Below, piece by piece: positions 1 to 64,000 of a stretch of 64,000 bases of DNA; position 1 is the stretch's first letter, and the number at the start of each line of letters is the position of its first letter. Position numbers and translations under genes: made by a program. The stretch comes from Rickettsia endosymbiont of Cantharis rufa. Its GTDB lineage: Bacteria; Pseudomonadota; Alphaproteobacteria; Rickettsiales; Rickettsiaceae. The notes beneath the pieces are model-generated. The model made no database searches. It saw nothing but the letters and a program-made list of their open reading frames with translations, and was not told where the DNA came from. Where the stretch lies: positions 1,178,001-1,242,000 of the forward strand of contig NZ_OZ032150.1 in assembly GCF_964026445.1 (NCBI RefSeq). Direction: 5' to 3'.

Positions 1-742
1 TTAAATAATGTCTTATTATGGCTCTGATAATTAATACTTCATTGATATTTTGTTTTTTTAATATATCAAGCTCTTGCAGAAAATTATTATAATCTTTTTT
101 TGAAAAATACATTGCTAAATCACTGCCGTTTGCCGTAATTTCACTACTTATAACTTCTAGAACATCGTTTAAAGTAATTTCTTTTCGATCATGAACAAAA
201 TATATCAATTTATTTATTTCACTACAAACTAAATCGTGATCACCTTTTAAATGAGCTTTTAAATAAGTAATAGCTTCTTTACTTATAATTTTATTAGTTT
301 TGGTTGCTTTATCTAGAATAATTCTTTCAATTTTTGCTTCATTGTCATGATAACAAGCGACTGCCGCTAAATATTCTTCCGTCTCAAAAAATTTTCTAAA
401 GCTCCCGCTAGAAGTAATTTCCTCACCTATAAATACAGGAAAATTTATATAATCACTACTTAAAATTGTTTTTAAATTCTTATCTATTGAGTTCCCGACT
501 GATCTAATTTTAATTAATTCTTTTTGACCAAAAAAATTAGGTGAATTAAGCAATATTTCTAAAGATGAAATATTAAGGTCCGTGTATTCTATAGAAGTTT
601 GTAGCATATTTAAGTTTTTTACTAAGTGCTTACAAATTTTATCTATATAGCCTTTATCTGGACCATATAATAACAGAGCTTTGACTTTGCCGGTTGTTAT
701 TAGTTCAAATAATCGCTTAATTTGTGAAAAGTAAAATTTCAT
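1..742 (-). CDS. holA: DNA polymerase III subunit delta (HolA), partial
   Basis: Translating the minus strand from the ATG at 742 gives about 247 residues open to the window edge; the C-terminus lies outside. The N-terminus reads MKFYFSQIKRLFELI, followed by the clamp-loader delta signature ALLLYGPDKGYI (degenerate P-loop region). Delta opens the beta sliding clamp within the clamp-loader complex. The E. coli protein is about 343 residues, so roughly 70% is present. It lies directly downstream of lptE with a 4 bp gap, the usual alphaproteobacterial lptE-holA pairing, so they are probably co-transcribed. No frameshift is seen. Confidence 0.85.
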   Translation of the reverse strand, partial: MKFYFSQIKRLFELITTGKVKALLLYGPDKGYIDKICKHLVKNLNMLQTSIEYTDLNISSLEILLNSPNFFGQKELIKIRSVGNSIDKNLKTILSSDYINFPVFIGEEITSSGSFRKFFETEEYLAAVACYHDNEAKIERIILDKATKTNKIISKEAITYLKAHLKGDHDLVCSEINKLIYFVHDRKEITLNDVLEVISSEITANGSDLAMYFSKKDYNNFLQELDILKKQNINEVLIIRAIIRHYL

Positions 743-746
743 AAAC

Positions 747-1217
747 CTATTTCCGGTTAAAATATAAAATTAATCTGCTATGAATTTCTTCCGCTGCTTG
801 ATACGCCAAATCTATTCCGGTATCTTCCCTTTCAACATTTGTTGCATATGGTGTAAAAATAGCATTATATGATGTGTTTTGGCAAAACTTCTCCTCACTT
901 AGAACCTTTTGGCTTTCTATATCAATTAATTTATATCTAACTAATTGATTAATATATTCCCTTAAGACATTCGAGTTTTTCTCAATAGTAGCAGGTGAAG
1001 TTGTTGCTATAAGCTCTGCTTTAAGCAAGTATTTCACTTTTGCTTTTTGAGGTAAAATACTAGTTAAACGGTGATAAAATTCAGCTCCTTCAATTGTTTT
1101 GATCGGCTCAACTTCAATAGCTTCTAAATCGTTATTTCTATTGTATTCTTCTTTATATACGGGCTTTAAATTACAGCTACTTATTAGAAAGAATATTATT
1201 ATAAATGAGGAACGCAT
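747..1217 (-). CDS. lptE: LPS-assembly lipoprotein LptE
   Basis: 156 residues. The N-terminus is a lipoprotein signal: a charged start, a hydrophobic run FIIIFFLISS, then a lipobox ending at Cys15 (LISSC). The body has the LptE/RlpB pattern found in alphaproteobacteria (a PVY motif after the Cys, then mixed alpha/beta sequence with RLTSILPQ). LptE is the plug partner of LptD in outer-membrane LPS insertion. The assignment rests on lipoprotein architecture, length and its position just before holA; similarity across this family is low. Confidence 0.75.
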   Translation of the reverse strand: MRSSFIIIFFLISSCNLKPVYKEEYNRNNDLEAIEVEPIKTIEGAEFYHRLTSILPQKAKVKYLLKAELIATTSPATIEKNSNVLREYINQLVRYKLIDIESQKVLSEEKFCQNTSYNAIFTPYATNVEREDTGIDLAYQAAEEIHSRLILYFNRK

Positions 1218-1308
1218 AATTTTTTATTTTTTATTATATCGGTTTATTTGAGTTTTGTGAAAGAAAATTATAATAATTAGCATTTATGATAATAATAGTT
1301 AATTTACG

Positions 1309-1337
1309 TTGACATCTAAAAATAAGGCTTGTATATT
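1309..1337 (+). promoter_or_regulatory. Strong sigma-70 type promoter
   Basis: TTGACA (1309-1314), a 17 bp spacer, then TATATT (1332-1337): a near-consensus housekeeping promoter. It points to the ORF at 1388, giving a leader of about 45 nt that contains the repeated element at 1334-1365. Confidence 0.7.
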
Positions 1338-1365
1338 GCCGCTTCAAAATAATTTTAAGGTATTA
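1334..1365 (+). repeat. Leader repeat, copy 1
   Basis: A 32 bp sequence beginning TATTGCCGCTTCAAAATAAT and ending AAGGTATTA. It recurs at 1735-1767 with one extra T. Both copies lie just 5' of an ORF start (23 and 5 nt before the ATG). They could be a shared untranslated leader/regulatory element or the relic of a local duplication. Confidence 0.6.
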
Positions 1366-1387
1366 GACGTTATTAGATAAATTTATT

Positions 1388-1702
1388 ATGATTATTCCAA
1401 AAAAAATAAAAACAGCATTAGTAAAAATAAAAATTATTTTTCTTTCTCAAAAAAAAGTTACAAAAGATTTTGAAGTATCTAACAGAAGCATGGATGAAGT
1501 AGATAAAGCGGGACCTGCAAAGATTACAAGAAAAGATTTAGAAAAATCTTTTGAGTTATATGAAGAAAAATTGGCAATATTAGCACAAAAACTATCATCA
1601 CAAACATCAATTGGTAATTATGATTATGACACTGTAACAGAATATTATCCATTAATGGGAGATGATGGAATTATCCAGTATATTCCTACCACTGAGCTAT
1701 AA
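1388..1702 (+). CDS. Hypothetical protein, 104 aa
   Basis: I do not recognise this protein. It has a lysine-rich, basic N-terminus (MIIPKKIKTALVKIKII), a predicted helical middle (DLEKSFELYEEKLAILAQKL) and an acidic, tyrosine-rich C-terminus (NYDYDTVTEYYPLMGDDG). No signal peptide or membrane span is evident. A near-consensus promoter lies upstream and the following damaged ORF has the same leader sequence, so the two may be paralogous or co-regulated. It could be a small lineage-specific protein; I infer no function. Confidence 0.55.
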   Translation: MIIPKKIKTALVKIKIIFLSQKKVTKDFEVSNRSMDEVDKAGPAKITRKDLEKSFELYEEKLAILAQKLSSQTSIGNYDYDTVTEYYPLMGDDGIIQYIPTTEL

Positions 1703-1734
1703 TTTTTTAAGCAATATCTATAAATAATACTTAT

Positions 1735-1767
1735 TATTGCCGCTTCAAAATAATTTTTAAGGTATTA
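1735..1767 (+). repeat. Leader repeat, copy 2
   Basis: Second copy of the 1334-1365 sequence (one extra T in the T-run), ending 5 nt before the ATG at 1772. The TTGACA box of copy 1 is not repeated here. Confidence 0.6.
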
Positions 1768-1771
1768 TTAT

Positions 1772-2313
1772 ATGTTGGGTTTAACAACATTTTTACAACG
1801 TTCAACCACTTCATTAAATCAAATAAGCTCATTTGGTAAAAAATTATTACATAAATATACGGACACAATCAGTGCCGCAAAAAAACATGTATAATTTCTC
1901 TACAGAAAATAATAGAATGCCTTCAGAAATAGCAGATGATTCAACTCCCCTAGTAAAGCTAAATCAAATATTCCAAAAGGTTTATGGGCCTTGTTTTAGC
2001 AAAAAGAAACTTTTTATAAATCAGAATCATTATATACACTATTTCCCGATGATACATGTGTAGATACATCTTTTGAAGAACGCTTAGTAGTCACCCAACA
2101 AAAAACCCATATGAGAAAACGGGATAGAGTTATCTAATTCAAAATCGATAATGGAAGAACAAAATAAAGGGATACTCACTCTTTTTGAATCAGTAAATAG
2201 TATATTTTTTACAAAACAAGATGATTCAAACCATAGAAAAGCCGTAATGGATGCAAAGAAAATCGGAAAGCCGATAAGTAAGGGGTGTATACAACATTCT
2301 AATAGCGAAGAAA
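1772..2313 (+). pseudogene. Degraded orphan gene behind leader repeat 2
   Basis: Starts at ATG 1772 (MLGLTTFLQRSTTSLNQISS...) and reads 40 codons to TAA at 1892. Coding-like sequence then continues in other frames (KNMYNFSTENNRMPSEIADD, later FEERLVVTQQKTHMRK and IMEEQNKGILTLFESVNSIFF) with several stops. It runs into an IS1 end at 2314, so the original C-terminus is lost or displaced. At least two frameshifts are needed to join the pieces. I do not recognise the family. Confidence 0.5.
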
Positions 2314-2527
2314 GGTCGCACCTCCATTTTACAGATGTGGATATTAAAAGGCTATACGTTCAATAAGAGTTCCGATGACTTTATCATGAATATCCAATGA
2401 CTTGGAAAAACAAATTGTTTTACGTGTCAGTCTTTTGCATCTTGTTCTAAGACTTAAGTTACCCCGTTCTATCCGTTGAGTATATTTTTTACTAACAATG
2501 TGTTTTTTGGGATCTAATAACCTAGCA
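2314..2527 (-). mobile_element. IS1-family fragment (right end)
   Basis: 214 bp of the right end, starting at the terminal sequence GGTCGCACCTCC, encoding the last part of InsB ([19 protein letters not shown]..., [16 protein letters not shown]) on the minus strand. It stops abruptly where a full copy in opposite orientation begins at 2528, so two right ends face outwards from this nest. Confidence 0.85.
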
Positions 2528-3359
2528 GGTCGCGCCCCCGTATTGCAGCTTAGCATGAATAGTCTATAATCCTCAAACAGTAATAAGAGAGAATTATAGT
2601 TAAGGAGTTATGGCAAGAATATATGTTAAGTGTAGATCAAGAATAGATGTTAAGTGTAGATATTATAACGACACAGAAAAAGTAGTAAAGGCGGGATATT
2701 CAATTTCAAAACAACAGAGATATCAATGCAAGCAGTGTAATCGATATTTTTAACTGTAATATATTAATAATGCCTCTAAGCCTGGAGTCAAGACTCAGAT
2801 AGTAGATATGTCAATCAATGGCTCTGGAGTTAGGGATACAGTAAGAGTATTAAAAGTGGGTATCAATACGGTTATCCGTGTTTTAAAAAAAATCTAGCGT
2901 TAAAAAAGATAAATCATTCTATCAATACGATAGAAGTAATTATTGCTCCTGAAATAGATGAACAATGGCCTTATGTACAGAATAAATCCAAACAAAGATG
3001 GCTTTGATATTCTTTGGATAAGATTTTGTTAAAAGTAGTTGCTTATACTTTTGGTACGAGATGTGATAGCACATCAGAATCATTACTGAAAAAAACCGGA
3101 GGATTTTAAGGTTACTTTTTACTTTACAGATGGATGGGGAAGTTATGCTAGGTTATTAGATCCCAAAAAACACATTGTTAGTAAAAAATATACTCAACGG
3201 ATAGAACGGGGTAACTTAAATCTTAGAACAAGATGCAAAAGACTGACACGTAAAACAATTTGTTTTTCCAAGTCATTGGATATTCATGATAAAGTCATCG
3301 GAACTCTTATTGAACGTATAGCCTTTTAATATCCACATCTGTAAAATGGAGGTGCGGCC
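2528..3359 (+). mobile_element. IS1-family element, defective copy 1
   Basis: 832 bp between imperfect terminal inverted repeats GGTCGCGCCCCCGTATT (left) and GGTCGCACCTCCATTTT (right, complement). The InsA-like part has QQRYQCKQCNRYF, then a zone matching IS1 InsA (INGSGVRDTVRVLKVGINT). The InsB-like part has EIDEQWPYVQNKSKQRW and [17 protein letters not shown]. Two in-frame stops lie just after NRYF, and a +1 lesion in an A-run lies before the TDGWGSYARLL segment; all copies here share these. This copy additionally has A8 instead of A7 near the InsA/InsB overlap. No target duplication was seen. Confidence 0.9.
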
Positions 3360-3424
3360 AAATAATTTAACATACTTTTAGCACTGAATAATTCTTCATC
3401 ATGTATTGTATCTTGCTTAGTCAT
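3360..3424 (-). pseudogene. 5' stub of a gene cut by IS1
   Basis: From ATG at 3424, preceded by a good ribosome binding site (AGGAG), 21 codons read MTKQDTIHDEELFSAKSMLN before running into the IS1 end. It is the beginning of an unrecognised gene whose remainder is not found next to the other end of the IS nest. Confidence 0.4.
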
Positions 3425-3495
3425 TAATTCTCCTAAATTTATAAATTGTTAATTATTTTAGGACGAATTGCTAATTAGTGTTAGTGGCGGATTGA

Positions 3496-3615
3496 TGTCA
3501 TTCCTGCGAAAGCAGGAATCCAGTATAAAGCGAGATAAATCGAGCTTTAAACTTTAAAAACTTAATATGTTTATACTTTTTAATGACTGGATTCCCACTT
3601 TTGTGGAAATGACAT
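3496..3615 (+). repeat. Rickettsia palindromic element, type A
   Basis: About 120 bp inverted repeat: left arm TGTCATTCCTGCGAAAGCAGG, then a conserved centre AAAGCGAGATAAATCGAGCTTT, and an imperfect right arm ending GGAAATGACA. The same arms and centre recur at least eight times in the window. I label it type A for this annotation only; the RPE family number is not assigned. The remaining stretch to 3804 shows no gene. Confidence 0.75.
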
Positions 3616-3804
3616 CAAAAGCGTTCTCCGATCCACGCAACAATGCCTCGCAGGAATATGATATAGTATGGCGAACGACATTGAACTAATTTGAAATTCT
3701 CTCAAATTTTAGCTTACAAATTTAGAAGTAATGATGCAATAAGCCCAGTTGAATTGATTATTACTTAATTGATTAAGAATTGTTAATTTATCACAATTCA
3801 TTAG

Positions 3805-5283
3805 TTACTGTAGTTTTATATTTTCCGTGCCCCAATCATGAGAAATAGTATTATATTTTAATATATAAGGCTTAGTATATATAGAATCTAGAGTTACATC
3901 AGCAATCATATCATCATGCGAGGAGATAAGCTCATTATAACCGAAATTAGCATAATAAGGTTGATAATTTCTAAATCTAACCGTTATAAACTTCTCTTTA
4001 GTAATAGCAGGTAAGAATTTCACCAAATCATCAAGATTACTTAAAGGCAAATCTTTCATCTCAAAAATTTGTAATCTATAAACATTCTTATAATCTTTAG
4101 TAAAAAACGTTGGTATAGAGCTAAAGCTACTACCGGATTGAACAGAGGCTATACTTAAAGCTTTGAGCGGAATGCCTGATTTATTGCTAAAATAATCATC
4201 GGCTTCAAAAAATACAGCGCCGCCGAAATTTACCATTTTAGTGATTTTGTTACCATTTACGTCATATAAATCTGCCGACTGTTCTAATTTTTTGCCGTCA
4301 CGAAATATAGTAAGTTTAATAGCTATTCCTTTAAAATTATCGATTTCTCTATCAAACAATGCTAGATTACCGCCGAGTTCCTTATCATTCACTGCCCAAA
4401 TAATATCACCAGCTTTTAAAGATTTTTCGGCAGGTGATCCGGCTAAAACTGCCTTAACGCTTATAACTCTATTTCTACTATCAGGAAACTTATTTATATA
4501 TTTATCCATCTCTTCTTTAGGGAAATTATGATGTCTAACTGCTTTATTTAAAGAATATAGCTCGCTTATTATTCCTATATGCTTTCTGCTCGGCTGTTTA
4601 TTATTCTTTAAACTTTCCAAAGTGCGAGCTACATAATCACCGTGCAATGCTAAAGAGTAGGTCTTACCGCCACCGTATAATACTCCTATAGCTTCAATCT
4701 TATCGTTTAGTACCGGTGAACCGCTAGCACCACCGGTAATATTTAAATTAATATTATAAGTAGCTTGCGGCATCGATCCGTCAATGTTATAGAGATCTGA
4801 TAAATGACCGTTATGAAAAGAAAAACCCTGTCCTTCGGTATTGCCAACTACAAAGACTTTTTGATTTAGCTTTGGTATTTCATTAGAGAAAGATATTTGC
4901 GTTGCAGATTCTGGTATATCTGTGCTCGCTACTTTTAAAATTGCATAATCTTGCCAAATATCATAATAGATAAGTTTTGCTTCTGCCTGCTCACCGTTAT
5001 AGAAAGTAGCAAAATAAGTTCCGGTAGACGCGCCGCCAACAACATGAGTATTAGTAATTATATAACCGTTTTGCCTATCGTTAATAAATCCCGTTCCTGT
5101 CCAACTGCTTGTATCGTCATACGCCGATACGGCAATTCTAGTATCAATCGTTACGATTGCTTTCTTCGCTTTTTCAAATATAGCGTTGTTTGTTTCAGAA
5201 GAGGCTAAAACTATATTATTTAGGAAAACTAAATTAATAATAAATAAAAATTTTATTAAAATCGGTAGTTTTTTCATTTTCAC
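3805..5283 (-). CDS. Trypsin-like serine protease with PDZ domain (DegP/HtrA-like)
   Basis: 492 residues. An N-terminal signal peptide (KKLPILIKFLFIINLVF, likely cleaved after LAS near 28) directs it to the periplasm. The S1C catalytic triad is visible: His80 in NTHVVGG, Asp112 in QDYAILKV, and Ser187 in GGASGSP. A PDZ-like segment follows at about 265-345 (VKAVLAGSPAEKSLKAGDII). The last 140 residues are less conserved and may be a second, degenerate PDZ. It is divergent from canonical DegP (GNSGGP is replaced by GGASGSP). It lies back-to-back with dnaK, a fellow protein-quality gene, across 80 bp. The exact orthologue (DegP, DegQ or a rickettsial paralogue) is uncertain. Confidence 0.75.
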   Translation of the reverse strand: MKMKKLPILIKFLFIINLVFLNNIVLASSETNNAIFEKAKKAIVTIDTRIAVSAYDDTSSWTGTGFINDRQNGYIITNTHVVGGASTGTYFATFYNGEQAEAKLIYYDIWQDYAILKVASTDIPESATQISFSNEIPKLNQKVFVVGNTEGQGFSFHNGHLSDLYNIDGSMPQATYNINLNITGGASGSPVLNDKIEAIGVLYGGGKTYSLALHGDYVARTLESLKNNKQPSRKHIGIISELYSLNKAVRHHNFPKEEMDKYINKFPDSRNRVISVKAVLAGSPAEKSLKAGDIIWAVNDKELGGNLALFDREIDNFKGIAIKLTIFRDGKKLEQSADLYDVNGNKITKMVNFGGAVFFEADDYFSNKSGIPLKALSIASVQSGSSFSSIPTFFTKDYKNVYRLQIFEMKDLPLSNLDDLVKFLPAITKEKFITVRFRNYQPYYANFGYNELISSHDDMIADVTLDSIYTKPYILKYNTISHDWGTENIKLQ

Positions 5284-5285
5284 CT

Positions 5286-5314
5286 CTTGTAAAATAATTA
5301 AAGTCGCACTATAT
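5286..5314 (+). promoter_or_regulatory. Possible heat-shock-type promoter for dnaK
   Basis: CTTGTA (5286-5291), a 17 bp spacer and CTATAT (5309-5314) resemble the alphaproteobacterial RpoH pattern (CTTG ... CYTATNT). It lies about 50 bp before dnaK. This is a motif match only. A GAGG ribosome binding site precedes the ATG at 5364. Confidence 0.4.
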
Positions 5315-5363
5315 CAAATAAAAAGTCATAACAAAATAGGAAATTAAGAGAACGAGGATTTTT

Positions 5364-7247
5364 ATGGGAAAAGTGATAGGTATCGACCTTGGAACCACCA
5401 ACTCTTGTGTTGCGGTAATGGAGGGGAAAGAGTCAAAAGTAATAGAAAATTCAGAGGGAGAGAGAACTACGCCGTCAATAATAGCTTTTGCAAACGGCGA
5501 AAAATTAGTTGGACAATCTGCTAAGAGGCAAGCAGTAACCAACCCTCGCAATACTATATATGCGGTAAAGCGATTAATCGGTAGAAATTTTACCGATCCT
5601 ATGGTTGCAAAAGATCAAGGTATCGTACCTTATAATATAGTTAAAGCTGACAGCGGTGATGCGTGGGTTGAAGCTGATAATCAAAAATATTCACCTAGCC
5701 AAATTAGTGCATTCATTTTACAAAAAATGAAAGAAACTGCCGAAAGTTATTTAGGTGAAAAAGTAACGCAAGCAGTAATTACCGTACCTGCTTATTTCAA
5801 TGATGCACAACGTCAAGCAACAAAAGATGCCGGTAAAATAGCAGGTCTTGAGGTACTTAGAATAATTAACGAACCGACTGCCGCAGCTCTTGCCTACGGT
5901 TTCGATAAATCGGCAAACAAAACTATTGCAGTATACGATCTTGGCGGCGGAACATTCGATGTTTCAATTCTTGAGATCGGCGATGGTGTTTTTGAAGTAA
6001 AATCAACAAACGGTGATACATTTCTTGGCGGTGAAGATTTCGATACAAGAATATTAAATCATTTAATAGATGTGTTTAAAAAAGAAAGCAATATAGATTT
6101 ACGTAACGATCCTTTAGCACTTCAGCGTTTGAAAGAAGCGGCGGAAAAAGCTAAGAAAGAGTTGTCTTCCGCATTAACTACCGATATCAATTTACCTTAT
6201 ATTACGGCTGATAGCACAGGACCGAAACATTTAAATATTAAATTTACTAGAGCAGAACTCGAAAAATTAGTAGATGACTTAATTGAGAAAACCATTGAAC
6301 CTTGCCGTAAGGCATTAAAGGATGCAGGTTTAAAAGCTTCTGATATTCAGGAAGTAGTACTTGTCGGCGGTATGACTAGAATGCCGAAAGTACAAGATGC
6401 CGTAAAGAAATTCTTTGGACGTGAACCGCATAAAGGCGTAAACCCTGATGAGGTGGTAGCACTTGGAGCAGCTATCCAAGGCGGAGTACTTAATAAAGAA
6501 GTAACAGATATATTATTATTAGACGTTACACCTCTATCGCTCGGTATTGAAACTCTTGGCGGCGTATTCACCAGATTAATAGATCGCAATACCACTATTC
6601 CATCGAAGAAAAGCCAAGTATTCTCTACAGCCGACGATAATCAGCATGCCGTAACTATTAGAGTATTCCAAGGTGAACGTGAAATGGCAAAGGATAATAA
6701 ATTACTTGGTCAGTTTAATCTTGATGGCATCCCCCCTGCACCACGAGGTTTGCCACAAATAGAAGTTACATTTGATATCGATGTTAATGGAATAGTGCAT
6801 GTTTCGGCTAAAGATAAAGCAAGCGGTAAGGAGCAGAAAGTAACTATTCAAGCCTCAGGAGGACTTAGTGATGCCGAAATCGAGCAAATGGTTAAAGATG
6901 CTGAGCAGAATGCCGATGAAGACAAAAAGCGTAAAGAGCTTATTGAAGCAAAAAATGCTGCCGATAGTTTAGTTTATTCTACCGAAAAAACTTTGACGGA
7001 TTATGGTGATAAGTTATCATCCGAAGATAAAGGAGCGGTCGAAGAATCTTTAGCTGCTTTAAAGGCTGTGCTTGAGTCGGAAGATGCGACTTTAGTTAAA
7101 GAAAGGACCGAAAGCTTAACTGCAGCCAGTATGAAAATCGGCGAAGCAATGTATAAAGCACAAAGCGAGAGCCAGCCTCCTGAAGAAAATACTACTAACG
7201 ATGAAAAAGTAGTAGATGCTGATTTTCAGGATGTAGGGAAGAAGTAG
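5364..7247 (+). CDS. dnaK: Molecular chaperone DnaK (Hsp70)
   Basis: 627 residues, full length. The N-terminal actin-like ATPase has phosphate-1 loop [17 protein letters not shown], the [11 protein letters not shown] motif and phosphate-2 loop [14 protein letters not shown]. The substrate-binding domain begins after the linker [19 protein letters not shown], and an alpha-helical lid ends in [12 protein letters not shown]. With DnaJ and GrpE it folds nascent and stressed cytosolic proteins. dnaJ follows after a 184 bp gap filled by a palindromic element, so the pair may still be one transcript, possibly attenuated by the hairpin. Confidence 0.98.
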
Positions 7248-7264
7248 AAATGTTAATGCGCGGT

Positions 7265-7416
7265 GGTTTTAATGTCATTCTTAGCTAGAGGCGGGAATCC
7301 AGGAAAACAACCTTAACATTAGCACAAAAATTACATATTTAACAAGATAGACATATAAAAACTTGTTTTTATATGTCTTACTGGATTCCCGCCTCCGCGG
7401 GAATGACATTAAAACC
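7265..7416 (+). repeat. Rickettsia palindromic element, type A, between dnaK and dnaJ
   Basis: Outer arms GGTTTTAATGTCATTC (7265-7280) and its complement GAATGACATTAAAACC (7401-7416), with CTGGATTCCCGCCTCC preceding the right arm. The centre differs from the usual type A centre. Folded in the dnaK-dnaJ transcript it would form a long hairpin, which could change the DnaK:DnaJ ratio. Confidence 0.75.
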
Positions 7417-7431
7417 ATATAACATAATTTC

Positions 7432-8550
7432 ATGTCACAAAATTATTATCAAATACTAGGTGTTAGTAAAACAGCAAGTCAAGCTGATCTTAAAAAAGCC
7501 TATCTCAAGCTAGCCAAGCAATATCACCCAGATACTACTGATGCTAAAGATGCTGAAAAGAAGTTTAAAGAGATAAATAGTGCTTATGACGTTTTAAAAG
7601 ACGAGAAGAAAAGAGTAGCTTATGACCGTTTTGGACACGATACTTTTCAAAATCAACAATCACGAGGAGGAGCAGGAAATCACGGCGGTTTTCATCCCGA
7701 TATCAATGATATATTCGGCGATTTTTTTAGCGACTTTATGGGGGGAGGCGGTAGAAGAAAACCCACGTCAAGCAAAGTTAGAGGTTCTGATTTAAAATAT
7801 GATCTGACAATTAATTTAGAAGAAGCATTTCACGGTATAGAAAAAAATATTAGCTTTTCTAGCGAAGTAAAATGCGATACTTGTCACGGTAGCGGTTCTG
7901 AAAAAGGTGAGACCGTAACTACTTGTGATGCTTGCGGCGGTGTTGGAGCTACTAGAATTCAGCAGGGATTCTTTACAATCGAGCAAGCTTGCCATAAATG
8001 TCAAGGTAATGGACAAATTATAAAAAATCCTTGTAAAAAATGTCATGGCATGGGACGTTACCATAAGCAACGAAATTTATCGGTAAATATTCCTGCCGGC
8101 GTTGAAAATGCCACTCGAATAAGGCACCCAGGCGAAGGTGAAGCAGGTATTAGGGGTGGTAATAGCGGAGATTTATATGTTGATATAGCAATAAAACCTC
8201 ATGATATTTATAAAGTAGTTGGAGCAAATTTACATTGTAAATTACCAATTAGCTTTGTAAATGCTGCTCTTGGAGGAGAGGTAGAAGTGCCGATAATTGA
8301 GGGAGAAAAAGTAAACTTAACAATTCCTGCAGGTACACAAAACGGCGATCAATTAAGACTACGTAGCAAAGGTATGTCTAAAATACGATCTACTATTAGA
8401 GGCGATATGCTTACACACATTCATATTGAAGTACCTAAAAATTTATCCAAAAGACAACGTGAGTTACTAGAAGAACTCAAAAAAGAATCCGTAAATGAAA
8501 AAGAAAATGACAGCAGCTTTTTTAACAAAATGAAAAGCTTATGGTCGTAA
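7432..8550 (+). CDS. dnaJ: Co-chaperone DnaJ (Hsp40)
   Basis: 372 residues, type I architecture. The J domain has HPD at 32-34. A glycine/phenylalanine-rich linker follows ([21 protein letters not shown]). Four zinc-binding CxxCxGxG repeats follow ([32 protein letters not shown]), then the substrate-binding beta domains. It stimulates DnaK ATPase and delivers clients. Start ATG at 7432 gives [11 protein letters not shown], the normal DnaJ beginning. Confidence 0.98.
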
Positions 8551-8597
8551 ATTTTGCTTAACTTTCCTACTCTCATGAGCAGGTCATGGTCTATGCT

Positions 8598-8632
8598 CTG
8601 TGAAAGAAAATTAAATTAATTTTCCTTCACAG
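8598..8632 (+). repeat. Short AT-rich hairpin after dnaJ (type F relic)
   Basis: CTGTGAAAGAAAATTAA pairs with TTAATTTTCCTTCACAG across a 1 nt centre with one mismatch. The same arm sequences (GTGTGAAGGAAAATTAATT) bound a much larger palindrome at 40145-40306, so this looks like an internally deleted copy. No T-run follows, so it is not a classical intrinsic terminator. Confidence 0.55.
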
Positions 8633-8686
8633 AATCTAGAATTATTGAGTCTTCCCAATTAAGTGTGTAAATTTCCCAAAGGCCTA

Positions 8687-9122
8687 GATTCTATCTTCAA
8701 ATTTTATTAAAAAAATGAGCCATAGCCGCATTCCAATTTGATATAGGCATGGACCATTTCTTGGTCATGTAATCAATTGCTAAATACAAGCTTTTAAAAA
8801 CAGCATTATCATTTGAAAAACACGTTTATTTTTAGTGACTTTTCGGAGTTGACTATTAACGGATTCCACAGCATTAGTTGTGTAAATGATTTTTCGTATT
8901 TCTTCAGGGTATTCTAAGAAAATCATTAAATTATCCCAATGAACGTACCAAGATTTAGCAATTTGAGGATATTGTTTACTCCATTTAGATTCAAAAGCCT
9001 CTAAAGTGGAAGGTGCTTCTTTTTCTGTGCTAGCTGTATAAATAGGTTTTAAATCACCGGCTAGCTCTTTTCGGTCCTTGTATGATACATATCGTAAACT
9101 ATTTCTAATTTGATGTACAGTA
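8687..9122 (-). pseudogene. IS256-family (Mutator) transposase, C-terminal fragment
   Basis: Minus-strand sequence starting at the IS1 end (9123) reads HQIRNSLRYVSYKDRKELAG and continues to EIRKIIYTTNAVESVNSQLR, the conserved C-terminal block of IS256 transposases that carries the catalytic Glu (NAVES). A frameshift after KNKRVF moves the rest (NDNAVFKSLYLAIDYMTKKW) to another frame, and stops follow. The first two thirds of the transposase, including both Asp residues, are missing: cut off by the IS1 at 9123. Confidence 0.85.
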
Positions 9123-9955
9123 GGTCGCACCTCCATTTTACAGATGTGGATATTAAAAGGCTATACGTTCAATAAGAGTTCCGATGACTTTATCATGAAT
9201 ATCCAATGACTTGGAAAAACAAATTGTTTTACGTGCCAGTCTTTTGCATCTTGTTCTAAGATTTAAGTTACCCCGTTCTATCCGTTGAGTATATTTTTTT
9301 ACTAACAATGTGTTTTTTGGGATCTAATAACCTAGCATAACTTCCCTATCCATCTGTAAAGTAAAAAGTAACCTTAAAATCCTCCGGTTTTTTTCAGTAA
9401 TGATTCTGATGTGCTATCACATCTTGTACCAAAAGTATAAGCAACTACTTTTAACAAAATCTTATCCAAAGAATACCAAAGCCATCTTTGTTTGGATTTA
9501 TTCTGTACATAAGGCCATTGTTCATCTATTTCAGGAGCAATAATTACTTCTATCGTATTGATAGAATGATTTATCTTTTTTAACGCTAGATTTTTTTAAA
9601 ACACGGATAACCGTATTGATACCCACTTTTAATACTCTTACTGTATCCCTAACTCCAGAGCCATTGATTGACATATCTACTATCTGAGTCTTGACTCCAG
9701 GCTTAGAGGCATTATTAATATATTACAGTTAAAAATATCGATTACACTGCTTGCATTGATATCTCTGTTGTTTTGAAATTGAATATCCCGCCTTTACTAC
9801 TTTTTCTGTGTCGTTATAATATCTACACTTAACATCTATTCTTGATCTACACTTAACATCTATTCTTGCCATAACTCCTTAACTATAATTCTCTCTTATT
9901 ACTGTTTGAGGATTATAGACTATTCATGCTAAGCTGCAATACGGGGGGCGCGACC
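9123..9955 (-). mobile_element. IS1-family element, defective copy 2
   Basis: 833 bp, right end GGTCGCACC at 9123 and left end at 9955. Same InsA/InsB-like content and the same shared lesions as the other copies. Its right end abuts an IS256 transposase fragment and its left end abuts an IS3 orfB fragment. The flanks share no duplication, so this chimeric junction probably arose by recombination or deletion after insertion. Confidence 0.9.
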
Positions 9956-10127
9956 CTTTCATACTATAAAAACAGAATTAATGTATCAATATAAATTTAA
10001 AACTAAGGAGGAAGCAAAATATGCCATATTTGAATATATAGAGGTATTTTATAACCGTATCAGAATGTATTCTGCTAACGATTATTTATCACCAGTAAGA
10101 TATGAAGAGATACAAAATTGCGCTTAA
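9956..10127 (+). pseudogene. IS3-family transposase (OrfB) C-terminal fragment
   Basis: In-frame reading gives FHTIKTELMYQYKFKTKEEA through NRIRMYSANDYLSPVRYEEI to a stop at 10127. This matches the end of the longer OrfB fragment at 15082-15713 without visible change. The upstream part is replaced by IS1. Downstream, CTGTCCGGAAAAGTGTTGAC (from about 10132) is probably the true IS3 end, lost in the other copy. Confidence 0.85.
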
Positions 10128-10208
10128 ACAACTGTCCGGAAAAGTGTTGACAGATCAGTTTTGTAAGGCTAGATTTCTTTTATGCTTTATAAATTAACTC
10201 GCAGTTCA

Positions 10209-10409
10209 TTATAAAGTACCATCTTCTGCATAAAACATCCCCATTATATGTACCACAGCATGATCATGCAGATGATTTTCAGATGTAGTAATTATCTCAT
10301 CAAATATATTTACTTGAGAGTAGTCAGTGACATTACTGCTTACATGTCCACCTAAACTCTTCTCAAGTTTTTCTTTATTAGTAATAGTAGATTTTAATTG
10401 TTGCTCCAT
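10209..10409 (-). CDS. Hypothetical protein, 66 aa (possibly a remnant)
   Basis: I do not recognise it. The N-terminus MEQQLKSTITNKEKLEKSLGG is helical and charged; the C-terminus (NHLHDHAVVHIMGMFYAEDG) looks like a broken domain. No clear ribosome binding site. Its start lies 9 bp from a palindromic repeat and it is surrounded by IS debris, so it may be a relic rather than a working gene. Confidence 0.3.
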   Translation of the reverse strand: MEQQLKSTITNKEKLEKSLGGHVSSNVTDYSQVNIFDEIITTSENHLHDHAVVHIMGMFYAEDGTL

Positions 10410-10417
10410 TTTTTAGG

Positions 10418-10533
10418 GCACCGTCAAGTTAACTCAAATTTAGCAAAAAATGAGTATTTTATGAACGAAGCTATGCGGTATATAAACCATATATTTTATA
10501 AAATCCTGTGTTTTATGGTTAACTTGACGGTGT
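10418..10533 (+). repeat. Palindromic element with perfect 15 bp termini (type G), copy 1
   Basis: CACCGTCAAGTTAAC (10419-10433) and its exact complement GTTAACTTGACGGTG (10518-10532) bound an 85 bp AT-rich centre with no coding sequence. A second, truncated copy begins at 10979. Size and structure resemble a MITE (non-autonomous element); I cannot name the family. Confidence 0.7.
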
Positions 10534-10559
10534 GCCGTCGTTTTTTTCTTGCTCTCATC

Positions 10560-10592
10560 ATTAATTTTATATTAATTTAATATAAAATTAAT
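10560..10592 (+). promoter_or_regulatory. 33 bp perfect AT-only dyad upstream of the VirB2-like gene
   Basis: TTAATTTTATATTAA (10561-10575), one central T, then its exact complement TTAATATAAAATTAA (10577-10591), extended by one more pair. It ends 15 nt before the ATG at 10607. It could be an operator, a leader hairpin or chance in AT-rich DNA. Confidence 0.45.
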
Positions 10593-10606
10593 ATATCGTT
10601 ATCATA

Positions 10607-10954
10607 ATGAAGAAGGGTTATAGTATACATTATAAAATTATATTTTGCGCTATATGTCATCTTACATCATGCGTTGCACTAGCAGATGTACATTATGATA
10701 ACGATCCTATCGGTGTAACTTTATGTTTGCTTTCATTCTATATGCGTCCAAAAATAACAAGGGCAATAGCAGTAATTGCAATAATTGTATTTGGTATTCA
10801 AGCATTACGTGGCAAAATATCATGGCAGGTCTCTATGATGATAATGGTAGGTATTCTAATTATAACAAGAACAGATAACATCATGAGATTTTTGGACGCA
10901 ACGGGAGTCATAGACTTAGGTCCCAATAAGTACGTGTGTGACGCAGATAAATAG
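10607..10954 (+). CDS. VirB2/TrbC-like type IV secretion pilin paralogue
   Basis: 115 residues. N-terminal signal peptide with probable cleavage after VALA (residue 26). The mature part has the VirB2 layout: an amphipathic start (DPIGVTLCLLSFYM), first hydrophobic span about 50-62 (ITRAIAVIAIIVFGIQAL), a short polar loop GKISWQ, then a second span (VSMMIMVGILIITR). The charged loop followed by G-K-[IV]-S-W is typical of rickettsial VirB2. VirB2 is the major pilus subunit of the P-type T4SS. No other vir gene is near; it is isolated between two type G palindromes. The C-terminal 30 residues (ATGVIDLGPNKYVCDADK) are not typical. The family call is inferred from pattern. Confidence 0.6.
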   Translation: MKKGYSIHYKIIFCAICHLTSCVALADVHYDNDPIGVTLCLLSFYMRPKITRAIAVIAIIVFGIQALRGKISWQVSMMIMVGILIITRTDNIMRFLDATGVIDLGPNKYVCDADK

Positions 10955-10976
10955 GGGCTTTGTTGGCTCTGTCGCA

Positions 10977-11031
10977 TCGGCACCGTCAAGTTAACCATAA
11001 AACACGGGATTTTTATAAAATTTATGGTCTA
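10977..11031 (+). repeat. Type G palindromic element, copy 2, truncated by IS630
   Basis: GGCACCGTCAAGTTAACC followed by sequence closely matching the complement of copy 1 (CATAAAACACGGGATTTT...). It stops at a TA where the IS630 element begins at 11032. The other half is not found beyond the IS630 far end. Confidence 0.65.
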
Positions 11032-11939
11032 TAGCTAAGCCTCTATAAAACAGTTACGTCATGTACTTTTCGAAAAGCGTGTCTACATCACAGAGATATT
11101 TTCTTCTCCTAGATTTAGCTTAAAACTATTCTGGTTCAATGGGATTTAGATCAGGGGAATAAGGCGGTAAGTACTCTAATATATGACCGGCTTTTTCTAT
11201 CATAATTTTTAAATTTGGACTTTTATGAAAACTTGCATTATCCATTACAACTACTGAATTATGGGGTAATTTAGGTATTAAATCTTGTTCTACCCAAGCG
11301 TTAAAAATAGCAGTATTAACATTGCATTCAAAAATTGACACAGTCAGCAATGATTTATCTATTAACGCCCCTATAACATTAGTTCTTTTTGACGGATGCC
11401 AATCATGGATACCATAACATCTCTGACCTTTTACTGAATACCCATGGGTCCTAGGAGCACTACGGACAAAACAGCTCTCATCGGTAAATACGATCACTTT
11501 CTCTTCCGCTTTATACTTTTTGATCTTATGCTGAAATTCTAGCCTCTCTTCTTCTTTTGCCTTCGGATGTCTTAAAGCTTTTTTTATACGTAATATTTAA
11601 CTTATTTAATGCTTTATGTATCCCTGATTTACTAACTCCTAACCGCTCAGCCCTTTCATATTGGTATGCATCACTATATTGCTCTACGCCTACCTTCAAT
11701 CTATCAAGCGGTATTTTTGTTGAATCTTTATTTCTACTTCTTAAGGGCGATATTCTTTTTGTCCATACAAATACTCTATTCTTTCCTATTCCAAAACGTT
11801 TTGATATTGATGCAAAACTCATCTTCTTTTTTTTCTTGATTGCTGAAACTTTCTTTCTAAAGTCTACTGAATATGTTATTACAATGATTTATTTTAATTA
11901 CTCCATCTTATTGTAACTGCTTTATAGAGGTTTGGTTAT
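11032..11939 (-). mobile_element. IS630-family element, inactivated
   Basis: About 908 bp. Termini share CCTCTATAAA[A/G]CAGTTAC, each 6 bp in from a TA dinucleotide, the typical IS630/Tc1 target. It encodes one transposase in two frames on the minus strand (see 11126-11822). Its left end is inside a type G palindrome and its right end inside a prolyl oligopeptidase gene stub. The flanking sequences do not match each other, so DNA was lost or rearranged around it. Confidence 0.85.
11126..11822 (-). pseudogene. IS630-family transposase, frameshifted
   Basis: The upstream frame (11822-11526) holds the helix-turn-helix part (SISKRFGIGKNRVFVWTKRI; later AERLGVSKSGIHKALNKLNI). A frameshift in an A/G-rich run near 11560 moves the rest to another frame, containing IKKYKAEEKVIVFTDESC. 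The DDE domain shows Asp in FTDESC, Asp in VVVMDNASFHKS and the final Glu in YSPDLNPIEPE. A stop directly after NPIEPE cuts off the tail, which is still readable as KSRRRKYLCDVDTLFEKY. IS630 elements can use programmed frameshifting, but the extra stop codons argue for inactivation. Confidence 0.8.
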
Positions 11940-12131
11940 AAGTAGACATAGATTTAAAAGAGTTTTTAGTCTTATCAGCACGCTCTTTAGTCCATTTTAG
12001 AGCTTCAGAGCCTTCTGCTTCTTCTAGAAATTTAGCATCTTTCGGGTTATATATTTGTTTATTGTCATTTCCATAGCTTGAATGCAAAAAGTTAATAAAA
12101 CAATTGTAAGGTAGCAGGTAATTTTTTTCAT
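11940..12131 (-). pseudogene. Prolyl oligopeptidase (S9) N-terminal stub
   Basis: From ATG at 12131: a signal-like start (MKKITCYLTIVLLTFL) then YNPKDAKFLEEAEGSEALKW, matching the beginning of S9A prolyl endopeptidases (typically 'YAWLE...SEEALAWV'). After about 64 codons it runs into the IS630 right end at 11939. The propeller and catalytic domains are absent from the window. Confidence 0.65.
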
Positions 12132-12231
12132 AATTTTATAGATAGACTCTTAAATTAAAAATGCTGATTATTGAAATCTCAGCTAGCATATTTATTCTTA
12201 TTAATTATCATATATAGTATTATTAAAAGTC

Positions 12232-12545
12232 ATTTTATTCTGGGTTTCTATAAAGCCAAATTTTTTATAGAAACTTATTTTTATTATCAGCAAAAAGGCT
12301 TATAATAGTTATATTATCTTGAGCTTTTGTAGTGTCAATAAGTAGATTAGTTACTATAGTGCCATAACCTTGACCTCTATACTCCTTTAGAATCGCTATT
12401 CTACCTAAATAGGTTATGTGTTTTCATATATAATTCTACCTATACCTATTGTTCTATTCTGAGCAAAGAGTATATAATGCTCAACTTTAATTTCTTCTAT
12501 GTAGAATTCCCCGTTAATGGACCGTTGATCTTCTAGTACAAAAAT
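12232..12545 (-). pseudogene. GNAT-family acetyltransferase remnant
   Basis: Two frames on the minus strand. The first reads VLEDQRSINGEFYIEEIKVE and ILFAQNRTIGIGRIIY. After a frameshift the second reads ITYLGRIAILKEYRGQGYGT, the acetyl-CoA binding motif A ([Q/R]xxGx[G/A]) of GNAT enzymes, then IVTNLLIDTTKAQDN, with stops soon after. Substrate unknown. About 350 bp on its downstream-coordinate side (to 12900) shows no gene. Confidence 0.6.
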
Positions 12546-12900
12546 TTTATTCTAATCAATATATATTGTATTAATGGCCAAAAATTGTAAAACCTAATCC
12601 CCTTTAAGGTAATCTCTCGATTATTATGATTTTTGACTAAACTTTTATTCATTGTTGAACAATTTCTAAATCCTTATGGTTACGGTGTTTAAATCAACTG
12701 TCTTCTCTTCTATTTGAGTTTTTTGATTGAAAAAGAAATTAACAAATAAGGTTTTTTATACAAATTTTCAATGTTAATCATCTTGCTATTCGTTGAGTCC
12801 TATAATATTTAATTATATTGTTTAAAAATTAAAAAAGAGATATCAAATGTTAATTTAAAAGTCAATAAACAATAACTATATTTAATCAGGGTTATTTACT

Positions 12901-13334
12901 ATGAATACAGAAAAAAAATTATAACAAATTTTATTGATGCACTTTTTGAACCGGATAGCTCATGGGATAAAGTAGCACAATATGTTTATGGTAAAGGTAA
13001 ATTTATAAATTCAATACTTGATATTTCTACTATTTATGATTTACATTACCGTATTAATGATTTTCGTAAAAGTTTTCCGGGCGTGACTCAGATTGTTGAA
13101 TCAGTTGGGGTTTTTGAAAATGGAAATTTAATTACTAAAACCTTTGCTTCAGCAACCTTTAAAGAGGACTTCGGTAATCTAAAAGCAAATGGTAAATACT
13201 GGCGTATTCCGGCATATTGGGAATTTGAATTAAATAGCGGAAAAATTACGGTTGCTTCAGAATTAGCTAACCATCATGCAATTAATAATCAATTAGGCCT
13301 TGCTTTATTTAAAGCTCCTTTTGAATCAGAATAA
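12901..13334 (+). pseudogene. Small NTF2-like/SnoaL-type protein, frameshifted at an A8 tract
   Basis: ATG at 12901 reads MNTEKKL then stops. One extra A in the A8 run (12911-12918) would give MNTEKKIITNFIDALFEPDS and stay open for about 140 codons to the TAA at 13332 (later KYWRIPAYWEFELNSGKITV). The frame after the tract is undamaged, with no other stop. Length and the pattern of an N-terminal helix, central strands and 'YWRIPAYWEFEL' suggest an NTF2-like fold, but I only weakly recognise it. It may be a recent pseudogene or be rescued by polymerase slippage. Confidence 0.5.
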
Positions 13335-13350
13335 TGTTTCATCATACACC

Positions 13351-13379
13351 TTGAACAAAATCAAAGAAAATGCTAAAAT
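13351..13379 (+). promoter_or_regulatory. Promoter of hemW
   Basis: TTGAAC (13351-13356), 17 bp spacer, TAAAAT (13374-13379). The expected transcription start is near 13386, just before the ATGs at 13402 and 13411, which argues against the longer reading that opens at 13300. Confidence 0.6.
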
Positions 13380-13401
13380 AGCACTAGAAAAAATACAAAA
13401 T

Positions 13402-14562
13402 ATGAGGGTTATGGCTAATGATTTAAGCATTTATATTCATTGGCCTTTTTGTTTATCAAAATGTCCGTATTGTGATTTTAATTCTCATGTTGTAAACATT
13501 ATAGATCATAATCAATGGCTTAAATCTTATGAAACTGAAATTGAGTATTTTAAGGATATTATTCAAAATAAATATATAAAGTCTATTTTTTTCGGCGGTG
13601 GCACACCTTCGTTAATGAATCCTGTAGTAGTTGAAGGGATAATAAATAAAATCGGTAATCTAGCAATTATTGATAATCAAACTGAAATAACTCTAGAAAC
13701 CAATCCCACATCCTTTGAAACTGAAAAGTTTAAAGCATTCAAATCCGCCGGAATTAATCGTGCTTCTATTGGGGTACAATCCTTGAAAGAAGATGATTTA
13801 AAAAAATTAGGTAGAACTCATGATGCTTTGCAAGCCATCAAAACAATTGAGGTGGCAAATACGATTTTTCCAAGAGTATCATTTGATTTAATATATGTAC
13901 GTAGCGGTCAAAAATTAAAAGATTGGCAAGGAGAATTAAAGCAAGCTATGCAGCTCGCAAACGGTCATATTTCTCTTTATCAATTGACTATCGAAAAAGG
14001 TACACCGTTTTATAAATTATTTCATGGAGGTAACTTGACCTTACCACATTCGGATGAAGCAGCTGAAATGTATGAATGGACAAACCATTATCTAGAATCT
14101 AAAAAATATTTTAGATATGAGATATCTAATTATGCTCAAGTAGAGCATGAATGTTTGCATAATTTAACTTATTGGAATTATAATAGTTATTTAGGTATAG
14201 GTCCTGGAGCTCATAGTAGAATAATTGATGCTTCAAGTTCGGTGTCGGCAATTATGATGTTGCATAAACCGGAAAAATGGTTAGATTCGGTTAAAATAAA
14301 AAATGTCGGTATTCAAACTAATGCTAAGCTAGCAAATCAAGAAATTGTTGAAGAAGTACTGATGATGGGGTTGCGTCTTAAAAGTGGCATAAATATTTCT
14401 ACATTAGAGCAGAAAGTGAGCGCAAAATTAGAGAATATTTTAGATATTAATAACCTTAAACATTATCAAGCGCTAGATTTAATTAGACTAGATGAAAATA
14501 TTTATCTTACCGATAAAGGTTTAATGCTGCATAGTTACATAGTACCTAGATTGATCAAGTAG
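13402..14562 (+). CDS. hemW: Radical SAM heme chaperone HemW
   Basis: 386 residues from ATG 13402 (13411 is an alternative). SIYIHWPFCLSKCPYCDFNS carries the CxxxCxxC cluster ligand motif with the extra Phe/Asp typical of HemW rather than HemN. IFFGGGTPSLMN and TLETNPTS are radical-SAM core motifs, and the C-terminal HemN-type domain follows (YWNYNSYLGIGPGAHSR). HemW binds heme and a 4Fe-4S cluster and helps insert heme into respiratory enzymes. The open frame could begin at 13300, but that overlaps the preceding ORF and its promoter. It is the one clearly intact housekeeping gene in a degraded zone. Confidence 0.9.
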   Translation: MRVMANDLSIYIHWPFCLSKCPYCDFNSHVVNIIDHNQWLKSYETEIEYFKDIIQNKYIKSIFFGGGTPSLMNPVVVEGIINKIGNLAIIDNQTEITLETNPTSFETEKFKAFKSAGINRASIGVQSLKEDDLKKLGRTHDALQAIKTIEVANTIFPRVSFDLIYVRSGQKLKDWQGELKQAMQLANGHISLYQLTIEKGTPFYKLFHGGNLTLPHSDEAAEMYEWTNHYLESKKYFRYEISNYAQVEHECLHNLTYWNYNSYLGIGPGAHSRIIDASSSVSAIMMLHKPEKWLDSVKIKNVGIQTNAKLANQEIVEEVLMMGLRLKSGINISTLEQKVSAKLENILDINNLKHYQALDLIRLDENIYLTDKGLMLHSYIVPRLIK

Positions 14563-14581
14563 TTAACCATTAAGATTAATT

Positions 14582-14735
14582 ATATGAAAATTATTCAAGT
14601 AGTTTTAAAGTTTGTAATTATTTTATTACTCCTTCTGTTCATGCTACGGAATGTAAACTTGAGTTTAAGATTGAAAAGATATATGTGGATGGTGTCACGT
14701 ATGATCAAAAAGTCGGAAATCCAATTACACTTAAG
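14582..14735 (+). pseudogene. 5' remnant of an unknown secreted-protein gene
   Basis: ATG at 14582 gives a hydrophobic signal-like start ([17 protein letters not shown]). A frameshift near 14635 is needed to continue as [20 protein letters not shown] and [13 protein letters not shown] before the sequence passes into an IS481 fragment. The family is not recognised. Confidence 0.4.
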
Positions 14736-15067
14736 CTCATTTGATACTCGCATCTGACCATAAGCTGGGTATTCTACCGCCATATCTAATACTGCTCTCT
14801 CTACCGCAGGATCAACTCTATTTGCTATAATTAGCTTCTTCCGGCTAATCTCATATAACGCCTCTTCTCCCCCAGTTTCATATAGCTCTTTGAACCTATA
14901 ATAACTGTCCCTGCTGTATCCCATAGCTTTACACGCTGACGATATACTTCCAAGACTCCTAGCTAATCCCAGTAATCCTATTTTTGGCTTTATTATTTTT
15001 TGATTTAGATTCATCTCTAATCCTCTATTTAATACTTATCTTATTTTACTAAATGTAAGATTGAATC
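14736..15067 (-). mobile_element. IS481-family transposase N-terminal fragment
   Basis: From ATG at 15014, preceded by an AGAGGATTAGAG ribosome binding site: [20 protein letters not shown], then [20 protein letters not shown] and [14 protein letters not shown]. This is the helix-turn-helix half of an IS481 transposase. It breaks off after about 90 residues into unrelated DNA; the apparent C-terminus is read from the complement of the neighbouring remnant. The integrase core is missing. Confidence 0.8.
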
Positions 15068-15081
15068 TCAGCTATTGCAGT

Positions 15082-15713
15082 TTAAGCGCAATTTTGTATC
15101 TCTTCATATCTTACTGGTGATAAATAATCGTTAGCAGAATACATTCTGATACGGTTATAAAATACCTCTATATATTCAAATATGGCATATTTTGCTTCCT
15201 CCTTAGTTTTAAATTTATATTGATACATTAATTCTGTTTTTATAGTATGAAAGAAACTTTCAGCAACAGCATTATCCAAGCAATTTCCTTTACGACCCAT
15301 ACTCTGTTTGATACCATGTTGTTTTATAATTTTTAAATGACTATCAGAACAATATTGACTACCTCTATCAGTATGCCAAATAAGCCCTTTTGCTGGTTTA
15401 CGTTGCCATATTGCCATTAATAAAGCATTATTAACCAAATCAGCTCTCATGTTATTACTCATAGACCATCCTATAATTTTTCTAGAAAATAGATCAATAA
15501 CAGTTGCTAAATATAGCCAGCCTTCACCAGTTGGCACATAGGTTATGTCTCCAACCCAATAACAATTAGCAGCATAAACTGTAAACTCTCTATTTAATAA
15601 ATTAGGAGCAATTTGCTTATTATGATTAGAGTCAGTAATGGCTTTAAATTTACGTTTAGTTTTACATAGCAAATTAGCTTCTTTTATTAGTCTTGCAATG
15701 CGTGGTCGCACCT
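15082..15713 (-). pseudogene. IS3-family transposase OrfB, N-terminally truncated
   Basis: About 205 residues of the DDE integrase core. Asp in VGDITYVPTGEGW, Asp in IWHTDRGSQYC and Glu in NAVAESFFHTIKTE are all present, followed by the RIRMYSANDYLSPVRYEEI tail. The N-terminal HTH_21 region is replaced at 15714 by an IS1 end (the MEVR start is IS1-derived). At its other end the sequence departs from the 10127 copy immediately after the stop codon and joins an IS481 end. The matching OrfA is seen only at 56513. Confidence 0.85.
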
Positions 15714-16534
15714 CCATTTTACAGATGTGGATATTAAAAGGCTATACGTTCAATAAGAGTTCCGATGACTTTATCATGAATATCCAATGACTTGGAAAAA
15801 CAAATTGTTTTACGTGTCAGTCTTTTGCATCTTGTTCTAAGATTTAAGTTACCCCGTTCTATCCGTTGAGTATATTTTTTACTAACAATGTGTTTTTTGG
15901 GATCTAATAACCTAGCATAACTTCCCTATCCATCTGTAAAGTAAAAAGTAACCTTAAAATCCTCCAGTTTTTTTCAGTAATGATTCTGATGTGCTATCAC
16001 ATCTTGTACCAAAAGTATAAGCAACTACTTTTAACAAAATCTTATCCAAAGAATACCAAAGCCATCTTTGTTTGGATTTATTCTGTACATAAGGCCATTG
16101 TTCATCTATTTCAGGAGCAATAATTACTTCTATCGTATTGATAGAATGATTTATCTTTTTTAACGCTAGATTTTTTTAAAACACGGATAACCGTATTGAT
16201 ACCCACTTTTAATACTCTTACTGTATCCCTAACTCCAGAGCCATTGATTGACATATCTACTATCTGAGTCTTGACTCCAGGCTTAGAGGCATTATTAATA
16301 TATTACAGTTAAAAATATCGATTACACTGCTTGCATTGATATCTCTGTTGTTTTGAAATTGAATATCCCGCCTTTACTACTTTTTCTGTGTCGTTATAAT
16401 ATCTACACTTAACATCTATTCTTGATCTACACTTAACATCTATTCTTGTCATAACTCCTTAACTATAATTCTCTCTTATTACTGTTTGAGGATTATAGAC
16501 TATTCATGCTAAGCTGCAATACGGGGGGGCGGCC
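15714..16534 (-). mobile_element. IS1-family element, defective copy 3
   Basis: 821 bp, right end at 15714, left end at 16534 (end slightly altered: GGGGGGGCGGCC). It shares the tandem 24 bp duplication near the InsA start, the two nonsense codons and the A-run lesion of the other copies. Flanked by IS3 orfB on one side and a CmcI-like pseudogene on the other, without target duplication. Confidence 0.9.
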
Positions 16535-17119
16535 CAAGTTTTTTCATCTAAAGTTTTCCTCCAAACATCATAGCGCGCATTATTATAATCAATACTAGTA
16601 TCTTCAATGATGAAATAGCCCCCTTCTTCAAAGATATTATTATGAAAATATTCTAAAATACCTATAGTATTAATATGAACATCTTCTATTAAAAGTATAG
16701 GATGTACTATTTCAGATATTTTTTTTGGAATATCGCTTCTACTTTATTAGAATTGCATTGTAAAAATTCTATTCTATTATCTTCTTTTACAGTTTGATCA
16801 ATATTTTCAAAATCGATATCTATACTAATAACTATACCGTCTTTTACCGATAAACTTTGTATGTCCGCTAACCAAAGGGCTGAAGCCCTTTAAAACTTCC
16901 AAATTCAATTATGGCCTTGGGCTTTAATTCTTGAATTAAACCTTAAGTAGTGACAATCTGAAGAGGACTTTTTTGTAATGGTATATTTTTCCAATTAATA
17001 TCACAGCTATTTTCGGCGATAGAATGCCAAAATGATACAGGTAAATCGCTTGTTGAAGCTCTATTATTTATAGACACGAATCTCTTTGGTGGTGCGGTAT
17101 TATTTAGAAAATTTAGCAT
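16535..17119 (-). pseudogene. CmcI/cephalosporin-hydroxylase-like methyltransferase-fold gene, decayed
   Basis: From ATG at 17119: MLNFLNNTAPPKRFVSINNR and later DINWKNIPLQKSPLQIV, then ELKPKAIIEFGSFKG, the SAM-binding motif I of CmcI-like proteins. It continues in other frames (ALWLADIQSLSVKDGIVISI, IEFLQCNSNKVEA, FIIEDTSIDYNNARYDVWRK). At least three frame changes. IS1 at 16534 replaces the C-terminus. In other bacteria such genes often lie in glycan or secondary-metabolite clusters; the role here is unknown and probably lost. Confidence 0.6.
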
Positions 17120-17312
17120 ATATTTCTAATCCTAGGTTAATATAGCTATTGTAATACATACTTTAGATTCCAGAGTCAACAGCTTCTTAAATTAAAATTA
17201 AAAATAAGAAAAGAATTTTTTATAACTATACTTCAAGTAAATGAATAGGGTATAGTGTTGTTGTGTTAATACCCAAGCCGTCATTACGAGCGAGCATTGT
17301 TGCGTGGATAGG

Positions 17313-17410
17313 TGTCATTCCCGCGAAAGCGGGAATAGGGTAAAGCGAGATAAATCGAGCTCTTAAAAAAGCTTAAAAAACTAGATTCCTGCTTTCGCAA
17401 GAATGACGTA
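17313..17410 (+). repeat. Rickettsia palindromic element, type A
   Basis: TGTCATTCCCGCGAAAGCGGG ... GCGAGATAAATCGAGCT ... TTCCTGCTTTCGCAAGAATGA. It sits just after the end of the symporter gene and may end its transcript. Confidence 0.75.
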
Positions 17411-17434
17411 ATTAGCTTGGAATGTCGATGAGTA

Positions 17435-18634
17435 TTAAGACAAATATACTTCCTTATCTAAAGTATCTTCACTGTTATCTATAATCATAGTAATTGTTGC
17501 ATCGCCGGTAATATTGATGGTAGTACGGAGCATATCAAGTATTCGGTCAATACCGGCTATAATTGCTACTCCCTCTATAGGTAAGTGAACCGAAGAAAGG
17601 ACCATAGGGAGCATTATCAAGGAGGCACCGGGAATACCGGCGCCGCCGATAGATCCAAGTGTTGAAGTGAGAATAATTACTAAATAGTCGTGAGGAGCAA
17701 GCGTTACTCCCATCATCTGAGCAAAGAATATAGTAGTAAGAGATAAATTTATAGCAAAGCCGTCCATATTAATTGACGCACCTATCGGAAGTACGAATGA
17801 AGTACTGGACTCTGAAATGCCAAGCTTTTCACGACAAACTTGCATAGTAGTTGCAAGAGTTGCTTTACTACTTGAAGTAGAAAAAGCAAGTATCTGATAC
17901 TCAAAACTTTTTTTATAAAAAGGTACAGGGGAAACACGGCAGAATACATATATAAGTAAGCCAAAAACTAAATATTGGAATGTCATTGCCACAACTACCG
18001 CTACAACAAGTTTCGATAAACTAATCATTACCTCAACTCCTTGCATACCTACAATCCAGCCTGTTAAGGCAAAAGCGCCGTAAGGGGATAATTGAATAAC
18101 AAACGATATCATTTTTAATATTAATTTTGACATGATATGAATTAAATCAGTAATAGGTTCACCGATAGATTTCATTTTGTTTAAGGTAATTCCAACAAAA
18201 ATAGCAAAAAATACAACTTGCAAGACATCACCGTTTGCAAAAGCCCCAATAGCATTATCAGGGACGATATTTACAAAAAAATCAATTATATTAAATGAAG
18301 TTCTGCTTGTCGTTCCTGAGGAGGTGAAATCTATATGTATGCCTACTCCGGGCTTTAATACCAAAGCAACAGTCAGTCCAAAAACCGTGGCAAAAAAAGT
18401 AGTACCTAAAAAAGCAGCTACCGCTTTCATTCCTACCCTACCGAGCGCGGAAGTATCATTCATACTGGTGATACCGGAAACTAAACTGAAGAAAATTAAA
18501 GGGGTAATGATCATTTTTATCAAACGTAAGAAAATGTCACCGATAGGTTTAATATAATTAACATATTGTGGTAAGTATATACCAAATATAATACCTAAGA
18601 TTAACCCTAAGGTAACTTTTTGCCATAATTTCAT
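17435..18634 (-). CDS. gltP: Dicarboxylate/amino acid:cation symporter (SDF/DAACS family, GltP-like)
   Basis: 399 residues with the glutamate transporter homologue layout: eight membrane helices and two re-entrant loops. Signatures: IKMIITPLIFFSLVSGI (TM3), AFSTSSSKATLATTM (serine-rich HP1 tip), ILPIGASINMDGFAINLSL-type motif (VLPIGASINMDGFAI), IGGAGIPGASLIMLP (HP2 tip) and AGIDRILDMLRTTINITGDA (TM8 substrate/cation residues D and R-T-x-x-N). Inner-membrane Na+ or H+ driven uptake of glutamate, aspartate or C4-dicarboxylates from the host cytosol. It appears intact. The exact substrate is not decidable from sequence. Confidence 0.9.
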   Translation of the reverse strand: MKLWQKVTLGLILGIIFGIYLPQYVNYIKPIGDIFLRLIKMIITPLIFFSLVSGITSMNDTSALGRVGMKAVAAFLGTTFFATVFGLTVALVLKPGVGIHIDFTSSGTTSRTSFNIIDFFVNIVPDNAIGAFANGDVLQVVFFAIFVGITLNKMKSIGEPITDLIHIMSKLILKMISFVIQLSPYGAFALTGWIVGMQGVEVMISLSKLVVAVVVAMTFQYLVFGLLIYVFCRVSPVPFYKKSFEYQILAFSTSSSKATLATTMQVCREKLGISESSTSFVLPIGASINMDGFAINLSLTTIFFAQMMGVTLAPHDYLVIILTSTLGSIGGAGIPGASLIMLPMVLSSVHLPIEGVAIIAGIDRILDMLRTTINITGDATITMIIDNSEDTLDKEVYLS

Positions 18635-18674
18635 AACTTACTTACTTAATTTTAAAATTTGCTCAACTATGAGT

Positions 18675-19139
18675 TTATTTACCATTTTGGTCAATCCATT
18701 CTAAGTACTTTTGAAGGCCACAGTCAATATTTATTTTTATTATTTGCGGTAATTCATAATTATGAATTACAAGGAGTTTATTCTCAATTCCATTATAATT
18801 AGAAGTTTTTGCTTTAATTACAAGTTTATATTCAGTTTCTAAAGTTACTCTACCACACCATCTAAAGTAACTTTTGACATCGTCAATTTGAATGCAAGCA
18901 GCGATGTTTGATTCTAACAAAATAGATGCTATTTTTTCGGCAATTTGCAAATCATTAGTAGTGGTTAAAATTAAACAATAACCTTGCATACTCAATGAAC
19001 TTAAAGAATTGGCTACATCATCTTTATAAGTCCTCGGATGCTCGCGTACTTTTGTACGTTCCGCTCCTCGGATTACAGATTTCTTGCTCTTTTCTAAGTT
19101 AATCTTCGTATCCCAATTCTTCATTTCGCTGAGATGCAC
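18675..19139 (-). CDS. cutA: CutA-like protein with RPE-encoded N-terminal extension
   Basis: 154 residues as one frame. Residues 52-154 are a complete CutA1 (CLILTTTNDLQIAEKIASIL, AACIQIDDVKSYFRWCGRV, YELPQIIKINIDCG), a trimeric ferredoxin-like fold linked to metal tolerance. Residues 4-51 ([19 protein letters not shown]...) are an in-frame palindromic element, very like the insert in rsmE. Start choice is uncertain: ATG 19139 lies 2 bp after the queD stop and fits translational coupling, while Met52 (18986) would give a normal-length CutA without the insert. Confidence 0.85.
   Translation of the reverse strand: MHLSEMKNWDTKINLEKSKKSVIRGAERTKVREHPRTYKDDVANSLSSLSMQGYCLILTTTNDLQIAEKIASILLESNIAACIQIDDVKSYFRWCGRVTLETEYKLVIKAKTSNYNGIENKLLVIHNYELPQIIKINIDCGLQKYLEWIDQNGK
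18987..19130 (-). repeat. Rickettsia palindromic element, NLEKSK type (RPE-1-like), in frame with cutA
   Basis: About 144 bp encoding INLEKSKKSVIRGAERTK and [17 protein letters not shown], collinear with the insert at 61125-61267 and with intergenic copies at 36559, 40322 and 55144. Such protein-coding palindromes are established for Rickettsia (RPE-1); I assign the family from the peptide pattern. Confidence 0.8.
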
Positions 19140-19141
19140 AC

Positions 19142-19558
19142 CTAAACCTCAACAAAACAATTAGGAGTTTCAAATAATTTAAGGCTAGCGACGAAAAAAT
19201 TTTGATTTACGAAAAGCTTAGGAAAAATTTCATTTTTTAAATGCGTCGCTATATTTTCTGCAGTCGGGTTATTTTGCATGTAATATATTTTTTGACCGGT
19301 ACAATTTTCTATTTGCTGCCCCATTTCCTTATCATCCTGATGTAGGATTAAGCCATGATCAAAGTTTTCGTCAGTCCACTTTTTGGCCAAATCTTTAATT
19401 AGACCAAAATCGATTACCATACCGAGTTTATCGGTTTCGTTTGCGGCTATAGTTATCTCAAGAACATAACGATGACCATGTAAAAACTGACATTTATTTT
19501 GATGTCCAATAATTCTATGTCCTGCATCGAATTCAATGCGACGAGTACATTTTATCAT
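19142..19558 (-). CDS. queD: 6-pyruvoyl-tetrahydropterin synthase / QueD family protein
   Basis: 138 residues, a T-fold enzyme. [13 protein letters not shown] gives the first zinc His, and [13 protein letters not shown] has the catalytic Cys and the two further zinc His (HGH). [11 protein letters not shown] and [19 protein letters not shown] complete the active site. QueD makes 6-carboxy-tetrahydropterin for queuosine; PTPS homologues make the pterin of BH4. The C-x3-HGH spacing fits QueD or PTPS. cutA follows within 2 bp. A pterin-using PhhA pair is found at 49508-50634, so a pterin cofactor role is possible. Confidence 0.85.
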
Positions 19559-19615
19559 TAATTATAACTCCGAGCAAATGAAGAATTGATAAAGAAGACT
19601 TGGTAGGCGAGTATA

Positions 19616-20806
19616 CTACAAATTTAACAATAACTTTTCAGGATTCTCAATAAGTTGCTTAATTTTTACTAAAAATGATACTCCTTCTTTTCCATCAATT
19701 ATACGATGATCATAAGATAAAGCTATATACATCATCGGTCGTACTTCAATTTTACCGTCTATGACTACAGCCCGCTCTTCGGTTTTATGTAAGCCTAAAA
19801 TACCTGATTGGGGCGGATTAATAATCGGCGTGGATAATAATGATCCATATACCCCTCCGTTGGAGATCGAGAATGTCCCTCCTGACAAATCAGCCATAGA
19901 AAGCTTACCCTCACGAGCTTTTTTAGCTAAAACACCTATAGCTTTCTCTACTTCGGCAAAGCCCATTTTATCGACATCTCTAACGACAGGTACAACAAGC
20001 CCTTGCTCTGTCCCGACCGCTACCCCTATATCGTAATAATTTTTATATACCAAATCATCGCCTTCTATTTCGGCATTTACCGAAGGAATAAGCTTTAAAG
20101 CTTCAACGGTTGCTTTAACAAAGAAAGACATAAACCCAAGTTTTACGCCGTGCTTTTTCTCAAATTCTTCTTTATATTGATTACGCAAGGCAATTACTTT
20201 TAACATATCGATTTCGTTAAAAGTAGTCAAAATAGCTGCCGTATTTTGTGAATCCTTTAAACGCTGTGCGATAGTTTTACGCAAGCGTGACATACGAACA
20301 CGCTGTACTCTATCTTCGTTAGCTTTGTTTACTGTAGGAGTAGCGGTAGCTGGGGCGTTTAGTGTTTCAAGCACATCGCCTTTGGTAATTCTACCGTCTC
20401 TGCCTGTTCCCTTTATATTATTTGAATCAAGCTTATTTTCGGTAACTAATTTCTGCACGGAAGGAGCGATAGTATTATTAGCCACGGCAGGTTTTTCTGA
20501 AGTAGGTTGTGCTACCGGTTGAGGCTTAGGAGCTTCATTACTGCTATTTGTAGTACTTGCAACCGCTTCTTCATTTATTATTTCACCTATTTCTTCGCCA
20601 ACTAGCACATTTGCACCGTCAGTTTTCGATATTTTACCTATAGTACCGTTGCAAGGAGCATTAACTTCTAAAGTTACTTTCTCGGTTTCGACTTCTAACA
20701 GTAATTCATCGGTTTTAACTAAATCACCTTCTTTCTTATACCACTTGGCAATAGTCGCTTCCGTTACGGATTCCCCAAGTGGCGGTACTATTATTCTAAC
20801 ACTCAT
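19616..20806 (-). CDS. sucB: 2-oxoglutarate dehydrogenase E2, dihydrolipoyl succinyltransferase
   Basis: 396 residues. Lipoyl domain 1-77 with the lipoylated Lys in [12 protein letters not shown]; a Pro/Ala-rich linker; the E3-binding peripheral domain ([23 protein letters not shown]); then the acyltransferase core ending with the catalytic [17 protein letters not shown] (His and Asp). Transfers succinyl to CoA in the TCA cycle. It lies downstream of sucA on the same strand, separated by 213 bp that hold palindromic repeats. Confidence 0.96.
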
Positions 20807-20870
20807 AATTTATTTTACTCCTAAAAATACGATTTCTATGTCATTCCAGCGTGGACCGGTAAAATCCACC

Positions 20871-20970
20871 GTGTCACCCCGTGGCTTGACCGCGGGGTCC
20901 AGTTAAAAATACTAAAATTTTAGTATTTTTAAGTTGTATTTTTGGATATCGCGATCAAGTCGCGGTGTGA
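20871..20970 (+). repeat. Rickettsia palindromic element, type B, between sucA and sucB
   Basis: GTGTCACCCCGTGGCTTGAC ... TTAAAAATACTAAAATTTTAG ... GATCAAGTCGCGGTGTGACA. Type B differs from type A in its GGC/GCC arms and TTAGTATTTTTAA centre. It recurs at 23898 and 53335, and as a half copy at 38491. Confidence 0.75.
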
Positions 20971-20976
20971 CAATAG

Positions 20977-21003
20977 AGGATTCCCGCCTAGGCGGGAATG
21001 ACA
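20977..21003 (+). repeat. Short type A hairpin
   Basis: ATTCCCGCC TA GGCGGGAAT, followed by GACATT: only the outer arms of a type A element remain, next to a type B element. It lies 17 bp after the sucA stop. Confidence 0.6.
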
Positions 21004-21019
21004 TTAAGAGCCACAATAT

Positions 21020-23827
21020 TCACGCCTTTAATGCTTCTCTTAATAGCTTATCCTGCTGTTTATTATGTACTTGCAGCGAACCTACTGCCGGAGAAGCTGA
21101 TTCCTCTCTGCCTACATATTTAAATTCGTTATTAATCCCGGCTTCTTTTAAAGCATCATTTAAGTGGGAAACTATATAACGCCAAGCCCCCATATTCTTT
21201 GGTTCTTCCTGACACCAAATAAATTCCACGGCTTTATTATATTTTTTTAATAGCGATGCTACAAGTTTTTTTTCAAAAGGGTATAATTGCTCAAGCCTGA
21301 CAACTACTATATTACTATTATTGCCACGCATTTCAAATAGATCATAGTACACCTTGCCGCTGCATAAAATTACTTTAGTAATATTGTTTGCATCTACTTT
21401 ATTTATTTCATCTAAAACCGGTAGGAAAGTAGTATTTTCGGCTAGCTCATCAAGTTTAGATACGGCATATTTATGACGTAATAACGATTTCGGCGACATT
21501 ACAATTAAAGGTTTGTGGGCATCATCGAGTATTTGGCGACGTAGCAGATGGAAAATCGAAGCTGGAGTAGTTGGATATGTAACATACATATTATCCTCTG
21601 CGGCTAATTGTAAGAATCTTTCAAGTCTTGCCGAGCTATGCTCCGGTCCTTGCCCCTCAAATGCGTGCGGAAGTAGTACCACAAGACCGCTCATACGAAG
21701 CCATTTAGTTTCACTGCTTGAAATAAACTGGTCAAAAATAATCTGAGCTCCATTAGCAAAATCACCGAATTGTGCTTCCCATAAAACTAAATTTTTTGGA
21801 TTTGCTAACGAATAACCATACTCAAAACCAAGCACCGCATATTCCGATAAATTACTATCGGCTACCTCGTATTTTGCTTGGGTCCTAGATAAATTATTTA
21901 GAGGTATATAGGTAGTATCGTCAATTTGGTTGTGCAATACTGAATGACGATGTGAGAAAGTACCGCGTCCGCAGTCTTGTCCCGTTAGTCTTATATACGT
22001 CCCAGCGTTAAGCAGCGTGGCAAAGGCTAACTGCTCAGCCGTTGCCCAATCAACAGGTTGATTAGTCGTTAGAGTAGTTTTTCGAGCATCAAATAATTTT
22101 ATAAGTTTTGGATTAACGGCAAAATTTTCCGGTATCTCGCATAGTTTAGTTCCTAAATCTCGCAAAGCTTTTTTACTAACACCCGTTATTGCAACTTTGG
22201 CACAAGTACGAGAAATACCTTGCCATAACCCGTCTAAGGAATGTGCTTCTGGCTTATAATTCTTCGCTTGCTCAAACTCTTTGTCTAGCTTTGCTTTAAA
22301 TTCTTCTTTTAATTTAGGAAAATAATTATTATCAATTATACCGCTTTTTACTAGCTCATTTGCATAAATATTTCCGGGCGTTGGTTTGCTTTTAATAATG
22401 TTATACATTTTTCCTTGTGTATACATCGGCTCATCGCCCTCATTATGCCCATATTTGCGGTAACAAATAATTTCCACTACAACATCTTTAGCAAATTTTT
22501 GCCTGTATTCTACCGCAATATTAGTTGCTTTTAACACTGCTTCTATATCATCGCCATTAACGTGTAAAATCGGAGCAGCTATTATTTTAGCAAATTCCGT
22601 AGAGTATCTGCTAGCCCTAGTATCCGCAGCATTTGCCGTGAAACCTAATTGATTGTTAATGACAAAATGCAATATTCCTCCGATATCATAAGCAGTGAGC
22701 GGTGACATCGATAAGCACTCTGCAACCACGCCTTGACCACAAAAAGCAGCATCCCCATGCACTAAAATAGCCTTAACTTTACTGCGTTTAGTATCTCCAA
22801 TAATATCCTGTTTTGCTCTTACTTTTCCTGCAACTATAGAATTTACTGCTTCTAAATGTGAAGGGTTATCGGTCAATGATAAATGAATTTTTTTACCCCC
22901 TATGACTCTATCAGAAGAATAACCTAAGTGATATTTTACGTCACCCGAAACATTTAGCTCCTCAGGGAATACACTATCGCTTATAAAACCTGCAATAACA
23001 GATTTATATGGTTTACCGACTACCTTAGTCAGAGTATTTAACCTCCCTCGATGCGCCATGCCGATGACAATTTCTTCAACGCCGTAATTCATAGATAAGT
23101 CAATAGCTTTGCTCATGGCAACTATAGCGCTATCTCCGCCCTCAACGGAAAAACGCTTAGCTCCAGGAAATTTTGTATGTAGATACTGCTCAAACCCTTC
23201 TACTTCTACTAAATCAGTTAAGATAGTTTCTTTGTCTTCAGAAGAAAATATAGTTTCGTTCTCTAGCTGACGGTATAACCAGTTTTTTTCCTCTACATTT
23301 TCTATTTGTTCAAACTCTATAGCTATAGAATTTATATAAACTTTATCGAGCTTAGTAACTAATGCAGATAATTTACAGTTCCAATTACCGACAAATTCAT
23401 CCGTAATATTGATATTTTCTTCTAACTGGCTACTATCAAGACCAAAAGTTTCTATATTAATCTTTAAATCATTTTTTGTTTTGCGTATCTCAAGACCAAG
23501 CGGATCAAGATTTGCTAAATAATGAGCATGCTTGCGATAAGCATTAATCATTTCTTTAGCTTTTAAACTATTGGAAATATGTCTACTATTTAAGCTTTCA
23601 GAAGATAGATTGTTACTTAACGATTCTTTTTTTATTTCATCAGGAATAATTATTTTTGCCGTACTTTTATTAAGCAAAGTTTCATTATTATCTTTGAGCT
23701 TAGCAAAAAATTCTTGCCAAGTTTGATCAACTAGAGCGGGATTTTTTAAATATAGCCTATATATCTCTTCAACAAAAACAGCGTTCCCACCAAATAAAAA
23801 GTCCGTTTTTTTTAAATATTCTTCCAT
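21020..23827 (-). CDS. sucA: 2-oxoglutarate dehydrogenase E1
   Basis: 935 residues from ATG 23827 ([20 protein letters not shown]), the normal E1 start. The frame is open 34 codons further upstream, but those codons are read from palindromic repeat DNA (23858-23929), so the shorter start is used. Thiamine diphosphate domain with [25 protein letters not shown] and [16 protein letters not shown]. The transketolase-like pyrimidine domain has [17 protein letters not shown], and the C-terminus has [11 protein letters not shown]. It decarboxylates 2-oxoglutarate for SucB. Confidence 0.96.
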
Positions 23828-23857
23828 ATTGTTGTTTGTATTGTTTGATTGCGCATA

Positions 23858-23890
23858 ATATTTTATTCCTACGAAAGCAGGAATCCAGTC
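23858..23890 (+). repeat. Half type A element next to a type B element
   Basis: TTTTATTCCTACGAAAGCAGGAATCCAG is the left arm of a type A element without its right arm, adjoining the type B copy at 23898. It overlaps only the spurious upstream extension of sucA. Confidence 0.5.
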
Positions 23891-23897
23891 CTTTTTG

Positions 23898-24002
23898 GTG
23901 TCATCCCGCGACTTAATCGCGAGATCCAATTAAAAAATACTAATAGTATTAGTATTTTTTAATTGTTTTTATGGATACCGTAGTCAAGCCACGGTATGAC
24001 AT
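23898..24002 (+). repeat. Rickettsia palindromic element, type B
   Basis: GTGTCATCCCGCGACTTAAT ... AATACTAATAGTATTAGTAT ... GTCAAGCCACGGTATGACA. It reaches exactly to the stop codon of the M32 carboxypeptidase and fills the gap before sucA. Confidence 0.75.
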
Positions 24003-25489
24003 TATAAATACTTCCCTTCTAAATATTTTATATACACTTCTGGGTTAATCTTATCCTCACCGCTTGCTACTTTTAATAAATCATCAGAGTTTTTTAACGA
24101 ACCGAGATTTCTAAAGCTATTATTTAGATAATTATTTAAATTATTAAAATCACCCTTTAGTACATCATCTTTTATATTCGGATGTATCTGTTTTACTTTC
24201 TTCATCACCATTGATGCGATAATTGCTCCGTTTGTATAGGCGGGAAAGTAACCGAAATTTCCGTGTGACCAGTGAATATCTTGAAGACAGCCGTTACTGA
24301 AACTTGACGGCTTAACGCCTAAATATTCCTGCATCTTACTATCCCAAAAGTTTGGTAATTCATCAAGATTCAAATCACCGCCTATTAGCAGCTCCTCTAT
24401 CTCAAAACGTAATATTACATGCATCGGATAAGTTACTTCATCGGCATCCACTCTTATAAAATCAGGCGTAACTCTTGTAATTGCTCTATATAAATTTTCC
24501 GCTGAATATTCTTCGCTTTTAAAAGCAAATTCATCTCGAAGTAATTTAGCTAAAAATTCCGTAAATTCTCTTGATCTACCTACTTGCATCTCCATAAATA
24601 AAGACTGACTCTCATGGAAAGCCATACCTTTAGCGCGTCCTACCGGTTGTCCTTTGTACATTTCTGGCAAATTCTGTTCATATAAAGCATGTCCTGTTTC
24701 GTGAATAATTCCCATTAGACCACTTATGAAGTTGTCTTTGTCATATCTAGTAGTTAAGCGTATATCGTTCGGCGTTCCGCCGCAGAAAGGATGAGTCGAT
24801 TCGCCTAAGCATCCTTTGTTAGAGTCAAACTGTATAATTTCCATAATGCGTTTTCCAACACACTTTTGCATCTCAGGAGCTAGCTCACTGCTCTTTACTA
24901 ATTCTTTTTCGCTTTTTTGCTTTTCTAAAACTTTATTTATAAGTTGTGGGAGTTCGTTTTTAAGTACCGAAAAAACTCGTTTGATCTCGCTACTTTTTCT
25001 ACTTGGATCAAACATATCTATTAATGAGTCGTACGATCCGCAATTAAAAACATCTGCCCGTGCTTTTGCTACTTCTTTCGTATAATTTAAAACTTTTTGT
25101 AAGTATGGTTTGAATAAATTATAGTCGTTATTTTTTCTTGCTTCTCGCCAAACAAGTTCAGATTTAGTAGTAGCAGCTACCAATTTCTTTTGTAGCTGCT
25201 CATCGATACAATTCGCATCTATTATTTGTCTCTCAATCTCTCTAATATTAGCATTTTGCCAATCGTCAAGGTTCTTTGATTCTTCTTTTGCCTTGCTAAG
25301 TAGCTCTTTCAGCATAGGATATTTGAGCATAGAATGAACGAGCGACGTTAAAGTTACTATTTCGTTACTGCGACTTTCTCCTGAGCCTATAGGCATATTT
25401 ACGGCGACATCCCAGTATAATATGCTCAGGATATTATTAAAATGAGAAATGGTTGAAAATTCGTTTTCTAATTTTATGTAGTTGTTCAT
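24002..25489 (-). CDS. M32 metallocarboxypeptidase (Taq type)
   Basis: 495 residues, full family length. The zinc motif HETGHALYEQ (HExxH) is present, with downstream AFHESQSLFMEMQVGR providing the third ligand Glu. Also present are the M32 signatures HPFCGGTPNDIRLTTRYD and RVDADEVTYPMHVILRFEIE. Cytosolic removal of C-terminal residues from peptides, probably recycling imported or degraded peptides. The stop codon touches a type B repeat. Confidence 0.95.
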   Translation of the reverse strand: MNNYIKLENEFSTISHFNNILSILYWDVAVNMPIGSGESRSNEIVTLTSLVHSMLKYPMLKELLSKAKEESKNLDDWQNANIREIERQIIDANCIDEQLQKKLVAATTKSELVWREARKNNDYNLFKPYLQKVLNYTKEVAKARADVFNCGSYDSLIDMFDPSRKSSEIKRVFSVLKNELPQLINKVLEKQKSEKELVKSSELAPEMQKCVGKRIMEIIQFDSNKGCLGESTHPFCGGTPNDIRLTTRYDKDNFISGLMGIIHETGHALYEQNLPEMYKGQPVGRAKGMAFHESQSLFMEMQVGRSREFTEFLAKLLRDEFAFKSEEYSAENLYRAITRVTPDFIRVDADEVTYPMHVILRFEIEELLIGGDLNLDELPNFWDSKMQEYLGVKPSSFSNGCLQDIHWSHGNFGYFPAYTNGAIIASMVMKKVKQIHPNIKDDVLKGDFNNLNNYLNNSFRNLGSLKNSDDLLKVASGEDKINPEVYIKYLEGKYL

Positions 25490-25501
25490 ATTTTCCCTAC
25501 T

Positions 25502-25607
25502 ATGTCATTCCTGCGAAAGCAGGAATCCAAAAAAGTATAAATACAGCAAATTTTTGAAATTAAAAGCTCCATTTATGATGGATTCCTGCTTTCGCAGGAA
25601 TGACATA
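25502..25607 (+). repeat. Rickettsia palindromic element, type A
   Basis: ATGTCATTCCTGCGAAAGCAG ... GATTCCTGCTTTCGCAGGAA ... TGACAT, with good arm symmetry. It lies between recN and the carboxypeptidase gene. Confidence 0.75.
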
Positions 25608-25629
25608 AAAACCGGAGCGCTAGTGCCTA

Positions 25630-27270
25630 TTACAAATGCAGCAACTCCTTTGCCGCTTTTAAACCTGCCTCGGTAATTGTTTTACCTGAAATCATGCGTG
25701 CAAGCTCCTCTTGTCTTTCACCTAAATTTAAAGCTTTTACGGTTACCTTTGTTTCTTTCTCTAGCTGCGTTTTCTCAACTTTTATATGCAAATCTGCTTT
25801 ACCTGCTACTTGCGGCTGGTGCGTAATAACGATTACTTGAGTAACGCTACTGAGCTTTTTTAACCTCTCACCTACTTTATCTGCAACCTCTCCACCAATC
25901 CCGACATCTATTTCATCAAATATAATAGATTGTTTTGCCATTTTATCAAATAAAGAAGTTTTTAAAGCTAACATGAACCTAGATAATTCACCGCCGGAAG
26001 CGATTTTATTAATTGCTTCTGCTGCCATCCCTGGGTTAGTAGAAGCTTTAAACACAATATCATCATTACCGCCGGATGTCGGTTCTTTTTTAGCAGTTAT
26101 TTCAATCTCAAAAATTGCTTTCGCCATTTTAAGCTGTTTTAGCTCCTGATGCAATGATTCTTCTAAGTGTTTTGCAGCAATGAGACGCTTTGCGGACAAA
26201 GCGTTCGCTAGTTCATAATATTTTTTCTGCAATAGTACTTCTTGAGCTTTTAACTCATTGCTACTTGCTATTTTGTTTTTTAATATATCGAGCTGCTCTA
26301 AAGATTTATCTAAAAATATACCTAACTCATCAGTGCGAACATTATATTTACGGCTAATAGCTTTTATTAAAAATAATCTTTCTTCTGTTTCTTCGAGATT
26401 ATATCCCTCATGATTAAAACTATCTAACAGATTTGATAATTCTTGGCGTGCTTCCTCTAGATTATTATAGGCTTCTTCTAAATTTGTAGCGATAGCTTCA
26501 AAGCGTTCATTACTCCTTTGCCTTGCTAATAATTTTTCTGCTCTATTAATTGAAATATTTATTTCGGGGCTATTAATCTGCTCTAGAATATCTTTTATTA
26601 ACTGTAAATCCTTATCTTTATTTTGCAAATCTTTTCTGATATTTGCTAATTTTTCTTCTTCGCCTATTTGAATATTCAGTTTAGTTAATTCTTCCGTTGC
26701 AAAGCTCAAATAATCAATTTCTTGGTCTATAGAATTTTGTTTAAGTGATACTTCGGCAATTTCTTTCCGAGTATCTTGCCAAGTCTGATAACATTTGAAA
26801 AGCTCTGCTCGAAAGTCCAAAAGGTTTCCGTAACTATCTAAAATATCACGCTGCGTATTTGCTTCCATAAGAGAAATATTATTATTTTGTCTATGAAGTT
26901 CAAATAAAATAGTAGCTAATTGCTGCATGATAGCCTTATTAACTACTTGATTATTAATGAAAAAATTTTTTCGTCCCTCAGCTTTCTGCAAACATTTTAC
27001 AAGCAATGAATCTTCAGGCTCAATAAAATTTTGGATCAGAAAATTTTTTATTTCTTCATTTAAAGAGAATATTATATTAACAACAGCGTAATCTTCTCCA
27101 CGCTTTATTATATTATTTGAAGTTTTATAACCTAGGCAAAATAAAATAGCATCAAGTAAAATAGATTTACCGACCCCCGTTTCACCAGTAATAACACATA
27201 AACCTTTATTAAACTCAATTTCCAGCTCGTCTATCAGAATAAAGTTCTTGACTGAAAGACTATGAAACAT
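25630..27270 (-). CDS. recN: DNA repair protein RecN
   Basis: 546 residues from ATG 27270 (MFHSLSVKNFILIDELEIEF). The frame is open 11 codons further upstream, but the family starts here. SMC-like ATPase: Walker A CVITGETGVGKSILLDAI; a central coiled coil about 150-350; the ABC signature NKIASGGELSRFMLAL; Walker B SIIFDEIDVGIGG; and the H-loop VIVITHQPQVA. Acts in recombinational repair of double-strand breaks. Confidence 0.95.
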   Translation of the reverse strand: MFHSLSVKNFILIDELEIEFNKGLCVITGETGVGKSILLDAILFCLGYKTSNNIIKRGEDYAVVNIIFSLNEEIKNFLIQNFIEPEDSLLVKCLQKAEGRKNFFINNQVVNKAIMQQLATILFELHRQNNNISLMEANTQRDILDSYGNLLDFRAELFKCYQTWQDTRKEIAEVSLKQNSIDQEIDYLSFATEELTKLNIQIGEEEKLANIRKDLQNKDKDLQLIKDILEQINSPEINISINRAEKLLARQRSNERFEAIATNLEEAYNNLEEARQELSNLLDSFNHEGYNLEETEERLFLIKAISRKYNVRTDELGIFLDKSLEQLDILKNKIASSNELKAQEVLLQKKYYELANALSAKRLIAAKHLEESLHQELKQLKMAKAIFEIEITAKKEPTSGGNDDIVFKASTNPGMAAEAINKIASGGELSRFMLALKTSLFDKMAKQSIIFDEIDVGIGGEVADKVGERLKKLSSVTQVIVITHQPQVAGKADLHIKVEKTQLEKETKVTVKALNLGERQEELARMISGKTITEAGLKAAKELLHL

Positions 27271-27313
27271 AGTTATACTCGCTGAATTTGAAAAAAGCTG
27301 CATTGCATGGCCA

Positions 27314-27347
27314 TTATGTCATTCCCGCGTAGGTGGGAATGACATAA
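27314..27347 (+). repeat. 34 bp perfect hairpin (reduced type A), recN-bamD gap
   Basis: TTATGTCATTCCC and GGGAATGACATAA flank an 8 nt centre. Only the outer ends of a type A element remain. On the minus strand it lies 25 bp after bamD and may stop or slow that transcript. Confidence 0.65.
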
Positions 27348-27371
27348 AACGCTTTTTTTAAGAGCCGTGCA

Positions 27372-28115
27372 TTACTTAACCAACTTATATGCATAACTGT
27401 ACCACTGACTATCAGGGTAGTTATAACCTAGCACGGAGGCATATTTTTTTGCTTCATCCGGCAGTCCAAGCATCATATAGCTTTCGGTCAAACGGTAAAG
27501 AGCTTCTACCGAGTGAGAAGTAGTTTGATAATTATCAATTACCTCTTCAAACCTATTAATAGCTGCCATAGGGCTCTTTTTCTTTAAGTAGAACCTACCT
27601 ACCATCATCTCTTTACCTGCTAAATGATCGTTTACTAGGTCAATTTTTAAAGATGAATCAATAGCGTATCTGGTATTAGGGAATTTTGCTATTACGTCTT
27701 CAAAGCTGTCTTTAGCAAGGAAAGTTCTAGACTGATCATGGTTTACGTCTGAAATTAACATGTAATATGATAGAGCTTTAAGATAATATGCATAAGCAGT
27801 ATCAACATTTGCGGGATGTAAATTAATGAACATATCAAGCACGTCAACCGCTTCTTCATATTGAGCGGCAAGGAATAAAGAGTAACCTTGCATCAATTCA
27901 GCTTGCGGGGTCATTTCATTACCGGGATGTTGGTAAAATACTCTTCCGAACTCTTCTGCAGCTTTCTTATATTTCTTCTTCTCAAGTAAAGTAAGACCTT
28001 CATTATAAAGAGTAGGAATAGGTATTACTATGTCATCGCTGTTTTTTTTGCTTTTACAGCCACTTAAAGATAGTCCTATAATGAACAGGACACTTAATAA
28101 TTTTGCTAATTTCAT
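27372..28115 (-). CDS. bamD: Outer-membrane assembly lipoprotein BamD
   Basis: 247 residues. Lipoprotein signal ending in LSLSGC (Cys19), then TPR repeats: YNEGLTLLEKKKYKKAAEEF, GYSLFLAAQYEEAVDVLDMF, and later ALYRLTESYMMLGLPDEAKK, the BamD/ComL pattern. Essential partner of BamA (also here at 50978) in inserting beta-barrel proteins. Confidence 0.93.
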   Translation of the reverse strand: MKLAKLLSVLFIIGLSLSGCKSKKNSDDIVIPIPTLYNEGLTLLEKKKYKKAAEEFGRVFYQHPGNEMTPQAELMQGYSLFLAAQYEEAVDVLDMFINLHPANVDTAYAYYLKALSYYMLISDVNHDQSRTFLAKDSFEDVIAKFPNTRYAIDSSLKIDLVNDHLAGKEMMVGRFYLKKKSPMAAINRFEEVIDNYQTTSHSVEALYRLTESYMMLGLPDEAKKYASVLGYNYPDSQWYSYAYKLVK

Positions 28116-28236
28116 AAGAACTTAAATTCAGTTAATACCTAAATATACATATAGGCTTAAAGAATTTCAAGGATTCAATTTTTTAAATCTAGTAACTTTG
28201 TGTATTTTTGTCTAATAATGCAATTATTATTGCTGT

Positions 28237-29048
28237 TTATAATAAAATCCATATGACTTCTTCTGTAGGTGAATCATTCCCTAATAATTTAATACCGCAT
28301 TGAGCAAACACATCTTGTACTATACTATCGTTAACCAACCCCTCTGTACGGAAGAATTTATCAACTGTACTTAATGACAGTATTTTTAAAGATAAAATAG
28401 GCTGATTACCCGCTTCGGCATTATTATAAACATCATAAAACTTATGTTTAAATTCTTTACCATTACAATCATGATATTTTTTTACATGAAATGAAGCACC
28501 TAGATATTTATGAAAATTTTCATCTAGCATATTACATGGTGCTAGAGTTTTTTGCCACTCACTTTTTCTAAACTTTAAGAGACGTTGTATTTCTTCTTGT
28601 TCAATAGAAATAAAGCTCATCCCTACTTTTTGTACTACCCACGTGCTCTCTTTTATTTTTTGTAAGGTATGTTCTACGTATAATAAATTTATTAATTCTT
28701 CACTAGTATATTTAGATATTGATCTTAGAGCATTACTGATAGTAGCTTCATATTGTAAAAATAACTTAACTGCGTCTGTATTTCCACTATAATTACAAGT
28801 TCTAAAGGAGTTCTCTCAAACTTATCAAAACTATCTATTATTGCCCCACTTTTTATGAGACACTCTATAGTTCTTACACAACCATTAATGGCAGCAAAAT
28901 GTAACGCAGTTTCGCCATTATTATTTTGTATATTAGGATTAGCTCCATAGCTAAGTAATAATGCTACTATAAAATAGTTACCATAATTAGCGGCAAAATG
29001 TAGCGGGGTATAGCTATAGATTTCTTTAGTATTAATATTACTCTTTTC
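28237..29048 (-). pseudogene. Ankyrin-repeat protein gene, 3' part
   Basis: Minus strand from the IS1 border: EKSNINTKEIYSYTPLHFAA, then two more repeats (PNIQNNNGETALHFAAINGC; ERTPLEL). A frameshift near 28795 moves to the frame reading NTDAVKLFLQYEATISNALR and on without break through SEELINLLYVEHTLQKIKES to MSFISIEQEEIQRLLKFRKS and the stop at 28237. The last 127 residues match no domain I know. Ankyrin proteins of Rickettsia are often effectors; this one is broken by IS1 and frameshifts. Confidence 0.75.
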
Positions 29049-29879
29049 GGTCGCACCTCCATTTTACAGATGTGGATATTAAATGCTATACGTTCAATAA
29101 GAGTTCCGATGACTTTATCATGAATATCCAATGACTTGGAAAAACAAATTGTTTTACGTGTCAGTCTTTTGCATCTTGTTCTAAGATTTAAGTTACCCCG
29201 TTCTATCCGTTGAGTATATTTTTTACTAACAATGTGTTTTTTGGGATCTAATAACCTAGCATAACTTCCCTATCCATCTGTAAAGTAAAAAGTAACCTTA
29301 AAATCCTCCAGTTTTTTTCAGTAATGATTCTGATGTGCTATCACATCTTGTACCAAAAGTATAAGCAACTACTTTTAACAAAATCTTATCCAAAGAATAT
29401 CAAAGCCATCTTTGTTTGGATTTATTCTGTACATAAGACCATTGTTCATCTATTTCAGGAGCAATAATTACTTCTATCGTATTGATAGAATGATTTATCT
29501 TTTTTAACGCTAGATTTTTTTAAAACACGGATAACCGTATTGATACCCACTTTTAATACTCTTACTGTATCCCTAACTCCAGAGCCATTGATTGACATAT
29601 CTACTATCTGAGCCTTGACTCCAGGCTTAGAGGCATTATTAATATATTACAGTTAAAAATATCGATTACACTGCTTGCATTGATATCTCTGTTGTTTTGA
29701 AATTGAATATCCCGCCTTTACTACTTTTTCTGTGTCGTTATAATATCTACACTTAACATCTATTCTTGATCTACACTTAACATCTATTCTTGCCATAACT
29801 CCTTAACTATAATTCTCTCTTATTACTGTTTGAGGATTATAGACTATTCATGCTAAGCTGCAATACGGGGGGCGTGGCC
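29049..29879 (-). mobile_element. IS1-family element, defective copy 4
   Basis: 831 bp, right end at 29049, left end at 29879 (GGGGGGCGTGGCC, slightly decayed). Inserted inside an ankyrin-repeat gene: coding continues on both sides in the same orientation. It has the same internal lesions as the other copies, plus a small deletion near the right end (ATTAAATGC instead of ATTAAAAGGC). Confidence 0.9.
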
Positions 29880-30196
29880 TCTGAGCTCATCTACTTTATT
29901 TTCAAATTCGGTATTATAATACTCAGGGATATAACCTTTATTATCTTGAATATTCGTATCAATGTCATGATATCGAAGCAGTACTTCTATTATTTCCCTA
30001 TTGCCTTTTTCATAAGCATGATGTAGGGGGTTTTACCGTTAATATCTTGCTTGTTTACATCACATTTTCTATGTAAATATATTCTTACATCTGAAATATT
30101 ACCTTCTGAGGCAGCTGCATGTAAAGGCGGTAATTGCTTAAATTTCTCTATCTTAATTGTTGCTTTATTTTCTAAAAATTCTAAAATATTCCACAT
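29880..30196 (-). pseudogene. Ankyrin-repeat protein gene, 5' part
   Basis: From ATG 30196: MWNILEFLENKATIKIEKFK, then an ankyrin repeat LPPLHAAASEGNISDVRIYL and RKCDVNKQDINGKT. A one-base frameshift near 30030 shifts to LHHAYEKGNREIIEVLLRYH and DTNIQDNKGYIPEYYNTEFE, ending at IS1. Together with 28237-29048 it makes one interrupted gene with at least four repeats. Confidence 0.75.
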
Positions 30197-30257
30197 AATA
30201 TGCTATTTTAAGTTATATGCACGCCTTAATAACATATTATATTTAATTAAACAACTA

Positions 30258-32861
30258 TTAATTGAAAATCTGTTTAGTCATTTCATACCAGCAATTTTCA
30301 GAAATATTGGATTTATTACTGAAACCACATATAATTAAATGGTCTTTAGCTCTTGTCATTGCAACGTAGAGTAGTCTTACATATTCCTGTAAGTCTTTTA
30401 ATTTTTCAGCTTCTTTTAGTGTTTGTAAAAATTCTGGGGTATCGGCAGCATTAGCAGAAAAAAACATCCGCCCTCTTGCATAACTTGCTTCTGAAGGTAA
30501 TTTGTACGTCAATCCGATACTCGCATCCTCACGTACGCCTGTGTATGCTGTGGTGCTGTGTTCCGTGTTTCCTTCAAATTCCTCTTTATTAGCTACGTTA
30601 TTCAAGGGCTCTGCTTCACCTTTATCATCCCAAATAAATTTATTGCTGCTTACCGGCAAAGTAGTAGAATCGCATAATATAACGATCGGTGCTTCAAGCC
30701 CTTTAGAGCCGTGGACGGTCATTACTCTTATTTTGTCCGAATGCTCCATATCACGCTTAACCGTAATGTTGTTATTTTCAAACCAGGCAACAAATCCTTG
30801 TAAAGAATTATCTACATCATTCGCATAATTTTTACTTAACTTTAACAACTCATTTATCATATCATCGCTATCATAATCATAAATCTCTCGTAAATTTAAG
30901 TTATTCACCACTAAATCAAAGAAGTCTTCGGCAGTTGATATTTTATAAATTTTAATTAGAGAATCTAGCTTACTATATATTTCCTCATGAGAAGAGAGTA
31001 TACCCCATAAGCTATTATCATTTTTATTTACAAGAAGTTCGTATAATTGTTGCTCGTTCATGCCGATAATCGGTGATTTTAGTAAGCCAGCAAGATTTAA
31101 ATCATCATCAGGTAATAACACAAATTTAGCTACCGAAATTAAATCCATTATCGTTAGATTTTCTTTAAGGTTAACTCTATCACTTGCCTCAACTTTAAGC
31201 TTAGCCTCGCTAAGTTCCTTGATCAGATTATTACTAAATTCATCTCTCTTTCTTACTAATATCATGAAATCTTTTTCGGATATTCTGCTTGCGGAAGAGG
31301 GCAAAATTTCTTTGCTTTCTATTTGTTCTTTTATGAAATTTACGATTTTTTCTATGAGTAAATCGGCAGCAGATTTAGAATTTTTATAATCTTCAGGCAA
31401 TGCCCAAAACAACTCTTCTTGTTTTTCACTCGTTACTAAAGGCCATACCGTTACAGAACCTTGATGTGTACGAAATGAAGATATTAAGGGATTATCCGAA
31501 AGGAATAAATTAGGGTAATTGGATTTTATATTTTTCAAAACATGGTGAGTAAATTGTAAAATTTCTGCACATGATCTATATGAATATTCAAGGGTGATAT
31601 TTTTGAATTTCTTATTAGCACTTATAAGGTTTGTTTTTAGTTGCTCACTTACTAAGCTGAAATTAGCAAGATCGGCGCCCTGAAAACTGAAGATAGATTG
31701 TTTATCGTCGCCTACTATAAAGGTACTATTACTTGGCTTATCTGCCGCATTAAATTCTGTTATTAAAGTAGTGATAATATCCCACTGCGGGGGGCTTGTG
31801 TCTTGTGCTTCATCAACAAGAATATGATTTATCTCGTTTTCAAGTTTGTGTACTAACCACTCATGCGTAGTTTTATTATTTAATAATTTCTCGGTGTAGT
31901 AAATTAAATCGTCGTAATCGAGTAAATTATTTTCTTCTTTATATGAGTCGTATTTTTTTAAGATAATATAAGCAAGTTTAGTAAGTAAGTTCGTATGATA
32001 TTCTAGCTCCTCTATGCGACGTAGCTCATCCAAGCGGTAAATTTCAGAGGTAATTTTTTTTAACTCTGGCAATAATTTAAAATATTTTCTTATTAATTCT
32101 TTCGATAAAAGGCTTTTACGCTTTTTCCCGTCTTTCGTAAAAAAAAGTTCTTTCGGCTCTGTTTCTAAATCATATTCTAGAAATAAGTTTTTTACCTTAT
32201 CATAAATATTATTTAATTCTCCTAATGCTAATCTTTTATTGTGTATTTCTTCCGGAATAGTTTTATAAGTAAATAACTTTTTGAATTTAATTTTCTGCTC
32301 AATTATTTCAGTAAAAATATCTTGAAGAGTTATTTCATGAAAGCGGTTAAGTAAAATTTTAATTAGGTCATTATGCTCATTGCTTAAGTAAATTTCGTTC
32401 CTGATATTTAGAAAAATATCTTGCAGCTTGGTTTCTTCAAGAATTTTAAATTCCGGTGTTATGCCTGCTTCTAAAGGAAAAGTTTTAAGAATTTTTTGAC
32501 AAAAAGCATGAATTGTATAGATATTTAAAGGCTCATTGCTATTTAGTAGTTTATCATATAAAGTTTTTGCGTTTTCTATTTCTAACAATAGTGGTTTATG
32601 ACCAGTCATTAAGAAGAGCTCTTCTTCTAGTTTCCCTACATCGCAAAGAGAAAGATTTCTAAGTTTGTTATTAATCCTTGCTTGCATCTCTACAGCAGCA
32701 GCATTAGTAAAAGTAAGGCATAAAATATTTGTAGGTTCTACGCCTGTTATTAACAAACGTAAAAATCGATCGGTTAGGATTTTGGTTTTACCGGTACCGG
32801 CTGAAGCCGATACCCAAACGGAATAATTAGGATCGGATGCTTGTTGTTGTAAATCGCTCAT
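30258..32861 (-). CDS. addA: AddA-like UvrD/Rep helicase, lacking the C-terminal nuclease
   Basis: 867 residues. Superfamily 1 helicase motifs: I SASAGTGKTKILTDRF; Ia ILCLTFTNAAAVEMQARI; II ILVDEAQDTSPPQW; III FIVGDDKQSIFSFQGAD; IV LEYSYRSCAEIL; V IRVMTVHGSKGLEAPIVIL; VI YVRLLYVAMTRAKDHLII. Matches alphaproteobacterial AddA, which starts a RecBCD-like break-processing complex. The protein stops about 40 residues after motif VI, so the PD-(D/E)xK nuclease domain of typical AddA (about 1100+ residues) is missing. About 46 residues between motifs V and VI are an in-frame palindromic element. No addB is nearby. Confidence 0.85.
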   Translation of the reverse strand: MSDLQQQASDPNYSVWVSASAGTGKTKILTDRFLRLLITGVEPTNILCLTFTNAAAVEMQARINNKLRNLSLCDVGKLEEELFLMTGHKPLLLEIENAKTLYDKLLNSNEPLNIYTIHAFCQKILKTFPLEAGITPEFKILEETKLQDIFLNIRNEIYLSNEHNDLIKILLNRFHEITLQDIFTEIIEQKIKFKKLFTYKTIPEEIHNKRLALGELNNIYDKVKNLFLEYDLETEPKELFFTKDGKKRKSLLSKELIRKYFKLLPELKKITSEIYRLDELRRIEELEYHTNLLTKLAYIILKKYDSYKEENNLLDYDDLIYYTEKLLNNKTTHEWLVHKLENEINHILVDEAQDTSPPQWDIITTLITEFNAADKPSNSTFIVGDDKQSIFSFQGADLANFSLVSEQLKTNLISANKKFKNITLEYSYRSCAEILQFTHHVLKNIKSNYPNLFLSDNPLISSFRTHQGSVTVWPLVTSEKQEELFWALPEDYKNSKSAADLLIEKIVNFIKEQIESKEILPSSASRISEKDFMILVRKRDEFSNNLIKELSEAKLKVEASDRVNLKENLTIMDLISVAKFVLLPDDDLNLAGLLKSPIIGMNEQQLYELLVNKNDNSLWGILSSHEEIYSKLDSLIKIYKISTAEDFFDLVVNNLNLREIYDYDSDDMINELLKLSKNYANDVDNSLQGFVAWFENNNITVKRDMEHSDKIRVMTVHGSKGLEAPIVILCDSTTLPVSSNKFIWDDKGEAEPLNNVANKEEFEGNTEHSTTAYTGVREDASIGLTYKLPSEASYARGRMFFSANAADTPEFLQTLKEAEKLKDLQEYVRLLYVAMTRAKDHLIICGFSNKSNISENCWYEMTKQIFN
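30470..30609 (-). repeat. Palindromic element (type D) in frame inside addA
   Basis: Encodes VANKEEFEGNTEHSTTAYTG and REDASIGLTYKLPSEASYAR. An intergenic copy at 55976-56122 encodes the same peptide pattern (NKEKFEGDAETL, VRADASTRTTHKLPLEASYA). It sits between helicase motifs V and VI, where AddA proteins vary in length, so it is probably a tolerated surface insertion. Confidence 0.8.
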
Positions 32862-32892
32862 TATTTCTTTTTCTATATTGTGTGGCTCATTT

Positions 32893-32992
32893 TATGTCGT
32901 TCCCGCGAAAGCGAGAATCCATCATAAACGAGATAAATCTGGCTTTTAAAAAGTCTTAAAGCACTGGATTCCCGCTTTCGCGAGAATGATAT
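32893..32992 (+). repeat. Rickettsia palindromic element, type A
   Basis: ATGTCGTTCCCGCGAAAGCG ... ACGAGATAAATCTGGCTTTT ... CTGGATTCCCGCTTTCGCGA ... GAATGAT. Lies between SURF1 and addA. Confidence 0.75.
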
Positions 32993-32999
32993 AGATCGC

Positions 33000-33695
33000 C
33001 TACACAGGAATAACATTACGCCGATAAATCACATATATTACGATTAAGGAAATAGCAAGACCAAACCAAGTTAAAGAGTATTCTAAATGGTCGTTTCTAA
33101 TAGCTGCTAAATGATTTATGGAAAGAGGTAATAAAATATCTAGATTGCTAATGTCTTTTCCTCCCCTGATAATATAAAAATTCTCTAGATTTAACTCTAA
33201 AGTTTCGGATGCAGCTTTTAAATCTAGCGTTAGCCACACATTATTTTTAACGTCATTGGCAGGTAAGTAACTACGAGTTTTTTCAGATGGCATAGTAACG
33301 CCGATAATCTCGTGAGGATGCTCGTTTGAAGCTTGGGCAATCATATTTTTATTGCGATTACTAAACCAACCTCGTGCTACTAAAATAATTTGATTTTCTA
33401 AAGTTTTAAAGGGAGTCACTAAATAATAGCCGTCTTTTTCACTCGACATTGAACGCCTGCCATATAAATATATGTCTTTATTAGGCAAAAATTGACCGGT
33501 AATTTTTACTTTGTGATAAGGTAAACCGTCTTGAATTTCTGCTAAATTAATTGCAGGTGAGGTTAGGTTAGTTTGCATTGAAGCTAAAAATAATCTCTTT
33601 TCTTTTAAGCGGCTAAGCTGCCAAAAGCCTAAAGAGATAAGTATTATAAAGGTTATAAGTACAAAGAAATTTGTTAAATTAGTTTTGTTAGTCAT
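33000..33695 (-). CDS. SURF1-family cytochrome c oxidase assembly protein
   Basis: 231 residues with the SURF1 layout: N-terminal membrane span (FFVLITFIILISLGFWQLSR, with the family W-Q-x-x-R), a periplasmic domain (PYHKVKITGQFLPNKDIYLY, NQIILVARGWF) and a C-terminal span (LTWFGLAISLIVIYVIYRR, the family YxxTWF-type motif). Helps assemble heme a into cytochrome oxidase. Homologue of human SURF1. Confidence 0.9.
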   Translation of the reverse strand: MTNKTNLTNFFVLITFIILISLGFWQLSRLKEKRLFLASMQTNLTSPAINLAEIQDGLPYHKVKITGQFLPNKDIYLYGRRSMSSEKDGYYLVTPFKTLENQIILVARGWFSNRNKNMIAQASNEHPHEIIGVTMPSEKTRSYLPANDVKNNVWLTLDLKAASETLELNLENFYIIRGGKDISNLDILLPLSINHLAAIRNDHLEYSLTWFGLAISLIVIYVIYRRNVIPV

Positions 33696-33704
33696 GATTA
33701 TCCA

Positions 33705-33823
33705 ATGTCATTCCCACGAAAGCGGGAATTCAGAAAAAAGATATTAAATACTGCAAATTTTTGAAATTAAAAGCTCGATTTATCTCGCTTTATGCTGGAT
33801 TCCTGCTTTCGCAGGAATGACAT
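33705..33823 (+). repeat. Rickettsia palindromic element, type A
   Basis: ATGTCATTCCCACGAAAGCGG ... TCGATTTATCTCGCTTTATG ... GATTCCTGCTTTCGCAGGAA ... TGACAT, between dnaQ and SURF1. A small tail of type A sequence (GGGGGAATGACATAAG) also lies at 34603-34618 after coaE. Confidence 0.75.
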
Positions 33824-33874
33824 CGAACACTTTTCTCGATCCATGCAAACAACGCTGCCTAGGAATGACATTAA

Positions 33875-34564
33875 TCAAGCCGGTATTAAAATCCTATTTA
33901 TAAATTCTTTATGTTTTTGCAGCTCTTCTTTAGTAGGTTTAATAACAATAGTAGCTTGCTCTGTTTTGTTATTTACTTGATTAGTTGCTAAGTTATTTAT
34001 TTCGACAGATTTATCAGTCATTTTAAAAGCAGATTGTCTACCGCCCGTTAGTTCTACATATACTTCTGCAAGCAATGCTGCATCTTTCAAAGCGCCGTGA
34101 AGTTGTCTTCCGGAATTATCAACCTTAAACCTTTTACATAAAGCATCAAGACTATATCTTGCTCCAGGAAACATACTTCGAGCCATAACTAGAGTATCGA
34201 TAGCATTTGACAGTTCTAAAAGTTTGATTCCAGCTCTTTTTAATAATGATAATTCATGATTTAGAAATCTAATATCGAAAGGAGCATTATGAATAATAAG
34301 TTTACTATCGGAGATAAACTCTAAGAAATCATCGGCAATAGTATGAAACAACGGCTTATCCTTTAAAAACTCACCGGAAATACCGTGAATTCTATAAGCC
34401 TCAAACGGTATGTCTCGCTCAGGATTAATATAAAAATGAAAATGTCTGCCGGTCAATACCTTATTCACCATCTCAATTGCACCGATTTCGACGATTCGGT
34501 GACCGCCTTTTGGATCAAGCCCTGTAGTTTCGGTATCTAAAATTATTTCTCTTAAACTTGACAT
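33875..34564 (-). CDS. dnaQ: DNA polymerase III epsilon subunit (3'-5' proofreading exonuclease)
   Basis: 229 residues from ATG 34564 ([16 protein letters not shown]). The frame is open 23 codons earlier through repeat-like DNA, but the family starts here. DEDDh exonuclease: Exo [11 protein letters not shown] (D, E), Exo [12 protein letters not shown] (D), Exo [13 protein letters not shown] (H, D). Proofreads chromosomal replication. Directly downstream of coaE. Confidence 0.93.
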
Positions 34565-34635
34565 TCCAATTCCTGCATTATTTTTTAAAATCGTTATTGC
34601 TGGTGGGGGAATGACATAAGTGCTATACAACAAGC

Positions 34636-35211
34636 TTATAATTTCCTTGCAATAACAAGAATTAGCTCGGCTATTTGTTTTTCCAAATCTAGCATATCAA
34701 CACCGCTATTTATAGCAAAATCTGCTTTTGCTATTTTACTCTCTTGTGACAGTTGAATTTCTTTAATTTTGTTATAAATTTCTATATCAAACGAAGATCT
34801 CGTTACTGCTCTCTGCATTCTTATTTCTTCACAGCAATGTATTGTTACGACAAAATCAAAATATTTATCAAATTTAGCTTCATAAAGCAGTGGTATTTCG
34901 GCAAAACCAAATTTAGAACTAGCGTTTTCTTTTTTAAATAAAATGAGTTTATCTATTAGTAAGGGATAAATAAAATTTTGCAGCTTTTCTCTAGCTAGGT
35001 CGTTATTGTAGATTAAATTACTGATTTTTCCAATATTGAAATACTCAAGCTCAGGTAATAATCTTAATATTTGAGTTTGCACGCTCAAATCTTGATATAA
35101 TTCTTTTATACATCTATCGGCACAAAAAGTTTTATATCCTTTTTCTGCTAAATAATCTAAAATAAAAGTTTTGCCTGATGCATAGCTACCGGTAATACCT
35201 ATTGCTAACAT
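34636..35211 (-). CDS. coaE: Dephospho-CoA kinase
   Basis: 191 residues. P-loop [30 protein letters not shown] (the D-x-D/R region) and [20 protein letters not shown] (CoA-binding and LID region). Last step of CoA synthesis. Its start overlaps the end of lpxI by 7 bp, so the two are translationally coupled. dnaQ follows. Confidence 0.93.
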
Positions 35212-36017
35212 TTTGTTATAAAAATTTTATGTTCATTAGCGAGTTTTGTAGTTAATTCTTCTTCGACTATAATTACGTTATTTTTCTGAATCGCTACTCC
35301 CTTGTAATTATATTTAGCAAGATTTTTTATAGTATTAGGACCAATCGTTGGCATATCTAGTCTATTATCTTGACCTAATTTCGGTATTTTTACCAATACT
35401 CCCCCATAAGGATTTTTACGTAAATCTGTACATCTTGCTATTAAATTATCCGTCCCTTCGGCAGCCTCTATACCAAGGATATATCCACTTTCAACTATAA
35501 CCGATTGTGCGATGTCGAATGAACTTAGATGATTTAATAATTTCGTTCCAAGCTCAATATCATTTTTATCTGAACTCGCAAGGGTGGTATCGGTTATAAT
35601 ACTGGAGTCACATTGTTGATTTTTATATATTTCATTACTTGAAATTACTTTAAAACCGTAGCTTTCAAAAAAATATGCTACTATTTTTAGCAAACTATCA
35701 TCCCCTCGAATTTTTTGTCCAAGTATTTTGAAAAGCAATAAACCACCTATTTTATCTACGGCTAAATTTTTAAAATTCGGTCTATTAACTCCACCTATAA
35801 AAATAATATTTTGTACTTCATTATCCTTGAAATATTTTATAGCTTCCCCGACCATACCGATTTTTAAAACTTTATATTCAAAATTTTTAATTTGATCTAT
35901 ATCGGCTTCGTCTTTAATTGCGGCTATACAACAATTACCGCCTTGCTTTGTATAGTTATCTGCTATTAAGTAAGGTAATGAACCTCTGCCGGCGATAATT
36001 CCAAGATTTGGTAGCAT
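35205..36017 (-). CDS. lpxI: UDP-2,3-diacylglucosamine diphosphatase LpxI
   Basis: 270 residues. Typical start LGIIAGRGSLPYLIADN; NIIFIGGVNRPNF; the DUF1009 core RGDDSLLKIVAYFFESYGFK; and a C-terminal motif RCTDLRKNPYGGVLVKIPK with KLGQDNRLDMPTIGPNTI. Produces lipid X for lipid A synthesis; the alphaproteobacterial replacement for LpxH. Divergent from ssrA, whose promoter lies about 70 bp from its ATG. Confidence 0.92.
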   Translation of the reverse strand: MLPNLGIIAGRGSLPYLIADNYTKQGGNCCIAAIKDEADIDQIKNFEYKVLKIGMVGEAIKYFKDNEVQNIIFIGGVNRPNFKNLAVDKIGGLLLFKILGQKIRGDDSLLKIVAYFFESYGFKVISSNEIYKNQQCDSSIITDTTLASSDKNDIELGTKLLNHLSSFDIAQSVIVESGYILGIEAAEGTDNLIARCTDLRKNPYGGVLVKIPKLGQDNRLDMPTIGPNTIKNLAKYNYKGVAIQKNNVIIVEEELTTKLANEHKIFITKC

Positions 36018-36085
36018 AATAAGTTTTTAATTTAGAAGTCTAAACATTTATTATAAGTATATTTTTAATATAAATCCAGAAAACC

Positions 36086-36114
36086 TTTACATTTTAATCA
36101 AATTAAGGCATAAT
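36086..36114 (+). promoter_or_regulatory. Promoter of ssrA
   Basis: TTTACA (36086-36091), 17 bp spacer, CATAAT (36109-36114). Predicts transcription from about 36121, the start of the tmRNA acceptor piece. Confidence 0.55.
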
Positions 36115-36120
36115 ATTTGG

Positions 36121-36199
36121 TGCTAGTAATAGCTATAGTAATAAACGTAATTTGGAATAGAGGTTGCGGACTCGGGGGCAGTACCCGACGCCTCCACCA
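36121..36199 (+). ncRNA. ssrA: tmRNA, acceptor piece of the permuted gene
   Basis: This is the 3' half of the tRNA-like domain. The T-arm stem TCGGG/CCCGA encloses GGCAGTA, followed by the acceptor strand CGCCTCC (36189-36195), A and encoded CCA (36197-36199). CGCCTCC pairs with GGGGGCG at 36368-36374 (one G-U pair), which lies downstream: this is the circular permutation known from alphaproteobacteria, giving two RNAs after processing. The 5' end is set only by the promoter prediction. Confidence 0.85.
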
Positions 36200-36216
36200 A
36201 TACTCGATGTTGTATT

Positions 36217-36317
36217 TGTCATCCCCGCGAAGGCGGGGGTCCAGGGTAAAGCGAGATAAATCGAGCTTTCAAATAAAGCTTTAAAGTACTGGATTCCCGC
36301 TTTCGCGGGAATGACAT
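36217..36317 (+). repeat. Rickettsia palindromic element, type A, between the two tmRNA pieces
   Basis: TGTCATCCCCGCGAAGGCGGG ... AAAGCGAGATAAATCGAGCT ... CTGGATTCCCGCTTTCGCGG ... GAATGACA. It fills most of the transcribed spacer (36200-36367) that must be cut out when the tmRNA precursor is processed. Confidence 0.85.
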
Positions 36318-36367
36318 AGGAGTCGTACACAAAGGCCTCGTCTACACAGACATAACATCAAAATCTT

Positions 36368-36563
36368 GGGGGCGAAATAGGATCGACGTGCCTAATAAAA
36401 AGATTGCTTTTACTCGGGATGATTCCGCCGATGGCTTTTGTCATATGGGTCAAAACAAAGAAACGCAAACGATAATAATCGTGTAGGTGCAGCTTTAGCA
36501 GCTTAACCTTACGCGGCTTGGGGGTTTGCCGGGCAACAGAAAAACCCTCGCGTATACTCGTTT
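36368..36563 (+). ncRNA. ssrA: tmRNA, coding (tag) piece of the permuted gene
   Basis: Begins GGGGGCGAAATAGGATCGACG, the universal tmRNA 5' sequence. The tag frame starts with the resume codon GCA at 36465 and reads ANDNNRVGAALAA, stop TAA 36504-36506; the ALAA end is the ClpXP degron. A GGGGTTT/AAAACCC-type pseudoknot stem (around 36522-36547) follows. The 3' end is approximate; the downstream palindrome may set it. tmRNA frees stalled ribosomes with SmpB (not in the window). Confidence 0.9.
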
Positions 36564-36678
36564 AATTTGAAAAATTAGCGTCGTTGTTTCATATTTTTTG
36601 ATCCTCACGTACTAATATGCACGCTGCGGTCAAAAATATAAAACACCCTGCTCTTTTTCAAATTAAACTTCGTCTACC
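36559..36678 (+). repeat. RPE-1-like palindrome between ssrA and sspB
   Basis: GTTTAATTTGAAAAATTAGC ... CTCTTTTTCAAATTAAACTTC. The terminal arms match the elements at 40322 and 55144. It immediately follows the tmRNA coding piece and supplies a false upstream extension (from 36617) to the sspB frame. Confidence 0.7.
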
Positions 36679-36700
36679 TATTTTTATTTATTTTTCTCAT

Positions 36701-37180
36701 ATGAATACCGAATATAAAAAATTTGTGAATGAATATATGCTAGAATTTGTGAAAAAAATTCTAGCAAAAATTCAGCATGAAAAATTATATTGGGATCAGT
36801 TAATATATATATCATACAGAACCGATAACCCTGCGGTAATTTTACCCTTAAAAGTTAGGCAAGCATATCCAAAACAGATAACAATAGTACTGCAATATCA
36901 GTTTGAAAATTTAATAGTAAATGATACGGGCTTTTCTTTAACAGTAAGTTTTGACGGTGTTAAAGAAATAATTTACGTACCTTTTGATGCACTTATAAGT
37001 TTTGTTGATTCCAATAATAATTACAGCCTAACTTTTAAGAAGTCGTTAAATATACAAGAAAATCATCAACATGAAGAGGAAATAAGTAATAATGAAAGTT
37101 ATAAAACTTCATTATCTCCAAATCCAAATGTTATAATGTTAGATAAGTTTCGTAACTCTTCTAAACCCAAACCTAGTTAA
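36701..37180 (+). CDS. sspB: SspB-family ClpXP adaptor
   Basis: 159 residues from ATG 36701 (MNTEYKKFVNEYMLEFVKKI). An in-frame ATG at 36617 exists, but its first 28 codons are palindrome DNA. The SspB core shows PLKVRQAYPKQITIVLQYQF, FSLTVSFDGVKEIIYVPFDA and ISFVDSNNNYSLTF. The C-terminal tail NVIMLDKFRNSSK matches the ClpX-binding tail of alphaproteobacterial SspB. SspB tethers ssrA-tagged proteins to ClpXP. It lies right after the tmRNA gene, and rnhA follows 9 bp downstream. Confidence 0.88.
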   Translation: MNTEYKKFVNEYMLEFVKKILAKIQHEKLYWDQLIYISYRTDNPAVILPLKVRQAYPKQITIVLQYQFENLIVNDTGFSLTVSFDGVKEIIYVPFDALISFVDSNNNYSLTFKKSLNIQENHQHEEEISNNESYKTSLSPNPNVIMLDKFRNSSKPKPS

Positions 37181-37189
37181 TGCCCATAT

Positions 37190-37648
37190 ATGGATTCAAA
37201 AGTAGTTATATATACTGATGGTGCATGTGCGGGTAATCCTGGTCCTGGAGGATGGGGAGCTTTACTTCAATTTAGTGATACTAGTAAAGAAATATTTGGG
37301 TATGAGTTAGATACGACTAATAATCGTATGGAAATTATGGCCGCACTTGAAGCATTGAGAATTTTGAAAAAATCTTGTAATGTTGAGATTTATACCGATA
37401 GTAAATATTTGCAACAAGGAATTACTGCTTGGATTCATAATTGGATAAAGAATAATTGGTGTAAAAGCAATAATGAACCCGTTAAAAATGCTGATTTATG
37501 GCAAAAATTGTACGCAGAATTGAGTAAACATACTATTATTTGGAAATGGGTAAAAGGTCATGCAAATAATAGCGGTAATATTGCTGCCGATAAACTTGCA
37601 GCGCAAGGAAAACAAACTGCTATAGAAATTTTAAAATGTCGTGGATAG
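37190..37648 (+). CDS. rnhA: Ribonuclease HI
   Basis: 152 residues. All active-site acids are visible: Asp in VIYTDGACAGNPGPGGWGA, Glu in NNRMEIMAALEAL, Asp in EIYTDSKYLQQGI and Asp in NIAADKLAAQG, plus the VKGHANNSGN loop. Degrades RNA in RNA-DNA hybrids. Its end overlaps the next ORF by 13 bp. Confidence 0.96.
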   Translation: MDSKVVIYTDGACAGNPGPGGWGALLQFSDTSKEIFGYELDTTNNRMEIMAALEALRILKKSCNVEIYTDSKYLQQGITAWIHNWIKNNWCKSNNEPVKNADLWQKLYAELSKHTIIWKWVKGHANNSGNIAADKLAAQGKQTAIEILKCRG

Positions 37649-37935
37649 ATAAGTTTTTTATTACTTTTTTTCATAAAAAAGTAGGAGAAGATGAGTTTTT
37701 GAATCAATATTATGAAAGCCGTAATATTGATTATTTAGGGCGTCCGAGGAGGTTTGTTATTTATAAAAATGTAAATGAACCTACAAAAATTCCGCCAAGT
37801 TGGCATGCTTGGTTACATCATTTAGTAAATGAGATACCAAAAAATATTCAACTTTTTCCATGGCAAAAGAATAATAGAGCAACTAAAACATCATCTAAAA
37901 TATTAAATCTTAAATATAATAGATGGCAACCGTAA
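37636..37935 (+). CDS. NDUFA12-family complex I subunit
   Basis: 99 residues. YLGRPRRFVIYKNVNEPTKI and PPSWHAWLHHLVNEIP match the NDUFA12 (B17.2) core (R-R-W-V-x-Y ... P-x-W-H-x-W-L). Accessory subunit of NADH:ubiquinone oxidoreductase in alphaproteobacteria and mitochondria. It overlaps the rnhA 3' end, and mlaD follows 19 bp downstream. Confidence 0.9.
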   Translation: MSWIDKFFITFFHKKVGEDEFLNQYYESRNIDYLGRPRRFVIYKNVNEPTKIPPSWHAWLHHLVNEIPKNIQLFPWQKNNRATKTSSKILNLKYNRWQP

Positions 37936-37954
37936 CTAAATAACATTAAAAACA

Positions 37955-38404
37955 ATGAAACAGAATATTATTGAAACAATTATCGGCTTTGTAGTGTTAA
38001 TTATTGCTTTGCTATTTTTGATTTTTGCCTACAAAGCAGGTAGTTCTATAACTAGCTCAAAAGGTTATCAGGTAACTGCTAATTTCCAAAGTGCGGAAGG
38101 GATAGCAGTCGGAAGCGACGTAATGATTTCAGGTATAAAAATCGGTACTGTAAAGAAAATTATTTTAGATCCAGATAGCTTTTATGCGAGTGTATATCTA
38201 AATATTAATGATGATTTTAAAATACCTAAAGATTCTAAGGCTCAAGTAGTCACCAGTGGATTACTTGGAGGTAAGTATATTTCAATCGTACCAGGTAATG
38301 ACGATGAAAATTTAGCAGCTAATGAAGAAATAAGATATACTCAATCGGCAATTAATATTGAATCATTAATTAATAAAATAGTTTCTTCATTTGGTAGTAA
38401 ATAG
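37955..38404 (+). CDS. mlaD: MlaD-family lipid transport protein (MCE domain)
   Basis: 149 residues. One N-terminal membrane anchor (ETIIGFVVLIIALLFLIFAY), then an MCE domain (YQVTANFQSAEGIAVGSDVM, SGIKIGTVKKIILDP, QVVTSGLLGGKYISIVPG). Periplasmic phospholipid carrier of the Mla pathway. The other mla genes are not in this window. Confidence 0.92.
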   Translation: MKQNIIETIIGFVVLIIALLFLIFAYKAGSSITSSKGYQVTANFQSAEGIAVGSDVMISGIKIGTVKKIILDPDSFYASVYLNINDDFKIPKDSKAQVVTSGLLGGKYISIVPGNDDENLAANEEIRYTQSAINIESLINKIVSSFGSK

Positions 38405-38490
38405 TATAGTACCGGACATTTTTTAAAAAGATTCCGATGTCATCCTAGCTAAAAGCGCATAGATGTCAACTTAAGGAAATAATACTCGAA

Positions 38491-38552
38491 TGTCATCCCA
38501 GGACGAAGTTCCCGGGAGCCAGTTAAAAATACTAAATTTATTAGTATTTTCG
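38491..38552 (+). repeat. Half of a type B palindromic element, cut at IS1
   Basis: TGTCATCCCAGGACGAAGTT ... AAAAATACTAAATTTATTAG is one arm and the centre of a type B element; the second arm is absent beyond the IS1 at 39383. The 86 bp before it (38405-38490) holds only short repeat scraps. Confidence 0.55.
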
Positions 38553-39383
38553 GGTCGCACCTCCATTTTACAGATGTGGATATTAAAAGGCTATACGTTC
38601 AATAAGAGTTCCGATGACTTTATCATGAATATCCAATGACTTGGAAAAACAAATTGTTTTACGTGTCAGTCTTTTGCATCTTGTTCTAAGATTTAAGTTA
38701 CCCCGTTCTATCCGTTGAGTATATTTTTTACTAACAATGTGTTTTTTGGGATCTAATAACCTAGCATAACTTCCCTATCCATCTGTAAAGTAAAAAGTAA
38801 CCTTAAAATCCTCCAGTTTTTTTCAGTAATGATTCTGATGTGCTATCACATCTTGTACCAAAAGTATAAGCAACTACTTTTAACAAAATCTTATCCAAAG
38901 AATATCAAAGCCATCTTTGTTTGGATTTATTCTGTACATAAGACCATTGTTCATCTATTTCAGGAGCAATAATTACTTCTATCGTATTGATAGAATGATT
39001 TATCTTTTTTAACGCTAGATTTTTTTAAAACACGGATAACCGTATTGATACCCACTTTTAATACTCTTACTGTATCCCTAACTCCAGAGCCATTGATTGA
39101 CATATCTACTATCTGAGCCTTGACTCCAGGCTTAGAGGCATTATTAATATATTACAGTTAAAAATATCGATTACACTGCTTGCATTGATATCTCTGTTGT
39201 TTTGAAATTGAATATCCCGCCTTTACTACTTTTTCTGTGTCGTTATAATATCTACACTTAACATCTATTCTTGATCTACACTTAACATATATTCTTGTCA
39301 TAACTCCTTAACTATAATTCTCTCTTATTACTGTTTGAGGATTATAGACTATTCATGCTAAGCTGCAATACGGGGGCGCGGCC
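38553..39383 (-). mobile_element. IS1-family element, defective copy 5, with target duplication
   Basis: 831 bp, right end at 38553, left end at 39383. The only copy with matching flanks: TATTTTCG (38545-38552) and AATTTTCG (39384-39391), 7 of 8 identical, in line with the 8-9 bp duplications made by IS1. This suggests it is the youngest or least rearranged copy, yet it carries the same nonsense codons and frameshift. It lies 15 bp after the dapB stop. Confidence 0.92.
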
Positions 39384-39398
39384 AATTTTCGCTAAAAA

Positions 39399-40124
39399 TT
39401 ATTTTGTTAATAGTCCTATATCTTGTATTGAATATAAAGCAGAAGGTTTATCTTGTAGCCAAATAGCAGCTTTAATTGCACCAATGGCAAAAGAATTTTT
39501 ATTCAGAGCTTCATGTCCTAAAGTTATTATTTCATCATCACCTAAAAAAGATACTTCATGTGTACCATGAATATTCCCGCCACGAAGTGATGAAATACCT
39601 ACTTCCTCTTTTTTTCTTGGTCTGTTACCGCGATTAAATATTATATCTAATCCTTTTTCGCTGACAATTGTTTCAGCAAGCATAATAGCAGTTCCAGAGG
39701 GTGAATCTTTTTTATTACGGTGATGCGTTTCTAGAATTTCAACATCGTAATCATCTAGTATTTTTGTTGCTTCTCTAGCTAAATAGCTGAGCAAATTAGC
39801 TCCTATACTCATATTTGCAGAATATAAAATAGGTAAGGTTTGAGCTGCTTTTTCTAAAAGCTTAAAATGTTGGGGCTGAAGACCTGTTGTGCCGATAACT
39901 AATTTTGTATTATGTTTTAGTGCATAATTAATTAATTTTTCTAGTATTTCGGGGGTAGAAAAATCGATGATCACATCAGAATTTTTACAAACATTATCTA
40001 AATCATCTAAATTATTAATACTATTAAATTTTGCTGAAATATTGCAATTTTTAAATTTATCTATTTTCTCTATAATGGCTTTTCCCATTTTACCGGTAGA
40101 ACCGCTAAGACCGATATTTATCAT
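39399..40124 (-). CDS. dapB: 4-hydroxy-tetrahydrodipicolinate reductase
   Basis: 241 residues. NAD(P) loop [35 protein letters not shown]; catalytic [18 protein letters not shown] (His-His, Lys, S-G-T); and C-terminal [20 protein letters not shown]. Lysine/diaminopimelate synthesis for peptidoglycan. The coding end is intact although IS1 lies 15 bp beyond. Confidence 0.96.
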
Positions 40125-40144
40125 ATTGGTAATAATATACTCCT

Positions 40145-40306
40145 AGGCTGTGTGAAGGAAAATTAATTCACCTATATTTCAGCTCTTTTTGGCTGCAAAT
40201 TACAAGATTTTTTGAAATAGGAACAACTATTACTACAAAAATCTAATTAATTTTCGCTCAAAAATATCTAAAAATATCAATAATTTAATTTTCCTTCACG
40301 AAGCCT
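40145..40306 (+). repeat. Large AT-rich palindrome (type F)
   Basis: AGGCTGTGTGAAGGAAAATT (from 40145) and AATTTTCCTTCACGAAGCCT (to 40306) are near-perfect inverted ends around about 120 bp of AT-rich non-coding DNA. The ends recur as the short hairpin at 8598-8632. It lies upstream of dapB. Confidence 0.65.
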
Positions 40307-40321
40307 AATAAATGAACAGTA

Positions 40322-40471
40322 GTAGACGAAGTTTAATTTGGAAAAGGGTAATCGGTCTATGAGGCGAGGAGCGGAGCGTATACTTTAATATAGTTCGCAC
40401 CGCAGCTCTTATAATGCGACATACAGCTTATTTCAGAAAGCTAGATACAAGCCGATTTTTCAAATTAAACT
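40322..40471 (+). repeat. RPE-1-like palindrome providing the 3' end of the flavin reductase gene
   Basis: GTAGACGAAGTTTAATTTGG ... GGAGCGGAGCGTATACTTTA ... ATTTTTCAAATTAAACTAG. On the minus strand the arm CTAGTTTAATTTGA supplies the last codons (S-L-I) and the TGA stop (40460-40462) of the neighbouring gene. Confidence 0.75.
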
Positions 40472-40942
40472 AGTATATAATTTATGAAAATATAATAGAG
40501 GTTTTAAATCATTTTTAATAGCTGTATTTATTACTTCACCAATAAATATAACATGATCACCGGCATCGTAAGAAGCGTATTTATTACATTCTATATGACA
40601 AGTTGCACCGTTTATCAAAGGACAATCGGTTTTATTGCCAAGCTCATAATCAATTTTTGTAAATTTATTAGGTTGTAATTTAGCAAAATGTTTTGAGGTA
40701 TCAATTTGATTCTCTGCTAAAATACTAACTGCAAACTTATCGCTTTTTTGAAAACTGTTTATACTAAAAGAGTTTTTACTAAGACAAAATAATATTAACG
40801 GCGGTTTTAAAGATGCGGAAGTGAAAGAGCTGGCAGTGAAGCCAAAAAGTTCGCCATTGTAATTTGTTGTTATAATAGTCACTCCTTGAGGAAAGCGACT
40901 CATAGCATCTTTAAATTGACTTTCTATTATTGTCCCAGCCAT
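40460..40942 (-). CDS. Flavin reductase-like domain protein
   Basis: 160 residues. [40 protein letters not shown] and the later [20 protein letters not shown] match the FMN-binding flavin reductase family. It reduces flavin with NAD(P)H, usually for a partner oxygenase, which is not identified here. The C-terminus ends FHKLYTSLI, where the last residues and the stop come from an RPE. The start overlaps the end of the upstream binding-protein gene by 16 bp. Confidence 0.88.
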
Positions 40943-41652
40943 TTTTTCATAATTTTGTTAATGGTTTCATCTTTTTTTAATGAATCGATTGCCTCATTAA
41001 TTTCATTGATTAGTCCTGGGTTTTTAGACATACCTATAGCAAAATCGGATGAAAATTCTTCTAAAATACTGCTTTCTAAATTTGAATTATTTTCTTTTAA
41101 TTTTTTGCCTTGAAATTCCTCGGAAATAATAGCATCTATGACTCTAGCTTTTAATTCTTCAACTAACATTAAATGATTTGCTAAAGAATGAACTTTAATA
41201 TTCATTGTCCGTGATAGATCTTGTGCTTTTTTTTCTAAAACACTACCGAGTTGTACTCCTACTATTTTATTATCTAGATCTTTGCTACTTTGTATATTAT
41301 CGCCTGTTCTATATATTATGGCAAATCTTGCAGTAGCATAGTTATTGGAGAAACTGATATATTCGGCACGCTCCGGTGTTACGGAAAGCTCTGCTACCGC
41401 AACATCAATATTTTCGCTAATCAAAGCTGCAAGTAAACCGTTAAAGTCAAAGTTTTTTATGATAAGTTTTTTATTTAGACGTTCGCTTATTGCTTTGATA
41501 ATATCAATATCAATCCCGACAATCTCTCCGTCTTGAATAAATTCATAGGGAGGATTATCTGCGGCAGTACCGACTATTAAAGTTTTTTCCGTCTCTTTTT
41601 TTTCACAAGAAACTAATAAGAAAGATAGTAAAAATATTTTCAGAAATTTCAT
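40927..41652 (-). CDS. Amino-acid ABC transporter substrate-binding lipoprotein
   Basis: 241 residues. Lipoprotein signal LLSFLLVSC (Cys16), then a family 3 solute-binding protein: [74 protein letters not shown]. Captures a polar amino acid or similar. No permease or ATPase gene is adjacent. Ligand not determined. Confidence 0.88.
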
Positions 41653-41715
41653 AAAAATAATGTTTTAAGTTTGAGTATGTCCTCTCGCGAGACATTGTTC
41701 TTATTGTATGGCTCT

Positions 41716-41838
41716 TATGTCATTCCCGTGGAAGCGGGAATCCAGTAAAAAATAATAAGTACAAAGAGAATTATATGAAAATTTAGTATATTATTTGCTT
41801 AAAAAGCTGGATTCACGCTTTTAGCTAGTAATGACATA
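41716..41838 (+). repeat. Rickettsia palindromic element, type A
   Basis: TATGTCATTCCCGTGGAAGCG ... GCTGGATTCACGCTTTTAGC ... AATGACATA; the centre differs from the usual one. Lies between gatB and the binding-protein gene. Confidence 0.7.
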
Positions 41839-41866
41839 GAAACTATACAGACAATAACACTAAACA

Positions 41867-43318
41867 TCAAGAATCCAACTTCTCTTTTAAAAGCTGATTC
41901 ACAAGCGTCGGATTAGCCTTACCGCCGGTTTTCTTCATTACCTGCCCTACAAAGAAACCGAATAATTTATCCTTACCGCTTCTATACCCATCCACAGATT
42001 CAGGATTTTCAGTCATTACCTCGTCAATTACCGTGTTTAGCACGTTATTATCCGAAACTTGTATCAGTCCTTTTTCCTCTACTATTTTATCCGGTGCTTT
42101 ACCGGTTTCAAACATAATTTCAAAAACGATTTTTGCAATTTTACCGGAAATAGTATCATTTTCTATTAACTTTACCAGTTTTGCAAAGTTGCTAGGAGTA
42201 ATTTTACATTCATTTATTCCTATTGATGCTTTATTTAATTGTCCGAACAACTCACTAGTTAGCCAATTAGTAAGCATTTTAGGGTCACATTCATTTGCTG
42301 CTTTCTCAAAATACTCAGCAACCGATTCATCGGCTACAATTACTTCGGCGTCATATTTACTTAAGCCAAATTCCTTTATATATTTCTCAATCTTTTGATC
42401 AGGTAGCTCGGGTAAGTTTGCTTTTAGTTCGTTTATTAACTCATCAGAGATAACAAGCGGTAATAAATCGGGATCAGGAAAATATCTATAATCAAGCGCT
42501 TCTTCTTTTAAACGCATAGTTCTAGTGATGCCGCTATCGGCATTAAACAAGCGTGTTTCTTGAATTATTGTCCCGCCGCTTTCAAGTAAGTCTACTTGTC
42601 TTTTAGCTTCAAATTCTATTGCTTTAATTATGTTACGAATTGAGTTAATATTTTTAATTTCGCATCTTGTACCGAGTGGTTTGCCGCTACGTCTTACTGA
42701 TATATTAGCATCACAACGCATTGACCCTTTTTCCATATCACCGTCACAGCTACCAATATAACGTAGTAAGCTTCTAAGCTTTTTTACAAATTCAGCTGCT
42801 TCGTCAGGTGATGATATATCAGGTTCGGTCACAATTTCCATAAGCCCAATGCCGGCACGATTTAAATCGATAAAGCTATAATGCGGGGACTGATCATGCA
42901 TAGATTTACCCGCATCTTGCTCTAAATGCAAACGGTTAATACGAATAGTTTTAAGGTCACCGGTATCGGTTGGTATTTCCATAATCCCGTTTTGTACTAT
43001 AGGATAGTAAAATTGTGAAATTTGATAACCTTGCGGTAGATCGGCATAAAAATAATTTTTACGGTCAAATACCGAATATTTATTTATTTTAGCTTTAAGC
43101 CCAAGTCCTGTTTTAATTGCTTGGTGTACACAGTGCTTATTTAATACCGGTAACATCCCGGGCATTGCTGCATCAACATAAGAAACCTGCGAATTTGGAC
43201 TTGCTGCAAATGTAGTACTACTTCCTGAAAAAAGCTTAGATTTTGAGGAAATTTGAGCATGAATTTCAAGCCCTATTACATATTCCCATTTCCCCGTATT
43301 ACCTTCAATATATGCCAT
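41867..43318 (-). CDS. gatB: Glu-tRNA(Gln)/Asp-tRNA(Asn) amidotransferase subunit B
   Basis: 483 residues. Start [65 protein letters not shown], and the YqeY-like C-terminal tail ([12 protein letters not shown]). Third gene of gatC-gatA-gatB with 2 bp gaps, so probably one operon. Makes Gln-tRNA(Gln) from Glu-tRNA(Gln). Confidence 0.97.
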
Positions 43319-43320
43319 AA

Positions 43321-44802
43321 TTAAAAACCTTTTGGCTTAAATTTAATATGTTTAACACCTGACTCAATTGTCGACGCTACTTTTAAAACATTATATTCAT
43401 CTAATTGTTTACCTATAATCTGCATTCCAAGAGGTAAACCTCGTGCCGATAAACCGGCAGGAACCGATACACAAGGTAAACCGGCTAGACTTGCAGGAAT
43501 AGTAAATAAATCGTTTAAATACATGATAGTCAGATCATTTTGTTTTTCACCAATCTTAAATGCTTCAGACGGGGCAGCCGGTAATAAAATAGCGTCAACT
43601 TTTGCGAAAGCATTGTTAAAATCGTTTGCAACTAAGCGACGTACTTTCTGAGCTTTCAAATAATACGCATCCATACAACTAGATGATAGCACATATGTTC
43701 CAATCATAATACGACGTTTTACCTCCTCCCCAAATCCGGCTGATCTAGTCATTTCATACATTTCGTCAAGCGTCATATTTTCACGTTCTACCCGAGGACC
43801 GTATCTAACGCCGTCATATCTAGATAAGTTTGAAGAAGCTTCAGCCGGTGCTATTACGTAATAAACGGCAACACCATATTTAGCATGCGGCAGCGTAATA
43901 TCTACTATTTCAGCACCGGCATTTTTAAGTAGTTCTATAGTATCTTGCCACATTTTCATAATATCAGGTTCGATAATACCTCCTTCACCAAGGCTAAGAG
44001 GTACGCCTATCTTCATATTTTTTACCGAACTTCCGATAGCAGATTGTAGCACTGGAACTTCTGTTTTGATTGAAGTGGAATCTTTTTCGTCAAACCCCAT
44101 CATTGCTTCAAGCATAATGCTACTGTCTAAAACGCTTCTAGTAAATATCCCTGCTTGATCAAGGGAGCTAGCAAACGATACCATTCCATATCTTGAGCAA
44201 CGTCCGTAAGTGGGCTTGAACCCAACTAAACCCGTAAAGCTTGCAGGTTGACGTACCGAGCCGCCCGTATCGCTACCAAGAGCAGCGGGTGCCATAAATC
44301 CGCTAACTGCCGTCGCTGAACCTCCTGAAGAACCACCTGGAACTAAATCAGCATTATCATCATTTGCTTTCCAGGGGCTAATTACATTTCCAAAACAACT
44401 AGTAATATTTGCTGAACCCATAGCAAATTCATCCATATTGGTTTTGCCGAGCATCACACCGCCCTTATCAAAAATATTTTGTGTAACACTTGATTCATAA
44501 TTAGGTATAAAATTTTTCAGTATATTAGAACATGCCGTAGTTCTAACTCCTTTCGTACAAAAAAGATCTTTAGCGGCAAACGGGATACCTTCAAGAGTTC
44601 GCGGCTGGTTTTGAGCATAATTTTGATCAGCTGCTTCAGCCTGTTTTAAAGCTAAATCAAAAGTTTCGGTAACATAAGCATTTAGGTTTTTATGCCTCTC
44701 TATTTGTTTAATATGTGCATTAACTAATTCCGTACTTGTAAAATCTTTATTTTTTAAACCTCTTACACTGTCTGCTACTGTTAATTTGTTTAGTTCCGTC
44801 AT
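43321..44802 (-). CDS. gatA: Glu-tRNA(Gln)/Asp-tRNA(Asn) amidotransferase subunit A
   Basis: 493 residues, amidase signature enzyme. The Ser-cisSer-Lys triad is visible: Lys in [13 protein letters not shown], the serine-rich loop [16 protein letters not shown], and Ser in [15 protein letters not shown]. Hydrolyses glutamine and passes ammonia to GatB. Confidence 0.97.
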
Positions 44803-44804
44803 AA

Positions 44805-45107
44805 TTATTCAACAACCTTTGGAGTGATAAAATATTTTACTTCTTTAGCGAGCTGAGCACTATTCCCGCTGACATTATCAAATAATTTATTTGATAAATC
44901 AGAACTTGTAACTTCATCTTCTCGCGTTCTAGCATTCATATTAGAAACCGAAGTTAAAGGCTCTATATCTTTGCAATCTATTTCATTTAAAATATCGATC
45001 ATATCCATAATAGTACTAAGCTGAGTAGAAAATTTTTCTACAGTATCTTCTTCAAATTTTAATCTAGCTAATTTTGCTATTTTCTGCGCTGCTTCTTTTG
45101 TAATCAT
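44805..45107 (-). CDS. gatC: Glu-tRNA(Gln)/Asp-tRNA(Asn) amidotransferase subunit C
   Basis: 100 residues. [38 protein letters not shown] and [11 protein letters not shown] match GatC, which clamps GatA to GatB. First gene of gatCAB. Confidence 0.95.
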
Positions 45108-45212
45108 AGTTTTATTATTTTGAGTGGTATAATCTGATGTTATTTCCTTGAAGACTTACGTAGCTCTGATGTCATTATCGCTTGGCATTGTTGCATAGAT
45201 CAATTCCATCGC

Positions 45213-45240
45213 TGTCATTCCCGCGAAGGCGGGAATGACA
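45213..45240 (+). repeat. Short perfect hairpin (reduced type A), frr-gatC gap
   Basis: TGTCATTCCCGC and GCGGGAATGACA around 4 nt. It lies 52 bp after the frr stop and before gatC on the same strand, so it may separate the two transcription units. The rest of the 185 bp gap shows no gene. Confidence 0.6.
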
Positions 45241-45292
45241 TAAACAAGCCGCACAATAACGCCTTCAGTCGCTTAGCTCATGACTATTAGAT

Positions 45293-45853
45293 TCAAACAG
45301 TCATTATTTCTTGTTCTTTTTGTTTTATTGCCGAGTCAACTTTACTGCTGTATTCATCAATTAACTTTTGTACTTGTTCAGATAAGTTATGATGCTCATC
45401 TTTTGCAATAATATTTTCTTTTTCTAGCTTTTTAAGTTCTTCGTTGCCGTCTCTTCTAATATTACGTAATGAAATTTTAGTATCCTCACCGTATTTATGA
45501 GCAAGCTTTACAAGTTCTTTGCGTCTTTCTTCGGTTAAAGCCGGTATCGGTAGTCTGATTAGTTGACCGTCTGATGATGGAGTTAAGCCAAGATTTGCCA
45601 CCGTAATCGCTTTCTCTACCGATGATACCATAGATTTATCCCAAACCTGCACATTAATTGTCCGTGCGTCAGGTGTTGTAAGAGATGCAACTTGTGAAAG
45701 GGGCATTTTACTGCCATAAGCTTCCACAGCTACACTATCAAGTAAATTAACTGAAGCTCTACCGGTACGTAAGCCTTTAAGCTCATGATCTAAAACTTTT
45801 AGAGCCTTATCCATCTTTTCTTGTAAATTTTTCTTTAGCGTTTCTGTGTCCAT
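45293..45853 (-). CDS. frr: Ribosome recycling factor
   Basis: 186 residues. [60 protein letters not shown] and VRNIRRD-type motif ([18 protein letters not shown]) are the family signatures. Releases ribosomes after termination. 3 bp downstream of pyrH, the common pairing. Confidence 0.97.
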
Positions 45854-45856
45854 ATA

Positions 45857-46585
45857 TTATTCCTCAATTGTCGTATAATCACCTTTATCTTGTATTACTC
45901 TGGCAAAATTTCCTTGTTCTTTTATTGAAAATACCCTTATAGGTAATTTATTTTCTCTTGCAGCTGCAATAGCGGCCGTGTCCATGACTTGCAGGTTGTT
46001 AGTTATAACATCTTTATAGCTAATAGTGAAATATTTTTTAGCATCCGGATTTTTTTTAGGATCAGAATCATATACGCCGTCAACCTGAGTTGCCTTTAAT
46101 AAAATATCGCAATTCATTTCGATTGCTCGAAGTACTGCTGCACTATCGGTTGTACAAAACGGGTTACCAGTACCGCCGGCAAAAATTACTACACGCTTTT
46201 TTTCCATATGTCTTTTAGCTTTACGGCGAATATAAGGCTCGCAGACACTCATCATAGGAATAGCCGAAAGAACTCTTGTATAGATATCGAGGCTTTCCAT
46301 AACGTTTTGCAAAGTTAATGCATTAATTACCGTTGCGAGCATACCTATATAATCTGCTGAAGCACGATCCATGCCAACGAGTGCTGCATTAATCCCGCGG
46401 TAAATATTTCCACCGCCGACTACAATAGCAACCTCTACACCTAAATCAATGACCTCTTTAATATCTCCGGCAATCTTTTTTATTACCTCATATTCATGCC
46501 CAAATTGCTTATCTCCCATTAAAGCTTCCCCTGAAACTTTAAGTAAAACTTTTTTATACTTTAGAGTGTTTATATCTGATATCAT
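45857..46585 (-). CDS. pyrH: UMP kinase
   Basis: 242 residues. [72 protein letters not shown], and [20 protein letters not shown]. Phosphorylates UMP to UDP. It starts 8 bp after the MrpE-like gene and precedes frr. Confidence 0.97.
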
Positions 46586-46593
46586 TTTCTACT

Positions 46594-46917
46594 TTAAGTT
46601 GTTTTCAATAGCTGCTTAATTTTTTTGATCATTATACCTCTTTGTAGGTCAACAATTGATGATTTATCAAGTGCATGCACTAATAGCATATTATTATTTG
46701 TGTCGAGTGTTACCGTGCCAGGTGTTAACGTAATCGAGTTACTATACACTACTTCACCGATTTCTTCTAGTCCTTCTGCGTCAATCCATTCAAAAACCGG
46801 CTCTATCTCTATCTTTCTTTGCCAAATTATTTTAATAACCGAGAAAGCTGATTTCCATATTTCTAATAATAACCAAGGAAAATATAATATAAATTTAATT
46901 TTAGTGAGCATTAACAT
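46594..46917 (-). CDS. MrpE/MnhE-like Na+/H+ antiporter subunit E family protein
   Basis: 107 residues. N-terminal hydrophobic span (IKFILYFPWLLLEIWKSAF), then VYSNSITLTPGTVTLDTNNN and MLLVHALDKS, the MrpE core (S-N-x-I-T-L-T-P-G-T). In Mrp complexes subunit E is accessory; no other mrp gene is next to it here. It overlaps the end of the MFS gene by 17 bp. Confidence 0.8.
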   Translation of the reverse strand: MLMLTKIKFILYFPWLLLEIWKSAFSVIKIIWQRKIEIEPVFEWIDAEGLEEIGEVVYSNSITLTPGTVTLDTNNNMLLVHALDKSSIVDLQRGIMIKKIKQLLKTT

Positions 46918-48460
46918 TTCCGGTTAATTTGATATTTGAAGTAAAGGGTATCAGCAGCATTATTAATACAAATAATAGCCCTATCATATTAAATATGTTA
47001 TTTATTGCAATTACAAAAGCATCGTTATTCAGTTTACTTACTAATAACAAGTAGGATGCTTGTTCGGGGTTCAGAACTTTTCCGCTTAATAATTCAGTGT
47101 AAGAATCTAGCTGTTCTAATGCCATTATAGAAGTAGATGAGATATTTTCCGATAAATATTGCATAAAGGTTTTAGTATCATTAGTAAGTATAGTGCTGAT
47201 TGTTGCAAGCCCTACCGCTCCACCTAGATTACGAGTAAGATTATAAAGCCCACTAGCATTACCTACTCTTTCTTTTGGCATATTGCCAAGAGCTATATTA
47301 TTAGTCGGTATAAAGCAAAACATTAATGAAATCCCTCTAACAAACTGAGGAAGCGCAAATGCAGCAAATTTAGAATCAGGTGTTAGAAAACTATTCAAAT
47401 GACATCCAAGAGCAAACCCTCCAAGCCCTATAATAAGCATTATACGTAAATCTACTCCTGCCCCCATCATTCTACCAGCTAGTGGTGCAGATAAAAATTG
47501 TGCTCCACCCGTCACCATCATAGTAGCCCCGATCTGTAATGTATCATATCCGGCAATGGTAAAGAGAAATAGCGGTAATATATATACTGCCCCATATAAT
47601 CCGATACCCATAACGAACGAATAAAGACAGCCGAAAGTAAAGTCTTTATAAAGAAATGTTTTTAAATCTAAAATTGGATTAATAAAGGTTAGTTCTCTAA
47701 TGATTAATAAAATAAAACCTAAAGCTACTGCAATACTTAAGAATAATATTAAATTATCTTCAAGCCATCCTTTTTTGTTTCCTTCTTCTAAAACATATTG
47801 TAATAAGCCAAGCGTTAAAGCCATTAATAATATACCGAGAAAATCAAAGTTTTTCAGTAATTTATAATTTGGTTTATCAAAATCCCCGTATAAAAAAACA
47901 ACGCTGCAAACAAAAATTCCTGGAATAACATTTAGTAGAAACATAAAATGCCATGACAAAATTTCTGTAATATATCCACCGAGTGTAGGTCCTAAAGTAG
48001 GTGCAACAGTTACGACAAGCCCAATCAAGATAGTAACGGTAGGACGTTGTGATGCCGGAAAAATTATAAAAACGGTACTAAATACTGTCGGTATCATAGC
48101 ACCGCCAAAAAATCCCTGTAATGCTCTAAAGATAATCATGGATTCAATATTAGTTGCAAGCGAACATAGTATGCTCATAATCGTAAATCCTAAGGCTGCA
48201 ATAAAATAAGAAATCTTGGTAGAAAGTAACCTTGCTAAAAAGCCGGTAATAGGAATAATGATAACTTCAGCTATTAAGTAAGATGTCTGAACCCAAGAAA
48301 GTTCGTCACTTGAAGCAGCAAGGCCAGAAGCTATTACAGATAATGAGCTAGCGACAATTTGAATATCAAGTACCGACATAAACATCCCGACAACCATACC
48401 AAAAAAAGCAAATAATTGCTTTTTAGAAAGAGCAGGCGGTTGTAAATTATCATTTGACAT
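46901..48460 (-). CDS. DHA2-family (EmrB/QacA) MFS multidrug exporter
   Basis: 519 residues with about 14 hydrophobic spans. LDIQIVASSLSVIASGL matches the DHA2 motif D1 (LDxTIVNVALP), LSWVQTSYLIAEVIIIPITG the following helix, and FRALQGFFGGAMIPTVFS motif B/C. ERVGNASGLYNLTRNLGGAV is the TM11 signature. Inner-membrane proton-driven efflux. No EmrA-type partner is nearby. Confidence 0.92.
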   Translation of the reverse strand: MSNDNLQPPALSKKQLFAFFGMVVGMFMSVLDIQIVASSLSVIASGLAASSDELSWVQTSYLIAEVIIIPITGFLARLLSTKISYFIAALGFTIMSILCSLATNIESMIIFRALQGFFGGAMIPTVFSTVFIIFPASQRPTVTILIGLVVTVAPTLGPTLGGYITEILSWHFMFLLNVIPGIFVCSVVFLYGDFDKPNYKLLKNFDFLGILLMALTLGLLQYVLEEGNKKGWLEDNLILFLSIAVALGFILLIIRELTFINPILDLKTFLYKDFTFGCLYSFVMGIGLYGAVYILPLFLFTIAGYDTLQIGATMMVTGGAQFLSAPLAGRMMGAGVDLRIMLIIGLGGFALGCHLNSFLTPDSKFAAFALPQFVRGISLMFCFIPTNNIALGNMPKERVGNASGLYNLTRNLGGAVGLATISTILTNDTKTFMQYLSENISSTSIMALEQLDSYTELLSGKVLNPEQASYLLLVSKLNNDAFVIAINNIFNMIGLLFVLIMLLIPFTSNIKLTGNVNAH

Positions 48461-48703
48461 AATTAAATTATACAGTTTAAATTAAATAAAGTTAATAAGT
48501 AACATAAAAATATGTGTTTAAAGTAAAAAATTGTTGTACAACTTTTAATCTTTAATTAAACTATTTATTAGGATATAAGTAGACAAGACCTAATATATGG
48601 TAATCATTTTATTTATATTTAGCAAATAATAAATATCTGATTGATTTATTAAAAAATATTTACTATAGTATTAACATTTATTAACTATAACTGATTTATC
48701 AAT

Positions 48704-48907
48704 ATGCAAAATCCAGCACAAAAAGTTATATCTTTTTCAGAGCATAAATCTGATATAGAACGCATAAAGAAATCAATAGAGGAGGGGTGGGCGATAGTAA
48801 AGCTAGTACCTGATAAAGACCGTTTTATAGGGCTTTTAGAAAAGATTTCACATGCTGAAGATGAAACAATCTATATTCCTCCAAGAAAAAAGATAATAGT
48901 TAATTAA
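48704..48907 (+). CDS. Small hypothetical protein, 67 aa
   Basis: I do not recognise a family. It is hydrophilic: KVISFSEHKSDIERIKKSIE, EGWAIVKLVPDKDRFIGLLE, ending YIPPRKKIIVN. No signal or membrane span. The 243 bp before it contains its likely promoter and that of the divergent MFS gene, but I see no clear consensus pair. Confidence 0.6.
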   Translation: MQNPAQKVISFSEHKSDIERIKKSIEEGWAIVKLVPDKDRFIGLLEKISHAEDETIYIPPRKKIIVN

Positions 48908-49507
48908 TTTTTCTTTAGTTCTCAACTATTAGAGTCTATTAGATTTTAATTGAATGGCGAATTATTACATAACCCACTATTTGCGCTAGTTAGGTGATTT
49001 TTTCAAAGAAAGGAAGATAAGCTAATTCAAAACTTTAGAAATCGGTACTAAAAATGTTTCCCCCTCACATTCTATTAAAAATATACATTACAGCAAAAAT
49101 TCTTGCGGTTTTACATAAAATATATTATAATAAACTTGTTAATTGAATATTAAGGAAAAATTATGTCTTATTATTATCAAATTTTAAAAATATTTCGACC
49201 ATGTAATATAATAATAAATAGATTAAAACAATGTCCGTCTCACAACTTATCTGTCTTATAAATTCTTTAAAAAATTTATCATCTAATATCAGCCTTGTTG
49301 CGGCTAATCTAATATTCATTCCTATACTACTCCCCACTATCTCATATTACTATTCCCTAATTTCTTACTATCGATATTAATTCTAAGTTTAAATCATCTA
49401 ATAATTAACTAATTCTTTTTTGTCTAATACTTGTTTGTTATTAACCTATTGTTAGTTTTTGTATTTGTATTTAAAGAAAATAATTAACAATTTATTCTGA
49501 GGAAATA
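48908..49507 (+). other. 600 bp without a convincing gene
   Basis: Mostly AT-rich DNA. Two short frames are present: ATG at 49161, 32 codons (MSYYYQILKIFRPCNIIINR...), preceded by AAGGA; and ATG at 49230, 49 codons (MSVSQLICLINSLKNLSSNI, then a hydrophobic VAANLIFIPILLPTISYYY), resembling a small single-span protein. They overlap and neither is supported by anything else. The region also serves as leader of phhA. Confidence 0.35.
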
Positions 49508-50263
49508 ATGTCATCTTTATTATTAAACCATCCCATGGTATGTCATGAGCAATGGGAAAATTTTACTTCAATAGATCACAAGATTTGGAGCATATTATTT
49601 GGAAGGCATACTAAGCTATTAAAAAACAGAGCTGCAAATGAAATAATAGAGGGAATAGAAAAATTGCAAATTTGTAATAATCAAATACCTAAATTTTCAG
49701 AACTTAATAGGATATTAATGAAAGAAACTAATTTTTCTATAATACCGGTAAAAGGTTTTATTCCCGAAGATTTATTTTTTAGATTTTTAGCAGAGCGTAA
49801 ATTTCCCTCTACTTGCTTTATTCGCAAATCGCATCAGCTTGATTATTTGGAAAAACCTGATATATTTCATGATGTTTTTGGTCATGTACCGCTACTTGTA
49901 AATCCTATATTTGCAGATTTTATGCAGCAATTTGGATTAAGAGGTTTAGAAGCGATTGAAGCAAATATGCTTGAATATGCGGCGGCATTATATTGGTTTA
50001 CTGTTGAGTTTGGACTAATGCAATCAAATAATGGATTACGTATATATGGAGCCGGTATTATTTCATCAAAAGGCGAATCAATTTACTCTTTGGATTCGGA
50101 AATTCCTGTGCGCTTGGAATTTAATTTAGAAAAAGCAATAAAAACACATTATGATATAGATTCCTTTCAGAAAACATACTTTGTAATAAAAAGTTTTCAG
50201 GAATTATTTGATGTGCTAAATCATCTCAATTGGGAAGAAGTACGCAGCAGATTAACAAATTAA
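49508..50263 (+). CDS. phhA: Phenylalanine 4-monooxygenase (pterin-dependent)
   Basis: 251 residues; ribosome binding site GAGGAAATA before the ATG. Catalytic iron ligands are present: His-His in [16 protein letters not shown] and Glu in [12 protein letters not shown]. Also [20 protein letters not shown] and [20 protein letters not shown], typical of bacterial PAH. Oxidises Phe to Tyr using tetrahydropterin and O2. The pterin-recycling gene follows 14 bp downstream. No frameshift. Confidence 0.93.
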
Positions 50264-50277
50264 AAATTAGGTTTATT

Positions 50278-50634
50278 ATGACAACAATATGTTCGTTAAG
50301 CGAAAAAAAATGTATTCCGTGTGAGGGTGGGGTTCCGCCGCTTGAGAAAAAAGAAATTGATAAGTTACTAGCGGAGCTACAGAATGATTGGCAAGTAGAT
50401 GAATTGGGGCATCTTTATAGAAAATATAAATTTCCTAATTTTATAAAAGCTATGAAATTTGCAAATAAAATAGCTGAAACTGCCGAGAAGGAAGCTCATC
50501 ATCCGGATTTAACTATATCTTGGGGCGCATGTGGTGTAGAAATATGGACTCATAAAATTAACGGTCTTACGGAAAGTGACTTTATATTAGCAGCAAAGAT
50601 AGATGCAACATATCAAACTTTACTTACTTACTAA
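50278..50634 (+). CDS. phhB: 4a-hydroxytetrahydrobiopterin dehydratase (PCD)
   Basis: 118 residues from ATG 50278 ([20 protein letters not shown]). The frame is open back to 50230, but that overlaps phhA. The PCD motif [20 protein letters not shown] with [13 protein letters not shown] is complete (H-H-P and T-H). Dehydrates the 4a-carbinolamine left by PhhA so the pterin can be reused. Confidence 0.92.
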
Positions 50635-50663
50635 CAGACCCTTATAAATTTGTATTTAGAAAA

Positions 50664-50739
<76 letters not shown>

Positions 50740-50805
50740 TGAAATGTAGTTATGCTATTTGGGATATGTCATTCCTGTGAGGTATTGTTGCGTGGACCGG
50801 TTTTC

Positions 50806-50922
50806 CGTCATTGCGAGGAGAATTGCGTAGTAATTAGACAAAGCAATCCAGCAAAAAATTTTGTAAATCAAAATTTTTAATTATTTTTTGGATTGCCACG
50901 TCGCTTTGCTTCTCGCAATGAC
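50806..50922 (+). repeat. Palindromic element, type E
   Basis: CGTCATTGCGAGGAGAATTG ... AAGCAATCCAGC ... TTTGGATTGCCACGTCGCTT ... CTCGCAATGACA. A second copy is at 61464. Lies between tRNA-Thr and the 3' end of bamA. Confidence 0.75.
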
Positions 50923-50977
50923 AATTTGGCATCCATGCAACAACGCAGACAAGTCACAAGGTGACAATGAAGCGTCT

Positions 50978-53284
50978 TTATAAATGCGTCGAAAACCTTA
51001 AATGGAAATGCTGCGTATCGTCATATTTCTTCTTCTTAACCGGGAAGCCCCAATCCATTCTGATCGGTGCAAAACGTGTTACCCAAATAAAGCCAAAACC
51101 AATAGAAGCTCTAAGCGATTTATCATTGTAAAAGCCGTTTGGAGTTTGATATTGTTTCTTATTTAAACCTACTCCCCATACACTTCCTAAATCCATAAAG
51201 ACCGCACCCGTTAAATTAAACTCTTCAGGTACAGGAGTTGGGAAATTAAGCTCTGTTGAAAATGTATAATATCGCTCCCCACCAAGTCCTTCATTAGTGA
51301 CCTTTTCTCGAGGTCCAACTCCACCGCTTGCAAAGCCTCTTAAACTATAATCACCTAAATTAAAACGATCGGAAATTCTAATAATTTTTCCGCCAAGGCC
51401 TGCAATATCACCACCGGAAGCGGATAAGTTTAAAATAAGTTTGTTATGTATGAAAGATTTATAATATTTACCTTCAACTTCATGTTTTATATATTTGTTA
51501 TCACCTCCGACACCGGCGAATTCTTGGGTGCCACTTACTAAATAACCGTTCTTTGGTACAATTCTGTTATCCCTTTGATCATAGGTAATAGTATGTCCTA
51601 TAGCAGAAGTAATGAATTTTCCCATTTGCTCATTTAAGAATATTGAACTTGATGGAGATGGTGCACTTAAAATATCACGTTTGATTAAATAATCTATTTC
51701 GTGATCTAAATCCTCTTTAATTTCATAACCAAGAGAAGTTTTTACTCCTATAGAGTGTAACTTATAGCTTTGATCGGTCGTATTTAATACACTAGCACCG
51801 CGTCCAGTATAGTTTCTAAATGTATTTACACCAAGTGATAAATCACGATCTAAAAAGTGAGGCTCAGTGATACCGCCGTAATAGCTTGTACTGTTTTTAC
51901 TTACTTGTACACCGGCATTAAGCAGTTTACTGGTACCGACTAAATTGCGCTCTAGGAAAGAGAAACGTCCAAATAGGCCGCCGGCAGTATTATATCCTAA
52001 ATCAAAGCCTATAGAAGAAGTAGATTTTTCATCAACTTCAACATTGACGTCATATTTATCTTTTGCTTTAGTCGGAGCTAAGCTAATTGCTACTTTCTCA
52101 AAATAATCTAAATTTCTAAGATTACGCTCACCTTTTTCAATATATGAACGGTTAATTATGTCACCTTCTTCTGTTTTAAACTCCCTTCTTATAACATGAT
52201 CTTCAGTTTTAAGGTTATTAATAATATTAATTTTATTAATATAAACTCTATCGGCTTTCTCAATAATAAATTTAATATCTGCAGTATGATTAGCATTTTT
52301 CATTATATCCGGATAAACATTTACTGCAGGGTAACCGTTTGCTGTAAAATATTCTCCGATTTTTTTAGCTATATCATCAATCGTTTTCATATTGAAAACC
52401 TTGTCTTGTCTGATATTAACAATTTTATTAAGCGGTGTTATATTTATATTAGTTAATTTATTGTCTATCGTAACATTACCGAAGCTATATTTTTCTCCCT
52501 CTTCAATAGAATATGTAAGGGTGAAATATTCTTTAGTATTATTGAGCTCTACCGATGCCGAAATTACTCTAAAATCTGCAAAACCTACGGATTGATAAAA
52601 TTCTCTTAGTAATTCTTTATCATACTCCACTCTATCAGGATCGTAAGTATCGTTACTTTCTAAAAAACGAAACCAACGAGATTCTTTAGTTAAAACAATA
52701 GATTTGAGTTCTGAATCGCTATAATTTTCATTACCGCTAAAATAAATATATTTAATACCGGTTTTCGGTCCTTCTGCGATATCAAAAATAACCTTAACTC
52801 TGTTATTTTCTAAATTCTCAATTTTAGGTGTTACCGTAGTAGAAAAACGTCCGCTACGTTTATAAATTTCTAATATTTTCTTTACATCTAATTCCATTTT
52901 AGCCTGGCTAAGAGATTCGCCAGACATTGTATAAATTTCTTTAGCGAGCATATTAGTTTTGATTTTAGAATTACCGCTAAATACTACGCTACTTATAAAA
53001 GGCGTTTCAGTAACGCCCACTATTAAATTACCGTCATTTGTTATATACATATTTATATTTCTAAAAAGCGAGGTGGCATATAAACGTTTTATTGCCTCAT
53101 CTTCTTTAGAACTATTATAAGTTTCTCCTACTTTAAGCTTTAAATAGCTTTCAACAGTAGAACGTTCAACCCTATGGTTACCTTCGATAGTTATTTTACG
53201 AATTACAGAGTCAGCTAATGAAATATGATAATAAAAAATTGTTAATAATAAAATTGTTAACTTATTAATTGATTTGATTTTCAC
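50978..53284 (-). CDS. bamA: Outer-membrane protein assembly factor BamA
   Basis: 768 residues. Signal peptide (LTILLLTIFYYHISLADS), then five POTRA domains over about 23-420 (first: IRKITIEGNHRVERSTVESY; a later one: VYINKINIINNLKTEDHVIR). A C-terminal 16-strand barrel contains the conserved FNLGDYSLRGFASGGVGPRE (VRGY-like loop motif) and ends with the aromatic-rich FRFSTHL. With BamD (27372) it inserts outer-membrane proteins. rseP lies upstream on the same strand, the normal alphaproteobacterial order. Confidence 0.96.
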   Translation of the reverse strand: MKIKSINKLTILLLTIFYYHISLADSVIRKITIEGNHRVERSTVESYLKLKVGETYNSSKEDEAIKRLYATSLFRNINMYITNDGNLIVGVTETPFISSVVFSGNSKIKTNMLAKEIYTMSGESLSQAKMELDVKKILEIYKRSGRFSTTVTPKIENLENNRVKVIFDIAEGPKTGIKYIYFSGNENYSDSELKSIVLTKESRWFRFLESNDTYDPDRVEYDKELLREFYQSVGFADFRVISASVELNNTKEYFTLTYSIEEGEKYSFGNVTIDNKLTNINITPLNKIVNIRQDKVFNMKTIDDIAKKIGEYFTANGYPAVNVYPDIMKNANHTADIKFIIEKADRVYINKINIINNLKTEDHVIRREFKTEEGDIINRSYIEKGERNLRNLDYFEKVAISLAPTKAKDKYDVNVEVDEKSTSSIGFDLGYNTAGGLFGRFSFLERNLVGTSKLLNAGVQVSKNSTSYYGGITEPHFLDRDLSLGVNTFRNYTGRGASVLNTTDQSYKLHSIGVKTSLGYEIKEDLDHEIDYLIKRDILSAPSPSSSIFLNEQMGKFITSAIGHTITYDQRDNRIVPKNGYLVSGTQEFAGVGGDNKYIKHEVEGKYYKSFIHNKLILNLSASGGDIAGLGGKIIRISDRFNLGDYSLRGFASGGVGPREKVTNEGLGGERYYTFSTELNFPTPVPEEFNLTGAVFMDLGSVWGVGLNKKQYQTPNGFYNDKSLRASIGFGFIWVTRFAPIRMDWGFPVKKKKYDDTQHFHLRFSTHL

Positions 53285-53334
53285 TTAAAACCTTCTTTAA
53301 GATTTAATTTAGATTTCTAATGTTTAAATACGAA

Positions 53335-53428
53335 GTCATCCCGTGGCCTGACCGCGGTATCCAAAAAAAACAATACTAATAATCTTGATATTTCTAACTG
53401 GATCCCGTGGTCAAGCCACGGAATGACA
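53335..53428 (+). repeat. Rickettsia palindromic element, type B, between rseP and bamA
   Basis: GTCATCCCGTGGCCTGACCG ... CAATACTAATAATCTTGATA ... GATCCCGTGGTCAAGCCACG ... GAATGACA. Confidence 0.75.
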
Positions 53429-53506
53429 GATGCATTTAAACATAATTAATGTACTCCACTATAGTGGATAATATTAGTCAGAGCAAGTAAATCTATTATA
53501 ATACCG

Positions 53507-54580
53507 CTAAGAAAATAAATTTTGTATATCGTTGGAAACAGAGATTATAATAAGGAAAATTATTATTGCCGCTCCTAATTGTAACAAAATATTTTTAGTT
53601 TTAGGATTCGGTAATTTACCGGTAATTGCTTCATAGAGTATAAATACTAAATATCCTCCGTCAAGGACCGGTATAGGTAGTAAGTTAAGTAACCCTAAAT
53701 TAACAGAAAGCATTGCTATAAATAGCAGATACATTTCAACCCCCTTCGCTATAGATTTTCCCGATTCTTTAGCAATAGCTACCGGCCCTCCTATCTCATC
53801 AAGCGAACGTTTTCCTATAATCATTTGCGATATTGCTTTTAGGGTTAAAGCTGACATATCTGTAGTAGCATTAATAGCTTCCCAAAATCCTTCTAAAATT
53901 CCTATTTTTGTATGAATAAATTCATTTTTAGCTACAATACCAATACGGGGGGTTTTCTTAACTTTCTTTTCTTCAGGATGCGATATAATTATTTCTTCAG
54001 GCATTATATTAACGGTAAATTCCTCGCTTTTTCTTTCTATAGTTAAAGTAGAAGAACTAAAGCCGCTAATTAATATTTCTTGTTGTACATCACTAAAATT
54101 TTTAACCGATTTATTATTGGCCTTAATAATTTTATCTCCTTCTCGTAATCCTGCTCTCTCTGCCGGTGACGAAGCTATTACCTCGCCTATTATAGGAGGA
54201 ATCTCCGTTTTTCCAAAGCAGCAATAAAAACCTGCAAATATTATTATGGCAAGTAAGTAATTAATTAACGGCCCTGCCGCAACTATTAAAAAACGTTCTA
54301 AACAAGATTTAGTATAAAAAGCTACTTTTTCGTTAACTTCTTTAGTCTTACCCATAAGGCTACAATCATATCCGTAAATCTTGACATAGCCGCCAAGCGG
54401 TACAAGGCAAATCTTCCATCTAACTCCTTTTCTGTCGGTAATACCTATCAGTTCTTTACCAAAACCTATTGAAAATTCTTCAATTTTTACATTAAAATAT
54501 CTAGCGACGCAGTAATGCCCAAGTTCATGGATAAACACTAAGATACTAATGGTTATAATAAATCCGATTATAGGTAGCAT
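53507..54580 (-). CDS. rseP: RIP zinc metalloprotease RseP
   Basis: 357 residues. TM1 with the zinc motif [12 protein letters not shown]; ending the first domain with [13 protein letters not shown]; one PDZ domain ([20 protein letters not shown]) at about 130-200; and the last TM region with [15 protein letters not shown] (third ligand Asp). Intramembrane cleavage of anti-sigma factors or signal peptides. Single PDZ rather than two, as in many alphaproteobacteria. Confidence 0.94.
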
Positions 54581-54684
54581 AAAATTTTTATTAATTTACA
54601 AGTATATTTGTATACAAGTTTATGAGTATACAAGTAAGTAGTTTTAAAGTATAATTTAGTAATCTTAAACTTTTTTTCTGTATT

Positions 54685-55155
54685 ATGAGTTCAAATAAAA
54701 TTAATAAAAAGTCGATTGCACGTATTGCAGCAGTGCAGGCTATTTATCAAAACATATTGCAAAATAACGAGGATATGGATGATATCATGCAAAATGTACT
54801 TTCTTTTTATCAAAATGATAGTTCTATAACAAATTTACCGGACAATTTAAAAATATCATTAAGTATAAGTCATTTTAAAATGCTGGTAAAGTCAGTATTT
54901 GAAAATATTAATAAACTAGATGAAATTATTGACAATCATCTAACAAATGATAAAGATCCTGCGCATATGCCGATCTTACTCCGAGCTTTATTGCGTGTTA
55001 GTATATGTGAGCTATTATTTTGTCCTACTACGCCGGCTAAAGTAGTAATCAATGAATATACAGATATAGCAAATGATATGTTAAATGAGCATGAAATTGG
55101 TTTTGTTAATTCGGTATTAGACAAAATAGCACAAGAGCATACCCGTTTAATTTGA
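54685..55155 (+). CDS. nusB: Transcription antitermination protein NusB
   Basis: 156 residues. [68 protein letters not shown] and [13 protein letters not shown] are family motifs. Works with NusE/S10 in rRNA antitermination. The last residues (T-R-L-I) and TGA stop are read from the start of an RPE-1-like palindrome. Confidence 0.95.
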
Positions 55156-55263
55156 AAAATTAGCTACGTCATCATACAAGAACGGGGGTACTCACATATT
55201 ATTATACGCTCCGTTCCTCGTTTTGTGGATTTCTTGCTCTTTTCCAAATTAAACTTCGTCTAC
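55144..55263 (+). repeat. RPE-1-like palindrome providing the 3' end of nusB
   Basis: CGTTTAATTTGAAAAATTAGC ... TATACGCTCCGTTCCTCG ... TTCCAAATTAAACTTCGTC. The complement would encode NLEKSKKSTKRGTER, the same peptide pattern as the inserts in cutA and rsmE. Confidence 0.8.
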
Positions 55264-55290
55264 TTATTCTTCATTTATTTATAAGATTTT

Positions 55291-55974
55291 ATGACAAATA
55301 ATTTAAGTGGTTATAGAAATAAATTCGTTAGGGTGAAGACTTCTAAAAAGCGTACCGTCTCCTCTAATAACTGGCTAAAACGCCAATTAAACGATCCGTA
55401 TGTTGCAAAAGCACGCATTGAAGGCTTTAGATCAAGAGCTGCATATAAACTACTTGAAATTCATGAGAAATTTAAACTTTTCACTCCTAATATGAAAATT
55501 GTTGATCTAGGAGCAGCTCCTGGTGGATGGAGTCAGGTAGCGTCTAAGCTTATTAAAGCTTCGGATAATAGCCTAAATAATAAAATAATCTCTATCGATT
55601 TATTAGAAATCGAACCTATTGTCGGAGTTGAGTTTTTTCAAAAAGACTTTTTTGAAAAAGATGCGGAAGAATTAATTATTCAGACTTTAGACGGTAAAGC
55701 TGATATAGTAATGAGTGATATGGCATCAAATACTATAGGACATAAAACTACCGACCATATAAGAACCTTACTTTTATGCGAGCAAGCTTTTGAGTTTGCT
55801 GTAAAAGCGCTAAAACCCTCCGGTCATTTTATTGCTAAAATCTTTCGTGGCGGTGCAGAAAACGAATTATTAAATAAAGTGAAGCGTGAATTTAGAACGG
55901 TGAAACATTTTAAACCTTCATCCAGCCGTAGCGAATCTACGGAAATCTATTTAGTTGCTCTAAATAAGAAATAG
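55291..55974 (+). CDS. rlmE: 23S rRNA (uridine-2'-O) methyltransferase RlmE
   Basis: 227 residues. Basic N-terminus; [20 protein letters not shown] (catalytic Lys in RAAYKL); SAM motif [18 protein letters not shown]; catalytic Asp in [13 protein letters not shown]; catalytic Lys in [10 protein letters not shown]; and Glu in [13 protein letters not shown]. Methylates U2552 in the A loop. 27 bp after an RPE. Confidence 0.95.
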
Positions 55975-55975
55975 T

Positions 55976-56122
55976 AGACTTTTTGCATAACTTGCTTCTA
56001 AGGGTAATTTGTGCGTCGTTCGGGTACTCGCATCTGCACGAACTAAAGTGTACGCTGCGGCGACAAGCGTTTCCGCGTCCCCTTCAAATTTCTCCTTATT
56101 AGCCACGCTATGCAAGAAGTCT
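55976..56122 (+). repeat. Palindromic element, type D, intergenic copy
   Basis: AGACTTTTTGCATAACTTGC ... GTTCGGGTACTCGCATCTGC ... CTCCTTATTAGCCACGCTAT ... GCAAGAAGTCT. The complement encodes NKEKFEGDAETL and KLPLEASYA, matching the insert in addA. It starts 2 bp after the rlmE stop. Confidence 0.75.
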
Positions 56123-56187
56123 AATGAATATGGAAGGTGAGAGGTGATTTTTGCCTATCAAATTTACTATATATATTATTTTTTTAT

Positions 56188-56464
56188 TTAACATACTAGA
56201 TGATAATTACTTATATCTCCTGTTGTCCTGACTTCTTGAGTATATTCTTGGCTGTAGCTTTGAAAACCATTATACATCTCAACTAAATTAACCCCAGTTT
56301 CAGTTTCAACTATTTGATTATATAAATTATTTTTTAAATTTAGAGTATTTTTAGCATATTTTTGTATTTCTGCTTCCCAATCATCTACGGTTAAAGTAAT
56401 ATTCTGTTTCAAATCAGAAAAATTAACAAGTCCATATTTACTGATTCCATATTGATGCGGCTAT
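56188..56464 (-). pseudogene. Lipase-like paralogue, 3' fragment
   Basis: Reads QYGISKYGLVNFSDLKQNIT, then TVDDWEAEIQKYAKNTLNLK, to LVC at the stop (56188). This parallels the end of the complete paralogue at 58749 (NKMVEGINNHKLKNFADLKD, SIADWKEQILENN, ending PIIC). It was separated from its 5' part (57687-58364) by IS3 and IS1 insertions. Confidence 0.65.
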
Positions 56465-56469
56465 AGTTT

Positions 56470-56855
56470 TCCAGAAAGTTAATAATAGACGATATTAACA
56501 GTAGGGATAAAAATGCCGGATATAGAGCCAAAGATATATCCAGCTGAATTTAAAGAATCAGCGATTAGATTAGCTATTGAGTCTAAGCAACCTTTTGCTC
56601 AAGCAGCTAGAGAACTAGGAATTACGAAGTATAGTCTATATAATTGGGTTAATAAACATTCAAAACTCAAGGAAGTAATGAGATATGAAGAACATCTGTA
56701 TGATGAATTAAGGAGATTGAAGAAGAACTAGATAGAGTAACACAAGAACGTGATCTATTAAAAAGGCTGCCGCGTACTTTGCAAAAGAATCCCAATAAGG
56801 TACGCATGGATAAAGGAAAACAGAGGTAATTTTTCCATTTCTGCTATGTGTAAAT
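56470..56855 (+). mobile_element. IS3-family element fragment (OrfA and start of OrfB)
   Basis: OrfA from ATG 56513: MPDIEPKIYPAEFKESAIRL, ELGITKYSLYNWVNKHS (helix-turn-helix). Frameshifts follow, but the leucine-zipper end is still readable (ELDRVTQERDLL, AAYFAKES). OrfB begins (IKENRGNFSISAMCKW) and is cut by IS1 at 56856. It may be the 5' part of the same IS3 type whose OrfB remains at 9956 and 15082. Confidence 0.8.
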
Positions 56856-57686
56856 GGTCGCGCCCCCGTATTGCAGCTTAGCATGAATAGTCTATAATCC
56901 TCAAACAGTAATAAGAGAGAATTATAGTTAAGGAGTTATGGCAAGAATAGATGTTAAGTGTAGATCAAGAATAGATGTTAAGTGTAGATATTATAACGAC
57001 ACAGAAAAAGTAGTAAAGGCGGGATATTCAATTTCAAAACAACAGAGATATCAATGCAAGCAGTGTAATCGATATTTTTAACTGTAATATATTAATAATG
57101 CCTCTAAGCCTGGAGTCAAGGCTCAGATAGTAGATATGTCAATCAATGGCTCTGGAGTTAGGGATACAGTAAGAGTATTAAAAGTGGGTATCAATACGGT
57201 TATCCGTGTTTTAAAAAAATCTAGCGTTAAAAAAGATAAATCATTCTATCAATACGATAGAAGTAATTATTGCTCCTGAAATAGATGAACAATGGCCTTA
57301 TGTACAGAATAAATCCAAACAAAGATGGCTTTGGTATTCTTTGGATAAGATTTTGTTAAAAGTAGTTGCTTATACTTTTGGTACAAGATGTGATAGCACA
57401 TCAGAATCATTACTGAAAAAAACCGGAGGATTTTAAGGTTACTTTTTACTTTACAGATGGATGGGGAAGTTATGCTAGGTTATTAGATCCCAAAAAACAC
57501 ATTGTTAGTAAAAAATATACTCAACGGATAGAACGGGGTAACTTAAATCTTAGAACAAGATGCAAAAGACTGACACGTAAAACAATTTGTTTTTCCAAGT
57601 CATTGGATATTCATGATAAAGTCATCGGAACTCTTATTGAACGTATAGCCTTTTAATATCCACATCTGTAAAATGGAGGTGCGACC
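56856..57686 (+). mobile_element. IS1-family element, defective copy 6
   Basis: 831 bp, left end GGTCGCGCCCCC at 56856 and right end at 57686. The tandem 24 bp duplication near the InsA start is clear (56942-56965 and 56966-56989). Shared stops after NRYF, A7 run at the InsA/InsB overlap and A7 before the last InsB segment. Left flank IS3, right flank lipase pseudogene; no target duplication. Confidence 0.9.
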
Positions 57687-58364
57687 CTGTTTTTTTACCT
57701 GGAAGTACCATTGTTGTTTTTCCCGAATGCTTATTAGTAATATTAATAGGATTATGTTTTGCATTATATATCTTGGGATGGGTAGCTAGCTCTTTTATTG
57801 GAGTTGCCACTTTTCCGGTAAATAAATTTTTTTCGATGATTCTTTCAATTATCGGTTTTGAGCCAGGGCTGTCAAAAGTTATAGATTTATTAAAATGTAA
57901 GTTGCAAGAATGTATTTTCACTGAGGTTAAATCTGCAATTATTGCTCCAAGTGAATGACCGCTAGTATTAAAACTATATTCTGTGGCTTTACTTAAGCCG
58001 CTTAATTTGTCAATTACTTCACCAACAAAATCCTGAAGTGGAGTTAGTTTAGTAGGTAAGTAGCGAAAAGCGATAAGCACATCGTCTAATAAATCATATA
58101 TATTAAATTTGTGCCGGCACTAGCAATATGAACCTCTTTAGTTTCTTTATTTATAAATGCGACGGCTTTATAACCATATTGAGTAGTGCTGACATAATCA
58201 CATGAAGCAGCTAGTATTTCCTAGCCGCTATCTGTTAATTGTGCATTGATTTTTGATGTTTCTAGATTATAAATATTTAAATCATCTGTTTTATATGCTA
58301 GGTCTAAACCTATATAAGCAAGTTTTTTAGTGCTAATATGTTTAGAATTTTTGTGCTTAGACAT
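57687..58364 (-). pseudogene. Lipase-like paralogue, 5' part
   Basis: From ATG 58364 (MSKHKNSKHISTKKLAYIGL, DLAYKTDDL). TAG at 58218-58220 replaces a Phe codon of the intact paralogue (SG-stop-EILAA versus SGFEILAA). A frameshift near 58090 then moves to LIAFRYLPTKLTPLQDFVGE. The nucleophile elbow SFNTSGHSLGAIIADLT is kept, as is SITFDSPGSKPIIERI. Ends at IS1 (57686). Confidence 0.75.
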
Positions 58365-58569
58365 ATCCACTTCTTTTTTAATCTGTAACCATATTTTATG
58401 GTAATTTGAAATAAAAGTCAATCAACAAGCTAATATTTATTAGGATATAGAATATGAGTTTATTTTAAAATATTCTACAGGGGAAATTTATAGAGTTGGC
58501 TTAAAGTAAAAAACCCAACTATTTATCAACAATTGAGGGTAATTTAGATTGCAATTAAAATATAGAAGT

Positions 58570-58755
58570 TTACTTTCCTATTAGAGATACTTCTACCCAG
58601 TCGCCTTCAATATCTTCTGACTTTAGGTTAGGTTCTTCTATCACTTCCGGAGTTGTATTTGAAATAGTATCAATAGTGTCTTTTCAAACTTCTGAAATGG
58701 TATTAGCTCCACTGCGTGCTAGTCTAGCAATACCGAAAACAACATACTCTAACAT
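58570..58755 (-). pseudogene. Small ORF downstream of the lipase gene, interrupted by TGA
   Basis: ATG at 58755 overlaps the lipase stop by 7 nt. It reads MLEYVVFGIARLARSGANTI-SEV, then TGA, then continues in frame as KDTIDTISNTTPEVIEEPNL and KSEDIEGDWVEVSLIGK to TAA. The overlap suggests a coupled second gene. I do not recognise it. The acidic C-terminal part and position may mean it once completed or partnered the lipase. The TGA could also be a sequencing error. The remaining DNA to 58421 holds no gene. Confidence 0.4.
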
Positions 58756-59858
58756 ATTATCGGTATTACATTATTATTTATATTGCCTATTTGCTCAACT
58801 TCTGTAGCACAAGATTGTAAGCTGTCATATCCCCAATGATACATATTTATTCCGACCATACTAGGATATTCCTCTTCAAAATAAGTGTCTAATAAAAATA
58901 AATCTTTACCATGACCTGGAATGTCTTTAAGTTTTTGAGTATATTTGTTATTTTCTAATATTTGTTCTTTCCAATCAGCTATGGATAAAACAGCACTATC
59001 TTTTAGATCAGCAAAATTCTTTAGCTTATGATTATTTATTCCTTCAACCATTTTATTAATGCCTAGATATTCTGCGGCTTTGTAAGCGGCAGAGCCAGCC
59101 ATATTATATAAATATGTTCCCCATCCTTCTGCCTTTGATGATCCGGACTCCTCTATATTAGTTATTTTCGGTAAAACTAAGTTTATTTTACCGGCATGAT
59201 TATTGGTAGTATTAATAATATTAGGTTTTGCATTATATACTTCAGAATGGTTAGCAAGTTCCTCTATCGAAGTTGTCACTTTTTCGGTAAATAAATCCTG
59301 ATCAATAGCATATCTAATTACTTCTGCTGAACCTGGACTGTCAAAAGTAGTAGATTTATTAAAATTTAAATTACGGGAATGTAATTCTACGCCGGTTAAA
59401 TCCGCAACTATTGCTCCAAGTGAATGGCCACTAGTATTAAAAATATATTCTGCAGCTTTCTCGCTACCGCCTATTTTCTGGATTATTTCGTTAATAAACT
59501 CTTTAACTGGTACTAGTTTGCTAGGAGCATAATGGAAAGTAATACGTATATCATCCAATATATCATTAATATCCGCTTTTGTGCCGGCACTAGCAATATG
59601 AATTTCTTTATTGTCTTTATTTATAAACGCAACGGCCTTGTAACCATATTGAGCTGTACTTGCATTCTCACAAGAAGCTGCGAGTATTTCAAAGCCACTA
59701 CCTACTAAGTGACGACCATCAGTCATTAATGCTTCTGCAAGATATCGATTTGTATCATCTGTCTTATATGCAAGATTTACTCCTAAATGAGCAAACTCCT
59801 TATTGCTTATATTATTTGCAGGAATTTCTGCTATATGTAAATACTCGAACTCTTTCAT
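58749..59858 (-). CDS. Lipase (class 3)-like alpha/beta hydrolase, possible effector
   Basis: 369 residues. NISNKEFAHLGVNLAYKTDD and KAVAFINKDNKEIHIASAGT (oxyanion region) lead to the nucleophile elbow IFNTSGHSLGAIVADLTGVE (G-H-S-L-G, Ser about 150) and STTFDSPGSAEVIRYAID (likely acid Asp). This is the order found in fungal/class 3 lipases. The C-terminal 130 residues (LYNMAGSAAYKAAEYLGINK onwards) resemble no domain I know but are shared with the neighbouring pseudogene. No signal peptide. Such proteins in intracellular bacteria may act on host or own lipids; that is inference. Confidence 0.65.
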   Translation of the reverse strand: MKEFEYLHIAEIPANNISNKEFAHLGVNLAYKTDDTNRYLAEALMTDGRHLVGSGFEILAASCENASTAQYGYKAVAFINKDNKEIHIASAGTKADINDILDDIRITFHYAPSKLVPVKEFINEIIQKIGGSEKAAEYIFNTSGHSLGAIVADLTGVELHSRNLNFNKSTTFDSPGSAEVIRYAIDQDLFTEKVTTSIEELANHSEVYNAKPNIINTTNNHAGKINLVLPKITNIEESGSSKAEGWGTYLYNMAGSAAYKAAEYLGINKMVEGINNHKLKNFADLKDSAVLSIADWKEQILENNKYTQKLKDIPGHGKDLFLLDTYFEEEYPSMVGINMYHWGYDSLQSCATEVEQIGNINNNVIPIIC

Positions 59859-59973
59859 TTGTATTTTCCAATGCTAATTTATTTGTAATTACCATAAAAT
59901 ACGGAATTTTTTAACAAATGTCAAGTATTAATATTAATAGTTGTTAATGATTGACTAATTACCTCTTTAATTT

Positions 59974-60414
59974 TTATTTAATGACATCCTTTGCTCTCTT
60001 TTCAAAAGCTACAATCATTTTTTCGGTTGCTTTGGTAAAATAAGTGCCAATTAACTTATCTTGTATTACGGACTTCATCTTAAAATTAATAAGGAATTTT
60101 AATTCAGTTCCTACTGCACACGGAACAAATTGCCAAGTGCTTTTTAGGTATTCAAAGGGTCCTGAAATAGCTATTGTATTAATCAAATATATTCCATCAT
60201 CTGTTATTGTATTTATAACTCGTGAGTTATATTTTTCTGAGAAGCCTTTTAACTGAATTACTAGCTCGGCAACGGTCTCATAGTTATCTTCTGAAATAAT
60301 TCTAGAAGCAGAGCACCAAGGCAAGAATTTAGGATAAGACTTTACATCACACACCAAATCAAATAATTCTTGCGGTTTGTAAGGTAAAATTTTTGTTTGT
60401 TGGTAGCAAGACAT
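59974..60414 (-). CDS. COQ10/RatA-like START-domain protein (ubiquinone-binding)
   Basis: 146 residues. KILPYKPQELFDLVCDVKSY, PKFLPWCSASRI (the P-x-F-x-P-W-C motif), EKYNSRVINTI, FEYLKSTWQFVP, LKFLINFKMKSVIQDKLIGT. Alphaproteobacterial members are COQ10 homologues that help ubiquinone function in respiration. Its ATG overlaps the stop of the upstream SDHAF4-like gene by one base (TAATG), so the two are coupled. Confidence 0.88.
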   Translation of the reverse strand: MSCYQQTKILPYKPQELFDLVCDVKSYPKFLPWCSASRIISEDNYETVAELVIQLKGFSEKYNSRVINTITDDGIYLINTIAISGPFEYLKSTWQFVPCAVGTELKFLINFKMKSVIQDKLIGTYFTKATEKMIVAFEKRAKDVIK

Positions 60415-60560
60415 TAGAAATCCGTGACTTTACCTTTATGCTGCCAATCGCCGTATCTTGTCGGTTCTAGACCTTTAACACCACCAATCTCTTCCCGCGT
60501 TTCTTTTTCTTTTGGCAAATTTTCTTCTTCTGATATATTATTATCTTTTTTATCGTCCAT
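60414..60560 (-). CDS. SDHAF4-like protein (DUF1674), 48 aa
   Basis: ATG at 60560, stop at 60414. The acidic, disordered start (MDDKKDNNISEEENLPKEKE) is followed by the family's C-terminal signature GLEPTRYGDWQHKGKVTDF (consensus GPTRYGDWE-x-KGR-x-DF). In mitochondria SDHAF4 binds flavinylated SdhA during complex II assembly. Overlaps the COQ10 start as TAATG. Only 9 bp divide its start from the divergent rsmE start, so promoters overlap. Confidence 0.85.
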   Translation of the reverse strand: MDDKKDNNISEEENLPKEKETREEIGGVKGLEPTRYGDWQHKGKVTDF

Positions 60561-60571
60561 AATTAATACTC

Positions 60572-61438
60572 ATGAAATTTAATCGTATTTATATTAATAG
60601 TCGTTTAGGTGAAAATAGCAAGATAGAATTAACAAGCGATCATATTCACTATATTAAAACGGTGCTACGTCTTAAAGTAAATGATGCCTTACGTATCTTT
60701 AACGACATAGACGGAGAATTTTTAGCACAAATTACCGATATAGGTAAAAATAATCTAGCGGTTAAGATTAAAGAACAGCTAAAAAGGCCTTATACGGAAT
60801 CTGCTTTAACTCTTGCTATTGCTATAATAAAGCAGAATAAATTAATGCTTACAATAAATATGGCTACGCAGCTCGGTGTAACTAAAATTATTCCGTTAAT
60901 CACAGAGCGATGCCAATTTAGATCGATAAATATTGAACGTTTAACGAAGTGTACTATTGAAGCGACGGAGCAATCAGAACGTCTTACCCCACCGATAATT
61001 GAGCAAGCTATTAAACTGCAGGATTATCTTAAAAAAAATAATAATTTTATGTTATATGCTAATGAACATGAAAAAGAAGAAGACTCTATATTACAAATTT
61101 CATCATCACTTAGTAATGTGTACTCTTGCGAAATGAAGAGGGATTATACGAAGATCAACTTGGAAAAGAGCAAAGAGTCTGTAAGCCGAGAAGCGGAGCG
61201 TATATTAAACGTTCAGCATCCAAGGACTTACAAAGACGACGTAGCCAATTTTTCAAGTTCATCGAGTATAACTATTGTTATTGGACCGGAGGGCGGCTTT
61301 ACTAATGATGAGCTTGAACTTCTGGCCTCGCATAAGAATACAAAATCTATAAGTTTAGGAAGTAATATACTGCGAGCTGAAACAGCAGCAATAACTGCTA
61401 TAGCACAAGTGAAGTTGTTGCGATATCATTGTGAGTAG
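60572..61438 (+). CDS. rsmE: 16S rRNA (uracil1498-N3) methyltransferase RsmE with in-frame RPE
   Basis: 288 residues; usual length is about 240. N-terminal PUA-like domain ([20 protein letters not shown]); the SPOUT core [49 protein letters not shown]; and SAM knot [19 protein letters not shown] with [18 protein letters not shown]. The extra length comes from 47 residues ([20 protein letters not shown] ... [11 protein letters not shown]) placed between the [11 protein letters not shown] region and the knot, a loop in the family. The enzyme is probably active. Confidence 0.93.
61125..61267 (+). repeat. RPE-1-like element in frame inside rsmE
   Basis: About 143 bp encoding [20 protein letters not shown] and [17 protein letters not shown], aligning along its length with the cutA insert (18987-19130). 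Flanking RsmE sequence is continuous when it is removed. Confidence 0.85.
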
Positions 61439-61463
61439 GTATTGCCCGCGTGAACACCTGAGC

Positions 61464-61563
61464 CGTCATTGCAAGGAGATGCGGAGCATCGACGTGGCAA
61501 TCTTAGGAATTTGGCACGAGATTGTTTCGTCGAATTATTACGGTAATTCTTCTCGCAATGACG
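61464..61563 (+). repeat. Palindromic element, type E
   Basis: CGTCATTGCAAGGAGATGCG ... CTTCTCGCAATGACG, with a further partial arm CCTCCTCGCAATGGC up to about 61602. Same ends as the 50806 copy. Confidence 0.7.
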
Positions 61564-61613
61564 AAAAAACCGATCCACGCAACAACGCCTCCTCGCAATG
61601 GCAAAAAGGGATT

Positions 61614-61850
61614 TTACCTCGCTTTCTCTATTCCTGGCTTGCAGAATAATTTACCTAAACAAAGAAAGGAATAAACCCCGCAAAATCCTATAATTATGTA
61701 AAGTATTGTAGCAATAATTGGAAATGAACCAAGTAAAAGTGTAACTAAATTGAAGTTAAACAATCCAACTAAACCCCAATTTATAGCACCTATAGAAGAT
61801 AGTAAATGTATAGTAGTAATAAGCGGATTATTAGAAGTGTTTATTAGCAT
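61614..61850 (-). CDS. DUF378-family small membrane protein
   Basis: 78 residues with two hydrophobic spans. HLLSSIGAINWGLVGLFNFN (family motif G-x-x-N-W-G-L-V-G-L-F) and a second span FPIIATILYIIIGFCGVYSF. Function unknown in any organism to my knowledge. Complete and single-gene. Confidence 0.85.
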   Translation of the reverse strand: MLINTSNNPLITTIHLLSSIGAINWGLVGLFNFNLVTLLLGSFPIIATILYIIIGFCGVYSFLCLGKLFCKPGIEKAR

Positions 61851-61964
61851 ACTAAACCTTTTGTTAAATTATTTACTTATGGTAAAATAATAATTTCGTA
61901 TTTTAAGTCTTATGTCTACTAAATTTTCATAACATGCAGCAAAAAGCAGTAAAATATTAAAATT

Positions 61965-62032
61965 AAATTTCAAAGTGAGTCTGCGGAGCGTATATAAATA
62001 CGTGAGCATAGACGAGTCTTACAAAAATTTAG
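61965..62032 (+). repeat. Degenerate RPE-1-like core
   Basis: GCGGAGCGTATATAAATACG and GACGAGTCTTACAAA resemble the centre of the RPE-1-like elements (GCGGAGCGTATATTAAACG ... AAGGACTTACAAAGACG). The arms are not kept, so this looks like an old remnant. Confidence 0.35.
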
Positions 62033-62060
62033 TGTCAATACTTTACCGGTTGAAGCCGTA

Positions 62061-64000
62061 TTAATCTTTTTTAAAAGTTTGGTATATTACGGGTATAACA
62101 AAAATTGTAAATATAGTACCGATGCTTAATCCTCCAACTATTACAAAACCGATAGAATTACGAGCAGCAGCACCGGCGCCGCTTGCAAAGATTAGAGGTA
62201 GAGCCCCGACTACGGCGGCAAGAGTAGTCATAAGAATTGGACGCAAGCGGAGTTTTGAGGATTCTATTATAGCCTCTCTAACATTTACTCCTTTCTCTCT
62301 TAATTGGTTAGCAAATTCTACTAACATAATAGAATTTTTGGTAATTAATCCAATTAAAGTAATAAGTCCAATATTGCTATACATATTAAGGCTGTTGCCG
62401 GCAAGCCAGAGAGCAAGTACGCCGCCGGTTATTGAGAAAGGTACGGCAAGTAATATTAATAAAGGGTCAGTAAAACTTTCAAATTGAGCTGCAAGCACTA
62501 AATAGATAAATATAAGAGCAAATCCAAATGTTATAAGCATATTACTGTCTGCCTCTCTCATTTGTTTAATTTCTCCGATATATTCAAGCATAGTATTACT
62601 AGGATCAAGTAATTTAACGGATATTTTATTAATTTCATCAATTGCGTCATCAATTTTTCTATCAGGAGCGAGATCGGAAGAAATAGTAACGGATTTTGAA
62701 TTGTTATAATGGCTATATGATTTTACGGATATTGTTTCCTTAATGCTAGCTATCGACTCAAGCGGTAACATATTATTATTTGCTCTAATTAAAATTTTAC
62801 TAAAGTCGCTAATATCTTTTCGCTCTTTTTGATTAGATTGTAATATAACATCGTATAAATCATTGCCCATTCTAAAATCACCGATTTGTTGACCTGCGAG
62901 TAAATATTGTATTGTTCTACCGATATTTGCCAAATTCATCCCATATAAATAAGCCTTATCACGATTAATTTCTATACTTATAGTTGGCATCGCCGATTGT
63001 AAATTTCTATTGACGTTTAAGAAAATAGAGTTTGTTTTCATTATATCGATAAATTGCTGTGATATTTTATCTAGATCATCGTACTCAAGGTTTGTTTGAA
63101 TAGTGAACTCGATAGGGCTACCGGCATTCCCGCTAACCATTGAACGTGGATCCATAGCGAAAATCGACATACCTGGTATTTCGGAAAATTGCTTATTTAG
63201 CATATTCTTAATAGTTTCTTGGGAACGAGAACGCTCACCCCAGTCTTTTAACGGAATGAATCCAAAAACATTATCGCTACCGCCTGCACCTATTACCATC
63301 AGATAACCTAATATATCTTTATAATTAGCAAGGATTTTTTCTGCCTCCTTCACTACTTTAGTAGAAGATTCTAAACTAGAACCTTCCGGCCCTTTAAAAG
63401 AAACTTGCAAAAATCCATCATCTTCTTGTGGTACAAAAACTTTTTGAGTAAATTTAAAGCTGACTATCAGTACTATAAATGATGCAGCAATAATGAGAGT
63501 AAACTTCTTTTTATTGTCAAAAGTTAGCTTTAGGTAGTAAATATATTTATTTTGAATAAATTGTAGAATATCATTAAACTTTACTAAGAATTTTGGTAAG
63601 TCCGTATTATGTTTTGTGACCATACGACTCGACATCATGGGAGTCAAAGTTAAAGCAACAAATCCTGAAAACAAAACACAAAATGCTAAAGTCCAGGCAA
63701 ATTCAATAAATAATTTGCCTATAAAGCCTTCTATAAAACCGACAGGTAAAAATACGGCAGCAAGCGTAATAGTCATAGCAATGATTGCAAAACCGATTTC
63801 TTTGGAAGCAAGCAAAGCTGCTTCCATGGGTTTATGCCCCATTTCATTATATCTAAAAATATTTTCAAGCATAACTATTGCATCGTCGACGACTAAACCG
63901 ATAGCAAGTATCATAGCAAGGAGCGTAAATATATTAATAGAAAAGCCGAAAGCATACATCACGCTAAAAGTACCAATCAACGATACCGGAATCGTTATAA
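62061..64000 (-). CDS. RND-family efflux pump (AcrB/HAE1-like), partial
   Basis: About 646 residues open at the window edge; the N-terminal third lies outside. ILAIGLVVDDAIVMLENIFR is the TM4 motif with the proton-relay Asp pair. FMPQED-like VPQEDDGFLQVSFKGPEGSS opens the second porter domain. NIGLITLIGLITKNSIMLVE is TM10-11 with the relay Lys, and GALPLIFASGAGAAARNSIG is the C-terminal HAE1 signature. Inner-membrane proton-driven drug or lipid export. Its partners would lie beyond the edge. Confidence 0.92.
   Translation of the reverse strand, partial: ITIPVSLIGTFSVMYAFGFSINIFTLLAMILAIGLVVDDAIVMLENIFRYNEMGHKPMEAALLASKEIGFAIIAMTITLAAVFLPVGFIEGFIGKLFIEFAWTLAFCVLFSGFVALTLTPMMSSRMVTKHNTDLPKFLVKFNDILQFIQNKYIYYLKLTFDNKKKFTLIIAASFIVLIVSFKFTQKVFVPQEDDGFLQVSFKGPEGSSLESSTKVVKEAEKILANYKDILGYLMVIGAGGSDNVFGFIPLKDWGERSRSQETIKNMLNKQFSEIPGMSIFAMDPRSMVSGNAGSPIEFTIQTNLEYDDLDKISQQFIDIMKTNSIFLNVNRNLQSAMPTISIEINRDKAYLYGMNLANIGRTIQYLLAGQQIGDFRMGNDLYDVILQSNQKERKDISDFSKILIRANNNMLPLESIASIKETISVKSYSHYNNSKSVTISSDLAPDRKIDDAIDEINKISVKLLDPSNTMLEYIGEIKQMREADSNMLITFGFALIFIYLVLAAQFESFTDPLLILLAVPFSITGGVLALWLAGNSLNMYSNIGLITLIGLITKNSIMLVEFANQLREKGVNVREAIIESSKLRLRPILMTTLAAVVGALPLIFASGAGAAARNSIGFVIVGGLSIGTIFTIFVIPVIYQTFKKD

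Follow-up and report, generated by a model that had tools for sequence, protein, structure and literature searches.

A CGTC-1 REP dimer in the spacer of an ordinary permuted tmRNA gene of Rickettsia is most likely a neutral passenger

Does a palindromic repeat lying between the two halves of a permuted tmRNA gene hinder the maturation of that RNA, take part in it, or simply ride along in RNA that is discarded? The question is raised by a locus in the 64,000-nucleotide stretch of DNA from a Rickettsia endosymbiont that was analyzed here (the window), which an earlier note had read as a permuted two-piece tmRNA gene with a complete 100-bp palindromic repeat (RPE) in its spacer. That reading was borne out. 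The Rfam alpha_tmRNA model (RF01849) matched the window at 36082 to 36550 over its full length (model positions 1 to 355; 220.6 bits; E value, 1.4e-62), the tmRNA_permuted model (RF04321) matched at 36137 to 36506, likewise over its full length (model positions 1 to 213; 143.1 bits), and ARAGORN, independently, reported a tmRNA at 36107 to 36597 with the tag ANDNNRVGAALAA. The acceptor half lies 5' of the coding half and both fall within one covariance model, as is expected of a permuted tmRNA. The former terminates in CCTCCACCA at 36199 and the latter opens with GGGGGCG at 36368, both where the note had placed them, and the acceptor stem that it had proposed between the two halves is present in the predicted structure, with seven pairs (36189 to 36195 with 36368 to 36374). 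The third of these is a G-U pair, which we take to be the alanine identity pair. The features of the locus are collected in Table 1.

Table 1. Coordinates of features at and around the tmRNA locus (window positions)
Feature	Position	Strand	Basis or remark
Promoter-like, sigma-70-type TTTACA-17-CATAAT	36086..36114	+	10/12 consensus matches; predicted start near 36120
Acceptor piece (3' half: T arm, encoded CCA)	36121..36199	+	RF01849, RF04321, ARAGORN; 5' end predicted
Intervening sequence (spacer), 168 nt	36200..36367	+	Position between halves
8-bp helix closing the spacer domain below the repeat stem	36206..36213, partner 36352-36359	+	Predicted minimum-energy fold
Head-to-head dimer of CGTC-1-type REPs (RPE-6 type)	36217..36316	+	Published description and own-genome repeat family
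Coding piece (acceptor-stem 5' half, tag ORF, 3' pseudoknot region)	36368..36550	+	RF01849; approximate 3' end
Tag reading frame with stop	36465..36506	+	ARAGORN
Second RPE, of a class other than the spacer's, abutting the tmRNA 3' end	36552..36676	+	15-nt perfect inverted arms 36560-36574 / 36654-36668
sspB, next gene	36701..37180	+	Pfam PF04386, 88.3 bits vs cut-off 27

In half order, the G-U third acceptor pair, the encoded CCA, the tag, and the presence of an intervening sequence, the locus resembles the permuted tmRNAs described by RF01849 and RF04321, from which it differs only in the length of its spacer (168 nt) and in repeat content. It is the single alpha_tmRNA match in its own genome (one contig of 1,463,984 bases). 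An intact one-piece ssrA elsewhere, which the note had named as a finding that would speak against its reading, was looked for in the same genome, where no match to the one-piece model (RF00023) exceeded the cut-off: all 21 matches fell below it, the seven best being of tRNA size (75 to 92 bases), and one of the 21 was the coding piece of the window tmRNA itself. Genes for SmpB and RNase III are present in the genome, and both mature halves are well conserved across the 23 loci read in the window's genus. At 36154, the G in the AATTTGG of the acceptor half is private to the window, the other 22 genus loci having an A. The promoter-like match is by itself no evidence, since the consensus scan returned 4 sites versus 3.6 in shuffled sequence; the stretch can be aligned 5' of the tmRNA across the 23 genus loci. 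A consensus scan of 35950 to 36950 found no terminator-like site on the plus strand. Judged by its sequence, the locus is a two-piece tmRNA gene of the ordinary alphaproteobacterial kind.

The spacer hairpin was not listed by the initial repeat scan of the sequence and was revealed by folding. It is built from two REP units, at 36217 to 36243 and, inverted, at 36290 to 36316, with 46 nt between them, each consisting of TGTC, an 8-bp stem, a 4-nt loop, and a CCA tail, with the TGTC ends outermost; the stem of the left unit includes a T-G wobble pair. REP dimers of this kind are recognized as inverted units with their CGTC or TGTC termini outside, 20 to 100 bp apart and present in many copies, and this is the arrangement found here. 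At least 39 places in the window's own genome, the spacer element among them, agree with the element's sequence at 72 or more of its 102 bases, a number that rests on 40 of 246 candidates scored. The both-ends pattern was seen at 29 of the 30 own-genome loci examined, which represent 28 distinct copies, since the match in L054 is the neighboring copy of L045. According to the accessible text of PMC3733652, CGTC-1 REP dimers are equivalent to R. conorii RPE-6 and to Neisseria dRS3, and the RPE-6 name used here rests on the equivalence stated there, not on the RPE-6 consensus letters. With the dimers of that text, the spacer element shares the TGTC outer ends, 8-bp stems, 4-nt loops, CCA tails, and the inverted pair 46 nt apart; unlike them, it is located in a tmRNA spacer, and the word tmRNA has no occurrence in the main text concerned. 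On the evidence of its letters, the palindrome is best named a head-to-head CGTC-1 REP dimer of the RPE-6 type.

The 168-nt spacer has a predicted folding energy of -68.6 kcal/mol (z = -9.1; 100 dinucleotide shuffles), and in the predicted fold the repeat forms a 27-pair stem interrupted by one mismatch (36217 to 36244 with 36289 to 36316). The note had placed this stem at the very point of separation by RNases. It is not there, since it lies 17 nt 3' of the CCA and 51 nt 5' of the coding piece, and the CCA end itself is predicted to sit outside the repeat, inside an interior loop (36197 to 36205 with 36360 to 36366). An eighth acceptor pair (A36196-U36367) is also predicted, and the 5' cut at 36367/36368 would thus fall one pair inside the loop edge. 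As a measure of the acceptor stem, we took the mean pairing probability of its seven pairs, calculated with ViennaRNA in the window precursor. The native precursor gave 0.967, and omitting the repeat lowered the value to 0.725; it averaged 0.25 with a shuffled spacer (15 of 150 reaching the native value), 0.50 with a shuffled repeat (26 of 150), and 0.39 when 100 unrelated stretches of the window were swapped in (5 of 100). Since the native value lies above the averages of the shuffles and of other window DNA, the palindrome looks, in this gene, like a benign, self-folding insert.

How common such an insert is became clear from the comparison of spacers across genus genomes that the note had proposed. 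In the window's genus, as delimited by the tool used, all 23 genomes searched have a tmRNA, and all 23 spacers could be read; they measure 81 to 483 nt (median, 200). Five classes of repeat are represented, at least one in every spacer, and the references for these classes were cut from five of the same 23 spacers. A second match in G003 (L024), below the cut-off, gave no spacer and was dropped. CGTC-1 units occur in the spacers of L001, L004, L014, L016, L018, and L020 and a CGTGG relative in those of L011, L021, and L023. Palindrome class B is found in L003, L006, L012, L013, L015, L019, and L022, with a part in L023; class C in L005, L006, L009, L012, L013, L015, and L017; and class D in L002, L005, L007, L008, L009, L010, and L019. 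Outside the spacers, sequence like class B was seen, by eye, in the 3' flank of L020, and genome G010 holds 41 matches to class D. Class C stands in opposite orientation and at the opposite spacer end in L006 and L013 versus L005 and L009. By eye, L003 and L010 show joined termini alone, as deletion of the body would leave them. On a tree of the upstream flanking DNA, four group labels required 6 changes, the least possible being 3, which would seem to reflect repeated gain and loss of elements; in this tree, each row carries one label though several spacers hold two classes, L017 is unlabeled, and 7 forks are open. The typhus group, which the available part of PMC3733652 reports to be devoid of CGTC-1 and CGTC-4 repeats, may be missing from the 23-genome sample. 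An antisense function was considered for ACGTCGATCC, which in the class D spacers of L002, L007, L010, and L019 complements the conserved tmRNA stretch GGATCGACGT, and was rejected: the same ten bases occur in 8 of 20 class D copies of G010, the spacer's own included, and the other 12 copies differ from ACGTCGATCC at about one to three of the ten bases. The complementarity is probably a matter of chance.

Outside the genus, the spacers read are short. Of 58 Rickettsiaceae genomes drawn, 10 of them from the window's genus, 53 gave a match (another, weaker one in G064 was disregarded), and the five that gave none were all less than 80% complete. The 23 loci read outside the genus, namely, 21 of the 43 outside-genus matches plus the named records L026 and L032, have spacers of 8 to 62 nt (median, 20). 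Whole-match spans nearly touch, at 305 to 387 outside the genus (43 matches) versus 388 to 792 inside it. Ten of 12 named records, including those of R. rhipicephali (L028), R. australis (L031), and R. tamurae (L035), match genus loci exactly in their spacers, and the spacer of L027, from the Rickettsia endosymbiont of Omalisus fontisbellaquei, equals that of L004, whose genome is labeled as conspecific with the window. L026 and L032, both with titles of Rickettsia endosymbionts, have short spacers, of 36 and 35 nt. L032 was counted outside the genus because its spacer is identical to that of L081, whose genome belongs to another genus in the tool's grouping, and these two loci may represent one species; L026, of less certain genus, was placed outside as well.

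Is the spacer, then, a special site for such repeats? The second RPE, which abuts the 3' end of the tmRNA, has 39 matches in its own genome, itself, partial matches, and antisense matches included, and by eye some repeat stands at the tmRNA 3' flank in most genus loci, L005 and L013 being the exceptions. Within the window, relatives of the spacer sequence and of the 3'-flank sequence stand at 22 places, a count that takes coding and noncoding sites together and includes both elements of the tmRNA itself. A class C palindrome is also carried by the gene for RNase P RNA in the window's genome (L105, 1644 to 1779, within 670182 to 670704 of contig C1 of G000; 87.5% identity over 112 bases). The RNase P RNA model spans 517 to 560 bases in G000, G008, G010, G011, G012, G014, and G015, 499 in G005, and 388 to 437 in the other fifteen genus genomes, the longer spans suggesting further palindromic inserts there. 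The tmRNA spacer is probably not a very special site. As for the neighborhood, relatives of SspB hand tmRNA-tagged proteins to ClpXP, and with this role in tagged-protein delivery, the genes for the tmRNA and for a tag adaptor are neighbors here. Beyond them, rnhA follows sspB, and upstream, on the opposite strand, is lpxI.

The note had called an RPE in the spacer unusual, a view that neither the repeats in all 23 genus spacers nor the literature supports: the fusion of RPEs with tmRNA and M1 RNA in Rickettsia was described by Ogata (2002), as cited in the accessible text of Delihas (2007; PMC2229807). The present case resembles that one in having a palindrome within the tmRNA gene, with another in the window genome's own gene for RNase P RNA, a likeness known to us through that citation. 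A repeat in Rickettsia tmRNA is thus already known, and the instance in the window is ordinary. Judging from the part of PMC3767692 at hand, different RPE groups occur at or near the same site in orthologous protein genes of Rickettsia, which its authors ascribe to insertion hotspots or a common origin; those cases concern protein genes, whereas the window's concerns an RNA spacer. The longest tmRNA gene known, according to the available portion of the 2025 tmRNA database paper (PMC11915505), also has a repetitive element in its intervening sequence; there, too, the repeat is in the spacer of a permuted tmRNA, but the lineage is another and the gene measures 1152 bp. Our searches of the open literature turned up no description, at the scale of the genus, of how repeats turn over in the tmRNA spacer.

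Very probably, then, the locus is an ordinary two-piece tmRNA gene in which a CGTC-1 dimer sits in the discarded spacer, clear of the cleavage sites and without effect. One transcript would start near 36120, its acceptor stem pairing across the intervening sequence; by analogy with other permuted tmRNAs, RNase P would cut at 36367/36368 and 3' processing would trim the acceptor piece to the CCA at 36199, so that two pieces are released and the spacer is absent from the mature RNA. The dimer would fold on itself, clear of both sites and with the acceptor stem still able to pair, and would be thrown away together with the spacer; since the spacer would be disposable, dispersed palindromic repeats landing there would be kept. 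Two published cases bear on such processing. Northern blots of Orientia, in the accessible text of PMC7335160, show pieces of about 80 and 240 nt alongside a precursor of 372 nt. For R. conorii, the consulted section of PMC5105140 gives a single Northern band and a 165-nt transcriptome sequencing feature, which alone do not show two pieces.

The repeat hairpin might instead be a processing signal, with RNase III cutting the stem and so starting the separation, and RNase P and exonucleases finishing the ends. A 27-pair stem with one mismatch and the presence of a gene for RNase III speak for such an entry point, as does the folding of 20 of the 23 genus spacers at a z of -2.79 or lower versus shuffles, but no significant hairpin was found in the remaining three (L002, z = -1.31; L008, z = -0.55; L010, z = -1.86), and the 23 loci read outside the genus manage with spacers of only 8 to 62 nt. 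Since the folds of L002, L008, and L010 hardly exceed chance, there is no requirement for a hairpin, and the idea of an obligate one is weakened further by those relatives, which have no long spacer; we regard entry by RNase III as unlikely. Quite unlikely, in our estimate, is a broader version, in which the genus spacer turned from a short linker into a permanent landing place for palindromes and the precursor came to rely on an interchangeable hairpin without common origin, the elements replacing one another while usually leaving a self-folding insert in place, and the hairpin giving RNase III its entry point or keeping the acceptor strands together. The retention of a long spacer in all 23 genus genomes could hint at use rather than neutrality. 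As proof of function, folding is too weak, since short-spacer tmRNAs alone range from 0.00 to 0.99 in acceptor pairing (23 tmRNAs; for L077, at 0.00, the acceptor start is possibly one base off). Among native genus spacers, 13 of 23 exceed 0.6; compared with the mean of their own 10 shuffles, 14 lie above, 8 below, and 1 is equal. Pairing is 0.00 in six of the seven class D spacers, 0.07 in L014, and 0.04 in L022.

That the hairpin instead hinders maturation and lowers the amount of tmRNA would be in line with the note's suggestion of an influence on maturation, and a long stable structure does stand between the pieces; however, the cleavage sites lie outside the stem, acceptor pairing is predicted to be retained, and the 23 genus loci agree well in both mature halves, all of which makes hindrance very improbable. 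The hairpin may have some influence, but no result favors it, and three genus spacers do without a significant hairpin. The chance that the locus is a decaying, nonfunctional tmRNA gene is close to negligible: the private base at 36154, where the other 22 loci agree, would fit decay, against which stand the full-length 220.6-bit match, the intact tag, the encoded CCA, the conserved promoter stretch, and the presence of SmpB. The repeat is most likely a neutral passenger in discarded RNA. This suggests that selfish palindromes may persist in an important RNA gene by sitting where maturation should discard them, and the genus, with long, repeat-bearing spacers in 23 of 23 genomes versus the 23 short ones outside it, offers natural replicates for the effect of spacer structure on tmRNA processing.
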